Shown here: positions 1 through 64,000 of the stretch, piece by piece
Layout: each line of letters starts with the position of its first letter
Position numbering within the stretch: position 1 is the stretch's first letter
Assembly (NCBI GenBank): GCA_947626685.1
Contig: CANQTD010000003.1
Location: 1-64,000, forward strand
Direction of reading: 5' to 3'
DNA: 64,000 bases
Source: an uncultured Clostridia bacterium
GTDB lineage: Bacteria; Bacillota; Clostridia; Christensenellales; Borkfalkiaceae
Position numbers and translations under genes: made by a program
The notes under the pieces: model-generated
Database searches by the model: none
The model's input: the letters and a program-made list of their open reading frames with translations, nothing else
What the model was told of the DNA's origin: nothing

Positions 1-3000
1 GGGGATCGTGAGGTCGCGGTAGAGCGTCGTGCCGTTTTCGTAGTCGAAATCGCAGCGGCAGACCGAGCACTCCTTGTAGGCGACGGTACCCTCTTCCGTA
101 CACGTCGGATCCTGTTGCTTGTGGCAATCGGCGGAAAGGAAGTTATGCTCGTTGTGCAAGACGAGCTTGCTCCCCGCCAACTTCTCGCTGATCACGAGCT
201 CGGTGAGGTAAGTATCCGTGCCCTCGACGCGGTAGACGTAGGGAAGTTCGCAGGAGATCACGGCCTCTTCCGCACTGCGCGCGTTGCGCACTCTTGCGCG
301 GAGGGTCGCGCCGTCGATCTCATCGGGGAGCTCGATGGTCTGAAGCCCGACGCAGTTTTCGAACATGGCGTAAATGTTGGCGTTCTCGTCCAACTTGAAA
401 ACGCTCAGGTCCACCTCTTGCAGGCTCGTGCAGCCGCCGAACATTTTGCCGAAGCCGAGGACGTTCTCCGTCTTGAACGCAGACACGTCGAGGGTTTGGA
501 GCGACTTGCAGCCGTAGAACATGCTCGTTGCGCCGCGCATGTACGTCGTGTCGAAGTTGTTCAAGTCGAGCTCGGTGAGTTTTTCGCAACCCGAGAACAG
601 GGACCCGCACTCGATGGGCGCAAGGATCGAACCGGGATACACGAAGGCGATCATGCTGTCTTTGCGGTAGAGGCGGATATAGGTATCCACGCGCACATAG
701 GTATCCTTGTAGCCGTCCGGGGCTTGCTTCAAGAACTTGATGCTCGTGAGCGTCTTGTAGTCTTTTACGAACGTTTTCCACTCGCGGGTGAACTGCCTCG
801 GGACATTCACGTCGCCGAAGTCGTCCTCGCCCTGTTCGGTCTTGTCTGCGGGATACTCGCCCGCCGCAACGGGCGTGCCATATCCGACGTTGATGAAGCT
901 AATATTGAAAGGCTTTTCGTCGAGGGTAGTGACGACGACCGTGTGCTCCTTCGTCTCCATCTCCCCGCTGCCGTAGACCTGTTTGTTGAAGAGCGGCCTG
1001 TCGCTCAGGTCGATCACGCCCTTTTCTTCGCCGTCCACGGTGATGGAGGCACTCCCGAAGGAGGGATCGGTATCGGCGTACAGCTCGAAGCTGCTCCCCA
1101 AGAATTTGAACTCGAATCTCGCGCCCTGCGTCTCTGCGGAGAGCTTGCCGTTGGCGGAGTTTTCTTGGAAGTCTTGCCTCTCCGTCATGTAATTGGAGGG
1201 TTTGACCGTCTGGCTCAATTTGGATTCGACGCCCGCGTACAGTTCTCTGATGACGGTGTGCCCGCTGTTGACGGTGACGATCAACTTGAAATAGCGCAGC
1301 GTCGTGCGGGAGAAGCTGATCCTCTGGCGGGCGGCGTTGACGTTGGAGCTCGACCCCTTGAACAGCAGATCCCATCCTTGCGTTTCCGTGCCCTTTCCCG
1401 CCGTCTCGTACTCGCCGTCTCCGCAGGCGTAAAGCTCGAAATCCACGAGCTTATCGTTGCCGTTGGTGCGGCGGACGATCTCGAAGAAGTTGAAGGTCTG
1501 CTCCTCCTGCGTATCGACCACGAACACATGGGGAGTTTCGGCCTTTTGCCCGTTGTACTTCGAATGGAAGAAGGTGCCCTCGTTGCCGTCCACCATGTTC
1601 TTGCCGTCGCTGCCGTTTTCGCTTGCGGGCTCCTCGAGGATCGCCCAGCCGACGTTGGAATTCTGATAGTCGATCGTGGCGTTTTTGATGCTGTCGACAA
1701 AGCGCGGCTGCCAGCCCTTGAAGGCGTCCACGGTGGGAAGTTCGCTCTCCTTGACGCTCGCGCTGAGAAGGTTTTCGGCGGGAAGCGCGACGATCTCGCC
1801 CTCGGGCGCACCGGGAAGGTGCACGCCGACGGTCATGTGCCCCAAACCGCCCCAATTCACGAGATGGCAGTCGAAGAACACAATGTCGTTTTTGGACAAC
1901 TGCATCTCGACATGGTTATAGCGGGTGTAGCTTGTGGTGTCCCCTTTGATCTCGATCGTGCCCGCTTTATTCCCCTTCATGCTCCCATTGTAAAGGTCGA
2001 TCTCCGCATAATCGTCCGCCTGTGCATAGAAGGTGTACTTGCCCGCTTCGGGAGCGCGGAACATGAGCTGCATGTGCAGGTATTCCACGGGGTTGTAGTT
2101 CTGTTCTTTGTTCTGGTTGTTGAACCGCACCCCCGCCGTAGGAGAGGAGACGGTGTAGTTGTAGGTTTTCCCTTTGACCGCTTCTTTCGCTTGGGAAACG
2201 GTCGGTCTCTTGCCCGTATAGTCGTCCAAAACCCATACTTCGCCGTAAAGCCCCTTGTACACGAGGCGCATGTTGACGTTGAGGGTGACGCGCCTGCCGC
2301 CCTCCGTCTTTACGATGATGTCGAAACGGTCGTACTCGGTGGGCGTTGTAGGCGGCGTGTAGGTGACTTTTTGGGTCTTTTCGTCGTACTTGATATTTCC
2401 GTGCTGAGCGCCCGTCACCGAGACGATCTCCACGTCTTTGGGCGAGGTGATATTGTCGCCGCTCAGATCGAACACGGTGGGATGCTTGCCGTCCACGTCG
2501 TATTTGCGCGCCGTTTCGTGCCCGTCGATGCCGTTCGCCCAACGGTACGCCACGGGGACGAACGTGGGAAGGTTGCGCAAAAATTCGAGCTGGCTCGCCG
2601 TAAACATATCGTCGGTGATATTGGCGAAGTAGTTCTCGTTGACCCAATCGAGAATGTTGACGCGGTCCACGACGCCGATGCGGTACACAAAGTCGGCGCG
2701 CTTGTTGGCGCAGTAGGCGGGGTCCATCTTGTAGGTGTAGAACATATCTACGAATTTATCCGAGCCGAAACTGTGCAGGAGGGTCGCGTACATGGAGAGC
2801 TGGTCGAAGTGCGCGCCGTTGCCCTCGTTGATCTCGCCGTAATCCTTGATCTTAACGACTTTTTTCGTCTCCTTGTCCGTGTATTCCTGTGTGATCTTTT
2901 GGGAACGCTCCACCGCCGTGTACGGGTGGACGTATTCGCCGTGTTCCACGCCCACTACGCGGCTGTCCATATTGCAGAGCATGCTGTAAATGAGCAGGAT

Positions 3001-4578
3001 CAGCGTGTTGTTCCACACCTCGCCGTCGCCGTCGCAGAAGCCCCAATTCACGCCGTGCGTCTTGGCCTGTACGTGCCCAAGTTCGTGGAAGGTCCCCCAA
3101 TTCCCCTTTGTGGTCAGCGTCTCGTAATTCATGCAGACGGGGAACCAATATTCGGGCTGGGCGCAGAAATTGGAATTGAGCGCGACCGCTTCGCCCGCGG
3201 GAACGTGCATATCGTAGCACATGGTCATATTATAGTTGTAATCCCGCCCGTTGAGAGAAATGTCGATCGCGAACACGCTGTGCCAGAAGTACGCCAGCTT
3301 TTCGATATCGTCGCAGTTGCGCATGGCGTCGGCGGGACCGATGAGCTGTCCGTTTTCCACGTCCAGCGTGGCGACCAGCCCGGGCGCGGAACGCAGCTCT
3401 TTTTCAAATTCTTCCACCGTGGTCACGCCCAAAACAAAGTGCGGGGTGAGCACGGCTCCCGTGATCTCCACTTCCACCGCGTCGGACGTGGGCTTGATAT
3501 AGAGCGGCCCGCCGTACATGCTGCCGATCTTGACTTCCGTGTCCTGCCCCGTGCCCACGATATTGAACGTCGTGCCCATGCAGGGAACTTTTTGGTTCTG
3601 CCACTGCCATTGGCCGTGGAGCCCGTAGCCGAGCTTTTCAAATTCGGGCTGCGTGCCCGTCTTTTGGGCGCGTTCGGCCTCGGCGACGATCTTATCGTCC
3701 CAATAGCGGAGATAATCTTCCATCTTGCCGAAGCCCTTGCCGTTTTCATCGTAGCCCAAATAGCCCATCGTGTCCTGATGATGGGTGTAGAGGGAGACGG
3801 TCTCGCCCGTTCTCAGCCCCTTGATCTTCACCGTGGCGACCTCGCCGGGCACGAGGTAGAGCCCCGTCGTGATGGGAGAGCGGTAGATCGGGTCGGTGAC
3901 GATGCGCATTTTGACCGCCTTCGCCTCATCGGGGATCTTGCCGTAGATATAGTCTGCGGCGGGGTGTTTTTTGAGCTCGTTGTTCTGGATGATCTCGCTG
4001 ACGTGCGTGTTGAAATAGTACGCCTGCCTCAACAGCATGTACTTTTTGAATTCCGAGAAGTATTTTTGTTCTGTGACTTTGCCGTCCGCGTCCTTCGGCG
4101 AGCGGTCGAGCCCCTTCATCGGATACATGGGATGGTCTTTGTTGCCCGCTTGCAGCGTGCGGTCGCTCGCAAAGTCGATCTTGGCGAGCTCGTGCATCTT
4201 ATTGCCCGTTTTGAGGTCCAACATCTCATAGACGTTGTCCATGACCTCGGCGGGCTTGCGGACGATATCGTCCTCCAAGATCTCCATGACGGGCTGGCGG
4301 ACGGTCACGCGTCTGCCGCGGATATCGTCGAGGCTGTTGAGCGTGAGCCCCTCGTCGATCTCCTCGGGCCGCACGACGCCTTCGCTCTGCTCGGAGGGAA
4401 GAGCCGTCTCTTGGGTGAGCGCGGGCGTTTCGTCCTGCGCGGTGAGGACGGTCTGCGTCTGCTCCGCAGCGGAAGCGGCGGAACGGTCCGCGCGGCGGAG
4501 TGAAGGGACGCCCTCGCCGAAGAGGAGCGCGAAAGCGAGAAGCAAGCAAAAAGATCTGTTTACGAGTTTGTTTTTCAT
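1..4578 (-). CDS. Exported M60-type metallopeptidase surface protein (3' end beyond window)
   Basis: The frame is open from the ATG at 4578 to the window edge (1,526 codons, no stop), so the C-terminus is missing. Residues 1 to about 40 form a signal peptide. The zinc motif HELGH is at residues 498-502 and a downstream Glu (GEVWNN) follows at 520, the HExxH-x(8-28)-E pattern of the M60/enhancin family, whose members cleave mucin-type glycoproteins. A PA14-like beta module follows (about 826-916), then an F5/8-type (CBM32-like) carbohydrate-binding module (about 965-1120), then BspA/DUF285-type repeats (about 1320-1410, 'MFxGCxSLxxLDxSxF') and a Cys-rich stretch. I infer a cell-surface protease acting on host or dietary glycoprotein. 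An SD (AGGGG) precedes the start. It is divergent from the M6 peptidase gene. The long open frame on the opposite strand is a codon-register shadow. Confidence 0.88.
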   Translation of the reverse strand, partial: MKNKLVNRSFCLLLAFALLFGEGVPSLRRADRSAASAAEQTQTVLTAQDETPALTQETALPSEQSEGVVRPEEIDEGLTLNSLDDIRGRRVTVRQPVMEILEDDIVRKPAEVMDNVYEMLDLKTGNKMHELAKIDFASDRTLQAGNKDHPMYPMKGLDRSPKDADGKVTEQKYFSEFKKYMLLRQAYYFNTHVSEIIQNNELKKHPAADYIYGKIPDEAKAVKMRIVTDPIYRSPITTGLYLVPGEVATVKIKGLRTGETVSLYTHHQDTMGYLGYDENGKGFGKMEDYLRYWDDKIVAEAERAQKTGTQPEFEKLGYGLHGQWQWQNQKVPCMGTTFNIVGTGQDTEVKIGSMYGGPLYIKPTSDAVEVEITGAVLTPHFVLGVTTVEEFEKELRSAPGLVATLDVENGQLIGPADAMRNCDDIEKLAYFWHSVFAIDISLNGRDYNYNMTMCYDMHVPAGEAVALNSNFCAQPEYWFPVCMNYETLTTKGNWGTFHELGHVQAKTHGVNWGFCDGDGEVWNNTLILLIYSMLCNMDSRVVGVEHGEYVHPYTAVERSQKITQEYTDKETKKVVKIKDYGEINEGNGAHFDQLSMYATLLHSFGSDKFVDMFYTYKMDPAYCANKRADFVYRIGVVDRVNILDWVNENYFANITDDMFTASQLEFLRNLPTFVPVAYRWANGIDGHETARKYDVDGKHPTVFDLSGDNITSPKDVEIVSVTGAQHGNIKYDEKTQKVTYTPPTTPTEYDRFDIIVKTEGGRRVTLNVNMRLVYKGLYGEVWVLDDYTGKRPTVSQAKEAVKGKTYNYTVSSPTAGVRFNNQNKEQNYNPVEYLHMQLMFRAPEAGKYTFYAQADDYAEIDLYNGSMKGNKAGTIEIKGDTTSYTRYNHVEMQLSKNDIVFFDCHLVNWGGLGHMTVGVHLPGAPEGEIVALPAENLLSASVKESELPTVDAFKGWQPRFVDSIKNATIDYQNSNVGWAILEEPASENGSDGKNMVDGNEGTFFHSKYNGQKAETPHVFVVDTQEEQTFNFFEIVRRTNGNDKLVDFELYACGDGEYETAGKGTETQGWDLLFKGSSSNVNAARQRISFSRTTLRYFKLIVTVNSGHTVIRELYAGVESKLSQTVKPSNYMTERQDFQENSANGKLSAETQGARFEFKFLGSSFELYADTDPSFGSASITVDGEEKGVIDLSDRPLFNKQVYGSGEMETKEHTVVVTTLDEKPFNISFINVGYGTPVAAGEYPADKTEQGEDDFGDVNVPRQFTREWKTFVKDYKTLTSIKFLKQAPDGYKDTYVRVDTYIRLYRKDSMIAFVYPGSILAPIECGSLFSGCEKLTELDLNNFDTTYMRGATSMFYGCKSLQTLDVSAFKTENVLGFGKMFGGCTSLQEVDLSVFKLDENANIYAMFENCVGLQTIELPDEIDGATLRARVRNARSAEEAVISCELPYVYRVEGTDTYLTELVISEKLAGSKLVLHNEHNFLSADCHKQQDPTCTEEGTVAYKECSVCRCDFDYENGTTLYRDLTIP

Positions 4579-4676
4579 ACGGTTCCCCTACATTTTTCAG
4601 CTTATGCGGCGGCGGCCTGTATTTTTGCCATACGCGAAAAAAGCCGAAAAATCCCTCTGATTTTTTGACATTATGT

Positions 4677-4706
4677 ATCTTACCATAAACCGAATGTACA
4701 AGTCAA
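4677..4706 (-). promoter_or_regulatory. Promoter of the M60 peptidase gene
   Basis: Minus strand: TTGACT (4706-4701), 18-base spacer, TAAGAT (4682-4677). This predicts a leader of about 90 bases before the ATG at 4578. The 303-base divergent gap (4579-4881) holds this promoter, the promoter of the M6 gene and an A/T-rich stretch between them with no further gene visible. Confidence 0.7.
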
Positions 4707-4819
4707 TAAACATAGAGCGATTTTTCTGATTTTTTTGGGCCTTTTTTTCTGTATTTTTTTGTGAAAGGGGGCTCCCGCCCCGCGGAAATACGACCGTGAA
4801 TTTTTCCGGAAAAAACCTC

Positions 4820-4848
4820 TTGCAATTTGCGAAGGTTTGCTGTATAAT
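4820..4848 (+). promoter_or_regulatory. Promoter of the M6 peptidase gene
   Basis: TTGCAA (4820-4825), 17-base spacer, TATAAT (4843-4848). Predicted start near 4855, leaving a leader of about 27 bases with a GGGG-type ribosome binding site before the ATG at 4882. Confidence 0.8.
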
Positions 4849-4881
4849 GGAATGTAAATCTCACCGAAAACGGGGAAACTC

Positions 4882-7155
4882 ATGAAAAACAAAAAGCTGT
4901 TCTGGGCGTTTTTGGCTTCCGTTGCGGCGGCCGTCTGCCTGCTGTGCGCCTGTACCCAAAAGCCCGTCTACCATATCGAAGCGGCGGAGGACATGCCGCG
5001 CCTTCTCGAAATCGGCGATGAAGTCGACTTCACGCAGTACTTCACCGTGACCGACCGAAACGGGAACCGCATCGTCGTCACGGAGGACATGCTCGATCTG
5101 AGCGAAGCCGATACCTCCCGCGCGGGGTTCTTTACCGTCTGGATCACCGTGGGCGACGCGAAGGATTCGCTCACCTTCTATGTGGAGGAGGGCCCTGCCA
5201 AGCCCGAGCCCGAACCCGAACCCGGGCCTGAGCCCGAGCCCTCCCCTGCCGATATTCTCGCCGAGGCGGTCGGGGCGTATGCGGATCCCTCGGAATGGAA
5301 TTTCGCCGTCGACTTCACCGACGTGCTCGACGGGGAGACTTACACGGAATACTACGAGTATCGCGGCCGCAACGTGATGAACTCCTATACATACGAGGGC
5401 GTCCCCTATGTCGACTATCTCGGATACGACGAGAAGGCGAACCTCTATTCCTACTATTACGACAACGGGGACGGGACCTACGAGGTCTACGACGAGGGAA
5501 CGTACGAATACGAGGAAAATTATTACAACCTGTATTATGTCGATCTGACCGTGCTCGGAGACTATGCGTTTTCCTTCGGGAACGGCCGCTACGTTGCGGA
5601 CGACCCCTCGGCTGCGGGAAACGGTGTGCTCGGCGAGTACGAAGGGTATACATGGGTCTCGTTCGAGCTCTACCTCGCGGACGGAAAGATCGCCAAGATC
5701 GTTGCCGTCATGAACGACGGCGATACGCAGCAGTTCGCGTTCTCCAAATACGGGGAGATCCGCTTCACCCTTCCCGAAGCGGGCACGCCGAGCCCCACGC
5801 CCACGCCTTCCCCCTCCGATCCCACAGTGATGGAGAAACAGACGTACAACGCCGCGACCTTCGACGGGGAAAATTTGCAGGACAAGATGCTGAAAACCGA
5901 CGAGATGATCGGGCTGCCCTCCGTCGGGAGCTATTCCGCGCTCGTCGTCCCCGTACAGTTTTCGGGAGACGCGATCTCCGAAAGCGACCTCGCCGATCTG
6001 AGGATCGCATTCAACGGAAGCAGCACGCAGACGGGTTGGGAGAGCGTGAACTCCTACTATCGCAAAGCCTCTTACGGCAAACTCAATCTCATGTTCGATA
6101 TCCAGCCCGTCTACAAAGCGCAGCACAGTGCGAGTTACTACGAACGGTATCAAAAAAGCTATAACGAAAACGGCGAAACTTACACGGAGACGGGCGACAG
6201 CCTCATCTTGCAGGAAGTGCTCTCCTACTATGAGAGCAGCCTCGATCTTACGAAATACGACTACAACGGCGACGGCGCGCTCGACGCGGTCTACCTCATC
6301 TATTCCGCTCCCGTCGACTATACGGACGCCGATTTCTATTGGGCGTATGTGACGTGGTACTACGGCGAGGAGACGTATGACGGGCTCTACGGGTATTCCT
6401 ACCTGTTCGCGGGGCTTCAATTCATGGACGAGAGCACGCAAAACGATCCCGGTTCGGGCTACGGTACCATTCCCGGGCTCAAGATCAATGCGGCGACCTA
6501 TATCCACGAGACGGGACACCTGCTCGGGCTCGACGACTACTACGATTATGAAGAAGAGAAGGGCTGCGGCGAAGGGGTCGGCGGCGCGGACATGATGGAT
6601 TACAACGTGGGCGACCATGACGTCTACTCCAAGATCATGCTCGGCTGGCTCGAACCCGAGATCGTCAACGAAACGAAAACCGTCACGATCAGAAGTTCGC
6701 AGAGCGTCGGGGACGCCATTCTCATCCCCCTCGATTTCGACAATTCTTACTTCTGCGAATATCTGCTCATCGACCTCTATGCGGCGCAGGGGCTGAACGA
6801 ACTGCACGCCTCGGTGGACGACACCCTGCTCTACGGCGGGGCGGCATACGGCGTGAGGATCTACCATATCTCCTCCTCCGCCGATTCCCCCTACGCAGAC
6901 GATTACGGCTCGTTCACGGACTATAACAATTCGACGACCGACCACGCGCTCATCAAGCTCGTGGAGGCGGACGGCGAGACGGCGTTCCGAAGTTCGGGCG
7001 GCTTGGCGGCCTCTTCCGACCTGTGGCGGACGGGCGGGCGGCTCTCCGAGGCCTTCCCCTCCTATGCGCGCAACGACGGAAAACTGCTCAACTTCGATAT
7101 CGAGATCGGCGCGGTCTCCGCTACCTCCGCGACCGTCACCGTGACGTTCCGCTGA
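4882..7155 (+). CDS. M6-type metallopeptidase lipoprotein
   Basis: 757 residues. A lipoprotein signal peptide ends in the lipobox LCAC with the lipidated Cys at residue 24. The N-terminal half is Tyr/Gly/Asp-rich and is split by two Pro-rich linkers (about 106-122, PEPEPEP, and about 305-316, PTPTPSP), typical of extracellular modular proteins. The catalytic domain (about 320-757) has HETGHLLGLDDYYD from residue 542, the HExxHxxGxxD zinc motif, and the following GADMMDYN...KIMLGWLEP block that characterises M6 (immune inhibitor A type) peptidases. Members are secreted proteases of Gram-positive bacteria. It stands alone, with its own promoter and an intrinsic terminator, and is divergent from the M60 gene, so the two may act on related substrates (inference). 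Substrate unknown. Confidence 0.9.
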   Translation: MKNKKLFWAFLASVAAAVCLLCACTQKPVYHIEAAEDMPRLLEIGDEVDFTQYFTVTDRNGNRIVVTEDMLDLSEADTSRAGFFTVWITVGDAKDSLTFYVEEGPAKPEPEPEPGPEPEPSPADILAEAVGAYADPSEWNFAVDFTDVLDGETYTEYYEYRGRNVMNSYTYEGVPYVDYLGYDEKANLYSYYYDNGDGTYEVYDEGTYEYEENYYNLYYVDLTVLGDYAFSFGNGRYVADDPSAAGNGVLGEYEGYTWVSFELYLADGKIAKIVAVMNDGDTQQFAFSKYGEIRFTLPEAGTPSPTPTPSPSDPTVMEKQTYNAATFDGENLQDKMLKTDEMIGLPSVGSYSALVVPVQFSGDAISESDLADLRIAFNGSSTQTGWESVNSYYRKASYGKLNLMFDIQPVYKAQHSASYYERYQKSYNENGETYTETGDSLILQEVLSYYESSLDLTKYDYNGDGALDAVYLIYSAPVDYTDADFYWAYVTWYYGEETYDGLYGYSYLFAGLQFMDESTQNDPGSGYGTIPGLKINAATYIHETGHLLGLDDYYDYEEEKGCGEGVGGADMMDYNVGDHDVYSKIMLGWLEPEIVNETKTVTIRSSQSVGDAILIPLDFDNSYFCEYLLIDLYAAQGLNELHASVDDTLLYGGAAYGVRIYHISSSADSPYADDYGSFTDYNNSTTDHALIKLVEADGETAFRSSGGLAASSDLWRTGGRLSEAFPSYARNDGKLLNFDIEIGAVSATSATVTVTFR

Positions 7156-7189
7156 CCGCTCCCCTCTCGCTGCTTAAAAAATATGCTCA

Positions 7190-7222
7190 AAGGGCACTTC
7201 CCCCCGAAGTGCCCTTTTGTTT
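7190..7222 (+). terminator. Intrinsic terminator after the M6 peptidase gene
   Basis: Perfect 11-bp stem (AAGGGCACTTC at 7190-7200 with GAAGTGCCCTT at 7206-7216) and a T-rich tail ending near 7222. Confidence 0.85.
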
Positions 7223-7302
7223 TTTGCTCTTTCATATAGCGCGTCCGCATTTGCCATAGAAAGACAAGCTCACGCCTAAATGCCAAAATCACTTTTTATT
7301 AC

Positions 7303-7331
7303 TTGACACTTAACTTTAACAATGTTAAAAT
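7303..7331 (+). promoter_or_regulatory. Promoter of MORN gene with overlapping palindrome
   Basis: TTGACA (7303-7308), 17-base spacer, TAAAAT (7326-7331). The inverted repeat TTTAAC-AAT-GTTAAA (7315-7329) overlaps the spacer and -10 box and could be a repressor operator. The surroundings (7260-7390) are much more A+T-rich than neighbouring DNA. Confidence 0.7.
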
Positions 7332-7391
7332 GTCAATGATAAATTATAACAAGCAGATAAAAGTAAAATTATAAGCGCGAAGGAGTAGAGT

Positions 7392-9026
7392 ATGCATATC
7401 GAATATACAAATGGCTATTATGACGGGGAAACAAATTATAATGGGGAAGAGCATGGCTATGGCACTTTTTGTTGGAATGATGGGGACAGTTATGTGGGAA
7501 ATTGGATTAATGGTGACCCATGTGGTCACGGGAAATATACTTGGAGTGATGGTACTTGGTATGAAGGTAATTGGCAAGGCGGGGATCGCTCTGGGACAGG
7601 TACAATGCATTACACAAATGGAGTATATGATGGCGAATGGCGCAATGGTGAAAGAAACGGTCACGGGACTTTCAAAAGCCACGAAGGTTGGTCATACACA
7701 GGAGATTACAAGGACGATGAAATGCATGGTCGCGGCAAGTACTATTTCGCTGATGGTGGATACTACGAAGGAGAATTCCGCAACGGGGATTTTAATGGGC
7801 GTGGCAAGTACTATTTCGCTGACGGTAATTATTATGTAGGAGACTTGCGCAATGACGAACCGTATGGACATGGGAAATATACTTGGAGTGATGGTACTTG
7901 GTACGAAGGGGATTGGCAAGGCTGGAATCGCTCTGGAACTGGTACAATGCATTACACAAACGGAGTATATGATGGCGAATGGCGCAATGGTGAAAGAAAC
8001 GGTCACGGGACTTTCAAAAGCCACGAAGGTTGGTCGTACACGGGAAACTGGAGAAACGATGAGCCGTATGGTCGCGGGAAATATACTTTGAGCGATGGCG
8101 CTTGGTACGAAGGAGATTGGCAAGGCTGGAATCGCTCTGGAACTGGCACAATGCATTATATTGATGGCATTTTTACTGGTGAATGGCGCAATAATAAGCG
8201 AAACGGCCACGGAACTCTCAAAAGCAACGAAGGTTGGTCATACACAGGAGATTACAAGGACGATGAAATGCATGGACAAGGGAAAATAACTTGGCCTAAT
8301 GGTGCTTGGTTTACTGGCGAATTCAGAGATGGTGACTTGTGGACAGGAAAGGGATTAATCAAATACGACGATGGGAGTATTTATGAGGGAGATTTTAAAG
8401 AAAACCGACGGTCGGGGCACGGGAAATATACCTTTAAGGGTGGGGATAGTTTTTTCGAAGGTGAATGGCAAGATGGAAAACCTTTAGGCCGAGGTGTGAT
8501 ATCGTTTAGTAATGGTACAAAATATAGTGGGGTATTTGATGGATGGAATTCTTCATCAGTATTAAAAACTACTGATGGAGAAAGATTAGCACTTCCCGGA
8601 AAATTCATTGATTGGAAATTTATTCCAGATAAGTTGCCAAGGAAAGAAGGCGATGAACCCATTACGATTCACAAAGGAGAATTTGGAGAATATTCTTATA
8701 ATTTGGGGGAGTACAAGGTTACAGAGTTTGAAGGGAAAAAAGTATATTACAAAGATGGCCTATTTTCGTTTTCGCAAGATAACCAAAATGAAATGAAAGA
8801 AGGCCGTGCTCCAGTTGGGGCTGATGGATATAAAATGGAACTCCATCATACAATTCAAACAGACGACAGTCCTATTGTAGAATTACTTTATTCTACTCAT
8901 AAAGGGTATTCACGTGTTCTTCATGACCCCTATCAACAGTTTTCGGACATACAGAGAACAACATTTAATGCATGGAAAAAACGATATTGGATTCACAGAT
9001 TAGAAGAATATTTGAGAAATCATTAA
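7392..9026 (+). CDS. MORN-repeat protein
   Basis: 544 residues, no signal peptide. Residues 1 to about 375 are MORN motifs of about 23 residues (YxGxWxxGxxxGxGxxxxxDGxxYxGxW), at least 14 copies by eye. MORN sheets are known from membrane-associated scaffolds and lipid-binding or toxin-like proteins; no partner can be named here. The last ~165 residues are not MORN and I do not recognise them. At DNA level a segment at about 7531-7700 recurs at about 7873-8040 (offset 342 bp = 114 codons) and partly again at 8077, so the array grew by segmental duplication. SD AAGGAG before the ATG. Base composition and codon use are clearly more A+T-rich than in flanking genes, suggesting transfer. It is monocistronic. 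Confidence 0.85.
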   Translation: MHIEYTNGYYDGETNYNGEEHGYGTFCWNDGDSYVGNWINGDPCGHGKYTWSDGTWYEGNWQGGDRSGTGTMHYTNGVYDGEWRNGERNGHGTFKSHEGWSYTGDYKDDEMHGRGKYYFADGGYYEGEFRNGDFNGRGKYYFADGNYYVGDLRNDEPYGHGKYTWSDGTWYEGDWQGWNRSGTGTMHYTNGVYDGEWRNGERNGHGTFKSHEGWSYTGNWRNDEPYGRGKYTLSDGAWYEGDWQGWNRSGTGTMHYIDGIFTGEWRNNKRNGHGTLKSNEGWSYTGDYKDDEMHGQGKITWPNGAWFTGEFRDGDLWTGKGLIKYDDGSIYEGDFKENRRSGHGKYTFKGGDSFFEGEWQDGKPLGRGVISFSNGTKYSGVFDGWNSSSVLKTTDGERLALPGKFIDWKFIPDKLPRKEGDEPITIHKGEFGEYSYNLGEYKVTEFEGKKVYYKDGLFSFSQDNQNEMKEGRAPVGADGYKMELHHTIQTDDSPIVELLYSTHKGYSRVLHDPYQQFSDIQRTTFNAWKKRYWIHRLEEYLRNH

Positions 9027-9071
9027 ATTTGTTCAATACGACCAATGAATAAGATTTTAATCGGTTATTGA

Positions 9072-9215
9072 AAGCGGCAGGCGCAGGTGTATGAGGGACT
9101 ATATCTTCAAGAAAAGACGCAAAAGGCACTTGCACAGGAGTGGGAAGTCACCGAGAAATACATTCAAATTTTGAATAAGCAGCTGTTGCTGTTTTTGCAG
9201 TCGCATTGGGGATGA
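9072..9215 (+). pseudogene. Possible remnant of an HTH/sigma-like gene
   Basis: An open stretch of 47 codons directly after an in-frame TGA, without start codon or RBS, ends at TGA 9213-9215. It reads like a C-terminal helix-turn-helix tail (YLQEKTQKALAQEWEVTEKY), similar in feel to the end of small phage or mobile-element sigma-like regulators. It lies in the A+T-rich island between the MORN gene and the tRNA, a common place for decayed mobile DNA. Assignment is weak. Confidence 0.3.
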
Positions 9216-9252
9216 AAACAGCGGGGGCGGAAAAATGCCCTCGCTTTCTTTT

Positions 9253-9294
9253 ACAATAAAAATGGGACGCAAGTTTAGTTCAACTTACGTCCCA
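9253..9294 (-). terminator. Terminator downstream of tRNA-Ser
   Basis: Minus strand: GGGACGTAAGTT stem paired with AACTTGCGTCCC (one mismatch, 9264-9293), followed by ATTTTTATT. It lies immediately after the tRNA CCA end. Confidence 0.7.
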
Positions 9295-9296
9295 CT

Positions 9297-9387
9297 TGGC
9301 GCAGAGACGGGGATTTGAACCCCGGGTAGACTTTTGACCTACACACGATTTCCAATCGTGCTCCTTAAGCCGCTCGGACATCTCTGC
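9297..9387 (-). tRNA. tRNA-Ser (anticodon GGA)
   Basis: Class II tRNA of 91 bases including an encoded CCA. Acceptor stem GCAGAGA/TCTCTGC, discriminator G; anticodon stem CACGATT...AATCGTG enclosing GGA, which reads UCC/UCU serine codons; long variable arm and GTTCAAATC T-loop. It borders the A+T-rich MORN island, and serine tRNAs are frequent integration sites, but I see no direct repeat proving an attachment site. Confidence 0.96.
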
Positions 9388-9400
9388 AAACGACATTGCT

Positions 9401-9429
9401 ATTTTACACGAAAAACCGCAAAAAGGCAA
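9401..9429 (-). promoter_or_regulatory. Promoter of tRNA-Ser
   Basis: Minus strand: TTGCCT (9429-9424), 17-base spacer, TAAAAT (9406-9401), ending 13 bases before the tRNA 5' end. Confidence 0.7.
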
Positions 9430-9540
9430 CCGTTTTCTATCCCTTTTTCATAGAATTCAAAAAAATTCTTTTACAGCGTCCCCTTTGCGCCGCCCCTTTG
9501 GATAGGGCTCCTCGTTTTGAGATTTCTCGACTACGGCTTT

Positions 9541-9803
9541 GCCTTTGCTCGAAATGACAAGGGTGTGCGCTATGCCGTTGCTCGAAATGACAAGGAAGAT
9601 GCCCTTTGCCGTTGCTCGAATGACAAAGTAGGTGCCCTTCGCCTCCGCTCGAAATGACAAAGTAGGTGCCCTTTGCCTTTGTTCGAAATGACAAGAAAGG
9701 CGTGCTTTGCCTTTGCTCGAAATGACAAGGAAGGTGTCCTTTGCCGTTGCTCGAAATGACAAAGTATGTGCGCTTTGCCTTTGCTCGAATAATGAGGAGG
9801 GCG
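9541..9803. repeat. 34-bp tandem repeat array, about 8 units
   Basis: Units begin at 9541, 9574, 9608, 9641, 9675, 9709, 9743 and 9777 with period 33-34 and core CTCGAAATGACAA followed by a variable dozen bases ending CTTTGCC. The core resembles the TCATTTCGAG-type intergenic repeats of many Bacillota. The rest of the 9027-9902 gap holds the remnant, the tRNA with its signals, and no other gene. Confidence 0.85.
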
Positions 9804-9866
9804 CGCGGAGCATGTTCGAATGACGATGAGAGTGACGGGCACGGGTGCGGGTGCGGGGAGAAAGGT

Positions 9867-9893
9867 GCGCGCGGGGCTTTTCGCCCCGCGCGC
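9867..9893 (-). terminator. Hairpin at the end of the giant gene
   Basis: Perfect 11-bp G+C stem (GCGCGCGGGGC with GCCCCGCGCGC) 10 bases after the stop codon; the tail on the minus strand (ACCTTTCTCC) is only weakly T-rich. Confidence 0.5.
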
Positions 9894-9902
9894 GTTTCGG
9901 TT

Positions 9903-12900
9903 TTAGCTTGCGGTGATCGTTATGGTGAAATCGTCCTTTCCGGCTTTCCCCTTCACTTCACCCGTCGTTGTGCCGACCTGTACGTTGTCAACTTTTACAG
10001 TGGCATTCGCACTCGCTTGATAGCTGATCGTGTAATCCTGATCGGGTTTGAGGTAAAGAGTAAATGACTTAGGATCTGAGCTACCGGGAACACTTTCGTT
10101 CCTAAACGCCCATCCTTTTTCTCCACCCTTACCGATTGATTGTGCTGTCTTTGTCTCGTCACCGCTCAAAGTGACCGTCAAAGTAACATCGTCACCTGTC
10201 TTTTGGTCCCATACCAAAGCCGATTTTGTCCCCTCTTTGCCTGTGGCGGTGACATTTACCGTCAATATCACCTTATTCGACCTTGTGGCGGTGAAGGCGG
10301 AGCCGCTGCCCGCGGTGGTGCCGGCGTTCGTTCCCCAAGTCTCGCTTTCGTTGTAATAAGTCGAAACGTTGACATCGTAGTCCTTGCTTTGCAGGGTGGA
10401 GAGCGCGTCCTCGCCCGCGGCGTTCGTGAGCGGATAAGTCGTGTTGTTCGCTGTAATGGTCACGCCCGAGATCGCCACCGTCTGCTCCGAGAGATAGTAG
10501 TAGTTGCGGCTCGTGAAGCCGACGACCGTATCTTGGAATGTGACGACGGTCTTCTCCTTCCAAACGGCGGAGATGATGACGGTCGCATCGGCGTTGTTCG
10601 AAACGTGGTCGGTGGTGATCATGACCTTTGCGCCGAGTTCATAAATCGTATCGTCGTTCGGGAGCTGCCAACCCGCAAAGTACCACTGTTGTACGATGTC
10701 GTTATCGTACTTGTTCACGCCGCTTGCGTCATAGGCGGGGAGAGTGATACTTCCGCCGACCTTCGCGCTTGCCGTTTCTGCGCAAGTAAGTTCGATGTAT
10801 TTCTCGGAGACGCTATAATGGAACGTATAAGTGGTATCTACATAGAATTTCGCAAAGAGACTGATTTGTTTTGTCGCTTCGTCGATATATTGCTTTGCGT
10901 TCTCCTTGTCGATCTTCGTGACCTGCGTTCCGTCTGCGGCGAACCAACCGCCGAAGGTGTAACTATCATTGTAACTTGCATCCTGCAAGAAAAGCACTTG
11001 TTCCGCATTCCAAGTTTTCGCATTCTCGTGTGTAAATTCCGCGCCTTCGGGAAGGCCTTGCGAGGTGTAGACGATCTTATAGTCGATCGCTTCCCACTTT
11101 GCGTACACTTCGAGCGTTTTGTTCGGTTCCGCCGTCCATGCTGTGAAAGGCTGCTCGCCCGCCTTGTCGAAATACCAACCCTTAAACTCATAGAACTCGC
11201 GGGTGATACCGTGTTCGAGCACGGTCACTTCGTATGTCGTGTTGGTAAAGTGCGCCGTCTCGGGCACTTCGTCCACGGTCTCCGTTCCGTCGTTATGGTG
11301 GAATTTTATCGTGTAGTTGAAGGTCTTCTCGACGTAAGTGACTTCGACCGTGATGACGTTGCCCGTGTTACTACTGACGGAATAGCTCGCCGTGTAGCCC
11401 TCTTTTTCGGGAAGCGCGATCGTATTCTCGCCGACGGTGACGGTGTACGTCTTAATAACCTTATTGTGACCACCGACCGATTCCACGAAACTGATGACGG
11501 TATCGTAAGGAAGCTTGCTCGGGAGGAGACCCGCGTAGTTTTCGCTCTCCTCGCCCGTGACCTTAACGGAATAGTAGTTGACCGTGTAATCGACCGTAAA
11601 CACGATCTTGCGCGCGCCGTTGGAATCTGTCGTATCGGATTCCGGCCGCCATTTGCCCGCGGTGTAGCCTGTTCTCACGGGGACGGCGGGGACGGTGAAG
11701 TTGTTGGGGCCGATCCCGACCGTAAAGGTCGTATTGTCCGCACCTTCCGCGACGAAGGAGATCTGCGAGCCGTAAGGAAGTTCCGTAAGATCGCGGAGCG
11801 TGTCGGCGGCTTCGGCTTTGTAGTCGTCAAATCCGTTATCGGACGTGAACTGCACGGCGTACCGATTGGGGGTATAGACCGCAACGATATCCGTGGCACC
11901 CGTGATTTTTTCGTCGCCCGTGACGGGAACACCGTTGATCGCCCAATAGGCCGTGTAGCCCTCTTTTGCAAGGAGTACGCCGTCTAAAATGTCGCGGACA
12001 TACGTCCAGTTATCGTAATTCTTACTAAAGGTCGCGCCCTTCGTTATAAGCATTTCGTCAAAATCATCGCGGCAGTCCTGTTCTTTGACGACAGCGCCGT
12101 CTCTTATGACCCGCACCGAATACTTCTTGTAGCTCACTGCGGCGTTCCAATCGGTAGAAATGCTGTGCGTTTGATTGTCGCTTCCCTTGTACGAGAATGT
12201 CAAAATGATATGGACACCGCCGTATTCCGCGCCGCCGCCGAGGAAGCTACTTCCCGAAGTAAGCGGGCCAACCGAGAACGCTCCGTCATCTCCTAACGTG
12301 AAGGAATCGCCGCCGCTCAATTCATCTGCGTTATATCCTCCGCCCATAATGCTGCTACGGCTGATATAGATGATGAATTTTGCGGTCATTTCTTTGGTGA
12401 TGCCGGCAGTCTTATAGATCTCGTCGCTCTGATTGCCGATCACGCGGCCGCCCGTCGAAGTCCCGGCAAAGGAGTATGTCGAGAAGGCATTCGGGTCATC
12501 GGGCTGAAGATTGGTAAGCGTTACGACAATGTTCTCGATCCACAGGGCGTAGAGGGAGACTTTGGATTCGTCGGCATTCTCGCTTACGAACTTACTTACA
12601 TTCGTCACGTTGCTCCATTTGCCCTCGTCCTGATACCACCAGCCGAGCTGTTGGATATCGTTGCGGGTCGAAGGAGTGAGCGTGAAGCTACCGATTTCAT
12701 AGCTTCCGTCTTTATACTCGTTCGTCACGGAATAGAGCATGGTGACGCTGTCCCTGCCCGTTCTTCCCTCGAAGTCAAAGTCGCTGTAGAAGGTGACCTC
12801 TACCTTGTTGTTCTTCCACTCGACGGTGAGCGTGCCGTCTTTGTAGCCGAACGCCGCGATGAGGTAGGAGTCGATTTGGCTGTACGCCGTCCCGTTATAG

Positions 12901-15900
12901 GTATAGCCGACGAAATCGTAACCCGAACTCGTAAGGTTTTCAAGCGTTTGGGCAGTCGAATCGAAGGTGTAGCGATAGGTCTTGTAGTAGCCGTTCTCGT
13001 CCTCTTCGAAGCCCGCTACGGGCTGTGCGCTGCGGACGGTGACGGTGTATTCGATCGCCTCATAGCCTGCCTCGAAGGTGATCTTGCCGCCTTCGCCGAT
13101 ATCATCCTCGTTCAACGTATATGCGCCCGAAAGCTCTTCGCCGTTCAACGTCCAGTAGGCGCGATAGCCGTCTTTATGAGGCGCAGCGGGGATCTCGGAC
13201 GTTTGAATGGTTTCACCGACATGACGGTTCACTATCTCTTCGCCGAAAACGACGTCGACGCCGCGCTCCGCCCATACAGCTCTGAGCACCATATCGCGGG
13301 CAACGTTGGGGATTTGGGTGTACGTCGTATTCGTTTCGTCGCCGTCGAGCGTGAACCCGTTGAGAACATAGAGCTGCACGCCGTCGTTGAACGTCGGGAG
13401 CTTCACTTCCGTATCATAAGTGAAGTTATAGGTCGCAAAATATTGGCCGTCGCCTCTCTCTCCAAATTCGAACCCGTCGAACGTGATCATATAATCGCTT
13501 ACGAGGGTGACGATGTAGGTGTTGGGCGTGTAGCTTGCCGTAATGGTAAGCTCGGTGGCATGACCGTGTTTCTCCCAGATCTCGCCGAAGGTCGCGAGAT
13601 TTTCGCTCCATTCCTTGAAGGAGTAGCCCGTCTTGGTGCCTTCGGTTGCGGGATAGGTGATATTATCGCCATATTTTCCGGCCGCGGTCTGCGTCTTGCC
13701 GTTCACATCGAAGGTGACGGTGTATTCCACGTCCTTCGTGGCAACGCCGAAATGAACGGTATCGCCGTTTTCGTGATCGAACAGCCAAAGCCATGTGGAG
13801 ATATCGGGATCGAGCAGTTCGCCGTTGTAGGTGAGGCCGACGATCTCCTTTTCGCCGTTGATCGCCTCCGGAACGGGGAATTTGCCCGTCTGCGCCGTCC
13901 ATTCATAGGACATGCTCCAACCGCTCCCGTTCTTTTCAAAGCCCTCAAATTCGTACTCGCTGTCGAACACGAACGTGTACGAGTTGGGCTGATATGTAGC
14001 GTAGACCTTGATCCCCGCGGCGAGATCGCTGCGGTCGGGCTCGCTCCAGACGGGGGCGAATCCCGGATTGCGCGTTCTCTGCTCCTCGGTGAATGCGGGA
14101 TAGACGAGATCGGCGTAGAGTTCTTTCGTCGTCGTATCGAACACGATGGACTGCGTTCCGATCGTATCGTCGCCGAGCATATAGGTCGCCGTTGTGAGCT
14201 GGCCTTCGAGATATTTTGTCGCGCTCCAATCCGCCGTCGTCAGTTTGCTCTTCATGCCCTCTTCGAGAATGTTTGCGATGCTCGTCGTGGTGTCGGAACA
14301 GCCTGCATCCCATTGATAGCCCGGGTTTCTGAGGTTGAGCGCAGCATTGATCTTGACGACGCTTGCAATGGAGAAGGTCGGGATCGTGATGGAGCGGAGA
14401 TTGAAATTTCTGATCCCGAGGTCGACCGTGATATCTCCGAAGGAATCGCTTCCCGTGAGCCCCGCCCCGTTGAGAATGAGCGAGTAATCGAGGCTGCCCG
14501 CAGTGCCGAGCGGCTTATAGTTGGCTTCTTTGACATACTTTTTGAGGTAGCCGCCGAGGTCGGTGGGAGAAGCGGCAGGCGTTCCTCCTCCGCCCGTGAT
14601 ATTGTTCATAATGTTTGTGATCAGTTTCTCGCTCAGATTGAACATGAAGCAGATATGATCCATCATGGTGGGGGTATCTTTCATGAAGTTGGAGAGCGGG
14701 AACGCGCGGTAGATGACTTCGGGCGCCGCCAAAGGCTTTTCATTGCTGCCGTCGAAGTAGGTGGACTGCGTCCTGCGCAGATACATCATGCCCTCTTTCA
14801 TGGTGAGCTCGAGCACGGTGTCGCCCTTGATGATAACGGAATCACCCATAAGACCCGCCAACGTATTGCGCACGCCGTCATAGGAGAGCTTGGCGTTCAT
14901 GCTGATATCGCCCTTTTCGTCGAAATTGACCGTGAGACCGTCGATCTTGATATTGATGGTCTCGAGATTGAGGCCGATGATCGAGAGGTCGAGCTTGAGT
15001 TCTCCGTCGACGAAGAACAGGTTGCTGCGGACGAAGTCGCCCTCTTTCAACGCGCCTTCGCTCGCCGCGATCTCCTCCGCCGTGGCCTCGTGCGTGGCGG
15101 TCATGCCGAGGGCGATGAGAATGTCTTTCACGCCCTCGACGGCGAAGTAGCCGTCCGTGTTCGTCGCGGAATAGCGTGCGGGAGTTTCCCATGCGTTTTC
15201 GACGGGAGTTTGACTGTCGAACGTCGCATGGAGCGAGAGGTTGCCGCCGCCTGCGGGAATGCCCGAGAGCGCAACGCCCGTGAGCACGGAACTGCCCGCC
15301 CCGCCGCTCTTTTCGATCGAAGCCGTGAGATCTTGCGCGCCGCTGCCGAAGAGAGCTTCGCCGCTCAAAACGAGTTCGAATTTGCCTTCCGTGCGGGTGA
15401 CGCTCTTGATGTAGTCGCGCTTTGTGACCGTCTGTTCGGGCAAAGACGCGTCCGTTCCGCCGTCCGCTCCCGCCGCTTCTTCCGCGGGCTCTTTTCCGCC
15501 CGTGAGACCGAGCGAATAGAGCAGGCTTTCGCCGAGCGTCTTGAGACGGGCGAGGATCTCCTGCGTGTCAACGCCCTCCATCCCCTTCGCGAAGGTCTCC
15601 ATCCACGGCGCGATGAAGTAGTCCGTGAGCAGGCCGCCGAGCTGTTCGCCGAGCGACGTATCCACGCCGAGGACCTCGAACACGCCCGCGAGCACGGTGA
15701 GGATCTCGTCCCCCGAGACATAGACGCGGAGAGGATCGTAGCCCTCCTTCCCCGCCCCTACCGTGGAGGCGGTGATATAGAAGTCGAGATAATTGTTCTG
15801 CTGTCCGCTCATATCCGAGTCGAGGGCGACGATCTCGAGGTAGACGCTCGTGTCGGCGGCCGTGGTGGCGCGCAGATTGAACGTGAGCTTCAGGAAAATG

Positions 15901-18900
15901 TCGGGATCGACATAGAAATTCTTGTTTTCCCTGTCGAGATGGAACGGAAGGCCCGTATCGCCGTTGTCTCCCGCGTTGTAGGAGACGGCGCCGTCGAAGG
16001 AGTAGCGGACGCCCCTTTCGTGCTCTTTCGTTTCGCCGTCGGGAGCAACATAATTCTTGGGGTAGGAAACCGTTTCGCCCGATTCGTCGACATACGACTC
16101 CGCCTCGATGAGCCCGCCGAATTGCACGGTGAGATCGTGCTGTTCGAGCAGGGAGACGGCGGCGCCGAGATAGTCGAGAAGGTCGGCAAAGTCGGCGATT
16201 TGAAGCGCACCCTCGGCTTTGAGCTTCGGAAGAACGTCTTCCTCCTTGATCACGTCGAGGCCGAGCCCCGTGCCGATGAAGCGGAGGGTCTCCTTCCCCG
16301 TATAGATGAGGTTGAGCTGAAGGGCGGGACCTTCTTCGCCGTTCTTCTTCGGTTCGAGAATATCGAGGCCGAAGCCGTCGAGCCCGCTGTACGTTGCGGA
16401 AAGGACGCCGCCTGCCATGTCTGTGTGCGCCTTGTCCGCATAGTTGGTGAGGATGAGATCTTGCACGAGTTTCGTCCAATCGAAGCCGCCCAGCGCGTCT
16501 GCGAGGTCGGCGCCGCCCTGCAATTTGCCGAGCAGATCGGAGAGATCTTTGGGCAAAAGTGCGGAGAGCTCTTCGGGAAGGAGCGGGCCGAGGTCGTCCT
16601 GCACCATCTTGTTGAGCAGCGTGCGGATGCGGCCGTAGACGGAGCGGAAGGCTGCTTGCAGATCTTGGAGTTCATCGAAGGAGACCCGAACCGCAATGCC
16701 GCTGTACACGACCGTGAGTTCGCCCTCCGTCAGTTTGCCCGTCTCTTCGTCCTTGCCGAAGTCGATCGCAACGACAAGGTCGATCTCCGTCTCGTGGTTG
16801 ACGACGAGCGCGCCGTCGAGATAGACGTGCAGCCCCTCTTTCCAGCTCAGATAGCCTTCGTTGACCGTGAGGACGAGGGAAGTGGAAGCGGCTTCCTCCG
16901 CGTTCTTTCCGCCCAGATCGATCTGGATATTGCCGTTGAAGGAGACGCCCTTTGCGGCAAGAAGGCTCGGGAGCAGGTCGATGACGGACGTGACGTCGTA
17001 GTAGCCTTCCGTCGAGACGGTGAACGTATCTCCCTTCTTGACCGAGAGCGACACGCCCAAGCTGCTTGCCTCCGCCTTGATCTCTTTGTCTGTCACGTTG
17101 TCCGTCACGGTAAGTTCCACGTTGCCGAGGTTGAAATTGACGCCGAACGCTTGGAGAAGTTCGTTCCCCGCGACCGTGAGTTTGAGCACGTGCCCCTCCG
17201 CTCCGCCTTCGGGAGAGATCTCGGAGAGGGTGAGGAGCGCGGCAAAGTCGAGCCCGAGCACGCGTTCGAGGACGTCTTTCTCTTCGGAGCTGCCCGTTTC
17301 TATGCCGAGCAGACCCATGACGACCCCGACCGCCTCCGAGGTGTTCGCTTTGAGTTTGAGGACTTCGGACGAACCGGGATTGTCGACCGTGATATAGAGA
17401 TAGGCGACGGGCTTTCCGTCCTCCTCTTCGGTGGCATAGGCAACGTGCAGCGTACGGTCGATACTGCCGTATCGGAGAGTGAGATCGGACTTGACGAGGA
17501 GCGGGCTGAGCTGCAACCCGACCGTTCCCTGCACGGTGAGCCCGCCGCCCGTGTATCCGACTTTCACTTCGAGATAGCCGCTCTTGATGAGCGAGACGAT
17601 CGTGTTCGCGTAAGGGATCGCGTCGATATACTCTTCGGGAATAGCCTCATCCGGCGCTTTTTCGCCCGCTTCTGCCGTGGCGGTGAGCGTTCCATCAAGC
17701 ATGGAGACCTCGACCGTGCCGTCCGTGCCGATCTTGAGCCCGATCTCCCCGAGCGAGAACGGAACGGAGAGCTTGTTGAGAAGTTCGTCGACGGCGACGG
17801 CGACGTCGAGCGCGGTCCCGTCCTCCGCGGCTGTGATGGCGGGAATGAGCTCGCGGAAGTTGAGCGAAAGGAGCGCGGTAAGGAGTTGTTCGAGAGAAAT
17901 GTCGTCGAGAGCGACAAATTCCTTGACGATCTTGATGGCATCTTTGACGCCCGCGGACAGCTTGATCGGGGTCGTGCCCTCTCCGCCGTACAGCGTGAGG
18001 TAGAGCACGCCTTCCCCGTAGAGGACGTCTAACTGCTTTGTCGCGCTCTTGTAGGTGAGCGTGAGTTTCGCCTGCGCGAGGAGCGTTTCGAGCGAGAGGT
18101 CGAGCGTGCCCGAGACGGCGAGACCGAGCTCTTTGTTCTCATAATCCAGCGCAACGCCGAGTTTGCCTTGCTTGACGACTGCGGCGACCGCCTTTGCGTA
18201 TGCGCCCACGTCGAGATAGCCGTCCGTGCTCTGCGGCGTGAACTTCTCGCCCGCCTGCACCGTGATGGTGACGCCCATCGCGGAGGCATTCACTTCGCCG
18301 CCGCCAACGGTGAGATCCACGTCGCCGAGAGCGAAGTCTATGCCGAAGAGTTTCATAAGGTCGCTGCCCTTGAGGAGCAGGTTGAGGGTGTCGTTCTCCC
18401 CTCCCTCTTCGCTCGCGCTCTCATAGACTTTGAGAAGGTCGCCGAGACGGACGCCGAAGAGGGTCGCGAGGAGATCTTTCGCCTCTTCGTCCTCTCCGCT
18501 CTCTGCGCCGTCTTCCGAGCCGATGAACTGCATGACGACGGAGACCGCGTCCTGCGCGGAGACGGAGAGCTTGACGCCGTCGAGTTCGAGATAGAGCACG
18601 GGCTTCAGCGAGGTCTCCCCCTCCGAGAGGACCTTCTCTACCGAGAAGATGACGCCGACTTGTTTGGTTTTCCCGTTGTAGGTGAGGGAGAGCGTGCCCT
18701 GCGCGAGGAGCTCTTTGATATCGAAGGAGATCTCTCCGCGTACGGAGAACTTGCCATTCTCCGTCCGATAGTTCACGTTCGCCGCGAGAAAGTTACCCTT
18801 ATAGAGCTTGGCGAGCTGTTTTGCGTATTCGGTGAGATCGGCGTAGCCCGCGGTCTCGGCCGTGACCTCCGTGCCTTTGGTGAGCGTGACCGTCGCATCG

Positions 18901-21900
18901 AGTGCTTTTGCGACGATCTCGCTCTGCGAGACGTCAAGCTGCACTTCCCCGAGGGAGAACTTGATCCCGAGAAGGGAGAGAATGTCCGTTCCCGCGAGGG
19001 TGAGGCTGAGCGTGTCGTTTGCTTCGGTAACGTTGAGAAGGGCCCCGAGGTTCTTTTGGAAGAGATCTTCGAGGATCGCCTTCGCCTCGAAGTCCTTTTT
19101 GGGAATGTCGACGAACTGCCCGACGAGCTCCGCCGCCTCTTTCGCGTTTGCGGAGACCTTGATGCCGTCGAGTTCGAGATAGACCGCGCCGTCCTTGTAG
19201 ATGACGCCGATCTTCTTGGTTTTTTCGTTGTAGGTGAGATCGAACGTCCCCTTTGCCGCGAGCGGTTTGAGGCTGAGATCGGCTTCGCCCTTGACGGAGA
19301 GCGTCTCGCCCGTGTATGCGACGGTCGCATGCAGGAAGTTGCCGTCGATGAGCGCTTTGACGGCCTCGGCATATCGGAGAATGTCGGCATAGCCCGCTGT
19401 ATCGACGGTGAACTCGTCGCCCGCCGTAACGGTGACGGTCGCCCCGTGCGCGGAGAGCTTGACCGAACCGTCCTGCCCGACGTCCACGGTCACGTCGCCG
19501 AGTTCAAATTTGCCGAGATCGAGCCCGAGGGCGTTCAAAAGCTCTGTGCCCTCGATGGCAAGGCGGAGCACGTCTTTCTCTTCGGAGACGGTCTCGCTCA
19601 GCTTGACGAGCTTTCCGAGATCGGCCGAGAAGAGCTTTTCGAGGAGCTTTTGCGCGTTCAAGTCGCTTTCGGGGATCTTGACGATCTTCTTGACGAATGC
19701 GATCGCGTCGTTCGGGTCCGCCTTGACGCGGATGCCGTCTATATCGAGATAGAGCGTCTTGCTCTCCTGCACATAGCCGATCTTGACGGCGTGCTCCGTT
19801 TCTTGATAGGTGACGGTGAGCTCCGCCTGCGCTGCGAACGCTTTGAGCGCGAAGAAGATCTTCCCTTCGGCCGTGAGGAGATCGGAAGTATAGGAGATAT
19901 CGGAGACGAGGTATTCGGACTGCGCGAGCGTTGCCACCGTCCCGATATAGTCGCCGAGCGGCACGGCGTTCTCTTGATCGAATGCGGGGAAGTTCTCCTC
20001 GCTGTCCTTTTCGACGTTGAGCGAGAGCGTATTCCCGAGGAGGGTGAGCGAAGCGCCGACGCCCGCCTTGCCGATTTGGATCTCCACGTCGCCGAGGTCG
20101 AACTTCACGCCGAAGAGGCCGAGGAGCTCGCTTCCCGCGACGGCGAAGGAGAGCGCGTCGTTCCCGTCCTTGTCCTTTTCCTCTTTGAGGTCTTTGAGGA
20201 GGAAAGCGAAGTTTGCGCCGAGCAACGCTTCGATGGCGCCGTTCGCGCTCTCGTCGTCCTCCTTGACGTCTGCGAGCTGTTTGACGAGCGCGACGAGTTC
20301 TTCCGCCGTGACGGAGGCTTTGATCCCCTCCGCTTCGAGGTAGATCTTGCCCTCCGTGTAGCAGAGGGTGAGCGACTTCCCGCCTTCGGGAAGATCGTTA
20401 TATGTCACTTTGAGCCCGACGACCGCCGAGAGCGATTTGAGGCCGCCGAAGCCGAGACGGGCGTCCGCCGTCATGGAGAGTTTGCCGTAGTCGTACGTTG
20501 CGGTGACGTGCGCGTAGCCGCCCGCCAAAATTTCCGCGACTGTCTGCGCGTAAGGGACGACGTCGATGTACGTTCCGACGGGCACGACGGCAAAGGCGTC
20601 GCTGCGCCGCACGGAAAGAGAGACGCCCATGCCTTTGAGCTCGGCGCAAAGCTCCTCTTGCCCGACCGTGAGGGTCACGTCGCCGAGGCCAAAGTCCACG
20701 CCGAAGAGTTTCAAGAGGTCGCTGCCCTTGAGTACAAGGGTGAGTTCGTCCTCCTCGTTCTCCGAGACGGTGAGAAGTTTTTCGAGGTCGAGCGAGAGCG
20801 CGTCGGCGAGGACTTTCTTCGCCTCGACGTCGGACGGGGAGAGGTCGATATAGCCGCCGATGAGCTCGATGAGCTCGTTGACGTCCGCCTTGAAGCGGAG
20901 ACCGTCGACCGCGGCGTACACCGTCCCGTCTGCGCCGTAGATGACGGTGAGGCGTTTGCCCTCTTCGGGCACTCCGTTGTAGGTGAGGGAGAGCTCCGCG
21001 ACGGCGGCAGGTTTTTTGAGGTCGGCGCGCACGCTCCCTTGCACGGTGAGTTTGCCGCCCGTGTATGCAACGTCGGCTTCGAGATAGCCGCCCTTGATGA
21101 GGGAGCTGACAAATTCCGCATAGGGAATGAGGTCGACATAGCCCTTTGTTTCGGCTTCGAACTGCTCGCCTGCGGTGACGGTGACCGTAGCATCGAGCGC
21201 GGAGAGGATTATGTTCTTCTTCCCGATCTCCAGCGTCGCGCTGCCGAGTTCGAAATCTTTGAGATCAACGCCGAGTTTTTCGAGGAGAACGCTGCCCGCA
21301 ATGCCGACGCGGAGCGCGCCGTCCTCTTCTGCAATGCCGATGATGTCGCTGAAATTCCATGAGAGGATCTCGGCGATGAGGTCGGGGGCGTCCTGGCTGC
21401 CCGTAAACGACGTGACGAGCGCGATCGCATCTTCGAGCCCCGCGCATACCTTGACCGTATCGCCGAGGCGGAGATAGAGCGTGCCGCCCTGATAGATGAC
21501 GCCGATCTCGTTCGTCTGCTTCTTGCCGTCCTCTCCCGTGCAGACGACGGAAAGCGCGGCCTTTGCGACGAGCGGACGGAAGCCGAGGTCGAGCGTGCCC
21601 GAGACGGCGATCGCGTCCCCCTCTTTTCCGTACTGCACTTGGGCGGTGAGATACCCGCTCTTGGCGATGGAGAACAGGACGTCGAGATAGGGAACGAGGT
21701 CAACGTAGGTGCCCGCGGGCAGGACGGTGAAGGCGTTCGTCTTTTTGACGTTGATGGACGCCGTCTTGCCGAACAGCGTCGTGTTGAGGCCGATCGCCCC
21801 CTCTTTGTCCACGGTGAGAACGACGTCGCCGAGTTCGACGTCCGCGCCGAGCAGCGACATGAGTTCGCCGCCCGCGACGGTGAGCGAGAAAACGTCCTCT

Positions 21901-24900
21901 TCTTCCCCGAATGCGGGAACGAGTGTGCCGACGTCGATGGAGAACAGCGTTTCGAGCAGTTTCGCCTCTTCCGAGCCCTCTTCTTGGGCGTCGCCTTCGA
22001 GGAAGTACTCCGCAACGACGGCGTAAGCCTCTTTCGGGTCTGCCTTAAAGCGGAGACCGTCGACCGCGACATAGACGAGCCCGTCTGTGCCGTAGATGAC
22101 CGTAACGGGTTTGCCGCCCTCCGGCTCTCCCTTGTAAGAAATTTTGAGATTTGCGACGGCGGAGAGATCTTTGAAGTTGAGCTTCACCTCTCCCGACACC
22201 GCGAGGTCGCCGTAGCCGAAAGCGACGTCCGCGGCGAGATAGCCGTGCTCATACAGCCCGTACACGGCGTTCGCGTATTGAAGAATATCGACATAGCCCG
22301 CCGTATCGTTCTCGAACGGCCGGCCTGCGGTGAGCGTGACCGTCGCATCGAGCGCCTTTGCGACGATCTCGCTCTGCGAGACGTCAAGCTGCACTTCCCC
22401 GAGGGAAAACTTGATCCCGAGAAGGGAGAGAATGTCCGTCCCCGCGAGGGTGAGGCTGAGCGTGTCGTTTGCTTCGGTAACGTTGAGAAGGGCCCCGAGG
22501 TCCTTTTGGAAGAGATCTTCGAGGATCGCCTTCGCCTCGAAGTCCTTTTTGGGAATGTCGACGAACTGCCCGACGAGCTCCGCCGCCTCTTTCGCGTTTG
22601 CGGAGACCTTGATGCCGTCGAGTTCGAGATAGACCGCGCCGTCCTTGTAGATGACGCCGATCTTCTTGGTTTTTTCGTTGTAGGTGAGATCGAACGTCCC
22701 CTTTGCCGCGAGCGGTTTGAGGCTGAGATCGGCTTCGCCCTTGACGGAGAGCGTCTCGCCCGTGTATGCGACTTCCGCATGCAGGTCTTTGCCGTCGATG
22801 AGTTCTTTGACGGCCTCGGCATATTTGAGAATGTCGGCGTAGCCGTCTGTGGAGACGGGGAATTCGCCTCCCGCCTTGACGGTGACGTTCGCCCCCATCG
22901 CTGCCGCCGTGACCGCGCCCTCCGTGACCGTGAGGGTGACGTCGCCGAGTTCGACGCCCTTGAGATCGACGCCGAGGAGCCCGAGCACACGCATGCCGTG
23001 CACGACGACGCTGAGTGCGCCCTCCGCTTCGCTGACGCCCACGATCTCGTTGAGCGGGACGGAGAGAAGGGTCTCGATGAGGTTTTGCGCGTCGAAGTCG
23101 TTTTCTTCGATCGCGACGAACTGTTTCACGAAGGCGATCGCGTCGGAAACGTTTGCCTTGACGCGGATCCCGTCGACGCCGAGGCAGAGCACGCCGTCGG
23201 TGTAGAGTACGTCGAGGGTATGGGGAGCATTCTTATAGGAGAGGATGAAGTTCGCCTGCGCGGCGAGCGCGCCGATGGCGAAGTCGACCGTCCCGCCGAT
23301 TTGGAGCGTCTCCGTCTCATAGGAGACGTCGGCGGTGAGATAGCCGCCCTCGTACAGGCCGTACACGATCTCCGCATAGCGCATGAGGTCGGCGTAGCCG
23401 TCCGTTGCGACAGTGAATTGTTCGCCCGCGGTGAGGGTAACGGACGCACCCATTGCGGAGACGGAGACCGCCCCGTCGGTGACGTCGATCGCGACGTCAC
23501 CGAGCGCGAAGTCGAAGCCGAGAGCTTGGAGCAGGGCCCCGCCGTTCACGGCGATATGCAGTTTTTCTCCCCTCTCGCCCAATTCGGAGAACTGCATGAA
23601 GTCGCCGAAGCGGAGGCCGAGCACGTTCTCCAAGAGTTTCTCTTCGTCGGGCGAGGAGAGCGTGACGCCCATGCGGGCGAGAACGAATTGTGCCGCCTCT
23701 TTTGCGTTCGCCGAGACCTTGACGCCCTCGACTTCCACATAGACCGTCCCGCCGGCGTAGATGAGGCCGACTTTTTTGCCGATCTTGCCGTATGTAACGT
23801 TGAGTTCGCCCTTGACGAGCACGTCCTCACGGAAGGCAACGGAGATATCCCCCTTGACGGAGAGCTCTTTCGCCGTGTACCCCACTTCTGCGCGCACGAC
23901 GCCGCCGAGCACGAGATCGGCGATGGTCTCCGCGTACGGCATGACGCCGATATAGTCGTCGGGGTCCGCCCTATCGGGCGCATTGCCTGCCGTGACGGCG
24001 ACGGTCGCGCCGAACGCCGCCGCTTCGAGAGAGCCGTCCCGCACGGTGACGGTCACCGTTCCGAGAGCGAAGTCAAAGCCGAACGCTTTGAGGAGCTCCG
24101 TTCCCGCGACGGTGAGACGGAGCGCGTCCGAATCCGTCTCCAAGCCGAGCACGCCGCCGAAGGAGAGCGAGAACACGTCCGCGATGAGATCGCGCTCTTC
24201 GGAAGAAGCGTCCTCCGCGCCCACCGCTGCGAGCACGAGGGAGACCGCTTCGTCCAGATCCGCCGAGATCTTCACGCCGTCGACGTCGAGGTAGACCGTG
24301 CCCTCCCCGTAGATGACGGAGAGCTTTTTCTCCGCTTTCCCGTACGCCACCGTGACGATAGCGGAGAGCGCGGGCGCGCGGAGGTCGATGTAGAGATCGG
24401 CAGTGATGGCGAGCCGATCTTTCTCATACTCGGCATGCGCCGAGAGATAGTCGTTTTGCAACAGGGCAATGAGACGGCGGGCATGGGGAAGAATGTCGGT
24501 ATAGTCCCCTTCCGCGCCCGTGACCGCGCGTTCGCCCTTTTGAAGGGTTATGTTCGCCCCGAACGCTTCCGCGGTCACTTTGCCGCCGCCCACGGAGACC
24601 GTCACGCCCCCGAGAGCGAGGTCTGCGCCGAACTCTTTGAGGAGCTCCGTCCCCGAGACGGTGAGAAGCAGCGTTTTTTGCGCCTCTTTGAGCGTGACAA
24701 AGCGCGACAGGTCGAGCGAGAACGCCTTTTCGAGCAGGCCGAGCTCTTCCGCGCCGCTTTCGGGCACGCCGCAGACCGCTGCGACGAGTTCCGCCGCGTC
24801 CTTCGCGTTCGCCGAGAGCTTCACGCCGTCGATATCGAGGTAGACCGTCCCGTCCGCATAGACGGCGACGACGGGCTTTTCCGCACCCTTGTAGCCGACG

Positions 24901-27900
24901 GTGATCTGCGCGCGGGCGGCGAGGTTGTTGAGGTCGACGTCCGCTTCGGCGGAGACGGAGAATGCGCCGTCCTTTGAAGTATATTCCGCAGCGGCATGCA
25001 CGAGCCCGCCGCCGAGAATGTCCGCGAGCTGTTCCGCATAGGGAACGAGCCCGATATAGTCGCTTGTATCCGGCATCGCGGGCGCATCGCCGGGCGTCAC
25101 GACGGCATGGACGCCGAGAACGTCTGCCGTGATCCTGCCCTGTTCCACCGTGATTGCCGCGTCGCCGAGTTCGAAGGGCACGCCGAGCGCAGAAAGAAGG
25201 GCGTTCGCGTGCACGGTCGCCGTGAGCACGCCGTCCTCCGAGACAAGCCCGAGAAGGTCGCCGAGATCGAGCGAGAGGAGCTGTTCCACCGCGTCCTGCG
25301 AGTTTTCCCCTCTCTCTTCGCTCTCCGAGACGAAGGCGCGGACGAGACCCGCAGCCTCCTTGACGCCCGCATAGACTTTGAGGCCGTCGAGTTCGAGATA
25401 GATCGCGCCGTCCGCATAGGCGACGCCGATCTCTTTGGCATTGCCGCGGTAGGACACGGCCGCCGTGCCGCCGAGGGCGAACGTTTCGAGGTCGAGCGAG
25501 AGGGACGCCTGCACTTGCCAATCGGCTTCGGGCGCACCGTAATGCACTTCGAGCGCGACCGCTTTCTTCGAGAGGAGCCCGATCGCGTCGCGGATATGGG
25601 GCAGAATGTCGAGATAGCCGTCGAGCGTTCCGACGGTGAAGGGCTCGCCCGCCCTGATCTCGACGTCTGCGCCGAGCGCGGAAAGGGAGAGCGCGTCTCC
25701 CCCCACCGTGACCGTGACGCCGCCGAGGCCGAAGTCCACGCCGAACGCTTTGAGAAGCTCCGTTCCCTCGATCGCGAGGGTGAGCTCGCCGTTTTCCTCT
25801 CCGAGAGAGGCGAGAGCGTCCACATCCAAGCCGAGGACGCGTTCGATGAGCGTCAGTTCCGCACTGCCCTCGTCCCCTGCGGGAACGCCTGCGAACGCGG
25901 CGACGAGTTCCGCCGCCTCCCGCACGCCCGCGGAGAGCTTGACGCCGTCCGCTTCGAGATAGACCGTCCCGCCGAGAAGGGCGACGCGGAGAAGTTTTTC
26001 CGCGGAGCGGTAGGAAAGCCGCACTTCCCCCGCCGCGATGCGCGCGCCGAGGTCAAAGGCGAGGTCTGCCCGCACGGAGAAGTCCCCCGTTTCGTAGCCG
26101 ATCTCCGCCTCCGCATAGCCGCCGCCGAACACGCGGAGAAGCTGCTTTGCATAGGGCGCGACGTCGATATATCCCGTCTTGTCCACGGTGAAGGGAGCGC
26201 CGGGCTCCACGGACAGCCCGATGCCGAGCGCGTCTGCCGAAAGCCGCCCTTCGGAGATCGCGAGCGACACGTCGCCGAGCTTGAAGTCGATCCCGAACGC
26301 TTTGAGAAGCTCCGTCCCCTTGAGGGCGACGAGCAGGGCGTTCTCTTCGCGATACGTTGCGATATTTTCGGCAAAGGCGGGATCGAGCAGGGTGAACACG
26401 AGATCCCCCACGTCCAGAGAGGCGCCGTCCCCGCCGTCGGGCATGTCGAGATAGCCCGAGACGAGAGAGGCGACGTCGAACAAGCTCGCTTTGAGCCTGA
26501 TCCCGTCCAATGCGACGAAGAAGGAGCCGTCCGTATAGGCGAACGTCACCGTCTTGGAAAGTTCGGGATGGGCGACGCTCGAGGCGGTGAGGGTCGCGGA
26601 GACGCCGTACGTCTCCATGAACACGTCGATCTCACCCGTGAGGTCAACGCCCCCCGCGGTGTAGCCGACCGTCGCGTGCAGGTAGGGCGACGCGAGCAGG
26701 CCGCGCAGATCTTCGGCATAGGGAATGAGGTCGATATACTCCTCCCGTTCGCTCTCGCCGAGCGCGGGAAGCGTCTCGTCGCCATAGGCGATGGTTGCGG
26801 AGAAGGGTTCGCCGTTCACTTCCATCTCGAGGGTGATGCGGTCGAGGGAAGCGTTCCCCTTTTCGTCGAGCAGGAAGTAGAAATTCACGGGGATCTCAAT
26901 GCCGAAGAGCGGGAGCTTGCTGCAAAGCGAGGCGTGCTCCTCGTCGAAGGTGAACTCCCCGCCCGTGATCGCGGCGAGAAGACCGCTCTCCTCTTCCGCG
27001 GGCTCCGCGGGAGGTTCTTCCGAGGGCGGTGCGGCGGATCCTTCTTGCTCTTCTTGCGCGGAGACGAGGGGCGAGACCAAGCCGATGAGCCCGTCTATGC
27101 CGAGCTTCCCCTTTACCCCGCCGTAGGCAAGATATGCGTCGCCCCCGCTCAGCCACAGCCTGAGCGCGTCGCCCAAACGGACGCGCGCGTCGACTTGCCC
27201 GAGCAGGGCGGTCAGATCGAGGTTTTCGAAATCGATGTTTCCGATATCGAGGTCTTTCGTATCGAGGAAGATGACGCCGTCCGTCCTTCTGTCGCCGAAC
27301 GTGACGTCTAGCGCGAGGGAGGATTCGCGCCCGAGCAGCCCCGTCGCCATCGAGAGGAGGCAATCCGTCGGCGTGGGATCCCTTCCCACCTTGCCGTCGA
27401 AGGGACCGTCGGCGTACGGTTCGAAGTACTTGGTGTAGTACTCCTCCATGAACTCGGCGTTCTCGCGCTCCGCGACGCCGTTGTGCCCGTAGAGCATGCC
27501 GTCGTAGTAGATCTCTTTGTGCGACGTGGAGGTGCAGGGGGCGGAGATGATGCCGTACTTCGCGGTGTATTTCTCCTCGACGCCCGTGGCGAGCACCGTC
27601 CAGTCGCTGTCGAACGTGAACGTGAGGGTGATCTCGCTGAACACGGGCGCTTCGGGAAGGCCGCCCGTGAAGATCATCTGGTTGATATAGTATGCCGCCG
27701 CGCCGTGCGTCTCCTTGCCGCCCGACTCGTTGACAACTTCCCACGTCTCGGGTTTGAGGACGAACTCGACGGTGTAGGTGCCGTCCCCGTTCTCGATGAG
27801 GTCGACGACTTCGTCGCTCCCGCCCGCGGCGAGGTTGGCGTTCGCGTCTTTTTCGGAGAGAATGGTCTCCTCGCGGATGATGTACGGCGAGAGCACATAG

Positions 27901-28550
27901 CCCGGAAGGCCGTTCGCCGTCTTAAAATACGCTTCGGGGTCGATGTCCTCCGCTTCCTTCGAGGGCTCGATCGCCATGTTGCGGTAAGGCGTCCCCGTCG
28001 TCCACTCCATCGAGAGCCACTCGAACGGGTCGATCGCCTTTGCGTTCACGGGCTTTTGCCACATGACGCGGTTCTCATCTTTGAGGAAGCAGAAGAGGCT
28101 CGCCTCGTTGATGACGCTGCTCTTGGTAATGTCGGCGGAGAGGAGCACGCCGTCCGAATACGCCTTATAGTTGGCGACTTCCTGCTGCACGACGGTACTC
28201 ACCGTGCTGTGGTATTCGCTCGTCCACGATCTCGCCTGAGAGAATTTCCAGTTCAGACGGCCGAAGATCTCGAGCGCGGTGAAGCCGCCCTCCGCGCCGT
28301 TGTCCTCGTCGGTGATCTCGGAGGAGAAGAGCTCGGGGGAGAACTTCTCCCCTTCCTGCACCTCGAAGGAGACGGAGGCATAGTCCGTCCCGACGGCGTT
28401 GAGGTCCGCGCGGCTGAACAGGGCGCGGATCACGTCCGCCGCGGCAAACGCACCGAGCCCGAGGACGGCGCCCGCCGAAAGAACGGCGACCGTCTTCATG
28501 ACGTTGCTCCACCTCCACGAAACTTTTCCCGTTGCGATCTTCTTTTTCAT
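9903..28550 (-). CDS. Giant exported modular repeat protein (6,215 residues)
   Basis: An 18.6-kb uninterrupted gene with SD GGAGGG and a strong promoter. The N-terminus is basic, then hydrophobic (about 17-45), giving a signal or anchor; no LPxTG motif and no C-terminal membrane segment. Residues about 50-600 are a unique head with an acidic Pro-rich linker near 540. Residues about 605-3850 are 17 tandem modules plus a divergent 18th, 183-207 residues each, anchored on GYxDxxxYA at about 605, 795, 978, 1165, 1351, 1534, 1719, 1904, 2086, 2283, 2471, 2661, 2868, 3054, 3237, 3442, 3642 and 3851. Each module reads as alternating-hydrophobic beta strands (LTYN, DGxVYLELDGIK, LGDVxLxV) around short helices. 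About 3850-4850 is related but irregular. About 4850-6000 carries InlB/Flg_new-type repeats (YxFxGWxxD, KWEAIDYKIVY). Function unknown; surface adhesin, polymer or lipid-binding scaffold are all possible. Confidence 0.85.
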   Translation of the reverse strand: MKKKIATGKVSWRWSNVMKTVAVLSAGAVLGLGAFAAADVIRALFSRADLNAVGTDYASVSFEVQEGEKFSPELFSSEITDEDNGAEGGFTALEIFGRLNWKFSQARSWTSEYHSTVSTVVQQEVANYKAYSDGVLLSADITKSSVINEASLFCFLKDENRVMWQKPVNAKAIDPFEWLSMEWTTGTPYRNMAIEPSKEAEDIDPEAYFKTANGLPGYVLSPYIIREETILSEKDANANLAAGGSDEVVDLIENGDGTYTVEFVLKPETWEVVNESGGKETHGAAAYYINQMIFTGGLPEAPVFSEITLTFTFDSDWTVLATGVEEKYTAKYGIISAPCTSTSHKEIYYDGMLYGHNGVAERENAEFMEEYYTKYFEPYADGPFDGKVGRDPTPTDCLLSMATGLLGRESSLALDVTFGDRRTDGVIFLDTKDLDIGNIDFENLDLTALLGQVDARVRLGDALRLWLSGGDAYLAYGGVKGKLGIDGLIGLVSPLVSAQEEQEGSAAPPSEEPPAEPAEEESGLLAAITGGEFTFDEEHASLCSKLPLFGIEIPVNFYFLLDEKGNASLDRITLEMEVNGEPFSATIAYGDETLPALGESEREEYIDLIPYAEDLRGLLASPYLHATVGYTAGGVDLTGEIDVFMETYGVSATLTASSVAHPELSKTVTFAYTDGSFFVALDGIRLKASLFDVASLVSGYLDMPDGGDGASLDVGDLVFTLLDPAFAENIATYREENALLVALKGTELLKAFGIDFKLGDVSLAISEGRLSADALGIGLSVEPGAPFTVDKTGYIDVAPYAKQLLRVFGGGYAEAEIGYETGDFSVRADLAFDLGARIAAGEVRLSYRSAEKLLRVALLGGTVYLEADGVKLSAGVREAAELVAAFAGVPAGDEGSAELTLIERVLGLDVDALASLGEENGELTLAIEGTELLKAFGVDFGLGGVTVTVGGDALSLSALGADVEIRAGEPFTVGTLDGYLDILPHIRDAIGLLSKKAVALEVHYGAPEADWQVQASLSLDLETFALGGTAAVSYRGNAKEIGVAYADGAIYLELDGLKVYAGVKEAAGLVRAFVSESEERGENSQDAVEQLLSLDLGDLLGLVSEDGVLTATVHANALLSALGVPFELGDAAITVEQGRITADVLGVHAVVTPGDAPAMPDTSDYIGLVPYAEQLADILGGGLVHAAAEYTSKDGAFSVSAEADVDLNNLAARAQITVGYKGAEKPVVAVYADGTVYLDIDGVKLSANAKDAAELVAAVCGVPESGAEELGLLEKAFSLDLSRFVTLKEAQKTLLLTVSGTELLKEFGADLALGGVTVSVGGGKVTAEAFGANITLQKGERAVTGAEGDYTDILPHARRLIALLQNDYLSAHAEYEKDRLAITADLYIDLRAPALSAIVTVAYGKAEKKLSVIYGEGTVYLDVDGVKISADLDEAVSLVLAAVGAEDASSEERDLIADVFSLSFGGVLGLETDSDALRLTVAGTELLKAFGFDFALGTVTVTVRDGSLEAAAFGATVAVTAGNAPDRADPDDYIGVMPYAETIADLVLGGVVRAEVGYTAKELSVKGDISVAFREDVLVKGELNVTYGKIGKKVGLIYAGGTVYVEVEGVKVSANAKEAAQFVLARMGVTLSSPDEEKLLENVLGLRFGDFMQFSELGERGEKLHIAVNGGALLQALGFDFALGDVAIDVTDGAVSVSAMGASVTLTAGEQFTVATDGYADLMRYAEIVYGLYEGGYLTADVSYETETLQIGGTVDFAIGALAAQANFILSYKNAPHTLDVLYTDGVLCLGVDGIRVKANVSDAIAFVKQFVAIEENDFDAQNLIETLLSVPLNEIVGVSEAEGALSVVVHGMRVLGLLGVDLKGVELGDVTLTVTEGAVTAAAMGANVTVKAGGEFPVSTDGYADILKYAEAVKELIDGKDLHAEVAYTGETLSVKGEADLSLKPLAAKGTFDLTYNEKTKKIGVIYKDGAVYLELDGIKVSANAKEAAELVGQFVDIPKKDFEAKAILEDLFQKDLGALLNVTEANDTLSLTLAGTDILSLLGIKFSLGEVQLDVSQSEIVAKALDATVTLTAGRPFENDTAGYVDILQYANAVYGLYEHGYLAADVAFGYGDLAVSGEVKLNFKDLSAVANLKISYKGEPEGGKPVTVIYGTDGLVYVAVDGLRFKADPKEAYAVVAEYFLEGDAQEEGSEEAKLLETLFSIDVGTLVPAFGEEEDVFSLTVAGGELMSLLGADVELGDVVLTVDKEGAIGLNTTLFGKTASINVKKTNAFTVLPAGTYVDLVPYLDVLFSIAKSGYLTAQVQYGKEGDAIAVSGTLDLGFRPLVAKAALSVVCTGEDGKKQTNEIGVIYQGGTLYLRLGDTVKVCAGLEDAIALVTSFTGSQDAPDLIAEILSWNFSDIIGIAEEDGALRVGIAGSVLLEKLGVDLKDFELGSATLEIGKKNIILSALDATVTVTAGEQFEAETKGYVDLIPYAEFVSSLIKGGYLEADVAYTGGKLTVQGSVRADLKKPAAVAELSLTYNGVPEEGKRLTVIYGADGTVYAAVDGLRFKADVNELIELIGGYIDLSPSDVEAKKVLADALSLDLEKLLTVSENEEDELTLVLKGSDLLKLFGVDFGLGDVTLTVGQEELCAELKGMGVSLSVRRSDAFAVVPVGTYIDVVPYAQTVAEILAGGYAHVTATYDYGKLSMTADARLGFGGLKSLSAVVGLKVTYNDLPEGGKSLTLCYTEGKIYLEAEGIKASVTAEELVALVKQLADVKEDDESANGAIEALLGANFAFLLKDLKEEKDKDGNDALSFAVAGSELLGLFGVKFDLGDVEIQIGKAGVGASLTLLGNTLSLNVEKDSEENFPAFDQENAVPLGDYIGTVATLAQSEYLVSDISYTSDLLTAEGKIFFALKAFAAQAELTVTYQETEHAVKIGYVQESKTLYLDIDGIRVKADPNDAIAFVKKIVKIPESDLNAQKLLEKLFSADLGKLVKLSETVSEEKDVLRLAIEGTELLNALGLDLGKFELGDVTVDVGQDGSVKLSAHGATVTVTAGDEFTVDTAGYADILRYAEAVKALIDGNFLHATVAYTGETLSVKGEADLSLKPLAAKGTFDLTYNEKTKKIGVIYKDGAVYLELDGIKVSANAKEAAELVGQFVDIPKKDFEAKAILEDLFQKNLGALLNVTEANDTLSLTLAGTDILSLLGIKFSLGEVQLDVSQSEIVAKALDATVTLTKGTEVTAETAGYADLTEYAKQLAKLYKGNFLAANVNYRTENGKFSVRGEISFDIKELLAQGTLSLTYNGKTKQVGVIFSVEKVLSEGETSLKPVLYLELDGVKLSVSAQDAVSVVMQFIGSEDGAESGEDEEAKDLLATLFGVRLGDLLKVYESASEEGGENDTLNLLLKGSDLMKLFGIDFALGDVDLTVGGGEVNASAMGVTITVQAGEKFTPQSTDGYLDVGAYAKAVAAVVKQGKLGVALDYENKELGLAVSGTLDLSLETLLAQAKLTLTYKSATKQLDVLYGEGVLYLTLYGGEGTTPIKLSAGVKDAIKIVKEFVALDDISLEQLLTALLSLNFRELIPAITAAEDGTALDVAVAVDELLNKLSVPFSLGEIGLKIGTDGTVEVSMLDGTLTATAEAGEKAPDEAIPEEYIDAIPYANTIVSLIKSGYLEVKVGYTGGGLTVQGTVGLQLSPLLVKSDLTLRYGSIDRTLHVAYATEEEDGKPVAYLYITVDNPGSSEVLKLKANTSEAVGVVMGLLGIETGSSEEKDVLERVLGLDFAALLTLSEISPEGGAEGHVLKLTVAGNELLQAFGVNFNLGNVELTVTDNVTDKEIKAEASSLGVSLSVKKGDTFTVSTEGYYDVTSVIDLLPSLLAAKGVSFNGNIQIDLGGKNAEEAASTSLVLTVNEGYLSWKEGLHVYLDGALVVNHETEIDLVVAIDFGKDEETGKLTEGELTVVYSGIAVRVSFDELQDLQAAFRSVYGRIRTLLNKMVQDDLGPLLPEELSALLPKDLSDLLGKLQGGADLADALGGFDWTKLVQDLILTNYADKAHTDMAGGVLSATYSGLDGFGLDILEPKKNGEEGPALQLNLIYTGKETLRFIGTGLGLDVIKEEDVLPKLKAEGALQIADFADLLDYLGAAVSLLEQHDLTVQFGGLIEAESYVDESGETVSYPKNYVAPDGETKEHERGVRYSFDGAVSYNAGDNGDTGLPFHLDRENKNFYVDPDIFLKLTFNLRATTAADTSVYLEIVALDSDMSGQQNNYLDFYITASTVGAGKEGYDPLRVYVSGDEILTVLAGVFEVLGVDTSLGEQLGGLLTDYFIAPWMETFAKGMEGVDTQEILARLKTLGESLLYSLGLTGGKEPAEEAAGADGGTDASLPEQTVTKRDYIKSVTRTEGKFELVLSGEALFGSGAQDLTASIEKSGGAGSSVLTGVALSGIPAGGGNLSLHATFDSQTPVENAWETPARYSATNTDGYFAVEGVKDILIALGMTATHEATAEEIAASEGALKEGDFVRSNLFFVDGELKLDLSIIGLNLETINIKIDGLTVNFDEKGDISMNAKLSYDGVRNTLAGLMGDSVIIKGDTVLELTMKEGMMYLRRTQSTYFDGSNEKPLAAPEVIYRAFPLSNFMKDTPTMMDHICFMFNLSEKLITNIMNNITGGGGTPAASPTDLGGYLKKYVKEANYKPLGTAGSLDYSLILNGAGLTGSDSFGDITVDLGIRNFNLRSITIPTFSIASVVKINAALNLRNPGYQWDAGCSDTTTSIANILEEGMKSKLTTADWSATKYLEGQLTTATYMLGDDTIGTQSIVFDTTTKELYADLVYPAFTEEQRTRNPGFAPVWSEPDRSDLAAGIKVYATYQPNSYTFVFDSEYEFEGFEKNGSGWSMSYEWTAQTGKFPVPEAINGEKEIVGLTYNGELLDPDISTWLWLFDHENGDTVHFGVATKDVEYTVTFDVNGKTQTAAGKYGDNITYPATEGTKTGYSFKEWSENLATFGEIWEKHGHATELTITASYTPNTYIVTLVSDYMITFDGFEFGERGDGQYFATYNFTYDTEVKLPTFNDGVQLYVLNGFTLDGDETNTTYTQIPNVARDMVLRAVWAERGVDVVFGEEIVNRHVGETIQTSEIPAAPHKDGYRAYWTLNGEELSGAYTLNEDDIGEGGKITFEAGYEAIEYTVTVRSAQPVAGFEEDENGYYKTYRYTFDSTAQTLENLTSSGYDFVGYTYNGTAYSQIDSYLIAAFGYKDGTLTVEWKNNKVEVTFYSDFDFEGRTGRDSVTMLYSVTNEYKDGSYEIGSFTLTPSTRNDIQQLGWWYQDEGKWSNVTNVSKFVSENADESKVSLYALWIENIVVTLTNLQPDDPNAFSTYSFAGTSTGGRVIGNQSDEIYKTAGITKEMTAKFIIYISRSSIMGGGYNADELSGGDSFTLGDDGAFSVGPLTSGSSFLGGGAEYGGVHIILTFSYKGSDNQTHSISTDWNAAVSYKKYSVRVIRDGAVVKEQDCRDDFDEMLITKGATFSKNYDNWTYVRDILDGVLLAKEGYTAYWAINGVPVTGDEKITGATDIVAVYTPNRYAVQFTSDNGFDDYKAEAADTLRDLTELPYGSQISFVAEGADNTTFTVGIGPNNFTVPAVPVRTGYTAGKWRPESDTTDSNGARKIVFTVDYTVNYYSVKVTGEESENYAGLLPSKLPYDTVISFVESVGGHNKVIKTYTVTVGENTIALPEKEGYTASYSVSSNTGNVITVEVTYVEKTFNYTIKFHHNDGTETVDEVPETAHFTNTTYEVTVLEHGITREFYEFKGWYFDKAGEQPFTAWTAEPNKTLEVYAKWEAIDYKIVYTSQGLPEGAEFTHENAKTWNAEQVLFLQDASYNDSYTFGGWFAADGTQVTKIDKENAKQYIDEATKQISLFAKFYVDTTYTFHYSVSEKYIELTCAETASAKVGGSITLPAYDASGVNKYDNDIVQQWYFAGWQLPNDDTIYELGAKVMITTDHVSNNADATVIISAVWKEKTVVTFQDTVVGFTSRNYYYLSEQTVAISGVTITANNTTYPLTNAAGEDALSTLQSKDYDVNVSTYYNESETWGTNAGTTAGSGSAFTATRSNKVILTVNVTATGKEGTKSALVWDQKTGDDVTLTVTLSGDETKTAQSIGKGGEKGWAFRNESVPGSSDPKSFTLYLKPDQDYTISYQASANATVKVDNVQVGTTTGEVKGKAGKDDFTITITAS

Positions 28551-28629
28551 ATTCTTCCCTCCGTTTCGCCTGCCGCCCTCTTCCCGAGGACGGGAGCGCG
28601 AGGATCGTGTAACAAATCTTTATGACACA

Positions 28630-28658
28630 ATTCTACCATACTTATGACAACTTGTCAA
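28630..28658 (-). promoter_or_regulatory. Promoter of the giant gene with palindrome over the -35 box
   Basis: Minus strand: TTGACA (28658-28653), 17-base spacer, TAGAAT (28635-28630). The perfect inverted repeat TGACAA-C-TTGTCA (28645-28657) covers the -35 box and may be an operator. Leader about 70 bases. Confidence 0.75.
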
Positions 28659-28703
28659 AGGAATTGTGAAAATTTTTTCATTTTTTTTCCAAGTTTCCGA
28701 TTT

Positions 28704-28734
28704 TCCGCAAAAAAAACCACCCCCAAAGGGGTGG
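28704..28734 (-). terminator. Terminator of the ABC importer operon
   Basis: Minus strand: CCACCCC-TTT-GGGGGTGG-type hairpin (28734-28717) followed by eight T (28716-28709). Confidence 0.9.
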
Positions 28735-28808
28735 AGAACCGAAATAAACGCTTTGTTTCGTTTATGACCGCGCCATGACGGCGGTATGACAAGGGAGATG
28801 ACAAACGC

Positions 28809-29489
28809 TCATTCTTCCCCGCCGTGCGCCATGAGCAGGCGGACAAGCGCGTCCTCGACGGGCGGATGGGAGAAGAAATCGCGGGGGGGATCCCCCTCCA
28901 CGGGCAGGTCGCCGACGACGCTTCCCCCGCGCAAAACGACGGCGCGGTGGGCGAGCAGGACGGCTTCATGGACGTCGTGCGTGACAAAGACGACGGTCTC
29001 CCCCTTCTCCCGCCAAAGGGAAGCGACGAGCGCGATGAGCGACTTTTTCAGCGCGAGGTCGAGAGAGGAGAAGGGCTCGTCCATAAGAAGCAGCCCGTGC
29101 GGGTACAGAAAGGCGCGGGCGATGGCGACGCGCTGCCGTTCGCCGCCCGAGAGCGTCTTGGGGAGGTCTCTCCCCCGCCCTTTCAGCCCCACCCGTTCGA
29201 GCATGCCGCCGATCTTGCCCCATTCGCTCTTGGGAAGAACGAATTTCAGGTTCCCCTCCACGGTGAGATGGGGCAGAAGTTTTGCGTCCTGAAAGAGATA
29301 GGAGACGGCCGTTCTCCCCTCCACGGTCCCCTCGTACGCCGTCATGCCCGAGAGGACGTTGAGGAGGGTGGTCTTGCCCGCGCCGCTCTCGCCGAGCACC
29401 GCGGTGATCTTCCCCTCCCCGATCTCGAGGGAAACGCCGCAAAGGACGGTCTTGTCCCCGTATTTTTTGGTCACGCCGAGCAGTTTCAT
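28809..29489 (-). CDS. ABC importer ATPase (SsuB/TauB-like)
   Basis: 227 residues from the ATG at 29489; its ATGA overlaps the permease stop codon and an SD (GAGGTG) sits 6 bases upstream, so I prefer this to the in-frame GTG three codons earlier. Walker A GESGAGKTT, Q-loop LFQDAKLLPHLTVEGN, signature LSGGERQRVAIARA, Walker B LLLMDEPFSSLD and switch HDVHEA are all present. The subfamily energises nitrate/sulfonate/taurine or pyrimidine-precursor importers. It is the last gene of regulator - binding protein - permease - ATPase, followed by a terminator. Substrate cannot be read from sequence. Confidence 0.9.
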   Translation of the reverse strand: MKLLGVTKKYGDKTVLCGVSLEIGEGKITAVLGESGAGKTTLLNVLSGMTAYEGTVEGRTAVSYLFQDAKLLPHLTVEGNLKFVLPKSEWGKIGGMLERVGLKGRGRDLPKTLSGGERQRVAIARAFLYPHGLLLMDEPFSSLDLALKKSLIALVASLWREKGETVVFVTHDVHEAVLLAHRAVVLRGGSVVGDLPVEGDPPRDFFSHPPVEDALVRLLMAHGGEE

Positions 29490-30229
29490 CCCCGCCACCT
29501 CACGATGAGTTTATACGCGCCGTAGCATGCCCCCTCCAATGCGAAACCGATGAGGACGGCGAGCAGGGTGAGGGCGATGAGGCGGGGCATCTGCACGAAC
29601 ATTTTGGCGTCCTGCATGAGATAGCCGACGCTCGGGAAGGTCTGCGCGAGCACTTCGCCCGAGACGGTGATCTTCAACCCCATCGAAAAGACGGAGCCCG
29701 CCTGCCCGAGCACGGCGGGGGCGGCGAGAGGAAGGTACATCTTGAACGCCTTCCGCCCCATGCCCACACGGAACGCCGAAGCGAGTTCGCCGTAATTTTC
29801 CGTTACCTCGTCGAGGGCGGAAAGGGTGGCGGCGTACACGGCGGGAAGGAGCACGAGGAGGGAGACGATGACGGGAGCGATGCGCGGCGTCGTCCAGATG
29901 AGGAGCATCAAAATGACCGCGATCGTCGGCACCGTTCTGAGGAAAGAGACGATGGGAGACAGAAAAGAGCGTACCCATGTCCGAGAGTTGGCGATCAGAG
30001 CGAGCCCGACGCCGAGGATGAGAGAGACGGCGAAGGCGAGAGCGGCGCGCCCCAAAGTCCCCGCGAAGGCGCGCCAAAAGTGCGCGCTTTTGAGCAGATC
30101 CCACAGCGCGGCAGCCGTCTCCCAAAAGGACGGGAGGACGTAGTCGTTTCGTACGGCGAAATACGCGACGATCCAGACGAGCCAGAGGAACGCGACCGCC
30201 GTAAGGGAAAAGAGGAAATTCTTTTTCAA
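29486..30229 (-). CDS. ABC importer permease (SsuC/TauC-like)
   Basis: 247 residues, about six membrane segments. The BPD_transp_1 cytoplasmic coupling loop is visible as ELASAFRVGMGRKAFKMYLP, followed by the conserved GLKITVSGEVLAQ segment seen in nitrate/taurine/sulfonate permeases. It sits 34 bases after the binding-protein gene and overlaps the ATPase start by 4 bases, so translation is probably coupled. It forms the membrane channel of the importer with the ATPase and the lipoprotein encoded beside it. Confidence 0.88.
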   Translation of the reverse strand: MKKNFLFSLTAVAFLWLVWIVAYFAVRNDYVLPSFWETAAALWDLLKSAHFWRAFAGTLGRAALAFAVSLILGVGLALIANSRTWVRSFLSPIVSFLRTVPTIAVILMLLIWTTPRIAPVIVSLLVLLPAVYAATLSALDEVTENYGELASAFRVGMGRKAFKMYLPLAAPAVLGQAGSVFSMGLKITVSGEVLAQTFPSVGYLMQDAKMFVQMPRLIALTLLAVLIGFALEGACYGAYKLIVRWRG

Positions 30230-30263
30230 AACCGTCTCCGTTGCGGGAGGCTCCGCGGGGAGC

Positions 30264-31301
30264 TCACCCGAGGTAGTAGAAATCGTCCGAGACCGCGGCC
30301 GCCGCGCTCCCGTTCACGCCCATGAGTTCGGCGAGGAAGGCGTTCACTTTGCCCTTGCAGTCCTTGCTCGCCGTGAAGCGGACGGAGCAGTGCGCGACGA
30401 CCTCGGGGGTGAGGTTCGCCGCCGTAAAGGAGGGCGCGAGCCCCGCCGTGCGCTTGCCGTCGAGCAGGGAGACGAGGGTCGCGGCGTCCGTTTCGGAGAG
30501 ATAATTTTCACTTTTTGTAAGGTAGGAGATCATCTCGCCGACCGCCTCCGAATGCTGCTCAATGACCGACTTCTTCGCGACCATGACCGCCTGCGGGTAC
30601 CCGCCTTCCCCATAGAGCTCTTGCAGATCTCCCGCCATTTTGAAGGGCTTTGCGGTGGTGGAAGTGCCCTTAATTTTCACACTTGCGGCGGGCTCGGGGC
30701 AGAGATAGTAGTCGCAGCCGCCCGCGGGGGTCACGTCCTCGGGGGCAAAGGCGATCAGGTTGACTTTATCCGCGTCCCCCTCTTCGCCCGCGCTCGGAAG
30801 AATGCGGTAGGGAATGCCCCTTCCCGCGAGCGTCGCCTGCAAGGTGAGGCCGGGCACATCCGAGAGCCGGACGACGCCCACCTTCTTGCCCGTCAGCGCG
30901 TCCGCAAGGTTCTGCGACGTGAGCTGTTCGCCCTCTTCCCCCGAGAGGAAGAAGAGGTTGCCGTTCGTGACGGTGCCGAGCATCCGATAGGTCTCCCCCG
31001 TGCCGAGTTTGAGGGAAGCGGCGTTCACGGGCAGGACGCAGAAGTCCGCCGCGGGGCTCTCCCCCGTGACATACGTCACGATCGTGCCCGCGTCCACGAC
31101 ATGGACGTCGTAGGAAAAGTTCCCCGTCTCTTTTTCTTCGCCCGCGATGAGGTTCGCAAGCGCGAGCGCGGGCGCGCCGTCGGGCGCGTAGACGGAGAGG
31201 GCGGTCCCGCCCTGCGTGTTGGGTCCGGTGCATGCCGAGACGCCGACTGCGGCGCAAAGCATGAGCGTTGCCGCCGCGACAGAAAAGATGGTTTTTTTCA
31301 T
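30264..31301 (-). CDS. ABC importer substrate-binding lipoprotein
   Basis: 345 residues from the ATG at 31301, chosen for the AAGGAG SD and because it opens a lipoprotein signal peptide (lipobox VSAC, Cys24). The body follows the type II periplasmic-binding fold of NMT1/SsuA-like proteins: an early 'APDGAPALALANLI' segment, a middle KVGVVRLSDVPGLTLQATL segment and a helical C-terminal region. It delivers a small solute to the adjacent permease. The substrate is not identifiable; there are no thiamine, sulfonate or nitrate genes nearby. The 111-base gap to the upstream regulator gene contains a fragment of an intergenic repeat (about 31,365-31,400). Confidence 0.82.
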   Translation of the reverse strand: MKKTIFSVAAATLMLCAAVGVSACTGPNTQGGTALSVYAPDGAPALALANLIAGEEKETGNFSYDVHVVDAGTIVTYVTGESPAADFCVLPVNAASLKLGTGETYRMLGTVTNGNLFFLSGEEGEQLTSQNLADALTGKKVGVVRLSDVPGLTLQATLAGRGIPYRILPSAGEEGDADKVNLIAFAPEDVTPAGGCDYYLCPEPAASVKIKGTSTTAKPFKMAGDLQELYGEGGYPQAVMVAKKSVIEQHSEAVGEMISYLTKSENYLSETDAATLVSLLDGKRTAGLAPSFTAANLTPEVVAHCSVRFTASKDCKGKVNAFLAELMGVNGSAAAAVSDDFYYLG

Positions 31302-31412
31302 ATCATTTCTCCTTTTTGAGTGATTGATCGCAGACATGGTATGGGCGGACGCGGTGACGGTGCAAAGCACACCACCCCTTGCTGTCCCCTTTGGGGGAGC
31401 CGAAAATAAGCG

Positions 31413-31682
31413 TCAGAATCTGCTGAAGAGCGCCTTCGCGGTGACGCCGTGAAGTTTGCCCAACTTCCCGCAGAGGGCGTTGATCGCCGACGGGGGCGCG
31501 TCGAGCACGACGGAGAGCACGGAGACCCCTTTTTCGCGGTACGGAATGCCCATCCTGCCGACGATATACGCGCCGTATTCGGAGAGGAAGGCGTTGACGC
31601 CCGGCGCGGAGGAAAGATCCTCCACGATGACGGAGAGGCTCGCGATGCGGCACTGTTCGGAACTATTTTGTACGTTTTCCAT
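31413..31682 (-). CDS. TM1266-family (iron-only hydrogenase system) putative regulator
   Basis: 89 residues from the ATG at 31682 (SD AGGGGAG). The sequence RIASLSVIVEDLSS...GRMGIPYREKGVSVLSVVLDAP...LSGKLG-like end matches the small ferredoxin-like-fold TM1266 family, usually found next to the [FeFe]-hydrogenase maturation genes hydE, hydF or hydG and related in fold to the C-terminal domain of NikR. No hydrogenase gene lies in this window; here it heads an ABC importer operon. DNA-binding residues are not obvious, so 'regulator' is the family name and not shown. Its SD lies in a stable hairpin (next entry). Confidence 0.8.
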   Translation of the reverse strand: MENVQNSSEQCRIASLSVIVEDLSSAPGVNAFLSEYGAYIVGRMGIPYREKGVSVLSVVLDAPPSAINALCGKLGKLHGVTAKALFSRF

Positions 31683-31787
31683 AATAAAACTCCCCTTGCC
31701 GCAGGGCAAAGGGAGACTTTGCGGAAGTTCCGCCGTCTTTTTTCGTTTCCTTGCCCTTTGCGGTCAGAACGCTCTTTCCGTTCAGGT
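31683..31787 (-). promoter_or_regulatory. Structured leader with SD-sequestering hairpin
   Basis: About 105 bases of untranslated leader. Near the 5' end is a small hairpin (GAACG...CGTTC). Immediately before the start codon an 11-bp stem pairs CTCCCTTTGCC with GGCAAGGGGAG (loop CTGC, one G-U), which buries the SD and is followed by TTTTATT, so it can act as an RBS lock or as a terminator. An upstream copy of CGCAAAGGGCAAGG is complementary to part of the 5' arm and could form the alternative fold. It matches no riboswitch consensus I know. Confidence 0.5.
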
Positions 31788-31793
31788 GCTTTC

Positions 31794-31822
31794 ATTATAC
31801 CATGCAAACGCGGAGATTGCAA
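31794..31822 (-). promoter_or_regulatory. Promoter of the regulator/ABC operon
   Basis: Minus strand: TTGCAA (31822-31817), 17-base spacer, TATAAT (31799-31794). Confidence 0.8.
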
Positions 31823-31883
31823 GCGTTTTGCGCCCTTTCACGGGCAAAAAAAGAGCGGGTGTTCCCCGCCCGAAGCGCGGACG

Positions 31884-33332
31884 CTATCGCGTCTGCGCGC
31901 CGCGTTGCGCCTTCGCGCGTTTTTTTCGCCTCGCGAGCATGACCGCCGCCACCGTTCCGCCCGCGGCAAGCGCGAGCACGGCAAGCCCGCCGAGGAGAAA
32001 GAGGGCGAGGAGCAGGATGGGCGATACGACGCGGGGCGTACTGCCCGCCGCCGCGGTGAGCGCGGGATCGGCGAGCGTGAACGTGAGTTCGCCGACGGGG
32101 AGTCGGTCGCGCCGGAAAACATACCCCTCCTCCCGCTCTTCGAACGCAAGGGAGCTGTACGCAAGGCGATAGCGGGTGCGGATCGCGATCTCGACGCTCT
32201 TCACCTTCGACCAGCGCTGCTGCGAGGAGAGAAGATAGGAATACTCGCAGCCGTTTTCTTCGAGCGTGGGATAGAGCGGCGCGGACACGGTGTGCACCGC
32301 CCTGCCCTGTGCGGGCACGGTGATCTGATAGAAATACCACGGCATGAACGCCTCTTCGCGCAGGGCGTTCGGCGAACCGAAGATCATGCACTTGTTCGAC
32401 GCGCTCGTGTTCTTGACGAGGAGACGGACGAACCCGCTGAACCAGTCGGACGAAGAGATCTCCGAACCCTGCGGACGGAACCCCTCGGCATAGACGGGGA
32501 ACGTCGTATACGATTCGGAATAATAATACGGGCTCCCGATCTCGAGCTTGTTGGTGCAGAAGAGGTCGGCATAGACGCCGTAGGAGAGGTTTTCGATCCC
32601 CTCCCCGATCGTGGTGAGCTTGATCTCGTTCTCCCCCGCCGTGACGTCGAAACGGGCGCGGATCCTGCCGTTTTCGAGGGTCGCCGTCATGGGGCTCTCG
32701 GAGAGCACGCGCGTGCGGGCGGGATTGCATTCGAACGTGAGCGCGAAGGCGAGCAGTTTGCGGTCATACCCCGCGACCGCCGCCTCGGGAACGGAGACGT
32801 GGAAGAGATACTCGCAGACGGGAAGTTCCGGATCGGCGTAAAATGCGTCCTCCGCCTCAATGTCCGCGATCTGCGCGAGACTGCTATCGATGTCAAGGGA
32901 GTGGTTGTAGTAGCCGACGTAGCTGTGGCGGATCTCCGTCTGCACGGGCTTTCCGTTGAGGGTGACGGTCTGGCATGCCTCCCCTGCCTCCCCTTCCCCC
33001 GTGAAATAGGCGGGACGCGCCGTCTGCGGGAAGAGAAGGGCGAGCGTGACGTCCTCTTCCTCGGGGTTGTAAAGGGTATATTCCGTCGTCACGCAGGCGG
33101 CATAGGGAACTGTCTCGCTCTCCTGCGCGGGAAGGGTGCCGACGTCGAAGCGGATGCTCTCCTTCTCCACGATCACGGAGCTCTCCCCGCAGGGAAGGAC
33201 GCCCGAAACGGCGCACCCTTCCTGATATTGCTGCGCGCCGGCGTCTGCCTCGGTCCGCGCCGTCATTCCGCCCGCAAGGCATGCGGCGGAGAGCGGGACC
33301 GCAAGCAAGATCGCGCCAAAACGCTTCCCCAT
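31884..33332 (-). CDS. Exported membrane-anchored protein of a two-component operon, function unknown
   Basis: 482 residues. Signal peptide 1 to about 28, an extracellular domain of beta character (about 30-435), then one membrane helix (about 440-466) and a basic tail RRKKRAKAQR, so the bulk faces outward. I do not recognise the domain. It begins 4 bases after the sensor-kinase stop codon and is therefore the third gene of the regulator-kinase operon; proteins in this position often modulate the sensor or are part of the envelope response, but nothing here proves it. Pro/Ala-rich 'ADPALTAAAGSTPR' spaces the domain from the membrane. Confidence 0.7.
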   Translation of the reverse strand: MGKRFGAILLAVPLSAACLAGGMTARTEADAGAQQYQEGCAVSGVLPCGESSVIVEKESIRFDVGTLPAQESETVPYAACVTTEYTLYNPEEEDVTLALLFPQTARPAYFTGEGEAGEACQTVTLNGKPVQTEIRHSYVGYYNHSLDIDSSLAQIADIEAEDAFYADPELPVCEYLFHVSVPEAAVAGYDRKLLAFALTFECNPARTRVLSESPMTATLENGRIRARFDVTAGENEIKLTTIGEGIENLSYGVYADLFCTNKLEIGSPYYYSESYTTFPVYAEGFRPQGSEISSSDWFSGFVRLLVKNTSASNKCMIFGSPNALREEAFMPWYFYQITVPAQGRAVHTVSAPLYPTLEENGCEYSYLLSSQQRWSKVKSVEIAIRTRYRLAYSSLAFEEREEGYVFRRDRLPVGELTFTLADPALTAAAGSTPRVVSPILLLALFLLGGLAVLALAAGGTVAAVMLARRKKRAKAQRGAQTR

Positions 33333-33336
33333 AGGC

Positions 33337-34800
33337 TTATTTTCCTCCTCGGTTCCGTCCTTCCCGTTTCATATCCGTGCCATCCTCGGGCGGGGACGGA
33401 AATTCCACCCAAAAGACGCTGCCCTTTCCGACCTCCGATTCGACGCCGAAAGGACACCCCTGTTTGACGAGTATGCTCTTGACGATGGAGAGCCCGAGCC
33501 CCGTGCCCTGCACGGGCCGCTTGTGCGTCTCCGAGGAGCGGTAATAACGCTCCCATATCGTCTTTTTCTCCTCTTCCGAGATCCCCTTGCCCGTATCGCA
33601 CACCTCGACGCGGGAGGCGTTCCCCTTGCGGAACAGGCGAATCTTCACCCTCTTGTCCTCGCCCGTGTAGTTGACCGCGTTCCCGACGAGATTATACACC
33701 ACCTGCTCGATGCGCTCGCGGTCGGCGTAGGCATAGAGGTCGTCCTCTATCTCGCATTCGAACACATACCCGCCCGTCACTTTGAGATAGTCGAAGCGGC
33801 CCGCGATCATATAGACGAGCTCGGAGAGATTGAACACGGTGGGCGCCTGCAGCCCCACGCCCGAACGCAGTTTGGAGAGATCGAGGACGTCCTCGACGAG
33901 GGTGCTGAGACGGTCCGCCTCGTCGATGATGATCTTGGCGTGCGCGTCCCGCTTCTCCTTGTTGTCCCCCGAGATCTCGCGGATCATCGAGGCGTATGCC
34001 TTGATCATCGTGAGCGGGGTGCGGAAGTCGTGCGAGACGTTCGCGATGAGCTCTTTCTGCATGGAATCCGCCTTCGAGATCTCCTCGCGGGCATAGTCGA
34101 GCGCACCCGAGAGCTCGGTCATCTCCGAACAGAAATAGTCGCGGCGGAGATTGAGGTCGTAACTGCCCCGCGCGAGCTCTTTCGCCTGTTCGGTGACTTC
34201 GGAGACGGGCTTGGTGATGATCATCGCCAAAAAGCCGCTCGCGACGAACGCCAACACGACGGAGAAGAGCGCGGTGGCGATGGAGAGCCAGCGAAGGCTC
34301 GCTTCGAGCGTGTTGAGGCGCAGAAGGGAATCGGAGACGTAGAGAAAGTACATCTGCCCCCCTGCGTTGACGACGGTCGCATAGGCGATCGTGGAGCCGT
34401 CGCTGACAACGACGTCGTCATCGCCCGCGGAGAGGCTGTCTTTAAGGCGTTCCGCGATCTCGGGGAAGTTCTCGTCCTCCGTATCGCTGAACACGCTGCG
34501 CCCGTCTAAATAGAGGAAGCGGAGGTTGACGTCGTACTCGTCCTCGATGGCGCGCATCTCCCGCCAGAGGGTGAGATCGGTGACGTCCTCGGCGGAAGAG
34601 AGGGACTCGGACATCCTCCCGCTCGCCTCCCGCATGAGAGAAAGGGTCTGCTCGCGGTACTGATTGCTGACGAGAAGGCTCTGCACCGCCATGAAGATCA
34701 CGACGAGGAGAAGGGCGAAAACGGAAAAGGCAAACCATAGGATAAGGTTCAGGCTGACGCCCGACCCGATCTTCCATTTTGCACGCTTTCTCTCGGACAT
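33337..34800 (-). CDS. Sensor histidine kinase (HK of OmpR-type pair)
   Basis: 487 residues. Two membrane helices (about 17-41 and 171-196) bound an extracellular sensor domain of about 130 residues. HAMP-like linker (about 197-245), HisKA with the phospho-acceptor His257 in ELIANVSHDFRTPLTMIKAY, and an HATPase_c domain with N box (VVYNLVGNAVNYT), G1 (VCDTGKGI) and G2 (GTGLGLSIV). It phosphorylates the response regulator encoded just upstream. The signal is unknown. It is followed immediately by an exported membrane-anchored protein. Confidence 0.92.
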   Translation of the reverse strand: MSERKRAKWKIGSGVSLNLILWFAFSVFALLLVVIFMAVQSLLVSNQYREQTLSLMREASGRMSESLSSAEDVTDLTLWREMRAIEDEYDVNLRFLYLDGRSVFSDTEDENFPEIAERLKDSLSAGDDDVVVSDGSTIAYATVVNAGGQMYFLYVSDSLLRLNTLEASLRWLSIATALFSVVLAFVASGFLAMIITKPVSEVTEQAKELARGSYDLNLRRDYFCSEMTELSGALDYAREEISKADSMQKELIANVSHDFRTPLTMIKAYASMIREISGDNKEKRDAHAKIIIDEADRLSTLVEDVLDLSKLRSGVGLQAPTVFNLSELVYMIAGRFDYLKVTGGYVFECEIEDDLYAYADRERIEQVVYNLVGNAVNYTGEDKRVKIRLFRKGNASRVEVCDTGKGISEEEKKTIWERYYRSSETHKRPVQGTGLGLSIVKSILVKQGCPFGVESEVGKGSVFWVEFPSPPEDGTDMKREGRNRGGK

Positions 34801-34862
34801 GGTATGCCCCTCTTCGGTCTGCGGTGATATTTTGCGCGGAAATCCCCCTTCTTACGGAGAGA

Positions 34863-35528
34863 TCACACCTCGAACTTATAGCCGAGCCCGCGCAGTGTGA
34901 CGATGAACTTTCTGTATTCCTTCAGATTGCCGCGGAGCATCTTGACGTGGGTGTCCACGGTGCGGTCGTCGCCGTAAAAATCGTATCCCCACACCTTGTT
35001 GAGCAGGCGTTCCCGCGTGAGCGCGACGCCCGCGTTCTGCACAAAGTAGAAGAGGAGCTCGTATTCCTTCGGCGTGAGATCGGCCTTCTCGCCGTTCACA
35101 TAGACGTTGCGGCCCTTCATGTCGATCCTCAGACCCTCGAACTCATAGACGTCGCTGCCCGCAGGCGGATTTTTGCCGCGGCGGATGACGGCATGGATGC
35201 GCGCCATGACCTCTTTCGGCGAAAAGGGCTTGGTGACGTAGTCGTCCGTCCCGATCTCGAACGCGAAGAGCTTATCGTATTCCTCGCCGCGCGCGGAAAG
35301 CATGATCACGGGCGTCTCTTTGAACTTGCGGATCTCCTTGACCGCCGAGAACCCGTCGAGCTTGGGCATCATGATGTCCATCAGAATGACGTCGTAGTCG
35401 TTCTCGCGGCACTTTTTGACGGCCTCCATGCCGTCCTGCGCCTCGTCCGCTTCCCCGCCCTCGAATTCGACATATTCGCGAAGCACCTCGCGGATCATCT
35501 CTTCATCGTCTACGATCAATACCTTCAT
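34863..35528 (-). CDS. OmpR/PhoB-type response regulator
   Basis: 221 residues from the ATG at 35528, chosen because it follows an AGGAGG SD and starts the receiver domain with MKVLIVDDEE. Acidic pocket D7/D8, phospho-acceptor Asp51 (VILMDIMMP), conserved Thr/Ser (MLSARG) and Lys (TKPFSP). The C-terminal winged helix has ...LTPKEYELLFYFVQN...DDRTVDTHVKMLR...VTLRGLGYKFEV. First gene of the operon with the kinase and the exported protein; own promoter. Confidence 0.94.
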   Translation of the reverse strand: MKVLIVDDEEMIREVLREYVEFEGGEADEAQDGMEAVKKCRENDYDVILMDIMMPKLDGFSAVKEIRKFKETPVIMLSARGEEYDKLFAFEIGTDDYVTKPFSPKEVMARIHAVIRRGKNPPAGSDVYEFEGLRIDMKGRNVYVNGEKADLTPKEYELLFYFVQNAGVALTRERLLNKVWGYDFYGDDRTVDTHVKMLRGNLKEYRKFIVTLRGLGYKFEV

Positions 35529-35619
35529 TCGTTTCCTCCTGCCGTACCATTTTACCGCGCATACATAATATTCCCCTAACAATCATGTGAAAATGCGGTG
35601 AAATGATGGATTTGCCTCT

Positions 35620-35648
35620 ATTATACCATATTCCGTCAACTTTCGCAA
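35620..35648 (-). promoter_or_regulatory. Promoter of the two-component operon
   Basis: Minus strand: TTGCGA (35648-35643), 17-base spacer, TATAAT (35625-35620); leader about 85 bases. It lies back to back with the promoter of the repair genes. Confidence 0.75.
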
Positions 35649-35682
35649 GAAAAAAAATTTCAAACAAAAGTTCTGAAAAGAT

Positions 35683-35696
35683 AGAACAAACGTTTG
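35683..35696 (+). promoter_or_regulatory. Candidate LexA (SOS) box
   Basis: AGAACAAACGTTTG fits the Bacillus-type LexA consensus CGAACRNRYGTTYC at 12 of 14 positions, including both GAAC and GTTY half-sites. It overlaps the -35 box (TTGACA, 35694-35699) of the putative repair gene, a position that would allow repression. Confidence 0.6.
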
Positions 35697-35722
35697 ACAA
35701 ATCCTCTTTTGCGTGCTATCAT
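35694..35722 (+). promoter_or_regulatory. Promoter giving a leaderless mRNA
   Basis: TTGACA (35694-35699), 17-base spacer, TATCAT (35717-35722). Only 6 bases separate the -10 box from the ATG at 35729, so the predicted start site is the A of the ATG; no SD precedes the gene. Confidence 0.7.
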
Positions 35723-35728
35723 AGATCC

Positions 35729-36997
35729 ATGATCTCGGAGAGCAAATTGAAGATCCTCACGGAGAGCGCGAAGTACGACGTCTCCTGTTCCTCCTCGGGC
35801 AGCAAGCGGAAAAACGGGGGCGGCATCGGGAACGGCTACGCTGCGGGGTGCTGCCATTCGTTCACGCCGGACGGAAGGTGCATCTCCCTGTTGAAGATCC
35901 TTATGTCCAACGACTGCGTGTTCAACTGCAAGTACTGCATGTCCCGCGCGGACGCCGACGTGCCCCGCGTGAGCGCCACTCCCGAGGAGATCTGCGAGCT
36001 GACGATCGACTTTTACAAGCGCAACTACATCGAGGGGCTCTTCCTCTCCTCCGCGGTGCACAAGTCCCCCGACTACACGATGGAACAGCTCCTTCTCACC
36101 GTGAAAAAACTGCGGACGGAATACGGCTTTTACGGCTACATTCACCTCAAAGGCATACCCCATGCCCACGAATCGCTTGTCCGCGAGGCGGCGAAGTACG
36201 CCGACCGCATGAGCTACAATATCGAGCTTCCCAGCGAGAAGAGCCTGAAACTGCTCGCCCCGCAAAAGAGCAGGGAGAGCCTCCTTCTCCCTATGGAACA
36301 GCTCCGCAGGGAGAAGGTTGCCTTCCAAGAGGAAAAGCACAAGGGGCACTTCCTCCCCGCGGGGCAGACGACACAGATGATCGTGGGCGCGAGCCCGGAA
36401 AAGGACGGGCAGATCATCCGCCTCACGCAGAGCCTCTACCGCACGTTCGGGCTCAAACGGGTGTATTACTCCTCCTATGTGCCCGTGGTGCGCGACCCCC
36501 TTCTTCCGGATATGCCGACGGGGGAGCTGCGGGAGCACCGCCTTTATCAGGCGGACTGGTTGCTGCGGTTCTACGGCTTCGACGCGGAGGAGCTCCTGGA
36601 GGAGGACGGCGACCTCTCCCTCGAATTTGACCCCAAGTGCGCATGGGCGCTGAGGAATTTGCACCTCTTTCCCGTCGAAGTCAACAAGGCGCCCGTCGAA
36701 GTCCTGCTCCGCGTGCCCGGGATCGGGGCGCGCAGCGCATATAAGATCGCCGAGGCGAGGAAATACGCCTCTCTCACCTTTGAAACGCTCGCGAAGATGC
36801 GCGTCGTGCTCAAACGGGCGCGGCACTTCATCACGGCGGGCGGGAAATTTTACGGCTCGGAGAACAGCGCCGCCGTGCGCGGCATGCTCTCCTCGGGAGT
36901 GCGTACGCCTGTCCAGATGAGCATGTTCGCAGACGGGCAGAACGCGCTCCTCTCCGACTTCGAAACGGCGCGTTCCGCGCTCACGGGGGAATTGTGA
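35729..36997 (+). CDS. Putative DNA modification/repair radical SAM protein
   Basis: 422 residues from the ATG at 35729. Radical SAM cluster motif CVFNCKYC (Cys63, Cys67, Cys70) binds a [4Fe-4S] cluster and S-adenosylmethionine. Early conserved segment KYDVSCSSSGS and GAGCCHSFTPDGRCISLLKI-like block, then the TIM-barrel core, and a C-terminal helix-hairpin-helix (VPGIGARSAYKIAEAR) that suggests DNA binding. This is the family usually annotated 'putative DNA modification/repair radical SAM protein' (COG4277) and is nearly always followed by the TIGR03915 protein, as here (4-base GTGA overlap). The chemistry is not known. A LexA-type box over the promoter supports a damage-response role (inference). 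Confidence 0.88.
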   Translation: MISESKLKILTESAKYDVSCSSSGSKRKNGGGIGNGYAAGCCHSFTPDGRCISLLKILMSNDCVFNCKYCMSRADADVPRVSATPEEICELTIDFYKRNYIEGLFLSSAVHKSPDYTMEQLLLTVKKLRTEYGFYGYIHLKGIPHAHESLVREAAKYADRMSYNIELPSEKSLKLLAPQKSRESLLLPMEQLRREKVAFQEEKHKGHFLPAGQTTQMIVGASPEKDGQIIRLTQSLYRTFGLKRVYYSSYVPVVRDPLLPDMPTGELREHRLYQADWLLRFYGFDAEELLEEDGDLSLEFDPKCAWALRNLHLFPVEVNKAPVEVLLRVPGIGARSAYKIAEARKYASLTFETLAKMRVVLKRARHFITAGGKFYGSENSAAVRGMLSSGVRTPVQMSMFADGQNALLSDFETARSALTGEL

Positions 36998-37716
36998 TCT
37001 ACTTTTACGACGGCAGCAAAGACGCCTTTCTCACGGCGTTCCTCCTCGCCTACAACGACGGGGACGCGACGCTCACATCGGGGAGCGCGCAACTTTCGAT
37101 CGGCAGCCAAACGGTGTTCGTGCAGGCCGACTTTTCCCGTGCGCGGCGCGCGGAGAAACGGCTGCTCGCGATCGACAAAGGCAGCATGCGGGATCTGTCT
37201 GTTTTATTGCGCAGCGGAGACGGCGATCGCGACATGGTGGCCCTCGATTACTTCAAGTTCCTCGCAAAGACGGGGCGGCCCGTGCGCGAGATGCTCGCCG
37301 AGGACTGCGTGCTCGCCGCCGCCGAGTGCATGCGGCGGGTGGGCAACGAGGTGCACCGCTTTCACGGGTTCGTGCGGTTCATGGAGACGGGCTGCGGCGC
37401 GCTCTACGCCCCGATCTCGCCCGACAACGACATCTGCGATCTGCTCGTCCCCCACTTCCGCGCCCGCCTTCCGGGGTTTCCCTTCGTCATCCACGACGTC
37501 AAGCGCAAAAAGGCCGCCGTCTATGACGGGGAACACACCTTTCTCGCCCCGCTCGACCGCGCCGAGATCGTTCTCTCCGCGGGCGAGGAAAAGTGGCAGG
37601 CCCTCTGGCGGGACTATTATGACGGCGTGAACATTCCCTCCCGCAAACGTCTCAAACAGATGCGCGGCTACATGCCCGTGCGGTATTGGAAATTCATGCC
37701 CGAAAAGAAGGGGTGA
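36994..37716 (+). CDS. TIGR03915-family putative DNA repair protein (DUF4130)
   Basis: 240 residues starting at a GTG whose GTGA overlaps the stop of the radical SAM gene, so the two are translationally coupled. It begins IYFYDGSKDAFLTAFLLAY, typical of this family; the C-terminal half carries the DUF4130 region with RFxGFVRFMETG...LYAPISPDNDI and ...PFVIHDVKRKKAAVYDG, ending in the conserved KRLKQMRGYMPVRYWKFMPE. Family members partner with the preceding radical SAM enzyme and are thought to act in DNA repair, but no activity is established. Followed by a bidirectional terminator. Confidence 0.88.
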   Translation: MIYFYDGSKDAFLTAFLLAYNDGDATLTSGSAQLSIGSQTVFVQADFSRARRAEKRLLAIDKGSMRDLSVLLRSGDGDRDMVALDYFKFLAKTGRPVREMLAEDCVLAAAECMRRVGNEVHRFHGFVRFMETGCGALYAPISPDNDICDLLVPHFRARLPGFPFVIHDVKRKKAAVYDGEHTFLAPLDRAEIVLSAGEEKWQALWRDYYDGVNIPSRKRLKQMRGYMPVRYWKFMPEKKG

Positions 37717-37731
37717 CGGCAGTTCCCATAG

Positions 37732-37760
37732 AAAAAGGGCAAGACGTCCTTGCCCTTTTT
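37732..37760. terminator. Bidirectional intrinsic terminator
   Basis: Twelve-bp stem AAAAAGGGCAAG/CTTGCCCTTTTT with loop ACGTC lies between two convergent genes; A/T tracts on both sides serve both directions. Confidence 0.9.
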
Positions 37761-37761
37761 G

Positions 37762-38247
37762 TTATTTCTTCCCGCAGGATGAAAGCATCTTGCGGAGACG
37801 CTCCAAATGGGAACACGCGCTCAGGCGCAGCCGTGCGACGGTCTCCCCCGCCGTGCATGCACCGAATTGACGCCCGATCTCCTCGAAGCGCGCGATGAGC
37901 CGCTCCTCGAGGCGGATGTCGGCAAGGAGCATCTCGGGGTATGTCTTGGCGTAATCCACGCCCGCCGCGCTGTGGTAGGAGACGGGATAGGGCGGACATG
38001 CCGTGAATACGGGGTCTGCGCCGAGCTGTGCGATGAGGGCGCCGAGCACTTCGAAGTCGCGCAGTTTTTCGCCCGCGATCGTCTCGATCGCCCTCCCCTC
38101 TTCCGCACTGCCGCTGCCGCCGAGCCTGATCGCCTGATAGACGTATTGGAGTACCGCCGTCAGCATGCCGTCCTTGCCCGCATACACGGGCAGAATGGCG
38201 CGGAGCGACCCGCCTTGAAGTGTTTCAACGCAGCATAATTCCCTCAT
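37762..38247 (-). CDS. Ferritin-like (CotJC / Mn-catalase-type) helical protein, metal site apparently degenerate
   Basis: 161 residues from the ATG at 38247 (SD GGGGGAG); an ATG nine codons earlier lacks an SD. The pattern LQYVYQAI ... IAGEKLRDFEVLGALIAQLGADPVF ... LLADIRLEERLIARFEEIGRQ matches the four-helix ferritin-like proteins common in Clostridia (related to CotJC and Mn-catalase). In relatives as I recall them the second helix carries a metal-ligand Glu and His (SEMTAIMQYLYHH) and the third an ExxH; here these positions read Met, Gln and E60-K-L-R, so the diiron or dimanganese site may be lost. Monocistronic. Function unknown; structural or weak redox role possible. Confidence 0.65.
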   Translation of the reverse strand: MRELCCVETLQGGSLRAILPVYAGKDGMLTAVLQYVYQAIRLGGSGSAEEGRAIETIAGEKLRDFEVLGALIAQLGADPVFTACPPYPVSYHSAAGVDYAKTYPEMLLADIRLEERLIARFEEIGRQFGACTAGETVARLRLSACSHLERLRKMLSSCGKK

Positions 38248-38332
38248 TCTCTCCCCCGTTCCCGTTTTTATCATGCTATGCGCGGCGCCCGCCTTGTGTT
38301 CCTTTTTTTTACGGAAGGGCGGGAACGCGAAG

Positions 38333-38360
38333 AGTGCCGCCTGCGTTTGCAGACGGCACT
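38333..38360 (-). terminator. Hairpin between ferritin-like gene and 50-residue gene
   Basis: Twelve-bp stem AGTGCCGTCTGC/GCAGGCGGCACT on the minus strand (one G-U) with loop AAAC. It lies about 70 bases downstream of the 38,430 stop codon. The T tract is poor on the minus strand; on the plus strand CCCCTTTT follows. Confidence 0.45.
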
Positions 38361-38429
38361 CCCCTTTTCATCTTCGGCTTTCAGATCTTTCTTCCTCTCT
38401 TTCAACTCGTAAAGCGCGTTTGGCGCACC

Positions 38430-38582
38430 TTATGAATCGAACTCATAGTGGCAACCGGAATACTGTGTGGGCGGCATCGTTTCGCCCTCACCGACATATA
38501 CGGTGTTCACGACCTTGCCGTCCTTGTCGATCACCTTGTACGCGCCCGTCTTGGGACAGACGTCACCGGAATTCAATCTCAT
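38430..38582 (-). CDS. 50-residue YjzC-like small protein
   Basis: Short gene with an excellent SD (GGAGGTG) 5 bases before the ATG. The product MRLNSGDVCPKTGAYKVIDK... ends ...GETMPPTQYSGCHYEFDS. The pattern 'PxxGxYxVxDxxGKVVxxVxVxxGExMPPTxxxxxxY' is that of the small YjzC-like/clostridial beta-ribbon proteins, which have no known function. Two Cys (residues 9 and 45) could bind metal. The SD is inside a hairpin (next entry). It lies between the ferritin-like gene and uppP, all on the minus strand. Confidence 0.75.
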   Translation of the reverse strand: MRLNSGDVCPKTGAYKVIDKDGKVVNTVYVGEGETMPPTQYSGCHYEFDS

Positions 38583-38588
38583 GTTTCA

Positions 38589-38623
38589 CCTCCGACACTC
38601 TCAGATTGTGCGGAGTGCGGAGG
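38589..38623 (-). promoter_or_regulatory. Hairpin enclosing the SD of the 50-residue gene
   Basis: Minus strand: CCTCCGCACTC (38623-38613) pairs with GAGTGTCGGAGG (38600-38589) with one bulge. The 3' arm contains the CGGAGG ribosome binding site, so the fold would limit translation. Confidence 0.45.
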
Positions 38624-38649
38624 TTCTATACGCGCGGATAAAAAATTTT

Positions 38650-39471
38650 TCAGAGAACGCCCAAAAAGTTGAGCCAAAGAGAGCCGAGGGCGAGCAGAAT
38701 CAGATAGAGCGAGAACCACTTGTAATTCGCCTTCTCCACGAGTTTGAGCATGAGTTTGATGGAGAGGTAGCCCGTGACCGCCGCGGCAAGGACGCCGAGG
38801 AGCATGCCGACCGTTCCCGCCCCCAGCGAGGACACGATCTCGGGTTCATCGATGAAGGCCTTCTTCAAGCCGAGCACAAAACTGCCCAAGATGACGGGGA
38901 CGCTCATGAGGAAGGAGAACTCGGAGGCGTCCTTCACGTCTGCGCCCGCGATCGTGCCCGCGGCGATGGTGGAGCCGCTCCGCGAGATCCCGGGGAGAAT
39001 GGCGACCGCCTGTATGAACCCCATGGGGAGAGTGTTCCGCCAGCCGAGCGGGTATGACCGCTTCCTCTGCGAGGAGACAAGTTCGCAGACGAGCAGAAGC
39101 ACCGCCGTCAAGCCGAAGCAGACGGACAGCAACAAAACGCCCTTTTTGCCCGCAAAGACCGCATCGATCTTCTCCTCGAACAAAAATCCGACGAGCCCCG
39201 CGGGGACGGTGCAGACGAGGAGCATCCAAAGGCGTTTGAACGGCCTCCGAAAGAGGGCGAAGAGCTGCTTGTGAAAGACAACCACGACCGCGATGAGCGT
39301 GCCGAAGTGCAGCATGATGTTGACGAACGTCATGCTTCCCCCATCGAGCGGATACCCTAAGAGGCGTTGGAGCAGGGATAAATGCCCGCTTGACGAAACG
39401 GGCAGGAACTCTGTGAGCCCCTGCACCGTACCGAGTAAAATTGATTTCCAGATCGCTTCCCAAAATCCCAT
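38650..39471 (-). CDS. uppP: Undecaprenyl-diphosphatase UppP (BacA family)
   Basis: 273 residues, about eight membrane helices. Signature QGLTEFLPVSSSGHLSLLQ (about 18-36) with catalytic Glu, and the second motif LPGISRSGSTIAAG with the catalytic Arg. The enzyme hydrolyses undecaprenyl diphosphate to the monophosphate so the carrier lipid can be reused in peptidoglycan and teichoic acid synthesis; it also gives basal bacitracin resistance. It follows the PPIase lipoprotein gene by 28 bases and is likely cotranscribed. Confidence 0.95.
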   Translation of the reverse strand: MGFWEAIWKSILLGTVQGLTEFLPVSSSGHLSLLQRLLGYPLDGGSMTFVNIMLHFGTLIAVVVVFHKQLFALFRRPFKRLWMLLVCTVPAGLVGFLFEEKIDAVFAGKKGVLLLSVCFGLTAVLLLVCELVSSQRKRSYPLGWRNTLPMGFIQAVAILPGISRSGSTIAAGTIAGADVKDASEFSFLMSVPVILGSFVLGLKKAFIDEPEIVSSLGAGTVGMLLGVLAAAVTGYLSIKLMLKLVEKANYKWFSLYLILLALGSLWLNFLGVL

Positions 39472-39499
39472 GAACCTTTATTCCGCCGATCCCAAGTTA

Positions 39500-41665
39500 T
39501 TATTTGCCGAGGTCGAGAAGGTCGCGGAATTTGGATTCATAGACCTTCGAGCAGCCCTCATAGGCGTTGACGGCCTCCGTCTGCCTGTTCGTCGCGTAGG
39601 AGCTCGCCGTCGTGGACTTCAATGTCTCGAAATAGAGGTTGGTGAACGAACCCTCCACGTCCTTTTCGTCTGCGTTGTAGACGAACGCGCCGCCGTCGAC
39701 GCCCGTCACGTCTGCGAACGAGAACGTGCAGTAGATGATATGCCAGCCGTAGTCGGTGGGAACGACCGCAAAGGAACCCGCGCCCTCTTTGCAGACTTCC
39801 TGCGCCGCATACTCGAACTCCGACATGTACGACGTCTTGCCGGGGGAGATGGAGTAGCCGAGGTAGGTGTTGAGCCCCGCCGTATCCGTATTATACGCGA
39901 AGGAGAGCTCGTTTATGACGGACATGGCGGTGTTTTCCCAGCTTCCGCGGACGAAGATGTTGTTGGCGTTGAAAGGCGCGTCGCCCGTGATCTTGCCCGT
40001 CGCATACACGAACTTTTCGTAGTTCACGTCGCCGGCCTTGTGCCCGTCTTTTTCGTCTGTATAGTAGTAGCCGCCGCGCACCGTTTCGTCGAAGTAGTTG
40101 GTGAATTTCCGCGTGATCTCGATGCCGAGATTCTGCCCTTCGCCGTACTCCGCGAACTTGACATAGTTTTCCATCTCGGAGAGGAAGTCCTCGATGTCGA
40201 TCTTCTTGGGGGTGAGCTTGTACTCGCCGTCCGTCTCCGTGACCGTCCCGTTGTAGGTGTATTTGCCGTAATAGTTCTTGATGGTCTCGTACTTCGCGTT
40301 CTCTTCCCCCGTCTTGGAGAAGCCGTTCTCGAAGAAGAGGCGGTTGCGGTCGGCATTGCCTGCCGTGTAAGCGTCCTCGCCCGCTTCGAAGGAGTAGTCA
40401 TCGTGCCCCGTGAACCAGGTGCCGCGCTGATCGGTCGCGCGGACCATGTTGAGGAGGGCGGTGCGGGCGGCAAAGTGATTGTTCTTGTCGTCGCCGAAGT
40501 CGCCCGAGGACTCGTTGAGCAGCTGCGTCTGCAAGTCGGAGAACGGGAGCAGGATATTGATCACATAGCCGTAGCTATCGTACTTCATCTCGCCGCTATC
40601 ATCTGCGGATTGGGGCGCGGCAAGGACGAAAGAGGTATCGGAGATGCCGTCGAACGCCGTCTCGAATGCGGAAGCGTCGTTCGTGTAGCTGTCTTTCTGG
40701 GAGCGGAGAAGCGCGTCGTATTCGGCTTTCGCCCAATCATCGTCGAGATTTGCGACCGCTTCCGCCTCGAACTTCTCGCTCATCTTGTTGATGATCGCCG
40801 ATTCGTAAGCGGATTTCTGCTCCATCGCGTAGTAGGAGAGTTTCGTGAAGTCGCTCGTGTCCTCGTGCTTCGAGACGAGGTCGTTCGCGCTCAGGTTCGC
40901 GAGGAAACGGGTGTACGCCTTCTTGCGCGTGCTCGCGGTCGAGCCGTCGACGGGCTCGTATTCGCCGAGCGAAGTGAGGCTCTCGCGGCCCGTATAGATC
41001 GCGTAGTCGGTGGTGTAGTAATCGGAGTTCTCCGTCTCCGCGCCCGTGGGCAGGGTGCGCACGTCGGCGTCCGCCGTGTGGTCGTGCTCATCCTCTTCGA
41101 GCTCGATGAACCCCTCTTCGATGGAGTCGATCGCGTCGTTGATGGAATGTTTGAGGTCGTAGTCCGCCTTGTCCTTTTCCTCCTGCGTGAGGAAATAGGC
41201 GAGGCCCGCCGCCTCTTTCGCGTCCGTGCTCGCATTGGGGCCCGCTTTCTCGATCGCGTCCTTGTAGCCGTCTACGGTGAACTCGTTGCCGTCTGCGTCG
41301 TTGTGCTTCGCGAGGTAGAGCTTGGCGTACTGCACATAGATCTGCCTGTTGACGAGGGAATCGACGATCGCGCCGAATACGTCGCTGTACGACCAGCCGT
41401 ACTGCTGCTGGATGGAATAGCCGCTCGAGACGTAGCTCGCGATCAGGTCGCGCTTGACGACGCCGACTTCGCCGACGAGCTCTCCGTAACCCGCGAACTC
41501 GCCGCCCTCTTTCAAATCGTCGCTCGAACTGAGATCGACGGTGGCGATGACTTGCGCATAGTCTTTGCTCACGTTCTTCGTGGTGAGGTTATCGCACCCT
41601 GCGAGCACCCCGCAAGCCATGATCGCGGCGATCGCGACTGCGGCGACTTTCTTTTTTCTGTTCAT
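39500..41665 (-). CDS. PrsA/SurA-like parvulin-type peptidyl-prolyl isomerase lipoprotein
   Basis: 721 residues. Lipoprotein signal peptide (lipobox LAGC, Cys24). The N-terminal SurA_N-like helical region (YGELVGEVGVVKRDLIASYV...) and the C-terminal GAGSFAVVPTDYGWHIIYCTF, the last strand of a parvulin rotamase domain, point to an extracellular folding factor. It is about twice the length of PrsA, with acidic insertions (e.g. LEEDEHDHTADAD) in the middle, so the central parvulin domain is hard to delimit. Position after pth and mfd matches other Bacillota. It has its own promoter; uppP follows. Confidence 0.78.
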   Translation of the reverse strand: MNRKKKVAAVAIAAIMACGVLAGCDNLTTKNVSKDYAQVIATVDLSSSDDLKEGGEFAGYGELVGEVGVVKRDLIASYVSSGYSIQQQYGWSYSDVFGAIVDSLVNRQIYVQYAKLYLAKHNDADGNEFTVDGYKDAIEKAGPNASTDAKEAAGLAYFLTQEEKDKADYDLKHSINDAIDSIEEGFIELEEDEHDHTADADVRTLPTGAETENSDYYTTDYAIYTGRESLTSLGEYEPVDGSTASTRKKAYTRFLANLSANDLVSKHEDTSDFTKLSYYAMEQKSAYESAIINKMSEKFEAEAVANLDDDWAKAEYDALLRSQKDSYTNDASAFETAFDGISDTSFVLAAPQSADDSGEMKYDSYGYVINILLPFSDLQTQLLNESSGDFGDDKNNHFAARTALLNMVRATDQRGTWFTGHDDYSFEAGEDAYTAGNADRNRLFFENGFSKTGEENAKYETIKNYYGKYTYNGTVTETDGEYKLTPKKIDIEDFLSEMENYVKFAEYGEGQNLGIEITRKFTNYFDETVRGGYYYTDEKDGHKAGDVNYEKFVYATGKITGDAPFNANNIFVRGSWENTAMSVINELSFAYNTDTAGLNTYLGYSISPGKTSYMSEFEYAAQEVCKEGAGSFAVVPTDYGWHIIYCTFSFADVTGVDGGAFVYNADEKDVEGSFTNLYFETLKSTTASSYATNRQTEAVNAYEGCSKVYESKFRDLLDLGK

Positions 41666-41729
41666 AGCTGTACTCCGAATTAAATTCTCACGCGCGCGTA
41701 GGGACGCGCACGCACTTCAATCTCCCAAT

Positions 41730-41758
41730 ATTATAACGCATTTTTCCGAATTGTGCAA
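41730..41758 (-). promoter_or_regulatory. Promoter of the PPIase - uppP unit
   Basis: Minus strand: TTGCAC (41758-41753), 17-base spacer, TATAAT (41735-41730). Confidence 0.8.
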
Positions 41759-41775
41759 ATAATTCCGCATGCAAT

Positions 41776-44700
41776 TCAGTGAAAAGTTGACGCAAACTGC
41801 AAAAATTTTGTCATTTGCACCATCGTTCTCCCGCCGTCCCCCATGCTTTTGAAGCGGAGAACGGGCGCGCTCGTCATTTCGAGGCTGATAAAGCGCGCGT
41901 ATTCCTCCATCGCCGCCGAGATGCGCGCGTCGGAGAGGGCGGCGAGCTCGGTAAATTCGAACGCGCCCCCTTTGGGACCGACGGAGATCTTTTTGACCTT
42001 GAATTTCTGCGCGTAGCTCTTCATGAGCGCGATGACGAGCAGGTTGAGGCAGGACTGCGGAGGCTTGCCGTAGTTTTCTTCCATCGAGAGGTAGACCCGC
42101 TTGTAATCGGCGGCGTTGCGGATCTCGGCGATCTGCTTGTAGCTGTCCATGCGGCCCGCGTTCGACTCCACATAGCTCTCGGGAATGAACGCCGTCGCCT
42201 TGATATCGAGATCGACGATCTCGCTCTTCTCCCCCGTGAGCTCCTCTTTGAGGATCTTCGCGTAGAGCTCGTAGCCCACTTTGTCCATATGGCCGTGCTG
42301 TTCTGCGCCGAGCACGTTGCCCGCGCCGCGGATCTCGAGGTCCCGCATGGCGATGCGGAAGCCCGAGCCGAGCTCGGTGAACTGCATGATCGCTTTGAGG
42401 CGTTCGGCGGCCGCTACCGTCATGACCCGCTCCGCCTTATAGGTGAAATACGCGTGGGCGAGGCGCGTCCCGCGGCCCACCCTGCCGCGGAGCTGGTAGA
42501 GCTGCGAGATGCCGAGGCGGTCGGCGTCGATCACGATGAGGGTGTTCGCGTTGGGCAGGTCGATCCCGTTCTCGATGATCGTCGTCGTGACGAGCACGTC
42601 CGTCTCGCCGCGGTAAAAGCCGAACACGTTCCGCTCGAGCTGCGTTTTCTCCATTCTCCCGTGGGCGACGGCGACGCGCGCCTCGGGGACGATCTCCTGC
42701 ACCCTTCCCGCAAACGAGAGGATGCTCTCCACGCGGTTGTAGAGGAGAAAGATCTGCCCGCCGCGCGCGATCTCCCGCACACAGGCGTCGCGGATGAGCG
42801 TCTCCGTCTCCTCGGCGACGTATGTCTGCACGGGAAGGCGGGCGTTGGGCGGGGTCTGGATGGTCGAAATGTCGCGGATGCCCGAAAGGGAGAGGTGCAA
42901 CGTGCGCGGAATGGGCGTCGCCGTCATGGTGAGGCAGTCCACGTCCCGCTTGATGGTCTTGATCTTCTCCTTGTGCTCGACGCCGAACCGCTGTTCCTCG
43001 TCGAGGATGAGGAGCCCCAAATCGTGGAATTTCACGTCGTCCGAGAGAAGGCGGTGGGTGCCGATGAGCAGATCGGTCTCCCCCTTCTGCGTATCCGCGA
43101 GGATCTTGTTCTGCTCGGACGGGGTGCGGAAGCGGTTGAGACAGGCGACGCGTACCCCGAAGTCCTTCATGCGCTCGCATGCGGTGCGGTAGTGCTGTTC
43201 GGAGAGGACGGTGCTCGGGCACATCAGGGCGACCTGTCTGCCCGCCAAAATGCAGCGGTACGCCGCGCGCAGGGCGACTTCCGTCTTGCCGAAGCCGACG
43301 TCGCCGCAGAGAAGGCGGTCCATGACCTTTTCCGAGCACATGTCCTCTTCGATCTCGGCGATGGAGCGGAGCTGGTCCTCCGTCTCCTCGTACGGGAACG
43401 CCGCCGCGAACTCCTCCATCTCCTCCGTGTAGGCGGGGAACACATAGCCGTGCCGCTCCTGCCGCTCCGCGTAGAGCTGTTTCAAGTCGAACGCCATCTT
43501 CCTGAGGGAGGCGCGCACCCGCGCTTTCACGCGCTCGAACTCGCCCCCTCCGATCTTGGAAAGGACGGGGTTTTCCTCCCCCATGTACTTGGAGAGGATA
43601 TCCATCTGCTCGACGGGGACGTAGAGGACGTCGCCGCCCTTGTATTCGAGGGCGATGTACTCCTTGACGCCGTCCGTCGTCTCGATCTTCTGCGTGCCCG
43701 TGATGCGCCCGAGGCCGTGCGTCTCGTGGACGGCGTAATCCCCCACTTCGGGCGCGAGGAAGAGGTCTCCCCTCTTGCGCTTGATGCGCCGCGCCTTCAC
43801 CGCCTTCGTGAAGAGATCCCCCGTCCCGATCACGGCGAGTTTGCACTCGTGGAGAAGGAATCCCGTCTGCAAAGTCTCCGCGATGACGGCGTTCCCGCGA
43901 AGCCCCGAGAGGCGATCGGGCAGTACCGTGTACGAGACCTCCTCTTCGGAAAGCGAATCCCGCATCTTTTGGGCGCGCTCCTCGCCGCCGCAGAAGAGGA
44001 TGGTGCGATACCCCGTTCTGCGCCACGTTTTGAGATCGGTGACGAGGTCGGGGAAGGAATTCAGATACCTGCGCGCGGGGGCGGAGCGGAAGTTGTAGAG
44101 CTTCATCGGGTCGAAGAACCCGACGTTCGAGGCAAAGGTCTGCAAGGCGAGGCAGCGGCAGCCGTTGAAGGACGCCATGCGCTCCTCGGGGATATATTGC
44201 CGCTCCGTAAAGCGCATCGCCTCGCCCCCCTCATAGAGAAGGCGGAAGCGTTCGCGGTGTTCGGCGTAGAGCCCCTGCTGCTTGTCGCGGATGAGCTTGC
44301 CCTCGTCGAAGATGAAGAGCACGTCGCGGGGGAGAATGTCGAATACCGTAGCGGAGCCTTTGAGGACGGGGAGAAGGAAATCGGAGCGGGGCTCCTCGGT
44401 GAGCTCGTCTGCGATCTTGCGCATGCGGGCATACGCCGAGGGGTTGGGCGCCTTTGCGCATTCCTCCGCAAAGAGCCGTTTGAGCGTTTCCGCGTCCTCT
44501 TGGGACACGATCGCGTCCGTCGCCGCGACGATGTCGAGCTTCTCCGCCTGCGGATAGCGTTCGGCGGTCACCTCGTCGTACGGCTTGATCGCCTCCACTT
44601 CGTCGCCGAAAAAGTCGATGCGGACGGGATGCTCGCAGTTGATGGGCCAGATGTCGAGAATGTCGCCGCGCACCGAAAAAGCGCCCTTTCCGTCCACGGC

Positions 44701-45165
44701 GTATTCCCGCGAATAGCCCGCTTGCACGAGGGCGTCGACGAGGTCGCGCATCCCCGTCTCCCTCCCCGTTTCGAGATGAAAGACGGGCAGGCGGGACGGA
44801 ATGAGCTGGACGGCCGCCTCGACGTCCGCGACGAGCACGTCCGCCCCCCTCTCCCACTCATAGAGCGCGGTGAGGCGGGAAAAGAGCGCGTCCTTCGACA
44901 ACGCTCTGCGGTAGGTGAGGACTTCGTCCTTTGCGGCGAGTCTTGCGACGCGCTTCCCCGAAAGAGCCGCGATCGCGTCGGCCGCTCTCTGTGCGGTGAG
45001 CGCGTCGGGCGCGAGATAGAATACCCTGCCCCGCACGGCCGCGCAGACGAGGTATTTCTGCATGTCGGACAGCCCGAACGCCGCCACGGGCAAGCCGTTT
45101 TTGAGGTCTTGGCCGAGAGCGGGATAGTCGCCGCCGAGCTCTTCAAACGAAAAGAAATCTTTCAT
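41776..45165 (-). CDS. mfd: Transcription-repair coupling factor Mfd
   Basis: 1,129 residues, the family's usual length. UvrB-like N-terminal domains (about 1-400), the RNA polymerase-interacting CarD-like domain (GDYAVHETHGLGRITG...GGDVLYVPVEQMD, about 475-530), RecG-like helicase core with Walker A GDVGFGKTE (about 618), DEEQ box LLILDEEQRFG (about 720) and motif TATPIPRTLHLSL, followed by the second helicase lobe and the TRCF C-terminal domain. It displaces RNA polymerase stalled at DNA lesions and recruits UvrA. Its ATG overlaps the pth stop codon (ATGA), so the two are coupled. Confidence 0.98.
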   Translation of the reverse strand: MKDFFSFEELGGDYPALGQDLKNGLPVAAFGLSDMQKYLVCAAVRGRVFYLAPDALTAQRAADAIAALSGKRVARLAAKDEVLTYRRALSKDALFSRLTALYEWERGADVLVADVEAAVQLIPSRLPVFHLETGRETGMRDLVDALVQAGYSREYAVDGKGAFSVRGDILDIWPINCEHPVRIDFFGDEVEAIKPYDEVTAERYPQAEKLDIVAATDAIVSQEDAETLKRLFAEECAKAPNPSAYARMRKIADELTEEPRSDFLLPVLKGSATVFDILPRDVLFIFDEGKLIRDKQQGLYAEHRERFRLLYEGGEAMRFTERQYIPEERMASFNGCRCLALQTFASNVGFFDPMKLYNFRSAPARRYLNSFPDLVTDLKTWRRTGYRTILFCGGEERAQKMRDSLSEEEVSYTVLPDRLSGLRGNAVIAETLQTGFLLHECKLAVIGTGDLFTKAVKARRIKRKRGDLFLAPEVGDYAVHETHGLGRITGTQKIETTDGVKEYIALEYKGGDVLYVPVEQMDILSKYMGEENPVLSKIGGGEFERVKARVRASLRKMAFDLKQLYAERQERHGYVFPAYTEEMEEFAAAFPYEETEDQLRSIAEIEEDMCSEKVMDRLLCGDVGFGKTEVALRAAYRCILAGRQVALMCPSTVLSEQHYRTACERMKDFGVRVACLNRFRTPSEQNKILADTQKGETDLLIGTHRLLSDDVKFHDLGLLILDEEQRFGVEHKEKIKTIKRDVDCLTMTATPIPRTLHLSLSGIRDISTIQTPPNARLPVQTYVAEETETLIRDACVREIARGGQIFLLYNRVESILSFAGRVQEIVPEARVAVAHGRMEKTQLERNVFGFYRGETDVLVTTTIIENGIDLPNANTLIVIDADRLGISQLYQLRGRVGRGTRLAHAYFTYKAERVMTVAAAERLKAIMQFTELGSGFRIAMRDLEIRGAGNVLGAEQHGHMDKVGYELYAKILKEELTGEKSEIVDLDIKATAFIPESYVESNAGRMDSYKQIAEIRNAADYKRVYLSMEENYGKPPQSCLNLLVIALMKSYAQKFKVKKISVGPKGGAFEFTELAALSDARISAAMEEYARFISLEMTSAPVLRFKSMGDGGRTMVQMTKFLQFASTFH

Positions 45166-45725
45166 CCGTTATACCTTGTCATGACGCGGTCGAAGGGCTC
45201 GCCCGCAGCGAGCGCGACCGCCGCCTCCGCCGCACGGCGGCATGCCGAAACGAAGAGCTCGTAGTCCTCCTCCTGAATATCGGAGAGAACGTAGTCGATG
45301 AGCGGGACCTGCGCGCTCTCGTCGCGGATCCCGATGCGGATGCGGGCAAATTCGGAGACGCCCGTCTCGGCGATCACCGAGCGCATCCCGTTGTGCGTGC
45401 CCGCGCTTCCGGAGGGGCGGATGCGGACATGCCCCTTCGGTAAGTCGTAATCGTCGTAGATGACGACGAGTTCTTTGGGCGAGACTTTGTACTTCGCCAT
45501 GAGCTGGCGGACCGCCCTGCCGGAGGCGTTCATATACGTCACGGGGCGGGCGATCAGGACCTTCTCCCCCGCCAGCCGCGCCTCGGCGACGCTCGCTTCA
45601 CACTCCCTCTTTTTGAATGACGTGTGCAGCTTTTCGCAGACATCTCCCGCCGCGAGAAAACCGAGATTGTGGTAAGTCTTTTCGTATTTTTTTTCGGGAT
45701 TGCCGAGCCCAACGATCAAAAACAT
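45162..45725 (-). CDS. pth: Peptidyl-tRNA hydrolase
   Basis: 187 residues. N-terminal FLIVGLGNPEKKYEKTYHNL with catalytic His19, KPVTYMNASG-type block (here RPVTYMNASGRAV), VIYDDYDLPKGHVRIRPSG and SAGTHNGMRSV. The enzyme releases tRNA from drop-off peptidyl-tRNA. It precedes mfd with a 4-base overlap; prs lies upstream on the same strand, the order prs-pth-mfd of Bacillus and Clostridium, though a 510-base repeat-filled gap separates prs from pth here. Confidence 0.97.
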   Translation of the reverse strand: MFLIVGLGNPEKKYEKTYHNLGFLAAGDVCEKLHTSFKKRECEASVAEARLAGEKVLIARPVTYMNASGRAVRQLMAKYKVSPKELVVIYDDYDLPKGHVRIRPSGSAGTHNGMRSVIAETGVSEFARIRIGIRDESAQVPLIDYVLSDIQEEDYELFVSACRRAAEAAVALAAGEPFDRVMTRYNG

Positions 45726-45779
45726 ACTCTACCTGCCGATTGAAAAACCGCCGCTCGCCGCGGCGGCATGCGATTTGAT

Positions 45780-46121
45780 GATTTTTTGCGAAACAGGGAC
45801 CGCGAGGAGCGGAGCGGCGAAGGGGTTCGCTCTTGGCTCCACCATCGGGGTCCCCACAAAAAGCCGTAGGATTTTTGTGGGGTGATTTTTGGGGGAGCTC
45901 CGCCATAGGCGGTAAGGGGGTTCAAAACCCCTTTCCCCCGCTACGCGGGTACTTTCCCCAGAGGGGACAGCGAGAATCCCCCCATCCGTCACGGCTACGC
46001 CGTGCCACCCTCCCCCCGTAGGGGGTAGGGCTTAGGGCACGACCCAATTCCAATAACGGCGCGTTGCAAAACCACGCTTTTGCATAAGCGCACTCAATTT
46101 GCGCAACCCTTTGCGCTTATT
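45780..46121. repeat. Intergenic repeat mosaic between pth and prs
   Basis: The 45,726-46,235 gap has no gene. It contains the hairpin CCCCACAAAAA...TTTTTGTGGGG (about 45,852-45,882), a stretch of the CCCCAGAGGGGACAGC and CATCCGTCAC...CCACCCTCCCCCC type also found at 50.5, 52.4, 54.1 and 56.4 kb, and an inverted repeat ATAAGCGCA...TGCGCTTAT (about 46,083-46,121). Confidence 0.7.
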
Positions 46122-46188
46122 GTCTGATGAAACAGCAAGGTTTGTGCGGCTAAGAGTTTGAGAAGGTACGAGTGCCTATCCGCTCACG

Positions 46189-46222
46189 AAATTTTGTTTT
46201 GCGCCCTTGCAAAACAAAATTT
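46189..46222. terminator. Terminator downstream of prs
   Basis: Fourteen-bp perfect stem AAATTTTGTTTTGC/GCAAAACAAAATTT with a 6-base loop, 14 bases after the prs stop; the symmetric A/T arms could work in both directions. Confidence 0.7.
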
Positions 46223-46235
46223 GTGAACCCTTCTC

Positions 46236-47183
46236 TCAGTCGTAAATCTTGCTCATCGGCTTATCAAGATAGACGTTCTCGATCGCCGCCGCCCAGATCT
46301 CCGCCGTCGAGAGGATCTTGATCTTGGGGATCCGCTTCTCGGGCGGGAGCAAGATGGTGTCGAGCATGACGAGCTCGTCGATGGGCGACCGTTCGAGCCG
46401 TTCGATGGCGGGGCCCGAGAGGACGGCGTGCGTACAGCATGCCTTGATCTCCTTTGCGCCCGCTTTCACGAGCGCTTCCGCGCCCTGCACGATGGTGCCC
46501 GCCGTGTCGATCATGTCGTCCACGAGAAGGCACTTCTTCCCCTCCACGTTGCCGATGATATTCATGACTTCCATGACATTCGCGCGCGGACGGCGTTTAT
46601 CGATGATCGCAAGCGCGCAGCCGAGCCGCTCGGCGACCTTTCTCGAACGGTTGACCGAGCCGACGTCGGGAGAGACGACGACATAGTCCCCATCCAACCT
46701 GTCGGCATAATAATTGTAGAGCGTGGGCCCGCCCAAGAGATCGTCTACGGGGATATTGAAGAACCCCTGTATCTGCGCCGCGTGCAGATCCATCGTGAGG
46801 ATGCGGTCTGCGCCCGCGCTCGTGAGAAGGTCGGCGATGAGTTTTGCGGTGATGGGATCGCGCGAACGCGCCTTCCTGTCTTGCCGCGCGTAGCCGAAGT
46901 AGGGCATGACCGCGGTCACCCGCCCTGCGGACGCACGTTTCGCCGCGTCGATCATGATGAGCAGTTCCATCAAGTTGTCGTTCACGGGCGAAGAGGTCGA
47001 TTGGATGATGAAGAGGTCGCGCCCCCGCACCGTCTCGCAGATATGGACGGACGTCTCGCCGTCTGAAAACTTGGAGACCTCGACGGAGCCGAGGCTCGTG
47101 TTCAGCTTTCTTGCGATCGCCTGTGCAAGTGGAAGGTTAGAGTTGCCCGCAAACAGCTTGATTTCGTTGCCGTGTGTAATCAC
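46236..47183 (-). CDS. prs: Ribose-phosphate diphosphokinase (PRPP synthetase)
   Basis: 315 residues from a GTG with SD GGAGG. Class I PRPP synthetase: [16 protein letters not shown] start, FSDGETSV, the flexible loop [17 protein letters not shown], metal site [11 protein letters not shown] and the PRPP-binding loop [14 protein letters not shown]. It makes PRPP from ribose 5-phosphate and ATP for nucleotide, His and Trp synthesis. Own promoter; pth and mfd follow downstream. Confidence 0.97.
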
Positions 47184-47224
47184 GTTCGATTCCTCCGTTG
47201 TGCCCGATGCTTTCCGCTATTTCT

Positions 47225-47253
47225 ATTGTATCTGTTTTCCGTGCTTTCGTCAA
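47225..47253 (-). promoter_or_regulatory. Promoter of prs
   Basis: Minus strand: TTGACG (47253-47248), 17-base spacer, TACAAT (47230-47225). Confidence 0.75.
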
Positions 47254-47286
47254 ATGTTTCGGGGGAAATTTCCGAAAGATTTCAAG

Positions 47287-48459
47287 TTACAATTTTGCGA
47301 CGCCCGTTCTCCGCGCCGCCGCCGAAACCGCCGCCGCGACCGCCTCGTGCGCCGACCTGTCGAAGGCGTAGGGAAGGATATAGTCGGGGGAGAGCTGTTC
47401 GTCGGTCACGCAGGACGCGATCGCCTCGCTCGCCGCGAGCATCATTTCGAAGTTGATATCCGTCGCGCGGACGTCGAGCGCGCCGCGGAAGAGCCCGGGG
47501 AACACGAGCACGTTGTTGATCTGGTTGGGCTTCTCCGAGGAGCCCGTTCCGACCACGGCAGCCCCTGCTTCGAGCGCGTCCTCCCGCGAGATCTCGGGAA
47601 CGGGGTTGGCACAGGCGAACACGATGGCGTTTTCGTTCATCGAGCGCACCATCTCCTTCGTCACGCAGCCGGGGCCCGAGACGCCGATGAACACGTCGGC
47701 GCCGCGCATGGCGTCTTTCAGCGTGCCCTTTTTGAGGGTGCGGTTGGTGAGCGCGGCAAGTTCCCGCTTGGATTCGTTGAGCGTCCCGTCCCCCTCGTAG
47801 AGAATGCCCGCGCGGTCGCAGAGGACGACGTCCGACACGCCGAGGCGGAGCAGGAACTTCGCGATGGCCGTTCCCGCCGCTCCCGCGCCGTTGATCACGA
47901 CGTACAGCTCCTCCCGCTTTTTCCCCGTGATGCGGAGGGCGTTGAGGAGGGCCGCCGCCGTGACGACCGCGGTACCGTGCTGGTCGTCGTGAAAGACGGG
48001 AATGTCGAGGTCCTCTTTGAGGCGCCGCTCGATCTCGAAACAGCGGGGCGCGGCGATGTCCTCGAGGTTGATCCCGCCGAAGGAGCCCGCCAAAAGCTCG
48101 ACCGTGCGGACGATCTCGTCGGTGTCCTTCGAACGGATGCAGAGCGGGATCGCGTCGACGCCGCCGAACGCCTTGAAGAGGGCGCACTTGCCCTCCATCA
48201 CGGGCATGCCTGCCTCCGGTCCGATGTCGCCGAGCCCGAGGACGGCTGTCCCGTCCGTGATGACGGGGACGGTGTTCCACCGCCTCGTGAGGTCAAAGCT
48301 CTTTTCGATATCGCGGTGAATGGCGAGGCAGGGTTCCGCAACGCCGGGCGTATAGGCGAGGGAGAGCTTTTCGCGGCTGTCCACTTCCACGCGGCACGAC
48401 ACCTCGATCTTGCCCCTCCACTCCCCGTGTTTTTTAAGAGATTCTGCTCTGTAATCCAT
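47287..48459 (-). CDS. NAD(P)-dependent malic enzyme
   Basis: 390 residues, the short bacterial form. Malic N-terminal domain with LAYTPGVAEPC and the catalytic Lys region GKCALFKAFGGVDAIPLC, metal-binding NLEDIAAPRCFEIE, VFHDDQHGTAVVTAAALLNAL, and a Rossmann domain INGAGAAGTAIAKFL (GxGxxG) with GVSGPGCVTKEMV. It oxidatively decarboxylates malate to pyruvate, supplying pyruvate and reduced nicotinamide; the cofactor choice cannot be fixed from sequence alone. Monocistronic with its own promoter. Confidence 0.95.
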   Translation of the reverse strand: MDYRAESLKKHGEWRGKIEVSCRVEVDSREKLSLAYTPGVAEPCLAIHRDIEKSFDLTRRWNTVPVITDGTAVLGLGDIGPEAGMPVMEGKCALFKAFGGVDAIPLCIRSKDTDEIVRTVELLAGSFGGINLEDIAAPRCFEIERRLKEDLDIPVFHDDQHGTAVVTAAALLNALRITGKKREELYVVINGAGAAGTAIAKFLLRLGVSDVVLCDRAGILYEGDGTLNESKRELAALTNRTLKKGTLKDAMRGADVFIGVSGPGCVTKEMVRSMNENAIVFACANPVPEISREDALEAGAAVVGTGSSEKPNQINNVLVFPGLFRGALDVRATDINFEMMLAASEAIASCVTDEQLSPDYILPYAFDRSAHEAVAAAVSAAARRTGVAKL

Positions 48460-48494
48460 ATGTTTCTCCCTCTGAAAGATGGTTTCCGCGCTTT

Positions 48495-48523
48495 ATTATA
48501 TCGGAACGGAAGCCGTCCGTCAA
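48495..48523 (-). promoter_or_regulatory. Promoter of the malic enzyme gene
   Basis: Minus strand: TTGACG (48523-48518), 17-base spacer, TATAAT (48500-48495). Confidence 0.8.
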
Positions 48524-48545
48524 GCGAATCGCTCTTCGCCCCGCA

Positions 48546-48574
48546 TAAAAAAATCGCACCCTGCCGTGGGTGCG
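48546..48574 (-). terminator. Terminator of the XRE/membrane operon
   Basis: Minus strand: CGCACCC-ACGGCA-GGGTGCG hairpin (48574-48555) followed by ATTTTTTT, 4 bases after the XRE stop codon. Confidence 0.9.
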
Positions 48575-48578
48575 GCCG

Positions 48579-49034
48579 CTATTTGCGTTTGAGAAAGAGA
48601 ATGAGGGCGGCGAGCGCACAGCCCGCGCCGAGCACGAGAAAGAGATAAAAGACGGTCTCGTTCGTGAAGATCACCACGGAGGAAGCGACATCCCGCGAGG
48701 GGATCGCGCCCGTCGCGCATAGAATGAGCCCGACCGCCGCCACCGTGAGAAGAGCGGCGGCGACAAGGAGCGGCACGAGCCACTTCGAAAGCCTCTTCTT
48801 CTCTTCCCCCTCTCCCGTCCGCTTTTTTTCGGGAGCGGGAAGGGCGAGCATTTCGTCCGCGCTCACGCCGAGCGTCTTACAGAGCGCGCCGAGCTTGACC
48901 GCGTCGGGCGTGGCACGGTCGTTTTCCCAATTCGAAACGGTCTGCCGCGAAACGTCGAGCTTCTCCGCGAGCTCCTCCTGCGAGAGCCCGCGCGCCTCGC
49001 GCAGCAGTCGGATCTTTTCGCCGAGCATGGTCAT
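48579..49034 (-). CDS. XRE-type regulator with two membrane helices
   Basis: 151 residues. An N-terminal HTH_3 domain (about 4-62: GEKIRLLREARGLSQEELAE...SRQTVSNWENDRATPD) is joined by a charged linker to two hydrophobic helices (about 84-107 and 125-146) and a basic end. Membrane-tethered XRE proteins of this kind are frequent in Clostridia and usually sense through a partner membrane protein. Its ATG overlaps the stop of the upstream membrane protein gene (ATGA), so that protein is the likely partner (inference). Confidence 0.85.
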   Translation of the reverse strand: MTMLGEKIRLLREARGLSQEELAEKLDVSRQTVSNWENDRATPDAVKLGALCKTLGVSADEMLALPAPEKKRTGEGEEKKRLSKWLVPLLVAAALLTVAAVGLILCATGAIPSRDVASSVVIFTNETVFYLFLVLGAGCALAALILFLKRK

Positions 49035-49528
49035 TCCTCCTTATCCGCGTCCTTTTTCTCCCCTTCTTCCGCCTTCTTCCCCGCGGGGCGGAACTTCTTC
49101 ACAAGAAAACACACCAGCATGGTCAAGAGCATGGGCGCGGCGAGCGCGAAAAAGGGAGCCGAGACGCCGCAGATCTCCACAATGTCCGCCCTTCCGCCGC
49201 AGACGGAGAGAAGAATGACGGTAACGAGCCATACGGCCGCCGTCAGGAGGACGAGCGCGCCGCAGACGCGGATCGCAACGTCGGCTCTTCCCACGCCGCG
49301 CCGTCTCTCATGCAGGCCAAGCCAGACGGCGAACAGCACGGCGAGCGCGGCGGCGTAGGGCAAAAAGAGGAAGAGCATGACCTCGGGCGGGAAACTTGTC
49401 GAAAACGGCTTCTCGTGCTGGCGCACGATCTCGAGCGCGTAGGCGATCCCCGTGTGCAACAGCCCTGCCGCGAGAACGGTCGGGCCGAGAATGAGAAAGA
49501 TCTTGTCGAGACGGTTTGGTCTTTTCAT
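49031..49528 (-). CDS. Four-helix membrane protein, function unknown
   Basis: 165 residues with four predicted membrane helices (about 8-32, 48-70, 84-110, 118-143) and a Lys/Glu-rich cytoplasmic tail. I do not recognise a family. SD AAAGGAG; first gene of a two-gene operon with the membrane-bound XRE regulator, to which it is translationally coupled. Confidence 0.75.
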   Translation of the reverse strand: MKRPNRLDKIFLILGPTVLAAGLLHTGIAYALEIVRQHEKPFSTSFPPEVMLFLFLPYAAALAVLFAVWLGLHERRRGVGRADVAIRVCGALVLLTAAVWLVTVILLSVCGGRADIVEICGVSAPFFALAAPMLLTMLVCFLVKKFRPAGKKAEEGEKKDADKEE

Positions 49529-49552
49529 GTGCGGAACTCCTTTTTTTCTCCG

Positions 49553-49581
49553 ATTATCTCATATGACGGGCGGTTTATCAA
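49553..49581 (-). promoter_or_regulatory. Promoter of the membrane protein/XRE operon
   Basis: Minus strand: TTGATA (49581-49576), 17-base spacer, GATAAT (49558-49553). Confidence 0.65.
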
Positions 49582-49621
49582 GAAAAAAAGTTTGTCAATT
49601 CCGCAAATTTCTTTGTCATTT

Positions 49622-50179
49622 TCAGCGGACGGACCTTTCGAGCCGCCCCGCAAGGAGCGCGGCGACGGCGAGTTTGACCGCGTCGGGCAGCAGGTAGGGA
49701 AGCACGCAGAGCGTCAGGGCGTACCCCACCCCGCACTTGTACATGAGCACGAACCATACCGTTCCGAAGGTGTAGCAGAGGGCGAGCCCCAAAATCATGG
49801 CGAGATAGAAGATGCCCGTTCTCCCCCACCGGTTGCGGACGGGAAGGAGTTTTGCGAGGGCGGGGAGAAGCGCGGCGAAGAGAAAGCCGAAGATATAGCC
49901 GCCCGTCGGCCCGAAGAGCGCGGCATAGCCCGCCTTGAAACCCGCAAACACGGGGATACCGATCAGCCCCATGAGCACATAGACGACCACGGCCGCCGCA
50001 CTCCGTTTCGCGCCGAGGAGAGCCCCGATCAGACAGACGGCGAACGTCTGCAACGTGACGGGGATCGCGCCGACGGGGACGGAGATCCACGCGCATACCG
50101 TGATGAGCGCGACCGCGAGCGCGATCGAAGCGACGTCCCGCGAGACACTCTTGAATTTACTTGCAATGTGAGATGCCAT
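49622..50179 (-). CDS. bioY: BioY biotin transporter, S component
   Basis: 185 residues, about six membrane helices. Conserved BioY segments: VPVGAIPVTLQTFAVCLIGA, GAKRSAAAVVVYVLMGLIGIPVFA, FGPTGGYIFGFLFAA and the C-terminal PYLLPDAVKLAVAALLA. It binds biotin and works alone or with shared EcfAT energising subunits, none of which is in the window; no biotin synthesis genes are visible, so the cell may scavenge biotin (inference). The frame stays open far upstream through repeat DNA; the start at 50179 is chosen because residues MASHIASKF begin the family homology and a strong promoter ends 8 bases before it, making the mRNA practically leaderless with no SD. Confidence 0.9.
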   Translation of the reverse strand: MASHIASKFKSVSRDVASIALAVALITVCAWISVPVGAIPVTLQTFAVCLIGALLGAKRSAAAVVVYVLMGLIGIPVFAGFKAGYAALFGPTGGYIFGFLFAALLPALAKLLPVRNRWGRTGIFYLAMILGLALCYTFGTVWFVLMYKCGVGYALTLCVLPYLLPDAVKLAVAALLAGRLERSVR

Positions 50180-50187
50180 ATATGGAT

Positions 50188-50216
50188 ATGATAACAAAAA
50201 TTCTTCGTTTTGGCAA
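50188..50216 (-). promoter_or_regulatory. Promoter of bioY (leaderless)
   Basis: Minus strand: TTGCCA (50216-50211), 17-base spacer, TATCAT (50193-50188). Eight bases lie between the -10 box and the ATG, so a leader of 0-2 bases is predicted. Confidence 0.7.
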
Positions 50217-50268
50217 GCGTTTTTCGGCACCTGTGAGGAGGGGCAAGAAAGGCTTCCCACTATAAAAA

Positions 50269-50655
50269 CGTCATGTTGAGCGGAGCCCGTAAGGGCGAAG
50301 TTACCGAGCCGTAGGCGGGTGGGTGAATCTTTAAGATACGCTCGGCTTCGCCTCGGTATGAGGGGCCTTGCTGTCCCCTCTGAGGTCGCATCAATCCCCC
50401 TCGCCCACCCCTCGAGGGGTGGGTGTCGCCAACGGTGACGGAAGGGGTGTTTTCTCGATCGGAATGACACCCCCTCCGTCTCGCTTACGCTCGACAGCTC
50501 CCCCTCAAGGGGGCGCCAAGAGCGTTGGTGCGCGAACACCTTCTCCCCCCGAGGGGGTGAAGGCTTGCCAGCTTGTTTCATAAATCACGTCAACCCCTTT
50601 CGGCACTTCGTGCCACTTTCCCCAGAGGGGACAGCAAGGTGGGAGTGTTTTGGCG
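50269..50655. repeat. Intergenic repeat mosaic
   Basis: Gene-free stretch composed of units shared with other gaps: CATGTTGAGCGGAGCCCGTA (50,271; also 52,280), the GAATCTTTAAGATACGCTCG to CATCAATCCCCCTC unit (about 50,325-50,405; also 52,170 and, shortened, 56,325), the CCGTCTCGCTTACGCTCGAC unit (about 50,468-50,525; also 52,076 and 53,946) and a 90-base unit from GCTTGTTTCATAAATCACG to GGGAGTGTTTTGGCGC (about 50,568-50,655; also 52,438-52,527). Confidence 0.8.
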
Positions 50656-50741
50656 CATAAAAAGAGGGAGGCGAGAGTCGGAGCCGAGAACAGCTTCTTC
50701 CATTGTATATGAGAGGCGGCGAGGGAAATGATGAAAAAGGC

Positions 50742-50770
50742 TTGCTTTTCCGCCCGAAATATGCTATACT
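50742..50770 (+). promoter_or_regulatory. Promoter of structured RNA copy 1
   Basis: TTGCTT (50742-50747), 17-base spacer, TATACT (50765-50770). The predicted start (about 50,777) coincides with the first bases of the closing stem of the RNA. Confidence 0.75.
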
Positions 50771-50776
50771 CATCCT

Positions 50777-50934
50777 ACCACACAAATTGAATACAAACAG
50801 GCAAACGGATCCACAATCAGGCATTGCGTATCTCTTTTTTCCGTTTGTCTTAAATGTGAATTATCAATTTGTGTGGTAACAAATTCGGAGATACCATGCA
50901 AGTGTGTTTCCGGATTTGGAAACACACTTTTTTT
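50777..50934 (+). ncRNA. Structured RNA, copy 1 of an unnamed two-copy family (sRNA or leader)
   Basis: About 158 bases. Closing stem P1: TACCACACAAATTGA (50776-50790) with TCAATTTGTGTGGTA (50864-50878), 15 bp perfect. Inner stem P2: AGGCAAACGG (50799-50808) with CCGTTTGTCT (50841-50850), one G-U. The apical loop contains ACAATCAG, then GTATCTC (50828-50834) and a U6 run; GTATCTC is perfectly complementary to GAGATAC (50888-50894) 3' of P1, giving a pseudoknot. An 11-bp terminator hairpin AGTGTGTTTCC/GGAAACACACT (50901-50928) with seven T follows. The SD of the lipoprotein gene (50,948) starts right after the terminator, so this may be an attenuating leader; a free sRNA is equally possible. 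Copy 2 lies at 56.5 kb. Confidence 0.7.
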
Positions 50935-50947
50935 ATGGAGGTATCCT

Positions 50948-52057
50948 ATGCAACACTTTTTCCAAAACAAATTCGCCCAAAAATTGGCGGAAAAATGGGC
51001 GCGCCTTATGGCGTTCCTGCGCGGCAGCCTCATGCGGCGGATCGCCTCGCTCGCGCTTGCGGGCATGATGGCCGTCCCCGTTACGTTCGCTTTGGGCGCG
51101 TGCACGATCATCGGAAATCCCGACGGCTCGATCACGATCGGCCCCTCCGGAAGCGGGCAGAGCGGACAGGATCAGCCGCAGGGCGACGGCGGGCAGGACG
51201 GACAGGACGACGGACAGCAGGATGACGGCGAGATCGATCTCTCCCAGTTCAGCGAAATTTTACAGAATGTTTTGACGAGCAATTATTATAAGGAACTTTG
51301 TGAGATAAAGAAGGATAGCATAACTTTGGGCGAAGAATATCTTCAAATCCCTTCCGGATTTTTGAAGCAAGAGGGATACGACTTGAATCTGTATTATTAC
51401 TATACAGAGTCATGGTTAGAAGTCGATAGCGACGTGTATTTTTTGGGCGACGACCATACGAATCTGTACATTGCGTGCAGAATCGAGAGCGAGCACCCGC
51501 AGGGGAACTATTATACCTGCTATGTCCTGCAATATGAACTGACGGAGCAGGAGTACAGCGATCTGGAACTTCTGCACAAGGGCCGATATGTGCAGGCGCC
51601 CTTCTTTATTCAGGAATTGACCTATGAAAAACAGCCGGTAAACGTCAGCAAAGCGAGCATAAACAAAGATACTTATAATGACATGATAAAATTAGTGAAT
51701 ATGCTCCACAATGTATTCCGAGACAAACGCTTTGAACTTGATTTTATGGGGTACCAGCCAACAACCGAGAATTTCTCGTTCACTTTTGCAGTGAGGAGCG
51801 CGCCATCACTACCTGGTGGTAATAGTAATTATAGACCTATGATCGACGATGGCGCGGAGTTGCGATACCTTACCACCGATGTTTCCAAAAGTATTATAGG
51901 TCCTCAACTTTATGGAGATAATGTGTTTTACGGAGATTTTGGCTTATTGGCCGGCAACCCACATAGAGAAGAATACGAAGTCAGCCAACCGATCACCTAT
52001 TTTGAATCGGATGGCTGTCGGGTGAATAACCAAAAACCGTGGCTTTACCAACCATAG
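50948..52057 (+). CDS. Putative lipoprotein, function unknown
   Basis: 369 residues from the ATG at 50948 (SD GGAGGT, 5 bases). A long basic N-region precedes a hydrophobic stretch and lipobox (FALGAC, Cys52). Residues about 58-105 are a Gly/Gln/Asp-rich linker (GQSGQDQPQGDGGQDGQDD), and the rest (about 110-369) is a Tyr-rich globular domain I do not recognise. The linker DNA is G+C-rich like its neighbours while the globular part is noticeably richer in A+T, which may indicate a fused or imported module. Directly downstream of structured RNA copy 1 and its terminator. Likely surface-exposed. Confidence 0.75.
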   Translation: MQHFFQNKFAQKLAEKWARLMAFLRGSLMRRIASLALAGMMAVPVTFALGACTIIGNPDGSITIGPSGSGQSGQDQPQGDGGQDGQDDGQQDDGEIDLSQFSEILQNVLTSNYYKELCEIKKDSITLGEEYLQIPSGFLKQEGYDLNLYYYYTESWLEVDSDVYFLGDDHTNLYIACRIESEHPQGNYYTCYVLQYELTEQEYSDLELLHKGRYVQAPFFIQELTYEKQPVNVSKASINKDTYNDMIKLVNMLHNVFRDKRFELDFMGYQPTTENFSFTFAVRSAPSLPGGNSNYRPMIDDGAELRYLTTDVSKSIIGPQLYGDNVFYGDFGLLAGNPHREEYEVSQPITYFESDGCRVNNQKPWLYQP

Positions 52058-52069
52058 ACCGCAAATCAA

Positions 52070-52527
52070 ACGCCACCCCCTCCGTCTCGCTAACACTCGA
52101 CAGCTCCCCCTCAAGGGGGCGCCAAGAGAACGAGAACCCTCATTCCGAACGGAGCGAAAGCGAAGTGAGCGAATCTTTAAGATACGCTCGGCTTCGCCTC
52201 GGTATGAGGGGCCCTTGCTGTCCCCTCTGAGGGTCGCATCAATCCCCCTCGCCCCCTACCCCACCCGCTCTTTTTATCGTCATGTTGAGCGGAGCCCGTA
52301 AGGGCGAAGTCGAAACATATCCTTATTATAATGCGGATACCCATTCGACTACGGCTTGCGCCTCCGCTCAGGGTGACGTGTTTTATAATGCCCCTCATCC
52401 GTCACTCCGTGACACCTTCCCCCCGAAGGGGGAAGGCTTGCCGGCCTGTTTCATAAATCACGTCAACCCCTTTCGGCACTTCGTGCCACTTTCCCCAAAG
52501 GGGACAGCAAGGTGGGAGTGTTTTGGC
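52070..52527. repeat. Intergenic repeat mosaic
   Basis: The 52,058-52,642 gap holds no gene. It contains copies of all four units described at 50.3-50.7 kb plus a CATCCGTCAC...CCCCCGAAGGGGGAAGGCTTGCC unit (about 52,395-52,443; also 54,105, 56,385 and, degenerate, 45,985), then the metK terminator. Confidence 0.8.
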
Positions 52528-52546
52528 GCGCAAAAGGGTGAAGGCA

Positions 52547-52578
52547 AGAAAGGCTTCCCCACGAGGGGAAGCCTTTCT
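52547..52578 (-). terminator. Terminator of metK
   Basis: Twelve-bp stem AAAGGCTTCCCC/GGGGAAGCCTTT (52549-52576) with loop of four bases and a short T-rich tail on the minus strand. Confidence 0.75.
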
Positions 52579-52642
52579 TCACAAGAGAAATTTCTCTATG
52601 CGATTCGGTTCGTCGATGACATGGAGTCGCCGACCAAAGACC

Positions 52643-53803
52643 TTACAGGTACTTTTTGAGGTCGGGAACGCGATCGCAGGCCTCCCACGGGAGACCGAGG
52701 CGGCCGAAATGTCCGTAAGAAGAAGTCCGCGAATAGATCGGCGCGCGAAGGCCGAGCTTTTTGATGATCGCCGCGGGGCGCAAGTCAAATTCCCGCTTCA
52801 CGATCTCCGCCATGCGGTCGTCGGGAAGTTTGCCCGTGCCGAAGGTATCCACGAACACGGAGACGGGGTGCGCGACGCCGATCGCGTAGGCAACTTGCAG
52901 TTCCATCTCGTCGGCAAGCCCCGCCGCCACCATGTTTTTGCAGATATAACGCGCCATATACGCCGCACTGCGGTCCACTTTGGTCGGGTCCTTGCCCGAG
53001 AACGCGCCGCCGCCGTGCGGGCACCTGCCGCCGTAGGTGTCGACGACGATCTTCCTGCCCGTAAGCCCCGAGTCCCCCTCCGGGCCGCCGATCTCGAACC
53101 TGCCCGTCGGGTTGATGAAGTATTTGGTGTTTTCGTCCAGAAGTTCTGCGGGAATGACCGCCTTCGCCACGAGTTCGATCATGTCGCGCTCGATCTCTTC
53201 ATGCGTGACATGGGTATTGTGTTGGGCGGAAATGACGACGGCGTCCACACGCACGGGCGTCTTGCCCTCGTATTCGACGGTGACCTGCGTCTTACCGTCG
53301 GGACGAAGATAGCCGACGAGCTTCTCCTTGCGGACCTGCGCAAGGCGGAAGGCGAGCTTGTGCGCCAAAACGATGGGGAGCGGCATGAGCTCTTCCGTCT
53401 CGCGGCAGGCATAGCCGAACATCATGCCCTGATCCCCCGCGCCGATGAGGTCGCTCTCGTCGCCGCCCGCTTTCTTCTCCATAGAGGCGTCTACGCCGAG
53501 GGCAATGTCCGCCGACTGCCCGTGGACGAGCTCGATGATATCGCATGCGTCATAGGCGAAACTGCCGTGGAGATAGCCGATCTCTTTGATGACGCCGCGC
53601 GCGATCGCCCGATAGTCCACGTTCGCGTTTGCCGTCACTTCCCCCGTGATGAACAGGGTGTTGTAAGCCGCACAGCACTCCACCGCCGCACGCGCATTGG
53701 GATCCTGCGCGAGAAGAGCGTCGAGAATGCCGTCTGAGATCATGTCGCACACTTTGTCGGGATGCCCTTCGGTCACGCTTTCGCTTGTAAAAAATCTCTT
53801 CAT
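52643..53803 (-). CDS. metK: S-adenosylmethionine synthetase
   Basis: 386 residues. [19 protein letters not shown] start with the ATP-binding [17 protein letters not shown], and the P-loop-like [19 protein letters not shown]. It makes S-adenosylmethionine from methionine and ATP, the methyl and radical donor for, among others, the two radical SAM proteins in this window. SD GAGG; own promoter with a leader of only about 20 bases, so a SAM riboswitch in front of the gene is excluded. Confidence 0.98.
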
Positions 53804-53830
53804 TTCTGTTCCTCGCTGTTGTACTCTCCT

Positions 53831-53859
53831 ATTATAGAAAGCCCGTGCGAAAAAGTCAA
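53831..53859 (-). promoter_or_regulatory. Promoter of metK
   Basis: Minus strand: TTGACT (53859-53854), 17-base spacer, TATAAT (53836-53831). Confidence 0.8.
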
Positions 53860-53939
53860 CCGAAAATGAAGATTTTGTACCCGCTCATTTTGCAGGAGCC
53901 AAAAGGCGGCGGGAACCCTCATCCCGAGGTCCGAATCGG

Positions 53940-54308
53940 AATGACACCCCCTCTGTCTCGCTTACGCTCGACAGCTCCCCCAAAGGTGGAGCCAAGAGGG
54001 TTGGTGCGCGGACAGCCCACCCAGAGGTGGAGCCAAGAAAGGCTTCCCCCCGTGGGGGGAAGCTCCCGCGGAGCGGGAGATGAGGGGTGCTTCTAATTAG
54101 AATGCCCCTCATCCGTCACGGCTATGCCGTGCCACCTTCCCCCCTCGGGGGGAAGGCTTGCCCCCTACCCTACCCTCCCCCCTTTTGCAAAACAAAAGGG
54201 GGGAGGCAAAGTGCCCCCTCCGTGGGAGGGGGATTAAGGGGGTGGGGCGGATACTAAAATCGTACCCACCACAGTCACTCCGTGACAGCTCCTCCTCGGG
54301 AGGAGCCT
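53940..54308. repeat. Intergenic repeat mosaic
   Basis: The 53,804-54,330 gap holds the metK promoter and then repeats only: the CTCGCTTACGCTCGACAGCT unit (53,957), CCCCCCGTGGGGGGAAGC palindromes, the CATCCGTCAC unit (54,110), and a unit of about 95 bases from GCCCCCTCCGTGGGAGGGGG to CTCCTCGGGAGGAGCC (54,213-54,308) repeated at about 56,131-56,224. Confidence 0.8.
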
Positions 54309-54330
54309 TTCTTCGCCATATGGGGTCGAT

Positions 54331-56058
54331 TTATTGATCTTTTACCCACGGGGTCGGCTTATTCGTTGCGGGGTCGTAGTGCCACCAATAATCGTAGCTC
54401 GCCCATTCCTCCGCCGTCGGTTTGTCCTCGGTGAAGTAATAGCGGGTCGCATTAAGGAGAGAAAAATTACGGAAATATGTATTGTTGATAGAAATATTCC
54501 CCCAATCCTCGACGGTTCCTTTATAGAAAACGGCTTTCAGTTTACTACAATTATAGAAAACAAGAACTTTGATTGAGGTCACACCGCTCCCGATCGTCAC
54601 GTTTTCAAGCTCGCTGCAATTTCTGAACGCCTCCTCTCCGATTGAGGTCACACTGTCGGGGATCGTAATACTCGTCAGCCCAATGCAATCCTCGAACGCC
54701 TCATTTCCAATCGAGGTCACGCTGTCGGGTATTGTCACGCTCGTCAACTCGCTACAACCATAGAACGCCCTATCTCCGATCGAGGTCACGCCGCTCCCGA
54801 TTGTTACGCTCGTCAACCCATTGCAATTCTCGAACGCCCCATATCCGATCGAAGTCACGCCGCTGCCGATCGTCACACTCGTCAGCCCGCTGCAACCATA
54901 GAACGCAGAACTTCCAATCGAAGTTACGCTGTCGGGAATCGTCACGCTCGTCAGCCCGCTGCAACCCTCGAACGCACTCCTTCCGATCGAGGTCACGCTG
55001 TCGGGGATTGTAATACTCGTCAGCTTGCTACAACCAAAGAACGCACTATCCGCTATTACTGTTGTATTGGCACGAATCGTATAGCTCCCCGAGATTGTAT
55101 TTTTTGCGTCGATCAAATAATTCCCGATATAGAGAACGCCGCTTTCGTCCCAATTTGAAGAATTGTTGTAGTATGCCGTACCATTGAACGCCGCATTTCC
55201 GATCGAGGTCACGCCGCTCCCGATTGTCACGCTTTCAAGCCCGCTGCAATACAGGAACGCCGCATTTCCGATCGAGGTCACGCCGCTCCCGATTGTCACG
55301 CTTTCAAGCCCGCTGCAACGATTGAACGCACTCCTTCCGATTGAGGTCACGCTGTCGGGAATCGTAATGTTTGTCAGCCCGTTACAATCAAAGAACGCAC
55401 TATCCGCTATTACTTTTGTATTGGCACAAATCGTATAGCTCCCCGAAATCGTCTCTTGTGCTTCAATTAAATAATTCCCGATATAGAGCACGCCGCTTTC
55501 GTCCCAATTTGAAGAATTGTTGTAGTATGCCGTACCATTGAACACATCATCTCCAATCGAGGTCGCGCTGTCAGGAAGCTTAATACTTGTCAGCCCGCTG
55601 CAACCATAGAACGCATCATCTCCGATCGAGGTTACACTGTCTGGGATTGTAATGCTCGTCAGCCCGCTGCAACCCGAGAACGCATACTCTCCAATCGAAG
55701 TCACGCTGTCGGGGATTGTAATGTTCGTCAGTCCGCTGCAATCCTCGAACGCATAAATCCCGATTGAGGTCACGGGAGCACCGTTGAACGTGGCGGGGAT
55801 ATTGAGAGATGTTCCATCGAAATTGCCTTTGGAAACGGTATAGCTTCTTTCATCCTCAGCATAGCTTATTCTATCCCCGTTCAGATCAAAATAGAGCCCG
55901 TTATCGGAATAACCGCCTTTGGGCAACCAGGGTGGTAGCCATTCGCCGCCGAGGCCTTCGGGCGCGATAAGATCGAACAATCCACACGCCGAAAGACTGA
56001 ACGTGAGGCAGAGTGAGGTCACAAATGTGAGCATAATGAGCCAAAGTTTGTGTTTCAT
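54331..56058 (-). CDS. BspA-type leucine-rich repeat lipoprotein
   Basis: 575 residues. Lipoprotein signal peptide (LSAC, Cys25). After a 60-residue head come about 17 BspA/LRR_5 repeats of 23 residues, consensus SVTSIGxxAFxxCSGLTxITIPD. Two copies of a 51-residue interruption (NGTAYYNNSSNWDESGVLYI...) lie 118 residues apart, showing block duplication. A Trp-rich tail ends the protein. BspA-type proteins are surface LRR proteins of gut and oral bacteria and protozoa, in some cases adhesins. SD AAAGGAG, but no promoter directly upstream; the nearest on this strand is that of structured RNA copy 2. Somewhat more A+T-rich than flanking housekeeping genes. Confidence 0.92.
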   Translation of the reverse strand: MKHKLWLIMLTFVTSLCLTFSLSACGLFDLIAPEGLGGEWLPPWLPKGGYSDNGLYFDLNGDRISYAEDERSYTVSKGNFDGTSLNIPATFNGAPVTSIGIYAFEDCSGLTNITIPDSVTSIGEYAFSGCSGLTSITIPDSVTSIGDDAFYGCSGLTSIKLPDSATSIGDDVFNGTAYYNNSSNWDESGVLYIGNYLIEAQETISGSYTICANTKVIADSAFFDCNGLTNITIPDSVTSIGRSAFNRCSGLESVTIGSGVTSIGNAAFLYCSGLESVTIGSGVTSIGNAAFNGTAYYNNSSNWDESGVLYIGNYLIDAKNTISGSYTIRANTTVIADSAFFGCSKLTSITIPDSVTSIGRSAFEGCSGLTSVTIPDSVTSIGSSAFYGCSGLTSVTIGSGVTSIGYGAFENCNGLTSVTIGSGVTSIGDRAFYGCSELTSVTIPDSVTSIGNEAFEDCIGLTSITIPDSVTSIGEEAFRNCSELENVTIGSGVTSIKVLVFYNCSKLKAVFYKGTVEDWGNISINNTYFRNFSLLNATRYYFTEDKPTAEEWASYDYWWHYDPATNKPTPWVKDQ

Positions 56059-56104
56059 GGTTTTTTCTCCTTTTTATATAATTTTTTTGATTTGTAAGAT
56101 GAGG

Positions 56105-56434
56105 GCTGAGGGCCCCTACTTCGTCGCGCTTGCCCCCTCCGTGGGAGGGGGATATGGGGGTGGGGCGGATTATAAAACCGTACCCACCTCAGTCACTACG
56201 TGACAGCTCCTCCTCGGGAGGAGCCAAGATAACCCTCATTCCGTCCCGCACGAAGTTTCTATTTTTTTCTGAGTGCGGCACGAGCGCGGAGCGCGAAGTA
56301 ACGGAGCGAAAGCGAAGTGAGCGAATCTTTAAGATACGCTCGGCTTCGCCTCGGTATGAGGGAAGCTTCCAATGAGAACGCCCCTCATCCGTCACTTCGT
56401 GCCACCTTCCCCCCGAGGGGGGAAGGCTTGCCCA
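56105..56434. repeat. Intergenic repeat mosaic
   Basis: Gene-free. It contains the long GCCCCCTCCGTGGGAGGGGG to CCTCGGGAGGAGCC unit (56,131-56,224), the CTTTAAGATACGCTCGGCTT unit (56,327) and the CATCCGTCAC unit (56,387). It separates structured RNA copy 2 from the LRR lipoprotein gene. Confidence 0.8.
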
Positions 56435-56449
56435 CTACTCTATCCCCGA

Positions 56450-56606
56450 CATAAAAAATAAGGACGTTCCAATATGGAACGCCCGCTCAGAGTATCCCAT
56501 ATTGTCTGCGTCACAATTGAATTTTCCCGGTTTTGCAAGCGGAAAAAAAGGATACACCTACGCTGAGGTTGTAACCACCTGCAAAAACCTATTCAATTGT
56601 GACGCA
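56450..56606 (-). ncRNA. Structured RNA, copy 2 of an unnamed two-copy family
   Basis: About 157 bases. P1: TGCGTCACAATTGAAT (56606-56591) with ATTCAATTGTGACGCA (56522-56507), 16 bp perfect. P2: GGTTTT(T)GCAGGTGG paired with CCGCTTGCAAAACC, 14 bp with one bulge and two G-U. The apical loop has ACAACCTCAG, GTATCC (56555-56550) and U7; GTATCC pairs with GGATAC (56497-56492) 3' of P1. A terminator hairpin CGTTCCA/TGGAACG (56481-56465) with TTATTTTTT follows. Compared with copy 1 the loop motif ACAA..UCAG, GUAUC, U-run, CCGYUUG and CACAA(A)TTGAAT in P1 are conserved, while the pseudoknot changes from GUAUCUC/GAGAUAC to GUAUCC/GGAUAC, a compensatory change. Downstream on this strand is the LRR lipoprotein gene. 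Confidence 0.7.
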
Positions 56607-56611
56607 TTTTC

Positions 56612-56640
56612 AGTATAACACATTCCCGCCGAATTTGCAA
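56612..56640 (-). promoter_or_regulatory. Promoter of structured RNA copy 2
   Basis: Minus strand: TTGCAA (56640-56635), 17-base spacer, TATACT (56617-56612), the same -10 box as copy 1. Predicted start 56,605, the first bases of P1. Confidence 0.75.
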
Positions 56641-56681
56641 GTGTTTGGGGGAAATTTATGTCTGCACAATAGGATTATACG

Positions 56682-56726
56682 CTAATTATAATTAGAAGTC
56701 AAGGATTTTGCGCTAATTATTATTAG
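56682..56726. promoter_or_regulatory. Twin palindromic operators of the XRE gene
   Basis: CTAATTATAATTAG (56682-56695, perfect palindrome) and CTAATTATTATTAG (56713-56726), each preceded by CG. The centres are 31 bp apart, about three helical turns, so two dimers would bind the same face. The second abuts the TATAAT at 56727-56732. Confidence 0.55.
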
Positions 56727-56735
56727 TATAATTTT

Positions 56736-56960
56736 ATGAAAGAGTTCAACAGGGCGCAATTCGCGGAGCGGCTGAAGGAGTTGCGGGCGGAAAAGAATAT
56801 CGGGCAAAATGCGCTCGCAAAAGTTTTGGGTCTGAGCAATGCCTCTGTCAGCTATTGGGAAACGGGCAAGCAGACGCCCTCGGCGGAAGCCGTCTTTAAG
56901 CTCGCGCTGTTCTTTAACGTGAGCGCGGATTTCTTGCTCGGGCTCAAAGATGATTATTAA
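56736..56960 (+). CDS. Small XRE-type repressor
   Basis: 74 residues, consisting of a single HTH_3 domain: FAERLKELRAEKNIGQNALA...LSNASVSYWETGKQTPSAEA...FFNVSADFLLGL. Such proteins are dimeric repressors, often autoregulatory. Two near-identical palindromes lie directly upstream. There is no SD, and a TATAAT ends 3 bases before the ATG, so either the mRNA is leaderless from a different start site or the promoter lies elsewhere. Its targets beyond itself are unknown. Confidence 0.85.
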   Translation: MKEFNRAQFAERLKELRAEKNIGQNALAKVLGLSNASVSYWETGKQTPSAEAVFKLALFFNVSADFLLGLKDDY

Positions 56961-57034
56961 AATTGCCGCGGGGCGCGCTTTTGGAAAAAGCGCGCCCCCT
57001 ATTGATATTTTCCACGGAATGTGCGACCCCTTTC

Positions 57035-57063
57035 TTGACAAAAGGCTCGGATTGTGATACTCT
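57035..57063 (+). promoter_or_regulatory. Promoter giving a leaderless mRNA
   Basis: TTGACA (57035-57040), 17-base spacer, TACTCT (57058-57063); 6 bases separate it from the ATG at 57070 and no SD is present. Confidence 0.65.
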
Positions 57064-57069
57064 CTTCCC

Positions 57070-57921
57070 ATGCAATGCACGCTTTGCCCCGTGAAGTGCG
57101 GGGCGGACAGGGAACATTTTGCGGGGCGGTGCGGCGTAAAGGGGCTGACGGTGGCGAAATATTACCTGCACCCCTATGAGGAGCCGCCCATTTGCCATAC
57201 GAACGGGGCGGGCGCGGTCTTTTTCGGCGGCTGCTCCCTCCGCTGCGTTTTCTGCCAGAACTACGAGGTCTCCCGCGCGGCGCGGGGGAAAGAGGTCTCC
57301 GTACGCGAACTCGCCGATATTTTCCGCGCGCTCGAAGAGGGCGGTGCGGACTGCATTGACCTCGTTACCCCCGACCATGTCTCAAACCTCGTCGCAGAAG
57401 CGCTCTCTCTTTACCGTCCGCGCGTGCCCGTCGTCTACAATTCGGGCGGCTATGCCGAGGTGGACGCGCTCAGGGAGATCGACCCCTTTGTGGACGTCTA
57501 TCTGCCCGATCTCAAATTTTTCAGTCCTGCCCTCTCGAAACGGTACACGGGGCGGGAGGACTACTTTGCCGTTGCGGAAAAGGCTATCCGCTTCATGGCG
57601 GAAAAGCAGATCGCGTGGGACGGAAAGCGGCTGCTCTCGGGCATTCTCGTGCGCCATCTCGTGCTGCCGTCGTGCACGTCCGATTCGCTGCGCGTCCTCG
57701 ACTTTTTGAAGGAAGTCCTGCCCGCGTCCGCTCCTCTCTCCCTCATGCGGCAATACACGCCGATGGGAGACGCGGCGAAGTTCCCCGAATTGCAGAGGCG
57801 GGTGACGGGGCGGGAGTACCGCCGCGTGGTGGACTACGCCCTCTCGCTGGGCTTCGAAAATCTCTTCACGCAGGGAAAGGAGAGCGCGCAGGCGGCGTTC
57901 GTCCCCGATTGGGATCTTTAA
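57070..57921 (+). CDS. PflA-like radical SAM protein (COG1313 type)
   Basis: 283 residues. An N-terminal Cys-rich segment (CTLCPVKCGADR...GRCG; Cys3, 6, 10, 20) precedes the radical SAM motif CSLRCVFC (Cys55, 59, 62). LVTPDHVSNLVAEAL, VPVVYNSGGYAEVDAL and VYLPDLKFFS are typical of the PflX/COG1313 group related to pyruvate formate-lyase activases. The substrate is unknown: activation of a glycyl-radical or other partner is possible, but none is in the window. The family homology starts at residue 1, which supports this start although no SD exists; the promoter predicts a leaderless mRNA. Confidence 0.88.
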   Translation: MQCTLCPVKCGADREHFAGRCGVKGLTVAKYYLHPYEEPPICHTNGAGAVFFGGCSLRCVFCQNYEVSRAARGKEVSVRELADIFRALEEGGADCIDLVTPDHVSNLVAEALSLYRPRVPVVYNSGGYAEVDALREIDPFVDVYLPDLKFFSPALSKRYTGREDYFAVAEKAIRFMAEKQIAWDGKRLLSGILVRHLVLPSCTSDSLRVLDFLKEVLPASAPLSLMRQYTPMGDAAKFPELQRRVTGREYRRVVDYALSLGFENLFTQGKESAQAAFVPDWDL

Positions 57922-58046
57922 CTTTCCAGCCACTTCTCCTTGTATTTGACGAGTTTTTTGGCGAGTTTTCCCGCTTCGGAAGGGCTTGCGCCTTTGAGCG
58001 CTTCCTCGATGGCGCGGATCCTCGCAAGGCCGATCTTTCTGCTCAT
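57918..58046 (-). CDS. Possible 42-residue basic protein
   Basis: Reads MSRKIGLARIRAIEEALKGA... and ends KKLVKYKEKWLES, a plausible amphipathic basic helix, with codon use like the neighbouring genes. It fills the gap between the radical SAM gene (whose stop it overlaps by 4 bases on the other strand) and the ABC-F gene. Against it: no good SD (only GATGGT) and no clear promoter. Not recognised. Confidence 0.4.
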   Translation of the reverse strand: MSRKIGLARIRAIEEALKGASPSEAGKLAKKLVKYKEKWLES

Positions 58047-58076
58047 ACCATCAGTTTTTTCGCGGAGTAAAAAAGT

Positions 58077-59927
58077 ATGCTCGTGAGCCTCGACAACGTT
58101 ACATTCGGTTACAGCGGCGTTCCCAACGTGGAGAACGTCTCTTTCTCGATCTCCGAGGGCGAACGCGTGGGCTTCGTGGGAGGGAACGGCGAGGGAAAGA
58201 CCACCCTCCTCCGCCTCATCCTCGGCGAGCTCGTTCCCGACGGCGGCGAGGTGACGAGAAAGAACGGGGCGCGCATCGGCTATCTCGAACAGCGGGGCGG
58301 GTTCGCCTCCTCGCTCAGCGTTTACGACGCGATGCGGGAAGTGTTCCGCGAGGACGAAGAGCTCATCGCCCGTCTGCATGAGGCGCAAAACGGGCTCGGG
58401 ACCGCTTCCCCTTCCGCGCTCCCCGCCCTTTCCTCCCGCATCGAGAGCCTCGAAAAACGCATCGCCGCGAGGGACAGCTACCACTACGACGTGCGCATCA
58501 AGACGGTGCTCGGCGGCATGGGTTTTGAGGACAGGTACACGCAAATCGTCGATACCATGTCCGGGGGTGAGCGCACAAAACTCAAACTTTGCCGCCTTCT
58601 TCTCGAAGAGCCCGAGCTGCTCATTCTCGACGAGCCGACCAACCATCTCGACATCAAGACGCTCTTCTGGCTCGAGGAGTACCTCTCCTCTTTCAAGGGG
58701 GCGATCCTCGTCGTCTCGCACGACAGGTATTTCCTCGACAAGCTCACCTCGCGCACGCTCGAGCTCGAACGGGGCAGGCTGACCTCTTACAGGGGGAACT
58801 ATTCGAAGTACAAGATCCTCAGGGAGGAGCGGTTCAAAGAGGAGACGCGCGCCTACGAAAAGCAGCAGGAGGAGATCGCGAAGCTCAAAGACTATGTGGA
58901 CCGCAATCTCGTGCGGGCGACGACCGCGAAGAGCGCGCTCTCGCGCGTGAACAGGCTCGACCGCATGGAAGTGCTCGAAAAGCCCCTTCCCCCGCCCCGT
59001 CCGCCGCGCTTTTGCTTCCTCACCGAAGAAAAACCTTACGAACGGGTGCTCGAAGCGAAGGATTTCCGCCTCGAAGCGGACGGAAAGACGTTGATCGGGA
59101 GGGCGTCCTTCACCCTCATGCGGGGAGAAAAGTGCGCGCTCGTGGGCGACAACGGCACGGGCAAGAGCACGCTGCTCAAATTCTTTCTCTCGGGGGACGG
59201 GCGGGTGACGCTCGGAAGGTTCGTGAAAACGGCGTATTACGATCAGGAGAACGCCGATCTCGACCCCGAAGAGGGCGTGCTCGACGCGTTCCGCAGCGAA
59301 TGCAGGCTCCTTTCGCAGACGGACGCGCGCAAGACGCTGGCGCAGGCGGGGCTGTTCGCCGAGGACATGGACAAAAAGGTGAAAGAGCTCTCGGGGGGCA
59401 TGCGGGCAAAGTTGGAGCTCGCCATCCTCGAAGCGAAAAAGGGAAATTTCCTCCTCCTCGACGAGCCGACCAACCACCTCGATCTCCCCGCGCGCGAATC
59501 CCTCGAGGACGCGCTCTCGGAGTATGACGGGACGCTGCTCTTCGTCTCCCACGACAGGCGGTTCATCGAACGGATCGCGACGAGCGTCCTCTACATCGAA
59601 GGGGGGAACCTCACCTACTTCAAGGGCGGGTACGACGACTTTCTCGCGGCGCAGCGCGCCTCAAAACCCGTACCCATGTCCACAAAAGAGAAGAAAACGG
59701 ACGGGTTCCGCTCGAAGGAAGAGCGGGCGCGGGAGGCGCGGGAGCGTGCCCGTGTGCGGGAGATCGAAAAAAGGCTCGAAGAACTCGAGCGTGAGGACGC
59801 GGAGCTCACGGAGAAGCTCGTCCTGTTTGCCTCCGACTACAAAAAGCTCATGGAGATCGCGGCGCGGCAGGAGGAGATCCGCAAGGAGACGGACGCGCTC
59901 TATTCGGAATATGAAACGCTGATATAA
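58077..59927 (+). CDS. ABC-F family ATPase
   Basis: 616 residues, two ABC domains in one chain with no membrane segment. First: Walker A GGNGEGKTTL, signature MSGGERTKL, Walker B LLILDEPTNHLDI. Second: GDNGTGKSTL, LSGGMRAKL, LLLDEPTNHLDL. A charged P-site tether linker joins them (ERFKEETRAYEKQQEEIAKL) and a coiled coil ends the protein (about 540-616, REIEKRLEELEREDAELTEKL). ABC-F proteins act on the ribosome as translation factors or antibiotic-protection proteins; the coiled C-terminus is as in Uup/YfmR-like housekeeping members. Not a transporter. Confidence 0.94.
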   Translation: MLVSLDNVTFGYSGVPNVENVSFSISEGERVGFVGGNGEGKTTLLRLILGELVPDGGEVTRKNGARIGYLEQRGGFASSLSVYDAMREVFREDEELIARLHEAQNGLGTASPSALPALSSRIESLEKRIAARDSYHYDVRIKTVLGGMGFEDRYTQIVDTMSGGERTKLKLCRLLLEEPELLILDEPTNHLDIKTLFWLEEYLSSFKGAILVVSHDRYFLDKLTSRTLELERGRLTSYRGNYSKYKILREERFKEETRAYEKQQEEIAKLKDYVDRNLVRATTAKSALSRVNRLDRMEVLEKPLPPPRPPRFCFLTEEKPYERVLEAKDFRLEADGKTLIGRASFTLMRGEKCALVGDNGTGKSTLLKFFLSGDGRVTLGRFVKTAYYDQENADLDPEEGVLDAFRSECRLLSQTDARKTLAQAGLFAEDMDKKVKELSGGMRAKLELAILEAKKGNFLLLDEPTNHLDLPARESLEDALSEYDGTLLFVSHDRRFIERIATSVLYIEGGNLTYFKGGYDDFLAAQRASKPVPMSTKEKKTDGFRSKEERAREARERARVREIEKRLEELEREDAELTEKLVLFASDYKKLMEIAARQEEIRKETDALYSEYETLI

Positions 59928-59963
59928 GAATCGCGCAGGACCCTCAAGGGGAGATTGAGAACA

Positions 59964-60082
59964 TACCCCCTACCCTACCCCTCCCCCTCAGGTATAAGGG
60001 GGAGGGCAAGAAGATAGAGCCAACTGATTGACACACCCCCTCCCCTACCCCTCCCCCTCAGGTATAAGGGGGAGGGCAAGAA
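59964..60082. repeat. Two direct copies of an intergenic repeat
   Basis: The unit CCCTACCCCTCCCCCTCAGG...TATAAGGGGGAGGGCAAGAA occurs twice with a 70-base period. Each unit is itself a CCCCCTC/GAGGGGG-type inverted repeat. Confidence 0.85.
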
Positions 60083-60102
60083 CAAAAAATCGGGGGAATG
60101 AC

Positions 60103-60134
60103 AAGCGGCGGCAAGGCATGTGCCTCGCCGCCGC
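60103..60134. terminator. G+C-rich hairpin between convergent genes
   Basis: AAGCGGCGGC-A-AGGCA paired with TGCCT-C-GCCGCCGCTT, 15 bp with one mismatch. Poor T tracts on both sides, so terminator function is uncertain. The following stretch to 60,235 is low-complexity DNA with repeated (T)TTGACGTCGTTTTACG-like words and no gene. Confidence 0.45.
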
Positions 60135-60247
60135 TTTGACGTCGTTTTACGCTGCTTTGATGTCATTTACGCCGCTTTGACGTCGTTTTGAAATCTTTTG
60201 ACGCTGTTTTACGGCTGTTTTGCCGCCGCTTATTGTTCGCCGTGCGC

Positions 60248-60709
60248 TTACGGCTTTTTCGCCTTTTCGCGGGCGCGCATCTCGGTGAAGAAGGAGGTGA
60301 GCACCTCGGAACATTCCTCTCCGAGGACGCCGCCGACGACTTCTACCGTATGATTGAGGAGATTTGCCCCCGCGAGCTGCGCGGTGAGGCTCCGCCCCTT
60401 CTGCTCGTACGCGCCGAAATACACCCTGTCGATCCTCGCGTTGAGGATCGCGCCCATGCACATGGGGCAGGGTTCGAGGGTGACGTAGATCTCCGCGCCC
60501 TCCAACCGCCACGAGCCGAGTTTTCTGCAAGCGCGGTCGATGGCGCGCACCTCGGCGTGCTGGGTCGCCATCTGCAATTTCGTCCGCAGATTGTACCCGC
60601 GGCCGATCACCTTGCCGCCTGATACGACGACCGCGCCGATGGGGACTTCTCCCTCCGCCTTTGCTTTTTTCGCGAGACGGAGCGCCTCCCGCATGAATTT
60701 TTCTTGCAT
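60248..60709 (-). CDS. tadA: tRNA-specific adenosine deaminase
   Basis: 153 residues from the ATG at 60709 (SD GGAGGTG); the frame is open further upstream but homology starts here with MQEKFMREALRLAKKA. Zinc site HAEVRAID (His and catalytic Glu) and PCPMCMGAI (two Cys). It converts A34 to inosine in tRNA-Arg(ACG). It follows the M14 peptidase gene by 20 bases at the end of an operon. Confidence 0.95.
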   Translation of the reverse strand: MQEKFMREALRLAKKAKAEGEVPIGAVVVSGGKVIGRGYNLRTKLQMATQHAEVRAIDRACRKLGSWRLEGAEIYVTLEPCPMCMGAILNARIDRVYFGAYEQKGRSLTAQLAGANLLNHTVEVVGGVLGEECSEVLTSFFTEMRAREKAKKP

Positions 60710-60729
60710 GTCCACCTCCGTACGGACTG

Positions 60730-61557
60730 TCAGCCCTTCCTTCCGCAGACGGAAGAAGCGAGCGCGTCGAGAGAGCCGAGCGTTTCGGGGAGAAGGGCGG
60801 AGAGCGATTCCCGCCCGATCGGGTGCGCGAGCTCGTCCCGTCCGATTTCCACCGTGAATGCGGGGATCTTGAATTCGGCGACGCACCAATCCTTATAGCC
60901 GCCCGCCGACCGCCCTGCGCTTGCGAGCGGATACCCCGTCGCCCGCGAGAGGCGCACCGCATGCCTTCTGTCGCGCAGCATGCGGAACAGGGGCTGGTGG
61001 AACCGCCAATAGATCTCCCCGCCCTTCGTGTGGAAGCTCACCGTGTACGCGGGGGAGATCTCCGCCGTGAAGTCGCGGAGCGTTCTCGTCTCGGGTTCGG
61101 AAAAGGGCTCTTCCCCGATGTAGTTTTCGGGGGCGGGACGGGTGACGTTGTGCACGCCCGTGCCCCAGCGCGCGCCGAAATTCACGTTGAGATCGACGGC
61201 GTTCGCGTTCGCTTTCCAGAGGCGGAGGTCCGCGCCGCCGTTGATCCGCATGACGCGTTTTCTCCGCTCTTCGGACAGAGAAGAGAGCCCGACCTCGGAA
61301 ATCAGCGCGCCGTCGGGATTGGACAACGGGATCACCCATGCCCCGCCGCGTGAAAGCCCTCTTCGGACATGGTATAGGGCAATGACGCCTGTGATCCACT
61401 CTCTGCCGTGGATCGCATACTGCGCGATCCCCTGTTTCCCGCGGGAAAGGCCGATATGGAGGGCGAAGATCTCTCTCCCCTCCGCGCTTCTTCCGATCAC
61501 CCGCTTTTCGCCGCGGTAGCTTTCGTAGAATGCGCGCACCTCTTCATAGACGTTCAT
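60730..61557 (-). CDS. M14-type zinc carboxypeptidase
   Basis: 275 residues, no signal peptide visible. M14 features: the zinc motif HxxE in YAIHGREWITG, third zinc ligand His in VSFHTKGGEIYW, the substrate-binding NPDG / NVNFGARWG region and the catalytic Glu in FTVEIGRDEL. Related proteins include gamma-D-glutamyl-meso-diaminopimelate peptidases that trim peptidoglycan stem peptides; the cytosolic location suggests muropeptide recycling, but the substrate is inferred. No clear SD. Lies in an operon with TPR and helical-repeat proteins upstream and tadA downstream. Confidence 0.85.
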   Translation of the reverse strand: MNVYEEVRAFYESYRGEKRVIGRSAEGREIFALHIGLSRGKQGIAQYAIHGREWITGVIALYHVRRGLSRGGAWVIPLSNPDGALISEVGLSSLSEERRKRVMRINGGADLRLWKANANAVDLNVNFGARWGTGVHNVTRPAPENYIGEEPFSEPETRTLRDFTAEISPAYTVSFHTKGGEIYWRFHQPLFRMLRDRRHAVRLSRATGYPLASAGRSAGGYKDWCVAEFKIPAFTVEIGRDELAHPIGRESLSALLPETLGSLDALASSVCGRKG

Positions 61558-61583
61558 TCTACATGTCTATGCAAAGGGCGCGT

Positions 61584-62426
61584 TCAGGCGTCCGTTTTCT
61601 TGGGATGAAGAATGTCGACCGCGCCCGCCTGCTGCGAGGCGATCTCGAGAAAATAGGGGTCGTTCGAGAAATCGCGCACCTTCGTATATTCGCCGCCGAG
61701 CGCCTCGATGGCATATTTGAGTTCCTGATATTCGAGAAAGTTGACGTCATCGCGGTCGATGGTCTCGAGCAGGGAGGGAAGGGCGCGCGCGTCGCCGAAC
61801 GCCGCAAGATAGCTCGCGCGCATGGGCATCTCCTCGCCGCTCTCGCGGAACGCGCGCAGCAGGATCGCGAACACCTCGTCGTCCTTCCCCGTCGTGCGGG
61901 AGAGGATCTCGAGCATGAGCTCGGGGCGGATCCCCCTGCGGTAAAAGTCGAGCGCGAACTCCTTCGCCCCGTCCGCATTCGATTTGAGCTGTTCGCAGAC
62001 GGCTTCGGCGACGTCCTCGTCCGCGTCCTCTCTCGCGAGGATCGCAAAGTAGCCCGGGATCCCCTTTGCGTTCCCGCCGACGAGGTTGACCGCGATCGTG
62101 AGAAGTTCGGGATCTCTCTCCCCCAAAAGGGAGACGAGTTCGTCGGGGCAGCCCCTTCCCTCGAGCTCGCGGCAGAGGAAATCGGAGGGCGGGACCCCCT
62201 CCCTGACGTGGGCGGCGAGCGTTTCCGCAAGCTCCGCGTCGGACATCTCCGCATAGTACTGTTTGGGCGTTGCGCCCGCTTTGGGAATGAAGGTGTCCCC
62301 GAACTGCCGGTAGAGCTTGGGAATGAGGGCCTCCCACTGCTTTTCCGTATATTTGCCCGCGTTGATCTGCATGTATTCGGCAAGTTTTTCGTCAAAGAGA
62401 CCGTCGAAGTCGATGAGTTTTTTCAT
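61584..62426 (-). CDS. Helical-repeat (HEAT-like) protein
   Basis: 280 residues from the ATG at 62426, which has an SD (GAGGTG); an alternative ATG at 62438 overlaps the upstream stop codon as ATGA. The protein is acidic, cytosolic and almost all helical, with HEAT-like pairs (e.g. ELLTIAVNLVGGNAKGIPGY, SYLAAFGDARALPSLLETID). No catalytic motif is visible. It is translationally coupled to the preceding TPR gene, and the two probably work together. Function unknown. Confidence 0.7.
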   Translation of the reverse strand: MKKLIDFDGLFDEKLAEYMQINAGKYTEKQWEALIPKLYRQFGDTFIPKAGATPKQYYAEMSDAELAETLAAHVREGVPPSDFLCRELEGRGCPDELVSLLGERDPELLTIAVNLVGGNAKGIPGYFAILAREDADEDVAEAVCEQLKSNADGAKEFALDFYRRGIRPELMLEILSRTTGKDDEVFAILLRAFRESGEEMPMRASYLAAFGDARALPSLLETIDRDDVNFLEYQELKYAIEALGGEYTKVRDFSNDPYFLEIASQQAGAVDILHPKKTDA

Positions 62427-62434
62427 GGCGCACC

Positions 62435-63976
62435 TCACATGACAAAGTTGAGAATGGATTTCGTGACGAGCTCGTTTGCGTCGAAGAGCTTACAGATCTC
62501 CTCGATGGAACGCTCGCCGCTGTGCAGGCGGGATTCGCGGTAGATCGCCGCCGCCAGCGCTTCCCTCTCGTCGGCGAGCGCCAGCGCGTCCGCGTCGGAC
62601 AGGGCGTAGTAGATCTCCTCGCCCGCGTCGCAGATCTTGATCTCGCTCTCCTCGCCGAGAAGGGCGTATTTCGAATAGACGTCCGCGAACGCCTGCAAGA
62701 ACGCCACGCTCTTCTTCTCGCCGATGTCGAGGCGGTGGACGGGCAGCTCCTTATAGATATTGAGAATGACGGAGCCGTACGAATCCTCCTCGTTGCGGCA
62801 GACGAGGTCGTGCAGAATGGAGAGCTTGACGATCTCGTCGCCCTCGCAGTCCAAGAGGACCTCGCGCAGCAGGTCGTCCGCGCGGCATTTCACGGCGACT
62901 TTCGAGGCGAGAAGCTGCAACTTCTCGTCGTGCCCCTCCATCTCGTCGAAGGCGAGGCGGAACATCTCGTCGAAGGCAGGCATGTCGGGATAGCCGTCCT
63001 CGGCTTCGTCTGCGTGCGCCGCTTCGAGAAGATAGCCGGCGACGTCGCGGTACTTCGATTCGGGCAGACGGTAGAAATACGTCATCGTAAATCCCTCTTC
63101 GCCCTCGCCGTCGCGGAGCATACGCAACTGTCCGAGATACCAGAGGGCCACCTCCTTGCGGGGGAAGAGGGTGGTGAGCGTTTCGAGCGAGCAGATGGCC
63201 TCGTCGAGTTCCCCCATGTGAAAGCCCGCCACGGCGTGGAACCAGAGCACGTTCTCGTCGTAGGGAAGGCGTTCTTTGAGAAGGGTGAGCTTGGCGTAGG
63301 CGCGGCTGTGGAGCCCCGTCTCGCAGAGCGCGGTGGCAATGCGGTACAGATCGTCGGTCGCCGAGACGGGAAGTTCGTCGAGACGGCGCGCGACCTCCTT
63401 TGCCTCCTCCCGCTTTTCGAGCGCGCCCAAAACGGCGCAGTACGTCGTGAGGATCTGCACGTTGTCGGGGTGACGCGCGATGAGTTCCTCGCACGTCTTT
63501 TCCGCCTCCGCGTCCTCCCCCATCATGAGGGTGCACATGGCCGAGAGCCCCGCGGCGGAGGGATAGTCGGAGCTCTCCTCGGGGATCTCCGCAAAGACCT
63601 CGCGCGCCTCTTCGAGACTGCCGCTTTTGAGAAGGGCGAGCCCCTGTTCAAGCAGCTCGGGATGAGAAGTCTCCATCCCTTCCGCGTGGACGAGGCGCAG
63701 CGCGGGCGCGTTCTCGGGCGGGTCGGGCTCTCTCAGCATGGAAGGAAGCGGATCCTCGTCGCTCTCCAAAAGGGCGCGGCGGTAGTAGTATTCCGACTGA
63801 AATTCGTTCCCCATGTTCATAAATGCGACGGCGAGCCCCTCGTAGCCCTCGGAAAAATCGTCCGTGGAACAGGTGTCGAGAAAGCGGAACCACGCGTCGG
63901 CGGCGAGCGGCCAGAGCCCGAGCGTCTCATAGACGTCGGCGTAGATCTCATAGGCGTCGACGACGGGCTTGTTCAT
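62435..63976 (-). CDS. TPR-repeat protein (start possibly beyond window)
   Basis: At least 513 residues of helical tetratricopeptide-type repeats (for example GYEGLAVAFMNMGNEFQSEY, LLEQGLALLKSGSLEEAREV, LTTYCAVLGALEKREEAKEV, LWFHAVAGFHMGELDEAICS), followed by an acidic C-terminal helical region. No signal peptide. The frame stays open to the window edge (8 more codons) and the SD before the ATG at 63976 is only 3 bases away, so the real start may lie further upstream. First visible gene of the operon TPR - HEAT-like - M14 - tadA. Confidence 0.8.
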   Translation of the reverse strand: MNKPVVDAYEIYADVYETLGLWPLAADAWFRFLDTCSTDDFSEGYEGLAVAFMNMGNEFQSEYYYRRALLESDEDPLPSMLREPDPPENAPALRLVHAEGMETSHPELLEQGLALLKSGSLEEAREVFAEIPEESSDYPSAAGLSAMCTLMMGEDAEAEKTCEELIARHPDNVQILTTYCAVLGALEKREEAKEVARRLDELPVSATDDLYRIATALCETGLHSRAYAKLTLLKERLPYDENVLWFHAVAGFHMGELDEAICSLETLTTLFPRKEVALWYLGQLRMLRDGEGEEGFTMTYFYRLPESKYRDVAGYLLEAAHADEAEDGYPDMPAFDEMFRLAFDEMEGHDEKLQLLASKVAVKCRADDLLREVLLDCEGDEIVKLSILHDLVCRNEEDSYGSVILNIYKELPVHRLDIGEKKSVAFLQAFADVYSKYALLGEESEIKICDAGEEIYYALSDADALALADEREALAAAIYRESRLHSGERSIEEICKLFDANELVTKSILNFVM

Positions 63977-64000
63977 GCGCTCCCGCTTGTTGAGGATCGT

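Follow-up and report, generated by a model that had tools for sequence, protein, structure and literature searches.

Why would a genome keep two diverged copies of one long RNA hairpin 5.7 kb apart, each with a promoter-like site at one end and a terminator at the other, and each pointing towards a lipoprotein gene? The question is raised by the minus-strand RNA at 56453-56640 of the window (the whole stretch of DNA that was analysed, 64,000 nucleotides), which a preliminary description had singled out as the second copy of an RNA also encoded on the plus strand at 50742-50934; the host is likely a gut bacterium. The explanation that we consider best, with a probability of about 0.72, is that the element is a cis-acting conditional transcription terminator, a riboswitch-like attenuator in the leader RNA, a reading that we draw from comparative sequence analysis.

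Two diverged copies in one window

The minus-strand copy and its surroundings contain the following features, in the direction of transcription:

56612..56640, minus strand: promoter-like site, TTGCAA (56640-56635), 17 bases, TATACT (56617-56612); from sequence and consensus scan
56591..56606, minus strand: 5′ strand of stem P1, with the predicted RNA start nearby; from the fold
56529..56589, minus strand: stem P2 and apical region, with the local loop hairpin P3 inside; from the fold
56550..56567, minus strand: pseudoknot loop strands, CUCAGCG..UAGG (PK2) and GUAUCC (PK1)
56507..56522, minus strand: 3′ strand of P1; from fold and sequence
56485..56504, minus strand: shared flank strand CAAUAUGGGAUAC-UCUGAGC, partner of the loop or of the terminator arm; from duplex energies
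56453..56484, minus strand: predicted intrinsic terminator hairpin and U tract; from sequence and consensus scan
56477-56470, minus strand: CCAUAUUG, predicted 3′ strand of the antiterminator, inside the terminator
56066..56448, no strand assigned: mosaic of repeats separating the leader RNA from the gene; the genome (1.78 Mb) has 92 matches to it, counting the mosaic's own
56196-56169, minus strand: promoter-like site in the mosaic, GTGACT-16-TATAAT, 10/12 consensus, directed toward the BspA-type lipoprotein gene
54331..56058, minus strand: downstream BspA-type LRR_5 lipoprotein, 575 aa; Pfam LRR_5, E 2.3e-114

The plus-strand copy is composed as follows:

50742..50770, plus strand: promoter-like site, TTGCTT, 17 bases, TATACT; from sequence; the consensus scan scores it under its cut-off
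50776..50878, plus strand: P1-P2 hairpin with loop strands GGCAUUGC (50820-50827) and GUAUCUC (50828-50834); from the fold
50880..50899, plus strand: shared flank strand CAAAUUCGGAGAUAC-CAUGC; from the antiterminator duplex, -20.9 kcal/mol
50900..50934, plus strand: predicted terminator, picked up by the consensus scan
50909-50918, plus strand: UCCGGAUUUG, predicted 3′ strand of the antiterminator
50948..52057, plus strand: lipoprotein gene, 369 aa from the start used, no Pfam family; from ORF and Pfam scan

The order of parts is identical in the two copies, and both fold far more stably than dinucleotide shuffles (z -5.9 on the minus strand and -8.1 on the plus strand). A TATACT promoter-like site and a terminator can be read in each of them, as had been described; in the minus-strand copy the terminator hairpin occupies 56484-56462 and its T tract 56461-56453. 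The helices had been drawn too regularly: P1 does have 16 bp in the minus-strand copy (56606-56591 paired with 56522-56507), but 15 bp in the plus-strand copy, and P2, taken for an uninterrupted 14-bp helix, is broken by bulges (about 56589-56575 with 56542-56529 on the minus strand). Pairing between the loop and the 3′ flank, which we call PK1, changes on both of its sides, from GUAUCUC/GAGAUAC in the plus-strand copy to GUAUCC/GGAUAC in the minus-strand copy, exactly as first described. On the plus strand, the flank sequence GAGATAC at 50888-50894 is complementary to the loop GTATCTC; on the minus strand, the loop strand GTATCC at 56555-56550, followed by T7, faces GGGATAC at 56498-56492, read from the sequence. 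A second loop-flank segment, PK2, consists of GCAU/AUGC in the plus-strand copy and, in the minus-strand copy, of CUCAG/CUGAG when matched by eye or of UAGG/UCUG plus GC/GC in the computed duplex. As for the loop motif proposed earlier, both copies have GUAUC followed by a run of U, but its ACAA..UCAG portion is weakly conserved in the family.

Blastn with either window copy did not retrieve the other at E 10, and with the minus-strand copy it found four more places in the genome. A covariance model (R1, from 18 RNAs, two of them from this genome) detects both window copies, the other copy at E 6.8e-10. Because the covariance model links what blastn does not, the two window copies are truly diverged members of one family. 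In the whole genome, searched with R1 up to E 1, there are six copies; the remaining two of the eight matches are antisense echoes.

Both RNAs lie before a lipoprotein gene in the same direction (from 50948 upward and from 56058 downward), as the preliminary description stated, and the distances to the genes differ. The start codon of the plus-strand gene is ~14 bases 3′ of the terminator, and 397 bases separate the minus-strand RNA from its gene. That gap holds the repeat mosaic that had been seen before; three or more intergenic repeats that recur across the genome make up its stretch 56113-56445, and parts of it reappear in the window at 52148-52442 and 54080-54307. A consensus scan gave two promoter-like sites in the minus-strand region against 0.5 expected, one being the RNA's own and the other the site in the mosaic. 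The repeats may have imported a bypass promoter, and the gene at 54331..56058 may have escaped control by the RNA. Since the 397-base mosaic carries its own promoter-like site, control by the RNA is less certain here than at the plus-strand copy, and we lowered our confidence in the best explanation from 0.75 to 0.72 on this account. A small gene for an HTH_3 (Cro/C1-type) regulator, at 56736-56960, adjoins the promoter of the minus-strand RNA and is oriented away from it.

The plus-strand copy lies beside metK and is syntenic with copies at three loci of relatives (L017, L019 and L020), among which the RNA core and the terminator are preserved. The protein behind the RNA at L020 is 32% identical to the product of 50948..52057 and that at L017 has a similar beginning; at L019 a different lipoprotein occupies the syntenic position. 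Recognised copies occur at 7 of the 80 metK loci examined. By the metK protein the closest named records are 'Clostridia bacterium' MAGs called Lapin, a name that suggests the rabbit gut, followed at a greater distance by Candidatus Gallimonas, and it is on these that the probable assignment to the Clostridia depends. The ribosome-binding site of the plus-strand gene, GGAGGUAUCC (50937-50950), contains GGUAUC, which could pair with GAUACC at 50890-50895 in the flank. From this complementarity, an extra contact in the plus-strand copy is possible; within the sequence shown for L017, L019 and L020, no contact of this type occurs behind the syntenic copies.

Distribution and downstream genes

The family extends well beyond the genome. 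Of 61 genomes of the genus, 35 contain a pattern built from loop and flank (2 of 61 for the reversed control), and R1 matches 54 of these 61 (E 0.01), with up to 16 matches per genome, echoes included. Wider samples were searched with R1 and with a second model, R2, built from 106 RNAs: R1 matches 75 of 151 genomes of the family sample, in 13 of 18 genera (E 0.001), and 41 of 297 genomes of the order sample (E 1e-5), 26 of which belong to ten families other than the own one, and R2 matches 74 of 391 genomes of the class sample (E 1e-5), 68 from other orders, figures that come from overlapping genus-to-class samples with different filters, stricter at wider levels, and from covariance-model E-values that are rough. 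As a specificity control, R2 was run on a phylum sample of 398 genomes, which also includes class members without a match; it found the own genome only. Plasmid and phage collections searched with one class-level member gave no match, nor did a pattern search of viral contigs.

The hairpin is symmetric, and its opposite-strand echoes were removed before counting. From the matches collected, removal of echoes and of places fetched twice left 113 RNAs, and removal of three identical ones (L184, L131 and L102) left the 110 on which the family statistics rest; the class-level set contains 69 RNAs (70 matches, one removed). Eight tandem arrays were seen (L105, L170, L203, L204, L205, L277, L311 and L312), each before one gene, their units 47 to 149 bases apart. 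Every unit of the five arrays that we inspected has a promoter-like site of its own, so a tandem array is more than a plain series of two switches.

A suitable ORF follows 101 of the 110 RNAs, at a median distance of 36 bases from the model match and within 60 bases in 68 of the 101. A simple pattern finds a lipobox in 62 of these 101 ORFs, and nine have a double zinc ribbon, against 40 and two among 751 random ORFs of related loci, a comparison in which the minimum length was 60 aa for downstream ORFs and 100 aa for the random ones. A Pfam scan of 84 downstream proteins, which omitted 17 of the 101 ORFs (repeats from tandem arrays, one masked stretch, and ORFs far downstream or apparently mis-started), returned 34 LRR_5 proteins of the BspA type, seven with List_Bact repeats, seven with a double zinc ribbon and six with DUF6273. 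In the own genus and family the genes behind the RNA mostly encode predicted surface lipoproteins. In other orders they are mixed, with BspA-like and other exported proteins alongside small soluble proteins that belong to no known family, and the lipobox pattern is found in 3 of the 57 class-level ORFs listed. Because the genes vary in this way outside the family, they do not converge on one pathway from which a ligand could be guessed.

The proteins with double zinc ribbon N-termini (for example MHKCPKCGTEFEGKFCPECG) form a second recurrent class, found at L032, L101, L104, L122, L123, L164, L179 and L185. A protein of 80-120 aa (AKKTIILYVLKMLxxGSS...) also recurs behind the RNA, at L217, L189, L191 and L235, in several genera and two families; for its L235 member, the one scanned, neither Pfam nor PHROGs gave a family at E 0.01. 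A phage theme was considered for the small downstream proteins and dropped on the PHROGs and Pfam results: one of nine distinct proteins had a clear PHROGs match (antitoxin-like) and one a marginal match, and Pfam gave none for four small proteins.

Two pairings for one flank strand

A promoter-like site (TTGnnn-N15-19-T[AG]nnnT) lies close 5′ of P1 in 106 of the 110 RNAs, where base shuffles lead one to expect 9.6; because of this position the RNA should begin near P1, as far as promoter sequence is a guide. P1 has 11-20 bp and P2 mostly 9-16 bp. At the junction between them extra bases occur mainly on the 5′ side, and 71 of the 110 RNAs have no unpaired base on the 3′ side. An [AC]AUA motif lies near this junction in 88 of 110; its service as a hinge is only suggestive, and in the predicted fold of the minus-strand copy it is largely paired. 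In the apical loop stands the local hairpin P3, which is longer than in the shuffled control in 96 of 110 and whose 3′ arm belongs to the pseudoknot strand. A T-rich tract follows the terminator hairpin in 109 of 110, a count made without a separate control. Conservation falls chiefly on pairing strands, and few unpaired bases are conserved. Within a genome the loop core ACA..GUAUC is alike across all copies, and P1 and P2 drift.

The flank strand is complementary to two partners: the apical loop, through the two segments PK1 and PK2, and the terminator, at its 5′ arm and loop. In the minus-strand copy the two computed duplexes have -15.0 kcal/mol (loop pseudoknot) and -16.1 kcal/mol (antiterminator, CAAUAUGG/CCAUAUUG); in the plus-strand copy the antiterminator pairing CAAAUUCGGA/UCCGGAUUUG has -20.9 kcal/mol. 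When the end of P1, the flank and the terminator are folded by themselves, the antiterminator is the best structure in both window copies. Over the family, mean energies are -16.3 kcal/mol for the terminator, -15.7 for the antiterminator and -14.9 for the pseudoknot, and in 109 of 110 RNAs pseudoknot and antiterminator claim at least four common flank bases (median 8).

The preliminary description took two copies whose sequences differ and whose pairing is kept as evidence of selection on RNA structure. We examined this pattern with a swap test, in which each helix is compared with the mean of 25 partners exchanged between RNAs; it uses no alignment, and was chosen because MAFFT misaligns the variable P2. 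P1 pairs better with its own partner than with swapped ones in 110 of 110 RNAs. The antiterminator does so in 109 (whole flank) or 106 (restricted to the first 13 bases) and the pseudoknot in 94 (whole flank and interior) or 99 (restricted), and in the 69 class-level RNAs the counts are 69 for P1, 69 for the restricted pseudoknot and 65 for the antiterminator. Pairing is therefore preserved while sequence changes, and the further copies have not lost P1 or the loop pairing, a loss that had been named as speaking against the family. The 11 to 16 pseudoknots that fail the control do so because PK1 is nearly constant within the genus (one 7-mer pair is common to 59 of 110 RNAs), which also means that pseudoknot covariation lies mostly between clades. 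Other genera have AAAAAU/AUUUUU as PK2, and RNAs from other orders AAAAGGUGU/ACACUUUU; a mismatch-free 4-bp candidate exists in 91 of 110, counted without a control. The best ungapped antiterminator 8-mer has at least seven pairs in 103 of 110 RNAs, with more than 40 different sequence pairs, likewise without a separate control.

An alignment fitted only to P1 and the terminator gave a further view of the antiterminator: the nested columns 193-269, 198-266 and 200-264, which join flank and terminator arm, covary (z 6.6, 6.9 and 3.6), in an analysis that is also high for column pairs outside any helix, such as 212-217 (3% paired), which we take as shared ancestry.

Candidate mechanism, rivals and known systems

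These observations have mechanistic implications. Where evolution has maintained a terminator along with an antiterminator for it, and a gene mostly begins a few dozen bases further on, a conditional terminator is the reading that we prefer. The antiterminator supplies a mechanism where the preliminary description had proposed none; like the second loop-flank segment and the promoter-like site in the mosaic, it had been overlooked. On this mechanism, capture of the flank by the loop would form the pseudoknot and leave the terminator arm free, so that the terminator would fold and transcription would stop. If the flank were left uncaptured, for example when P3 stays closed, it would pair with the terminator arm as an antiterminator and the polymerase would read on. 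The apical loop segment could offer the flank a foothold for opening P3. The direction of the switch, with the pseudoknot as the off state and the antiterminator as the on state, is deduced from topology alone and would hold as far as that model does. Where the gene follows closely, the short gap leaves little room for another promoter, and transcription probably enters the gene by read-through. The family thus shows two of the marks of a riboswitch, a position in cis before a gene (median 36 bases in the sampled family) and evolutionarily kept, mutually exclusive structures tied to a terminator; at the minus-strand copy, with 397 bases and a promoter-like site in between, the position in cis is less certain.

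For the trigger we guess at one small molecule or factor, shared by all copies, that binds the hairpin, since the genome's copies resemble one another in the loop core while their P1 and P2 drift; a set of surface-protein genes would in this way be regulated together. Tentatively, and with somewhat less than even odds, the RNAs could form an unrecognised riboswitch class spread through the Clostridia, with a bent long-hairpin aptamer, strand displacement started at a toehold, and one signal acting on surface and accessory genes at as many as twelve or more sites in a genome. A protein or another RNA that acts on the loop core or P3 and so sets the choice between pseudoknot and antiterminator is possible, if unlikely: it would suit a loop core and flank that stay alike within a genome while P1 and P2 differ, and the scarcity of conserved unpaired bases able to line a pocket, but the architecture spans many orders of the class sample and the factor would have to be equally widespread. 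Doubtful, and more so, is a switch without any ligand, in which folding kinetics, temperature, Mg2+ or polymerase speed would choose between near-isoenergetic states; the three mean helix energies do lie within 1.5 kcal/mol of one another, but such a device has no obvious need for [AC]AUA in 88 of 110 RNAs or for a conserved loop core.

Two further explanations deny the leader its function in cis. The RNA could be a stand-alone gene for a trans-acting small RNA that lies before genes incidentally. Its promoter-like site (106 of 110, and both units of the five tandem arrays) and terminator would serve such a gene well, and a 5′ end within a stem would make for a stable RNA. An RNA that always terminates has no use, though, for an antiterminator kept by covariation, and incidental placement accords poorly with an ORF at a median of 36 bases behind it and a lipobox far commoner than in random ORFs; we hold this explanation improbable, and a second role of the terminated product, in trans, is conceivable. 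Copy number and the long inverted repeat might also suggest MITE-like debris of a mobile element. The P1 sequences, however, differ among copies with their pairing maintained, constant terminal inverted repeats are absent, almost every copy retains its promoter-like site and its terminator, and the plus-strand copy is syntenic in relatives. Nor are there the target-site duplications by which transposon debris was to have been recognised: flanking direct repeats average 6.4 bases against 6.1 in the swapped control (n 107), and they reach 9 bases in 6 of 107 copies, a count without its own control. Debris of this kind is thus a very remote prospect.

If the conditional-terminator reading is true, the family offers a handle on the control of BspA-type and other surface lipoproteins in uncultured gut Clostridia. 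With a loop core common to the copies within a genome, one signal should move the whole set of surface genes, which makes for a concrete ligand hunt. The family is large (74 of 391 class-sample genomes) and displays the full anatomy of a gene switch in its sequence, and it has no Rfam match. At gathering thresholds, Rfam gave no match in the window, only three tRNAs in 20 genus and family loci and none in 20 class-level loci; permissive scans of four members returned scattered sub-threshold matches to unrelated families, the best being mir-3 (E 7.7e-4, 28.8 of 54 bits). Among these, isrD appeared in two members (14.4 and 12.9 of 37 bits), on different parts of the RNA, and was set aside. Open-paper text searches gave no description of such an RNA among the matches listed, as judged by title and start of abstract. 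A large catalogue of unnamed structured RNA candidates from the human microbiome exists (PMC8040213); its main text contains none of 'lipoprotein', 'pseudoknot' and 'attenuat', its supplementary tables lay outside the search, and these tables may hold the family unnamed.

Among known leaders, several invite comparison. The L20 leader (RF00558) combines long-range pairing and a terminator in a Gram-positive leader. It was rejected as an identity for our RNA: one relative of the four scanned permissively gave a match that was full-length and weak, its 21.3 bits falling short of the gathering score, 58.7, and the downstream ORFs listed included no conspicuous ribosomal-protein gene. T-box leaders (RF00230) choose between terminator and antiterminator and occur in several copies per genome, and the family described here resembles them in both respects; no T-box match was obtained at the gathering score in the window or in the loci of 40 relatives. 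The preQ1-I and c-di-GMP-II riboswitches terminate transcription by means of a pseudoknotted aptamer in a leader between promoter and gene. Our family differs from them in having no Rfam match, a far longer hairpin, and surface and accessory genes rather than one pathway behind it; it is predicted to resemble them in its central device, a pseudoknot strand that is shared with an antiterminator and decides whether the terminator forms.
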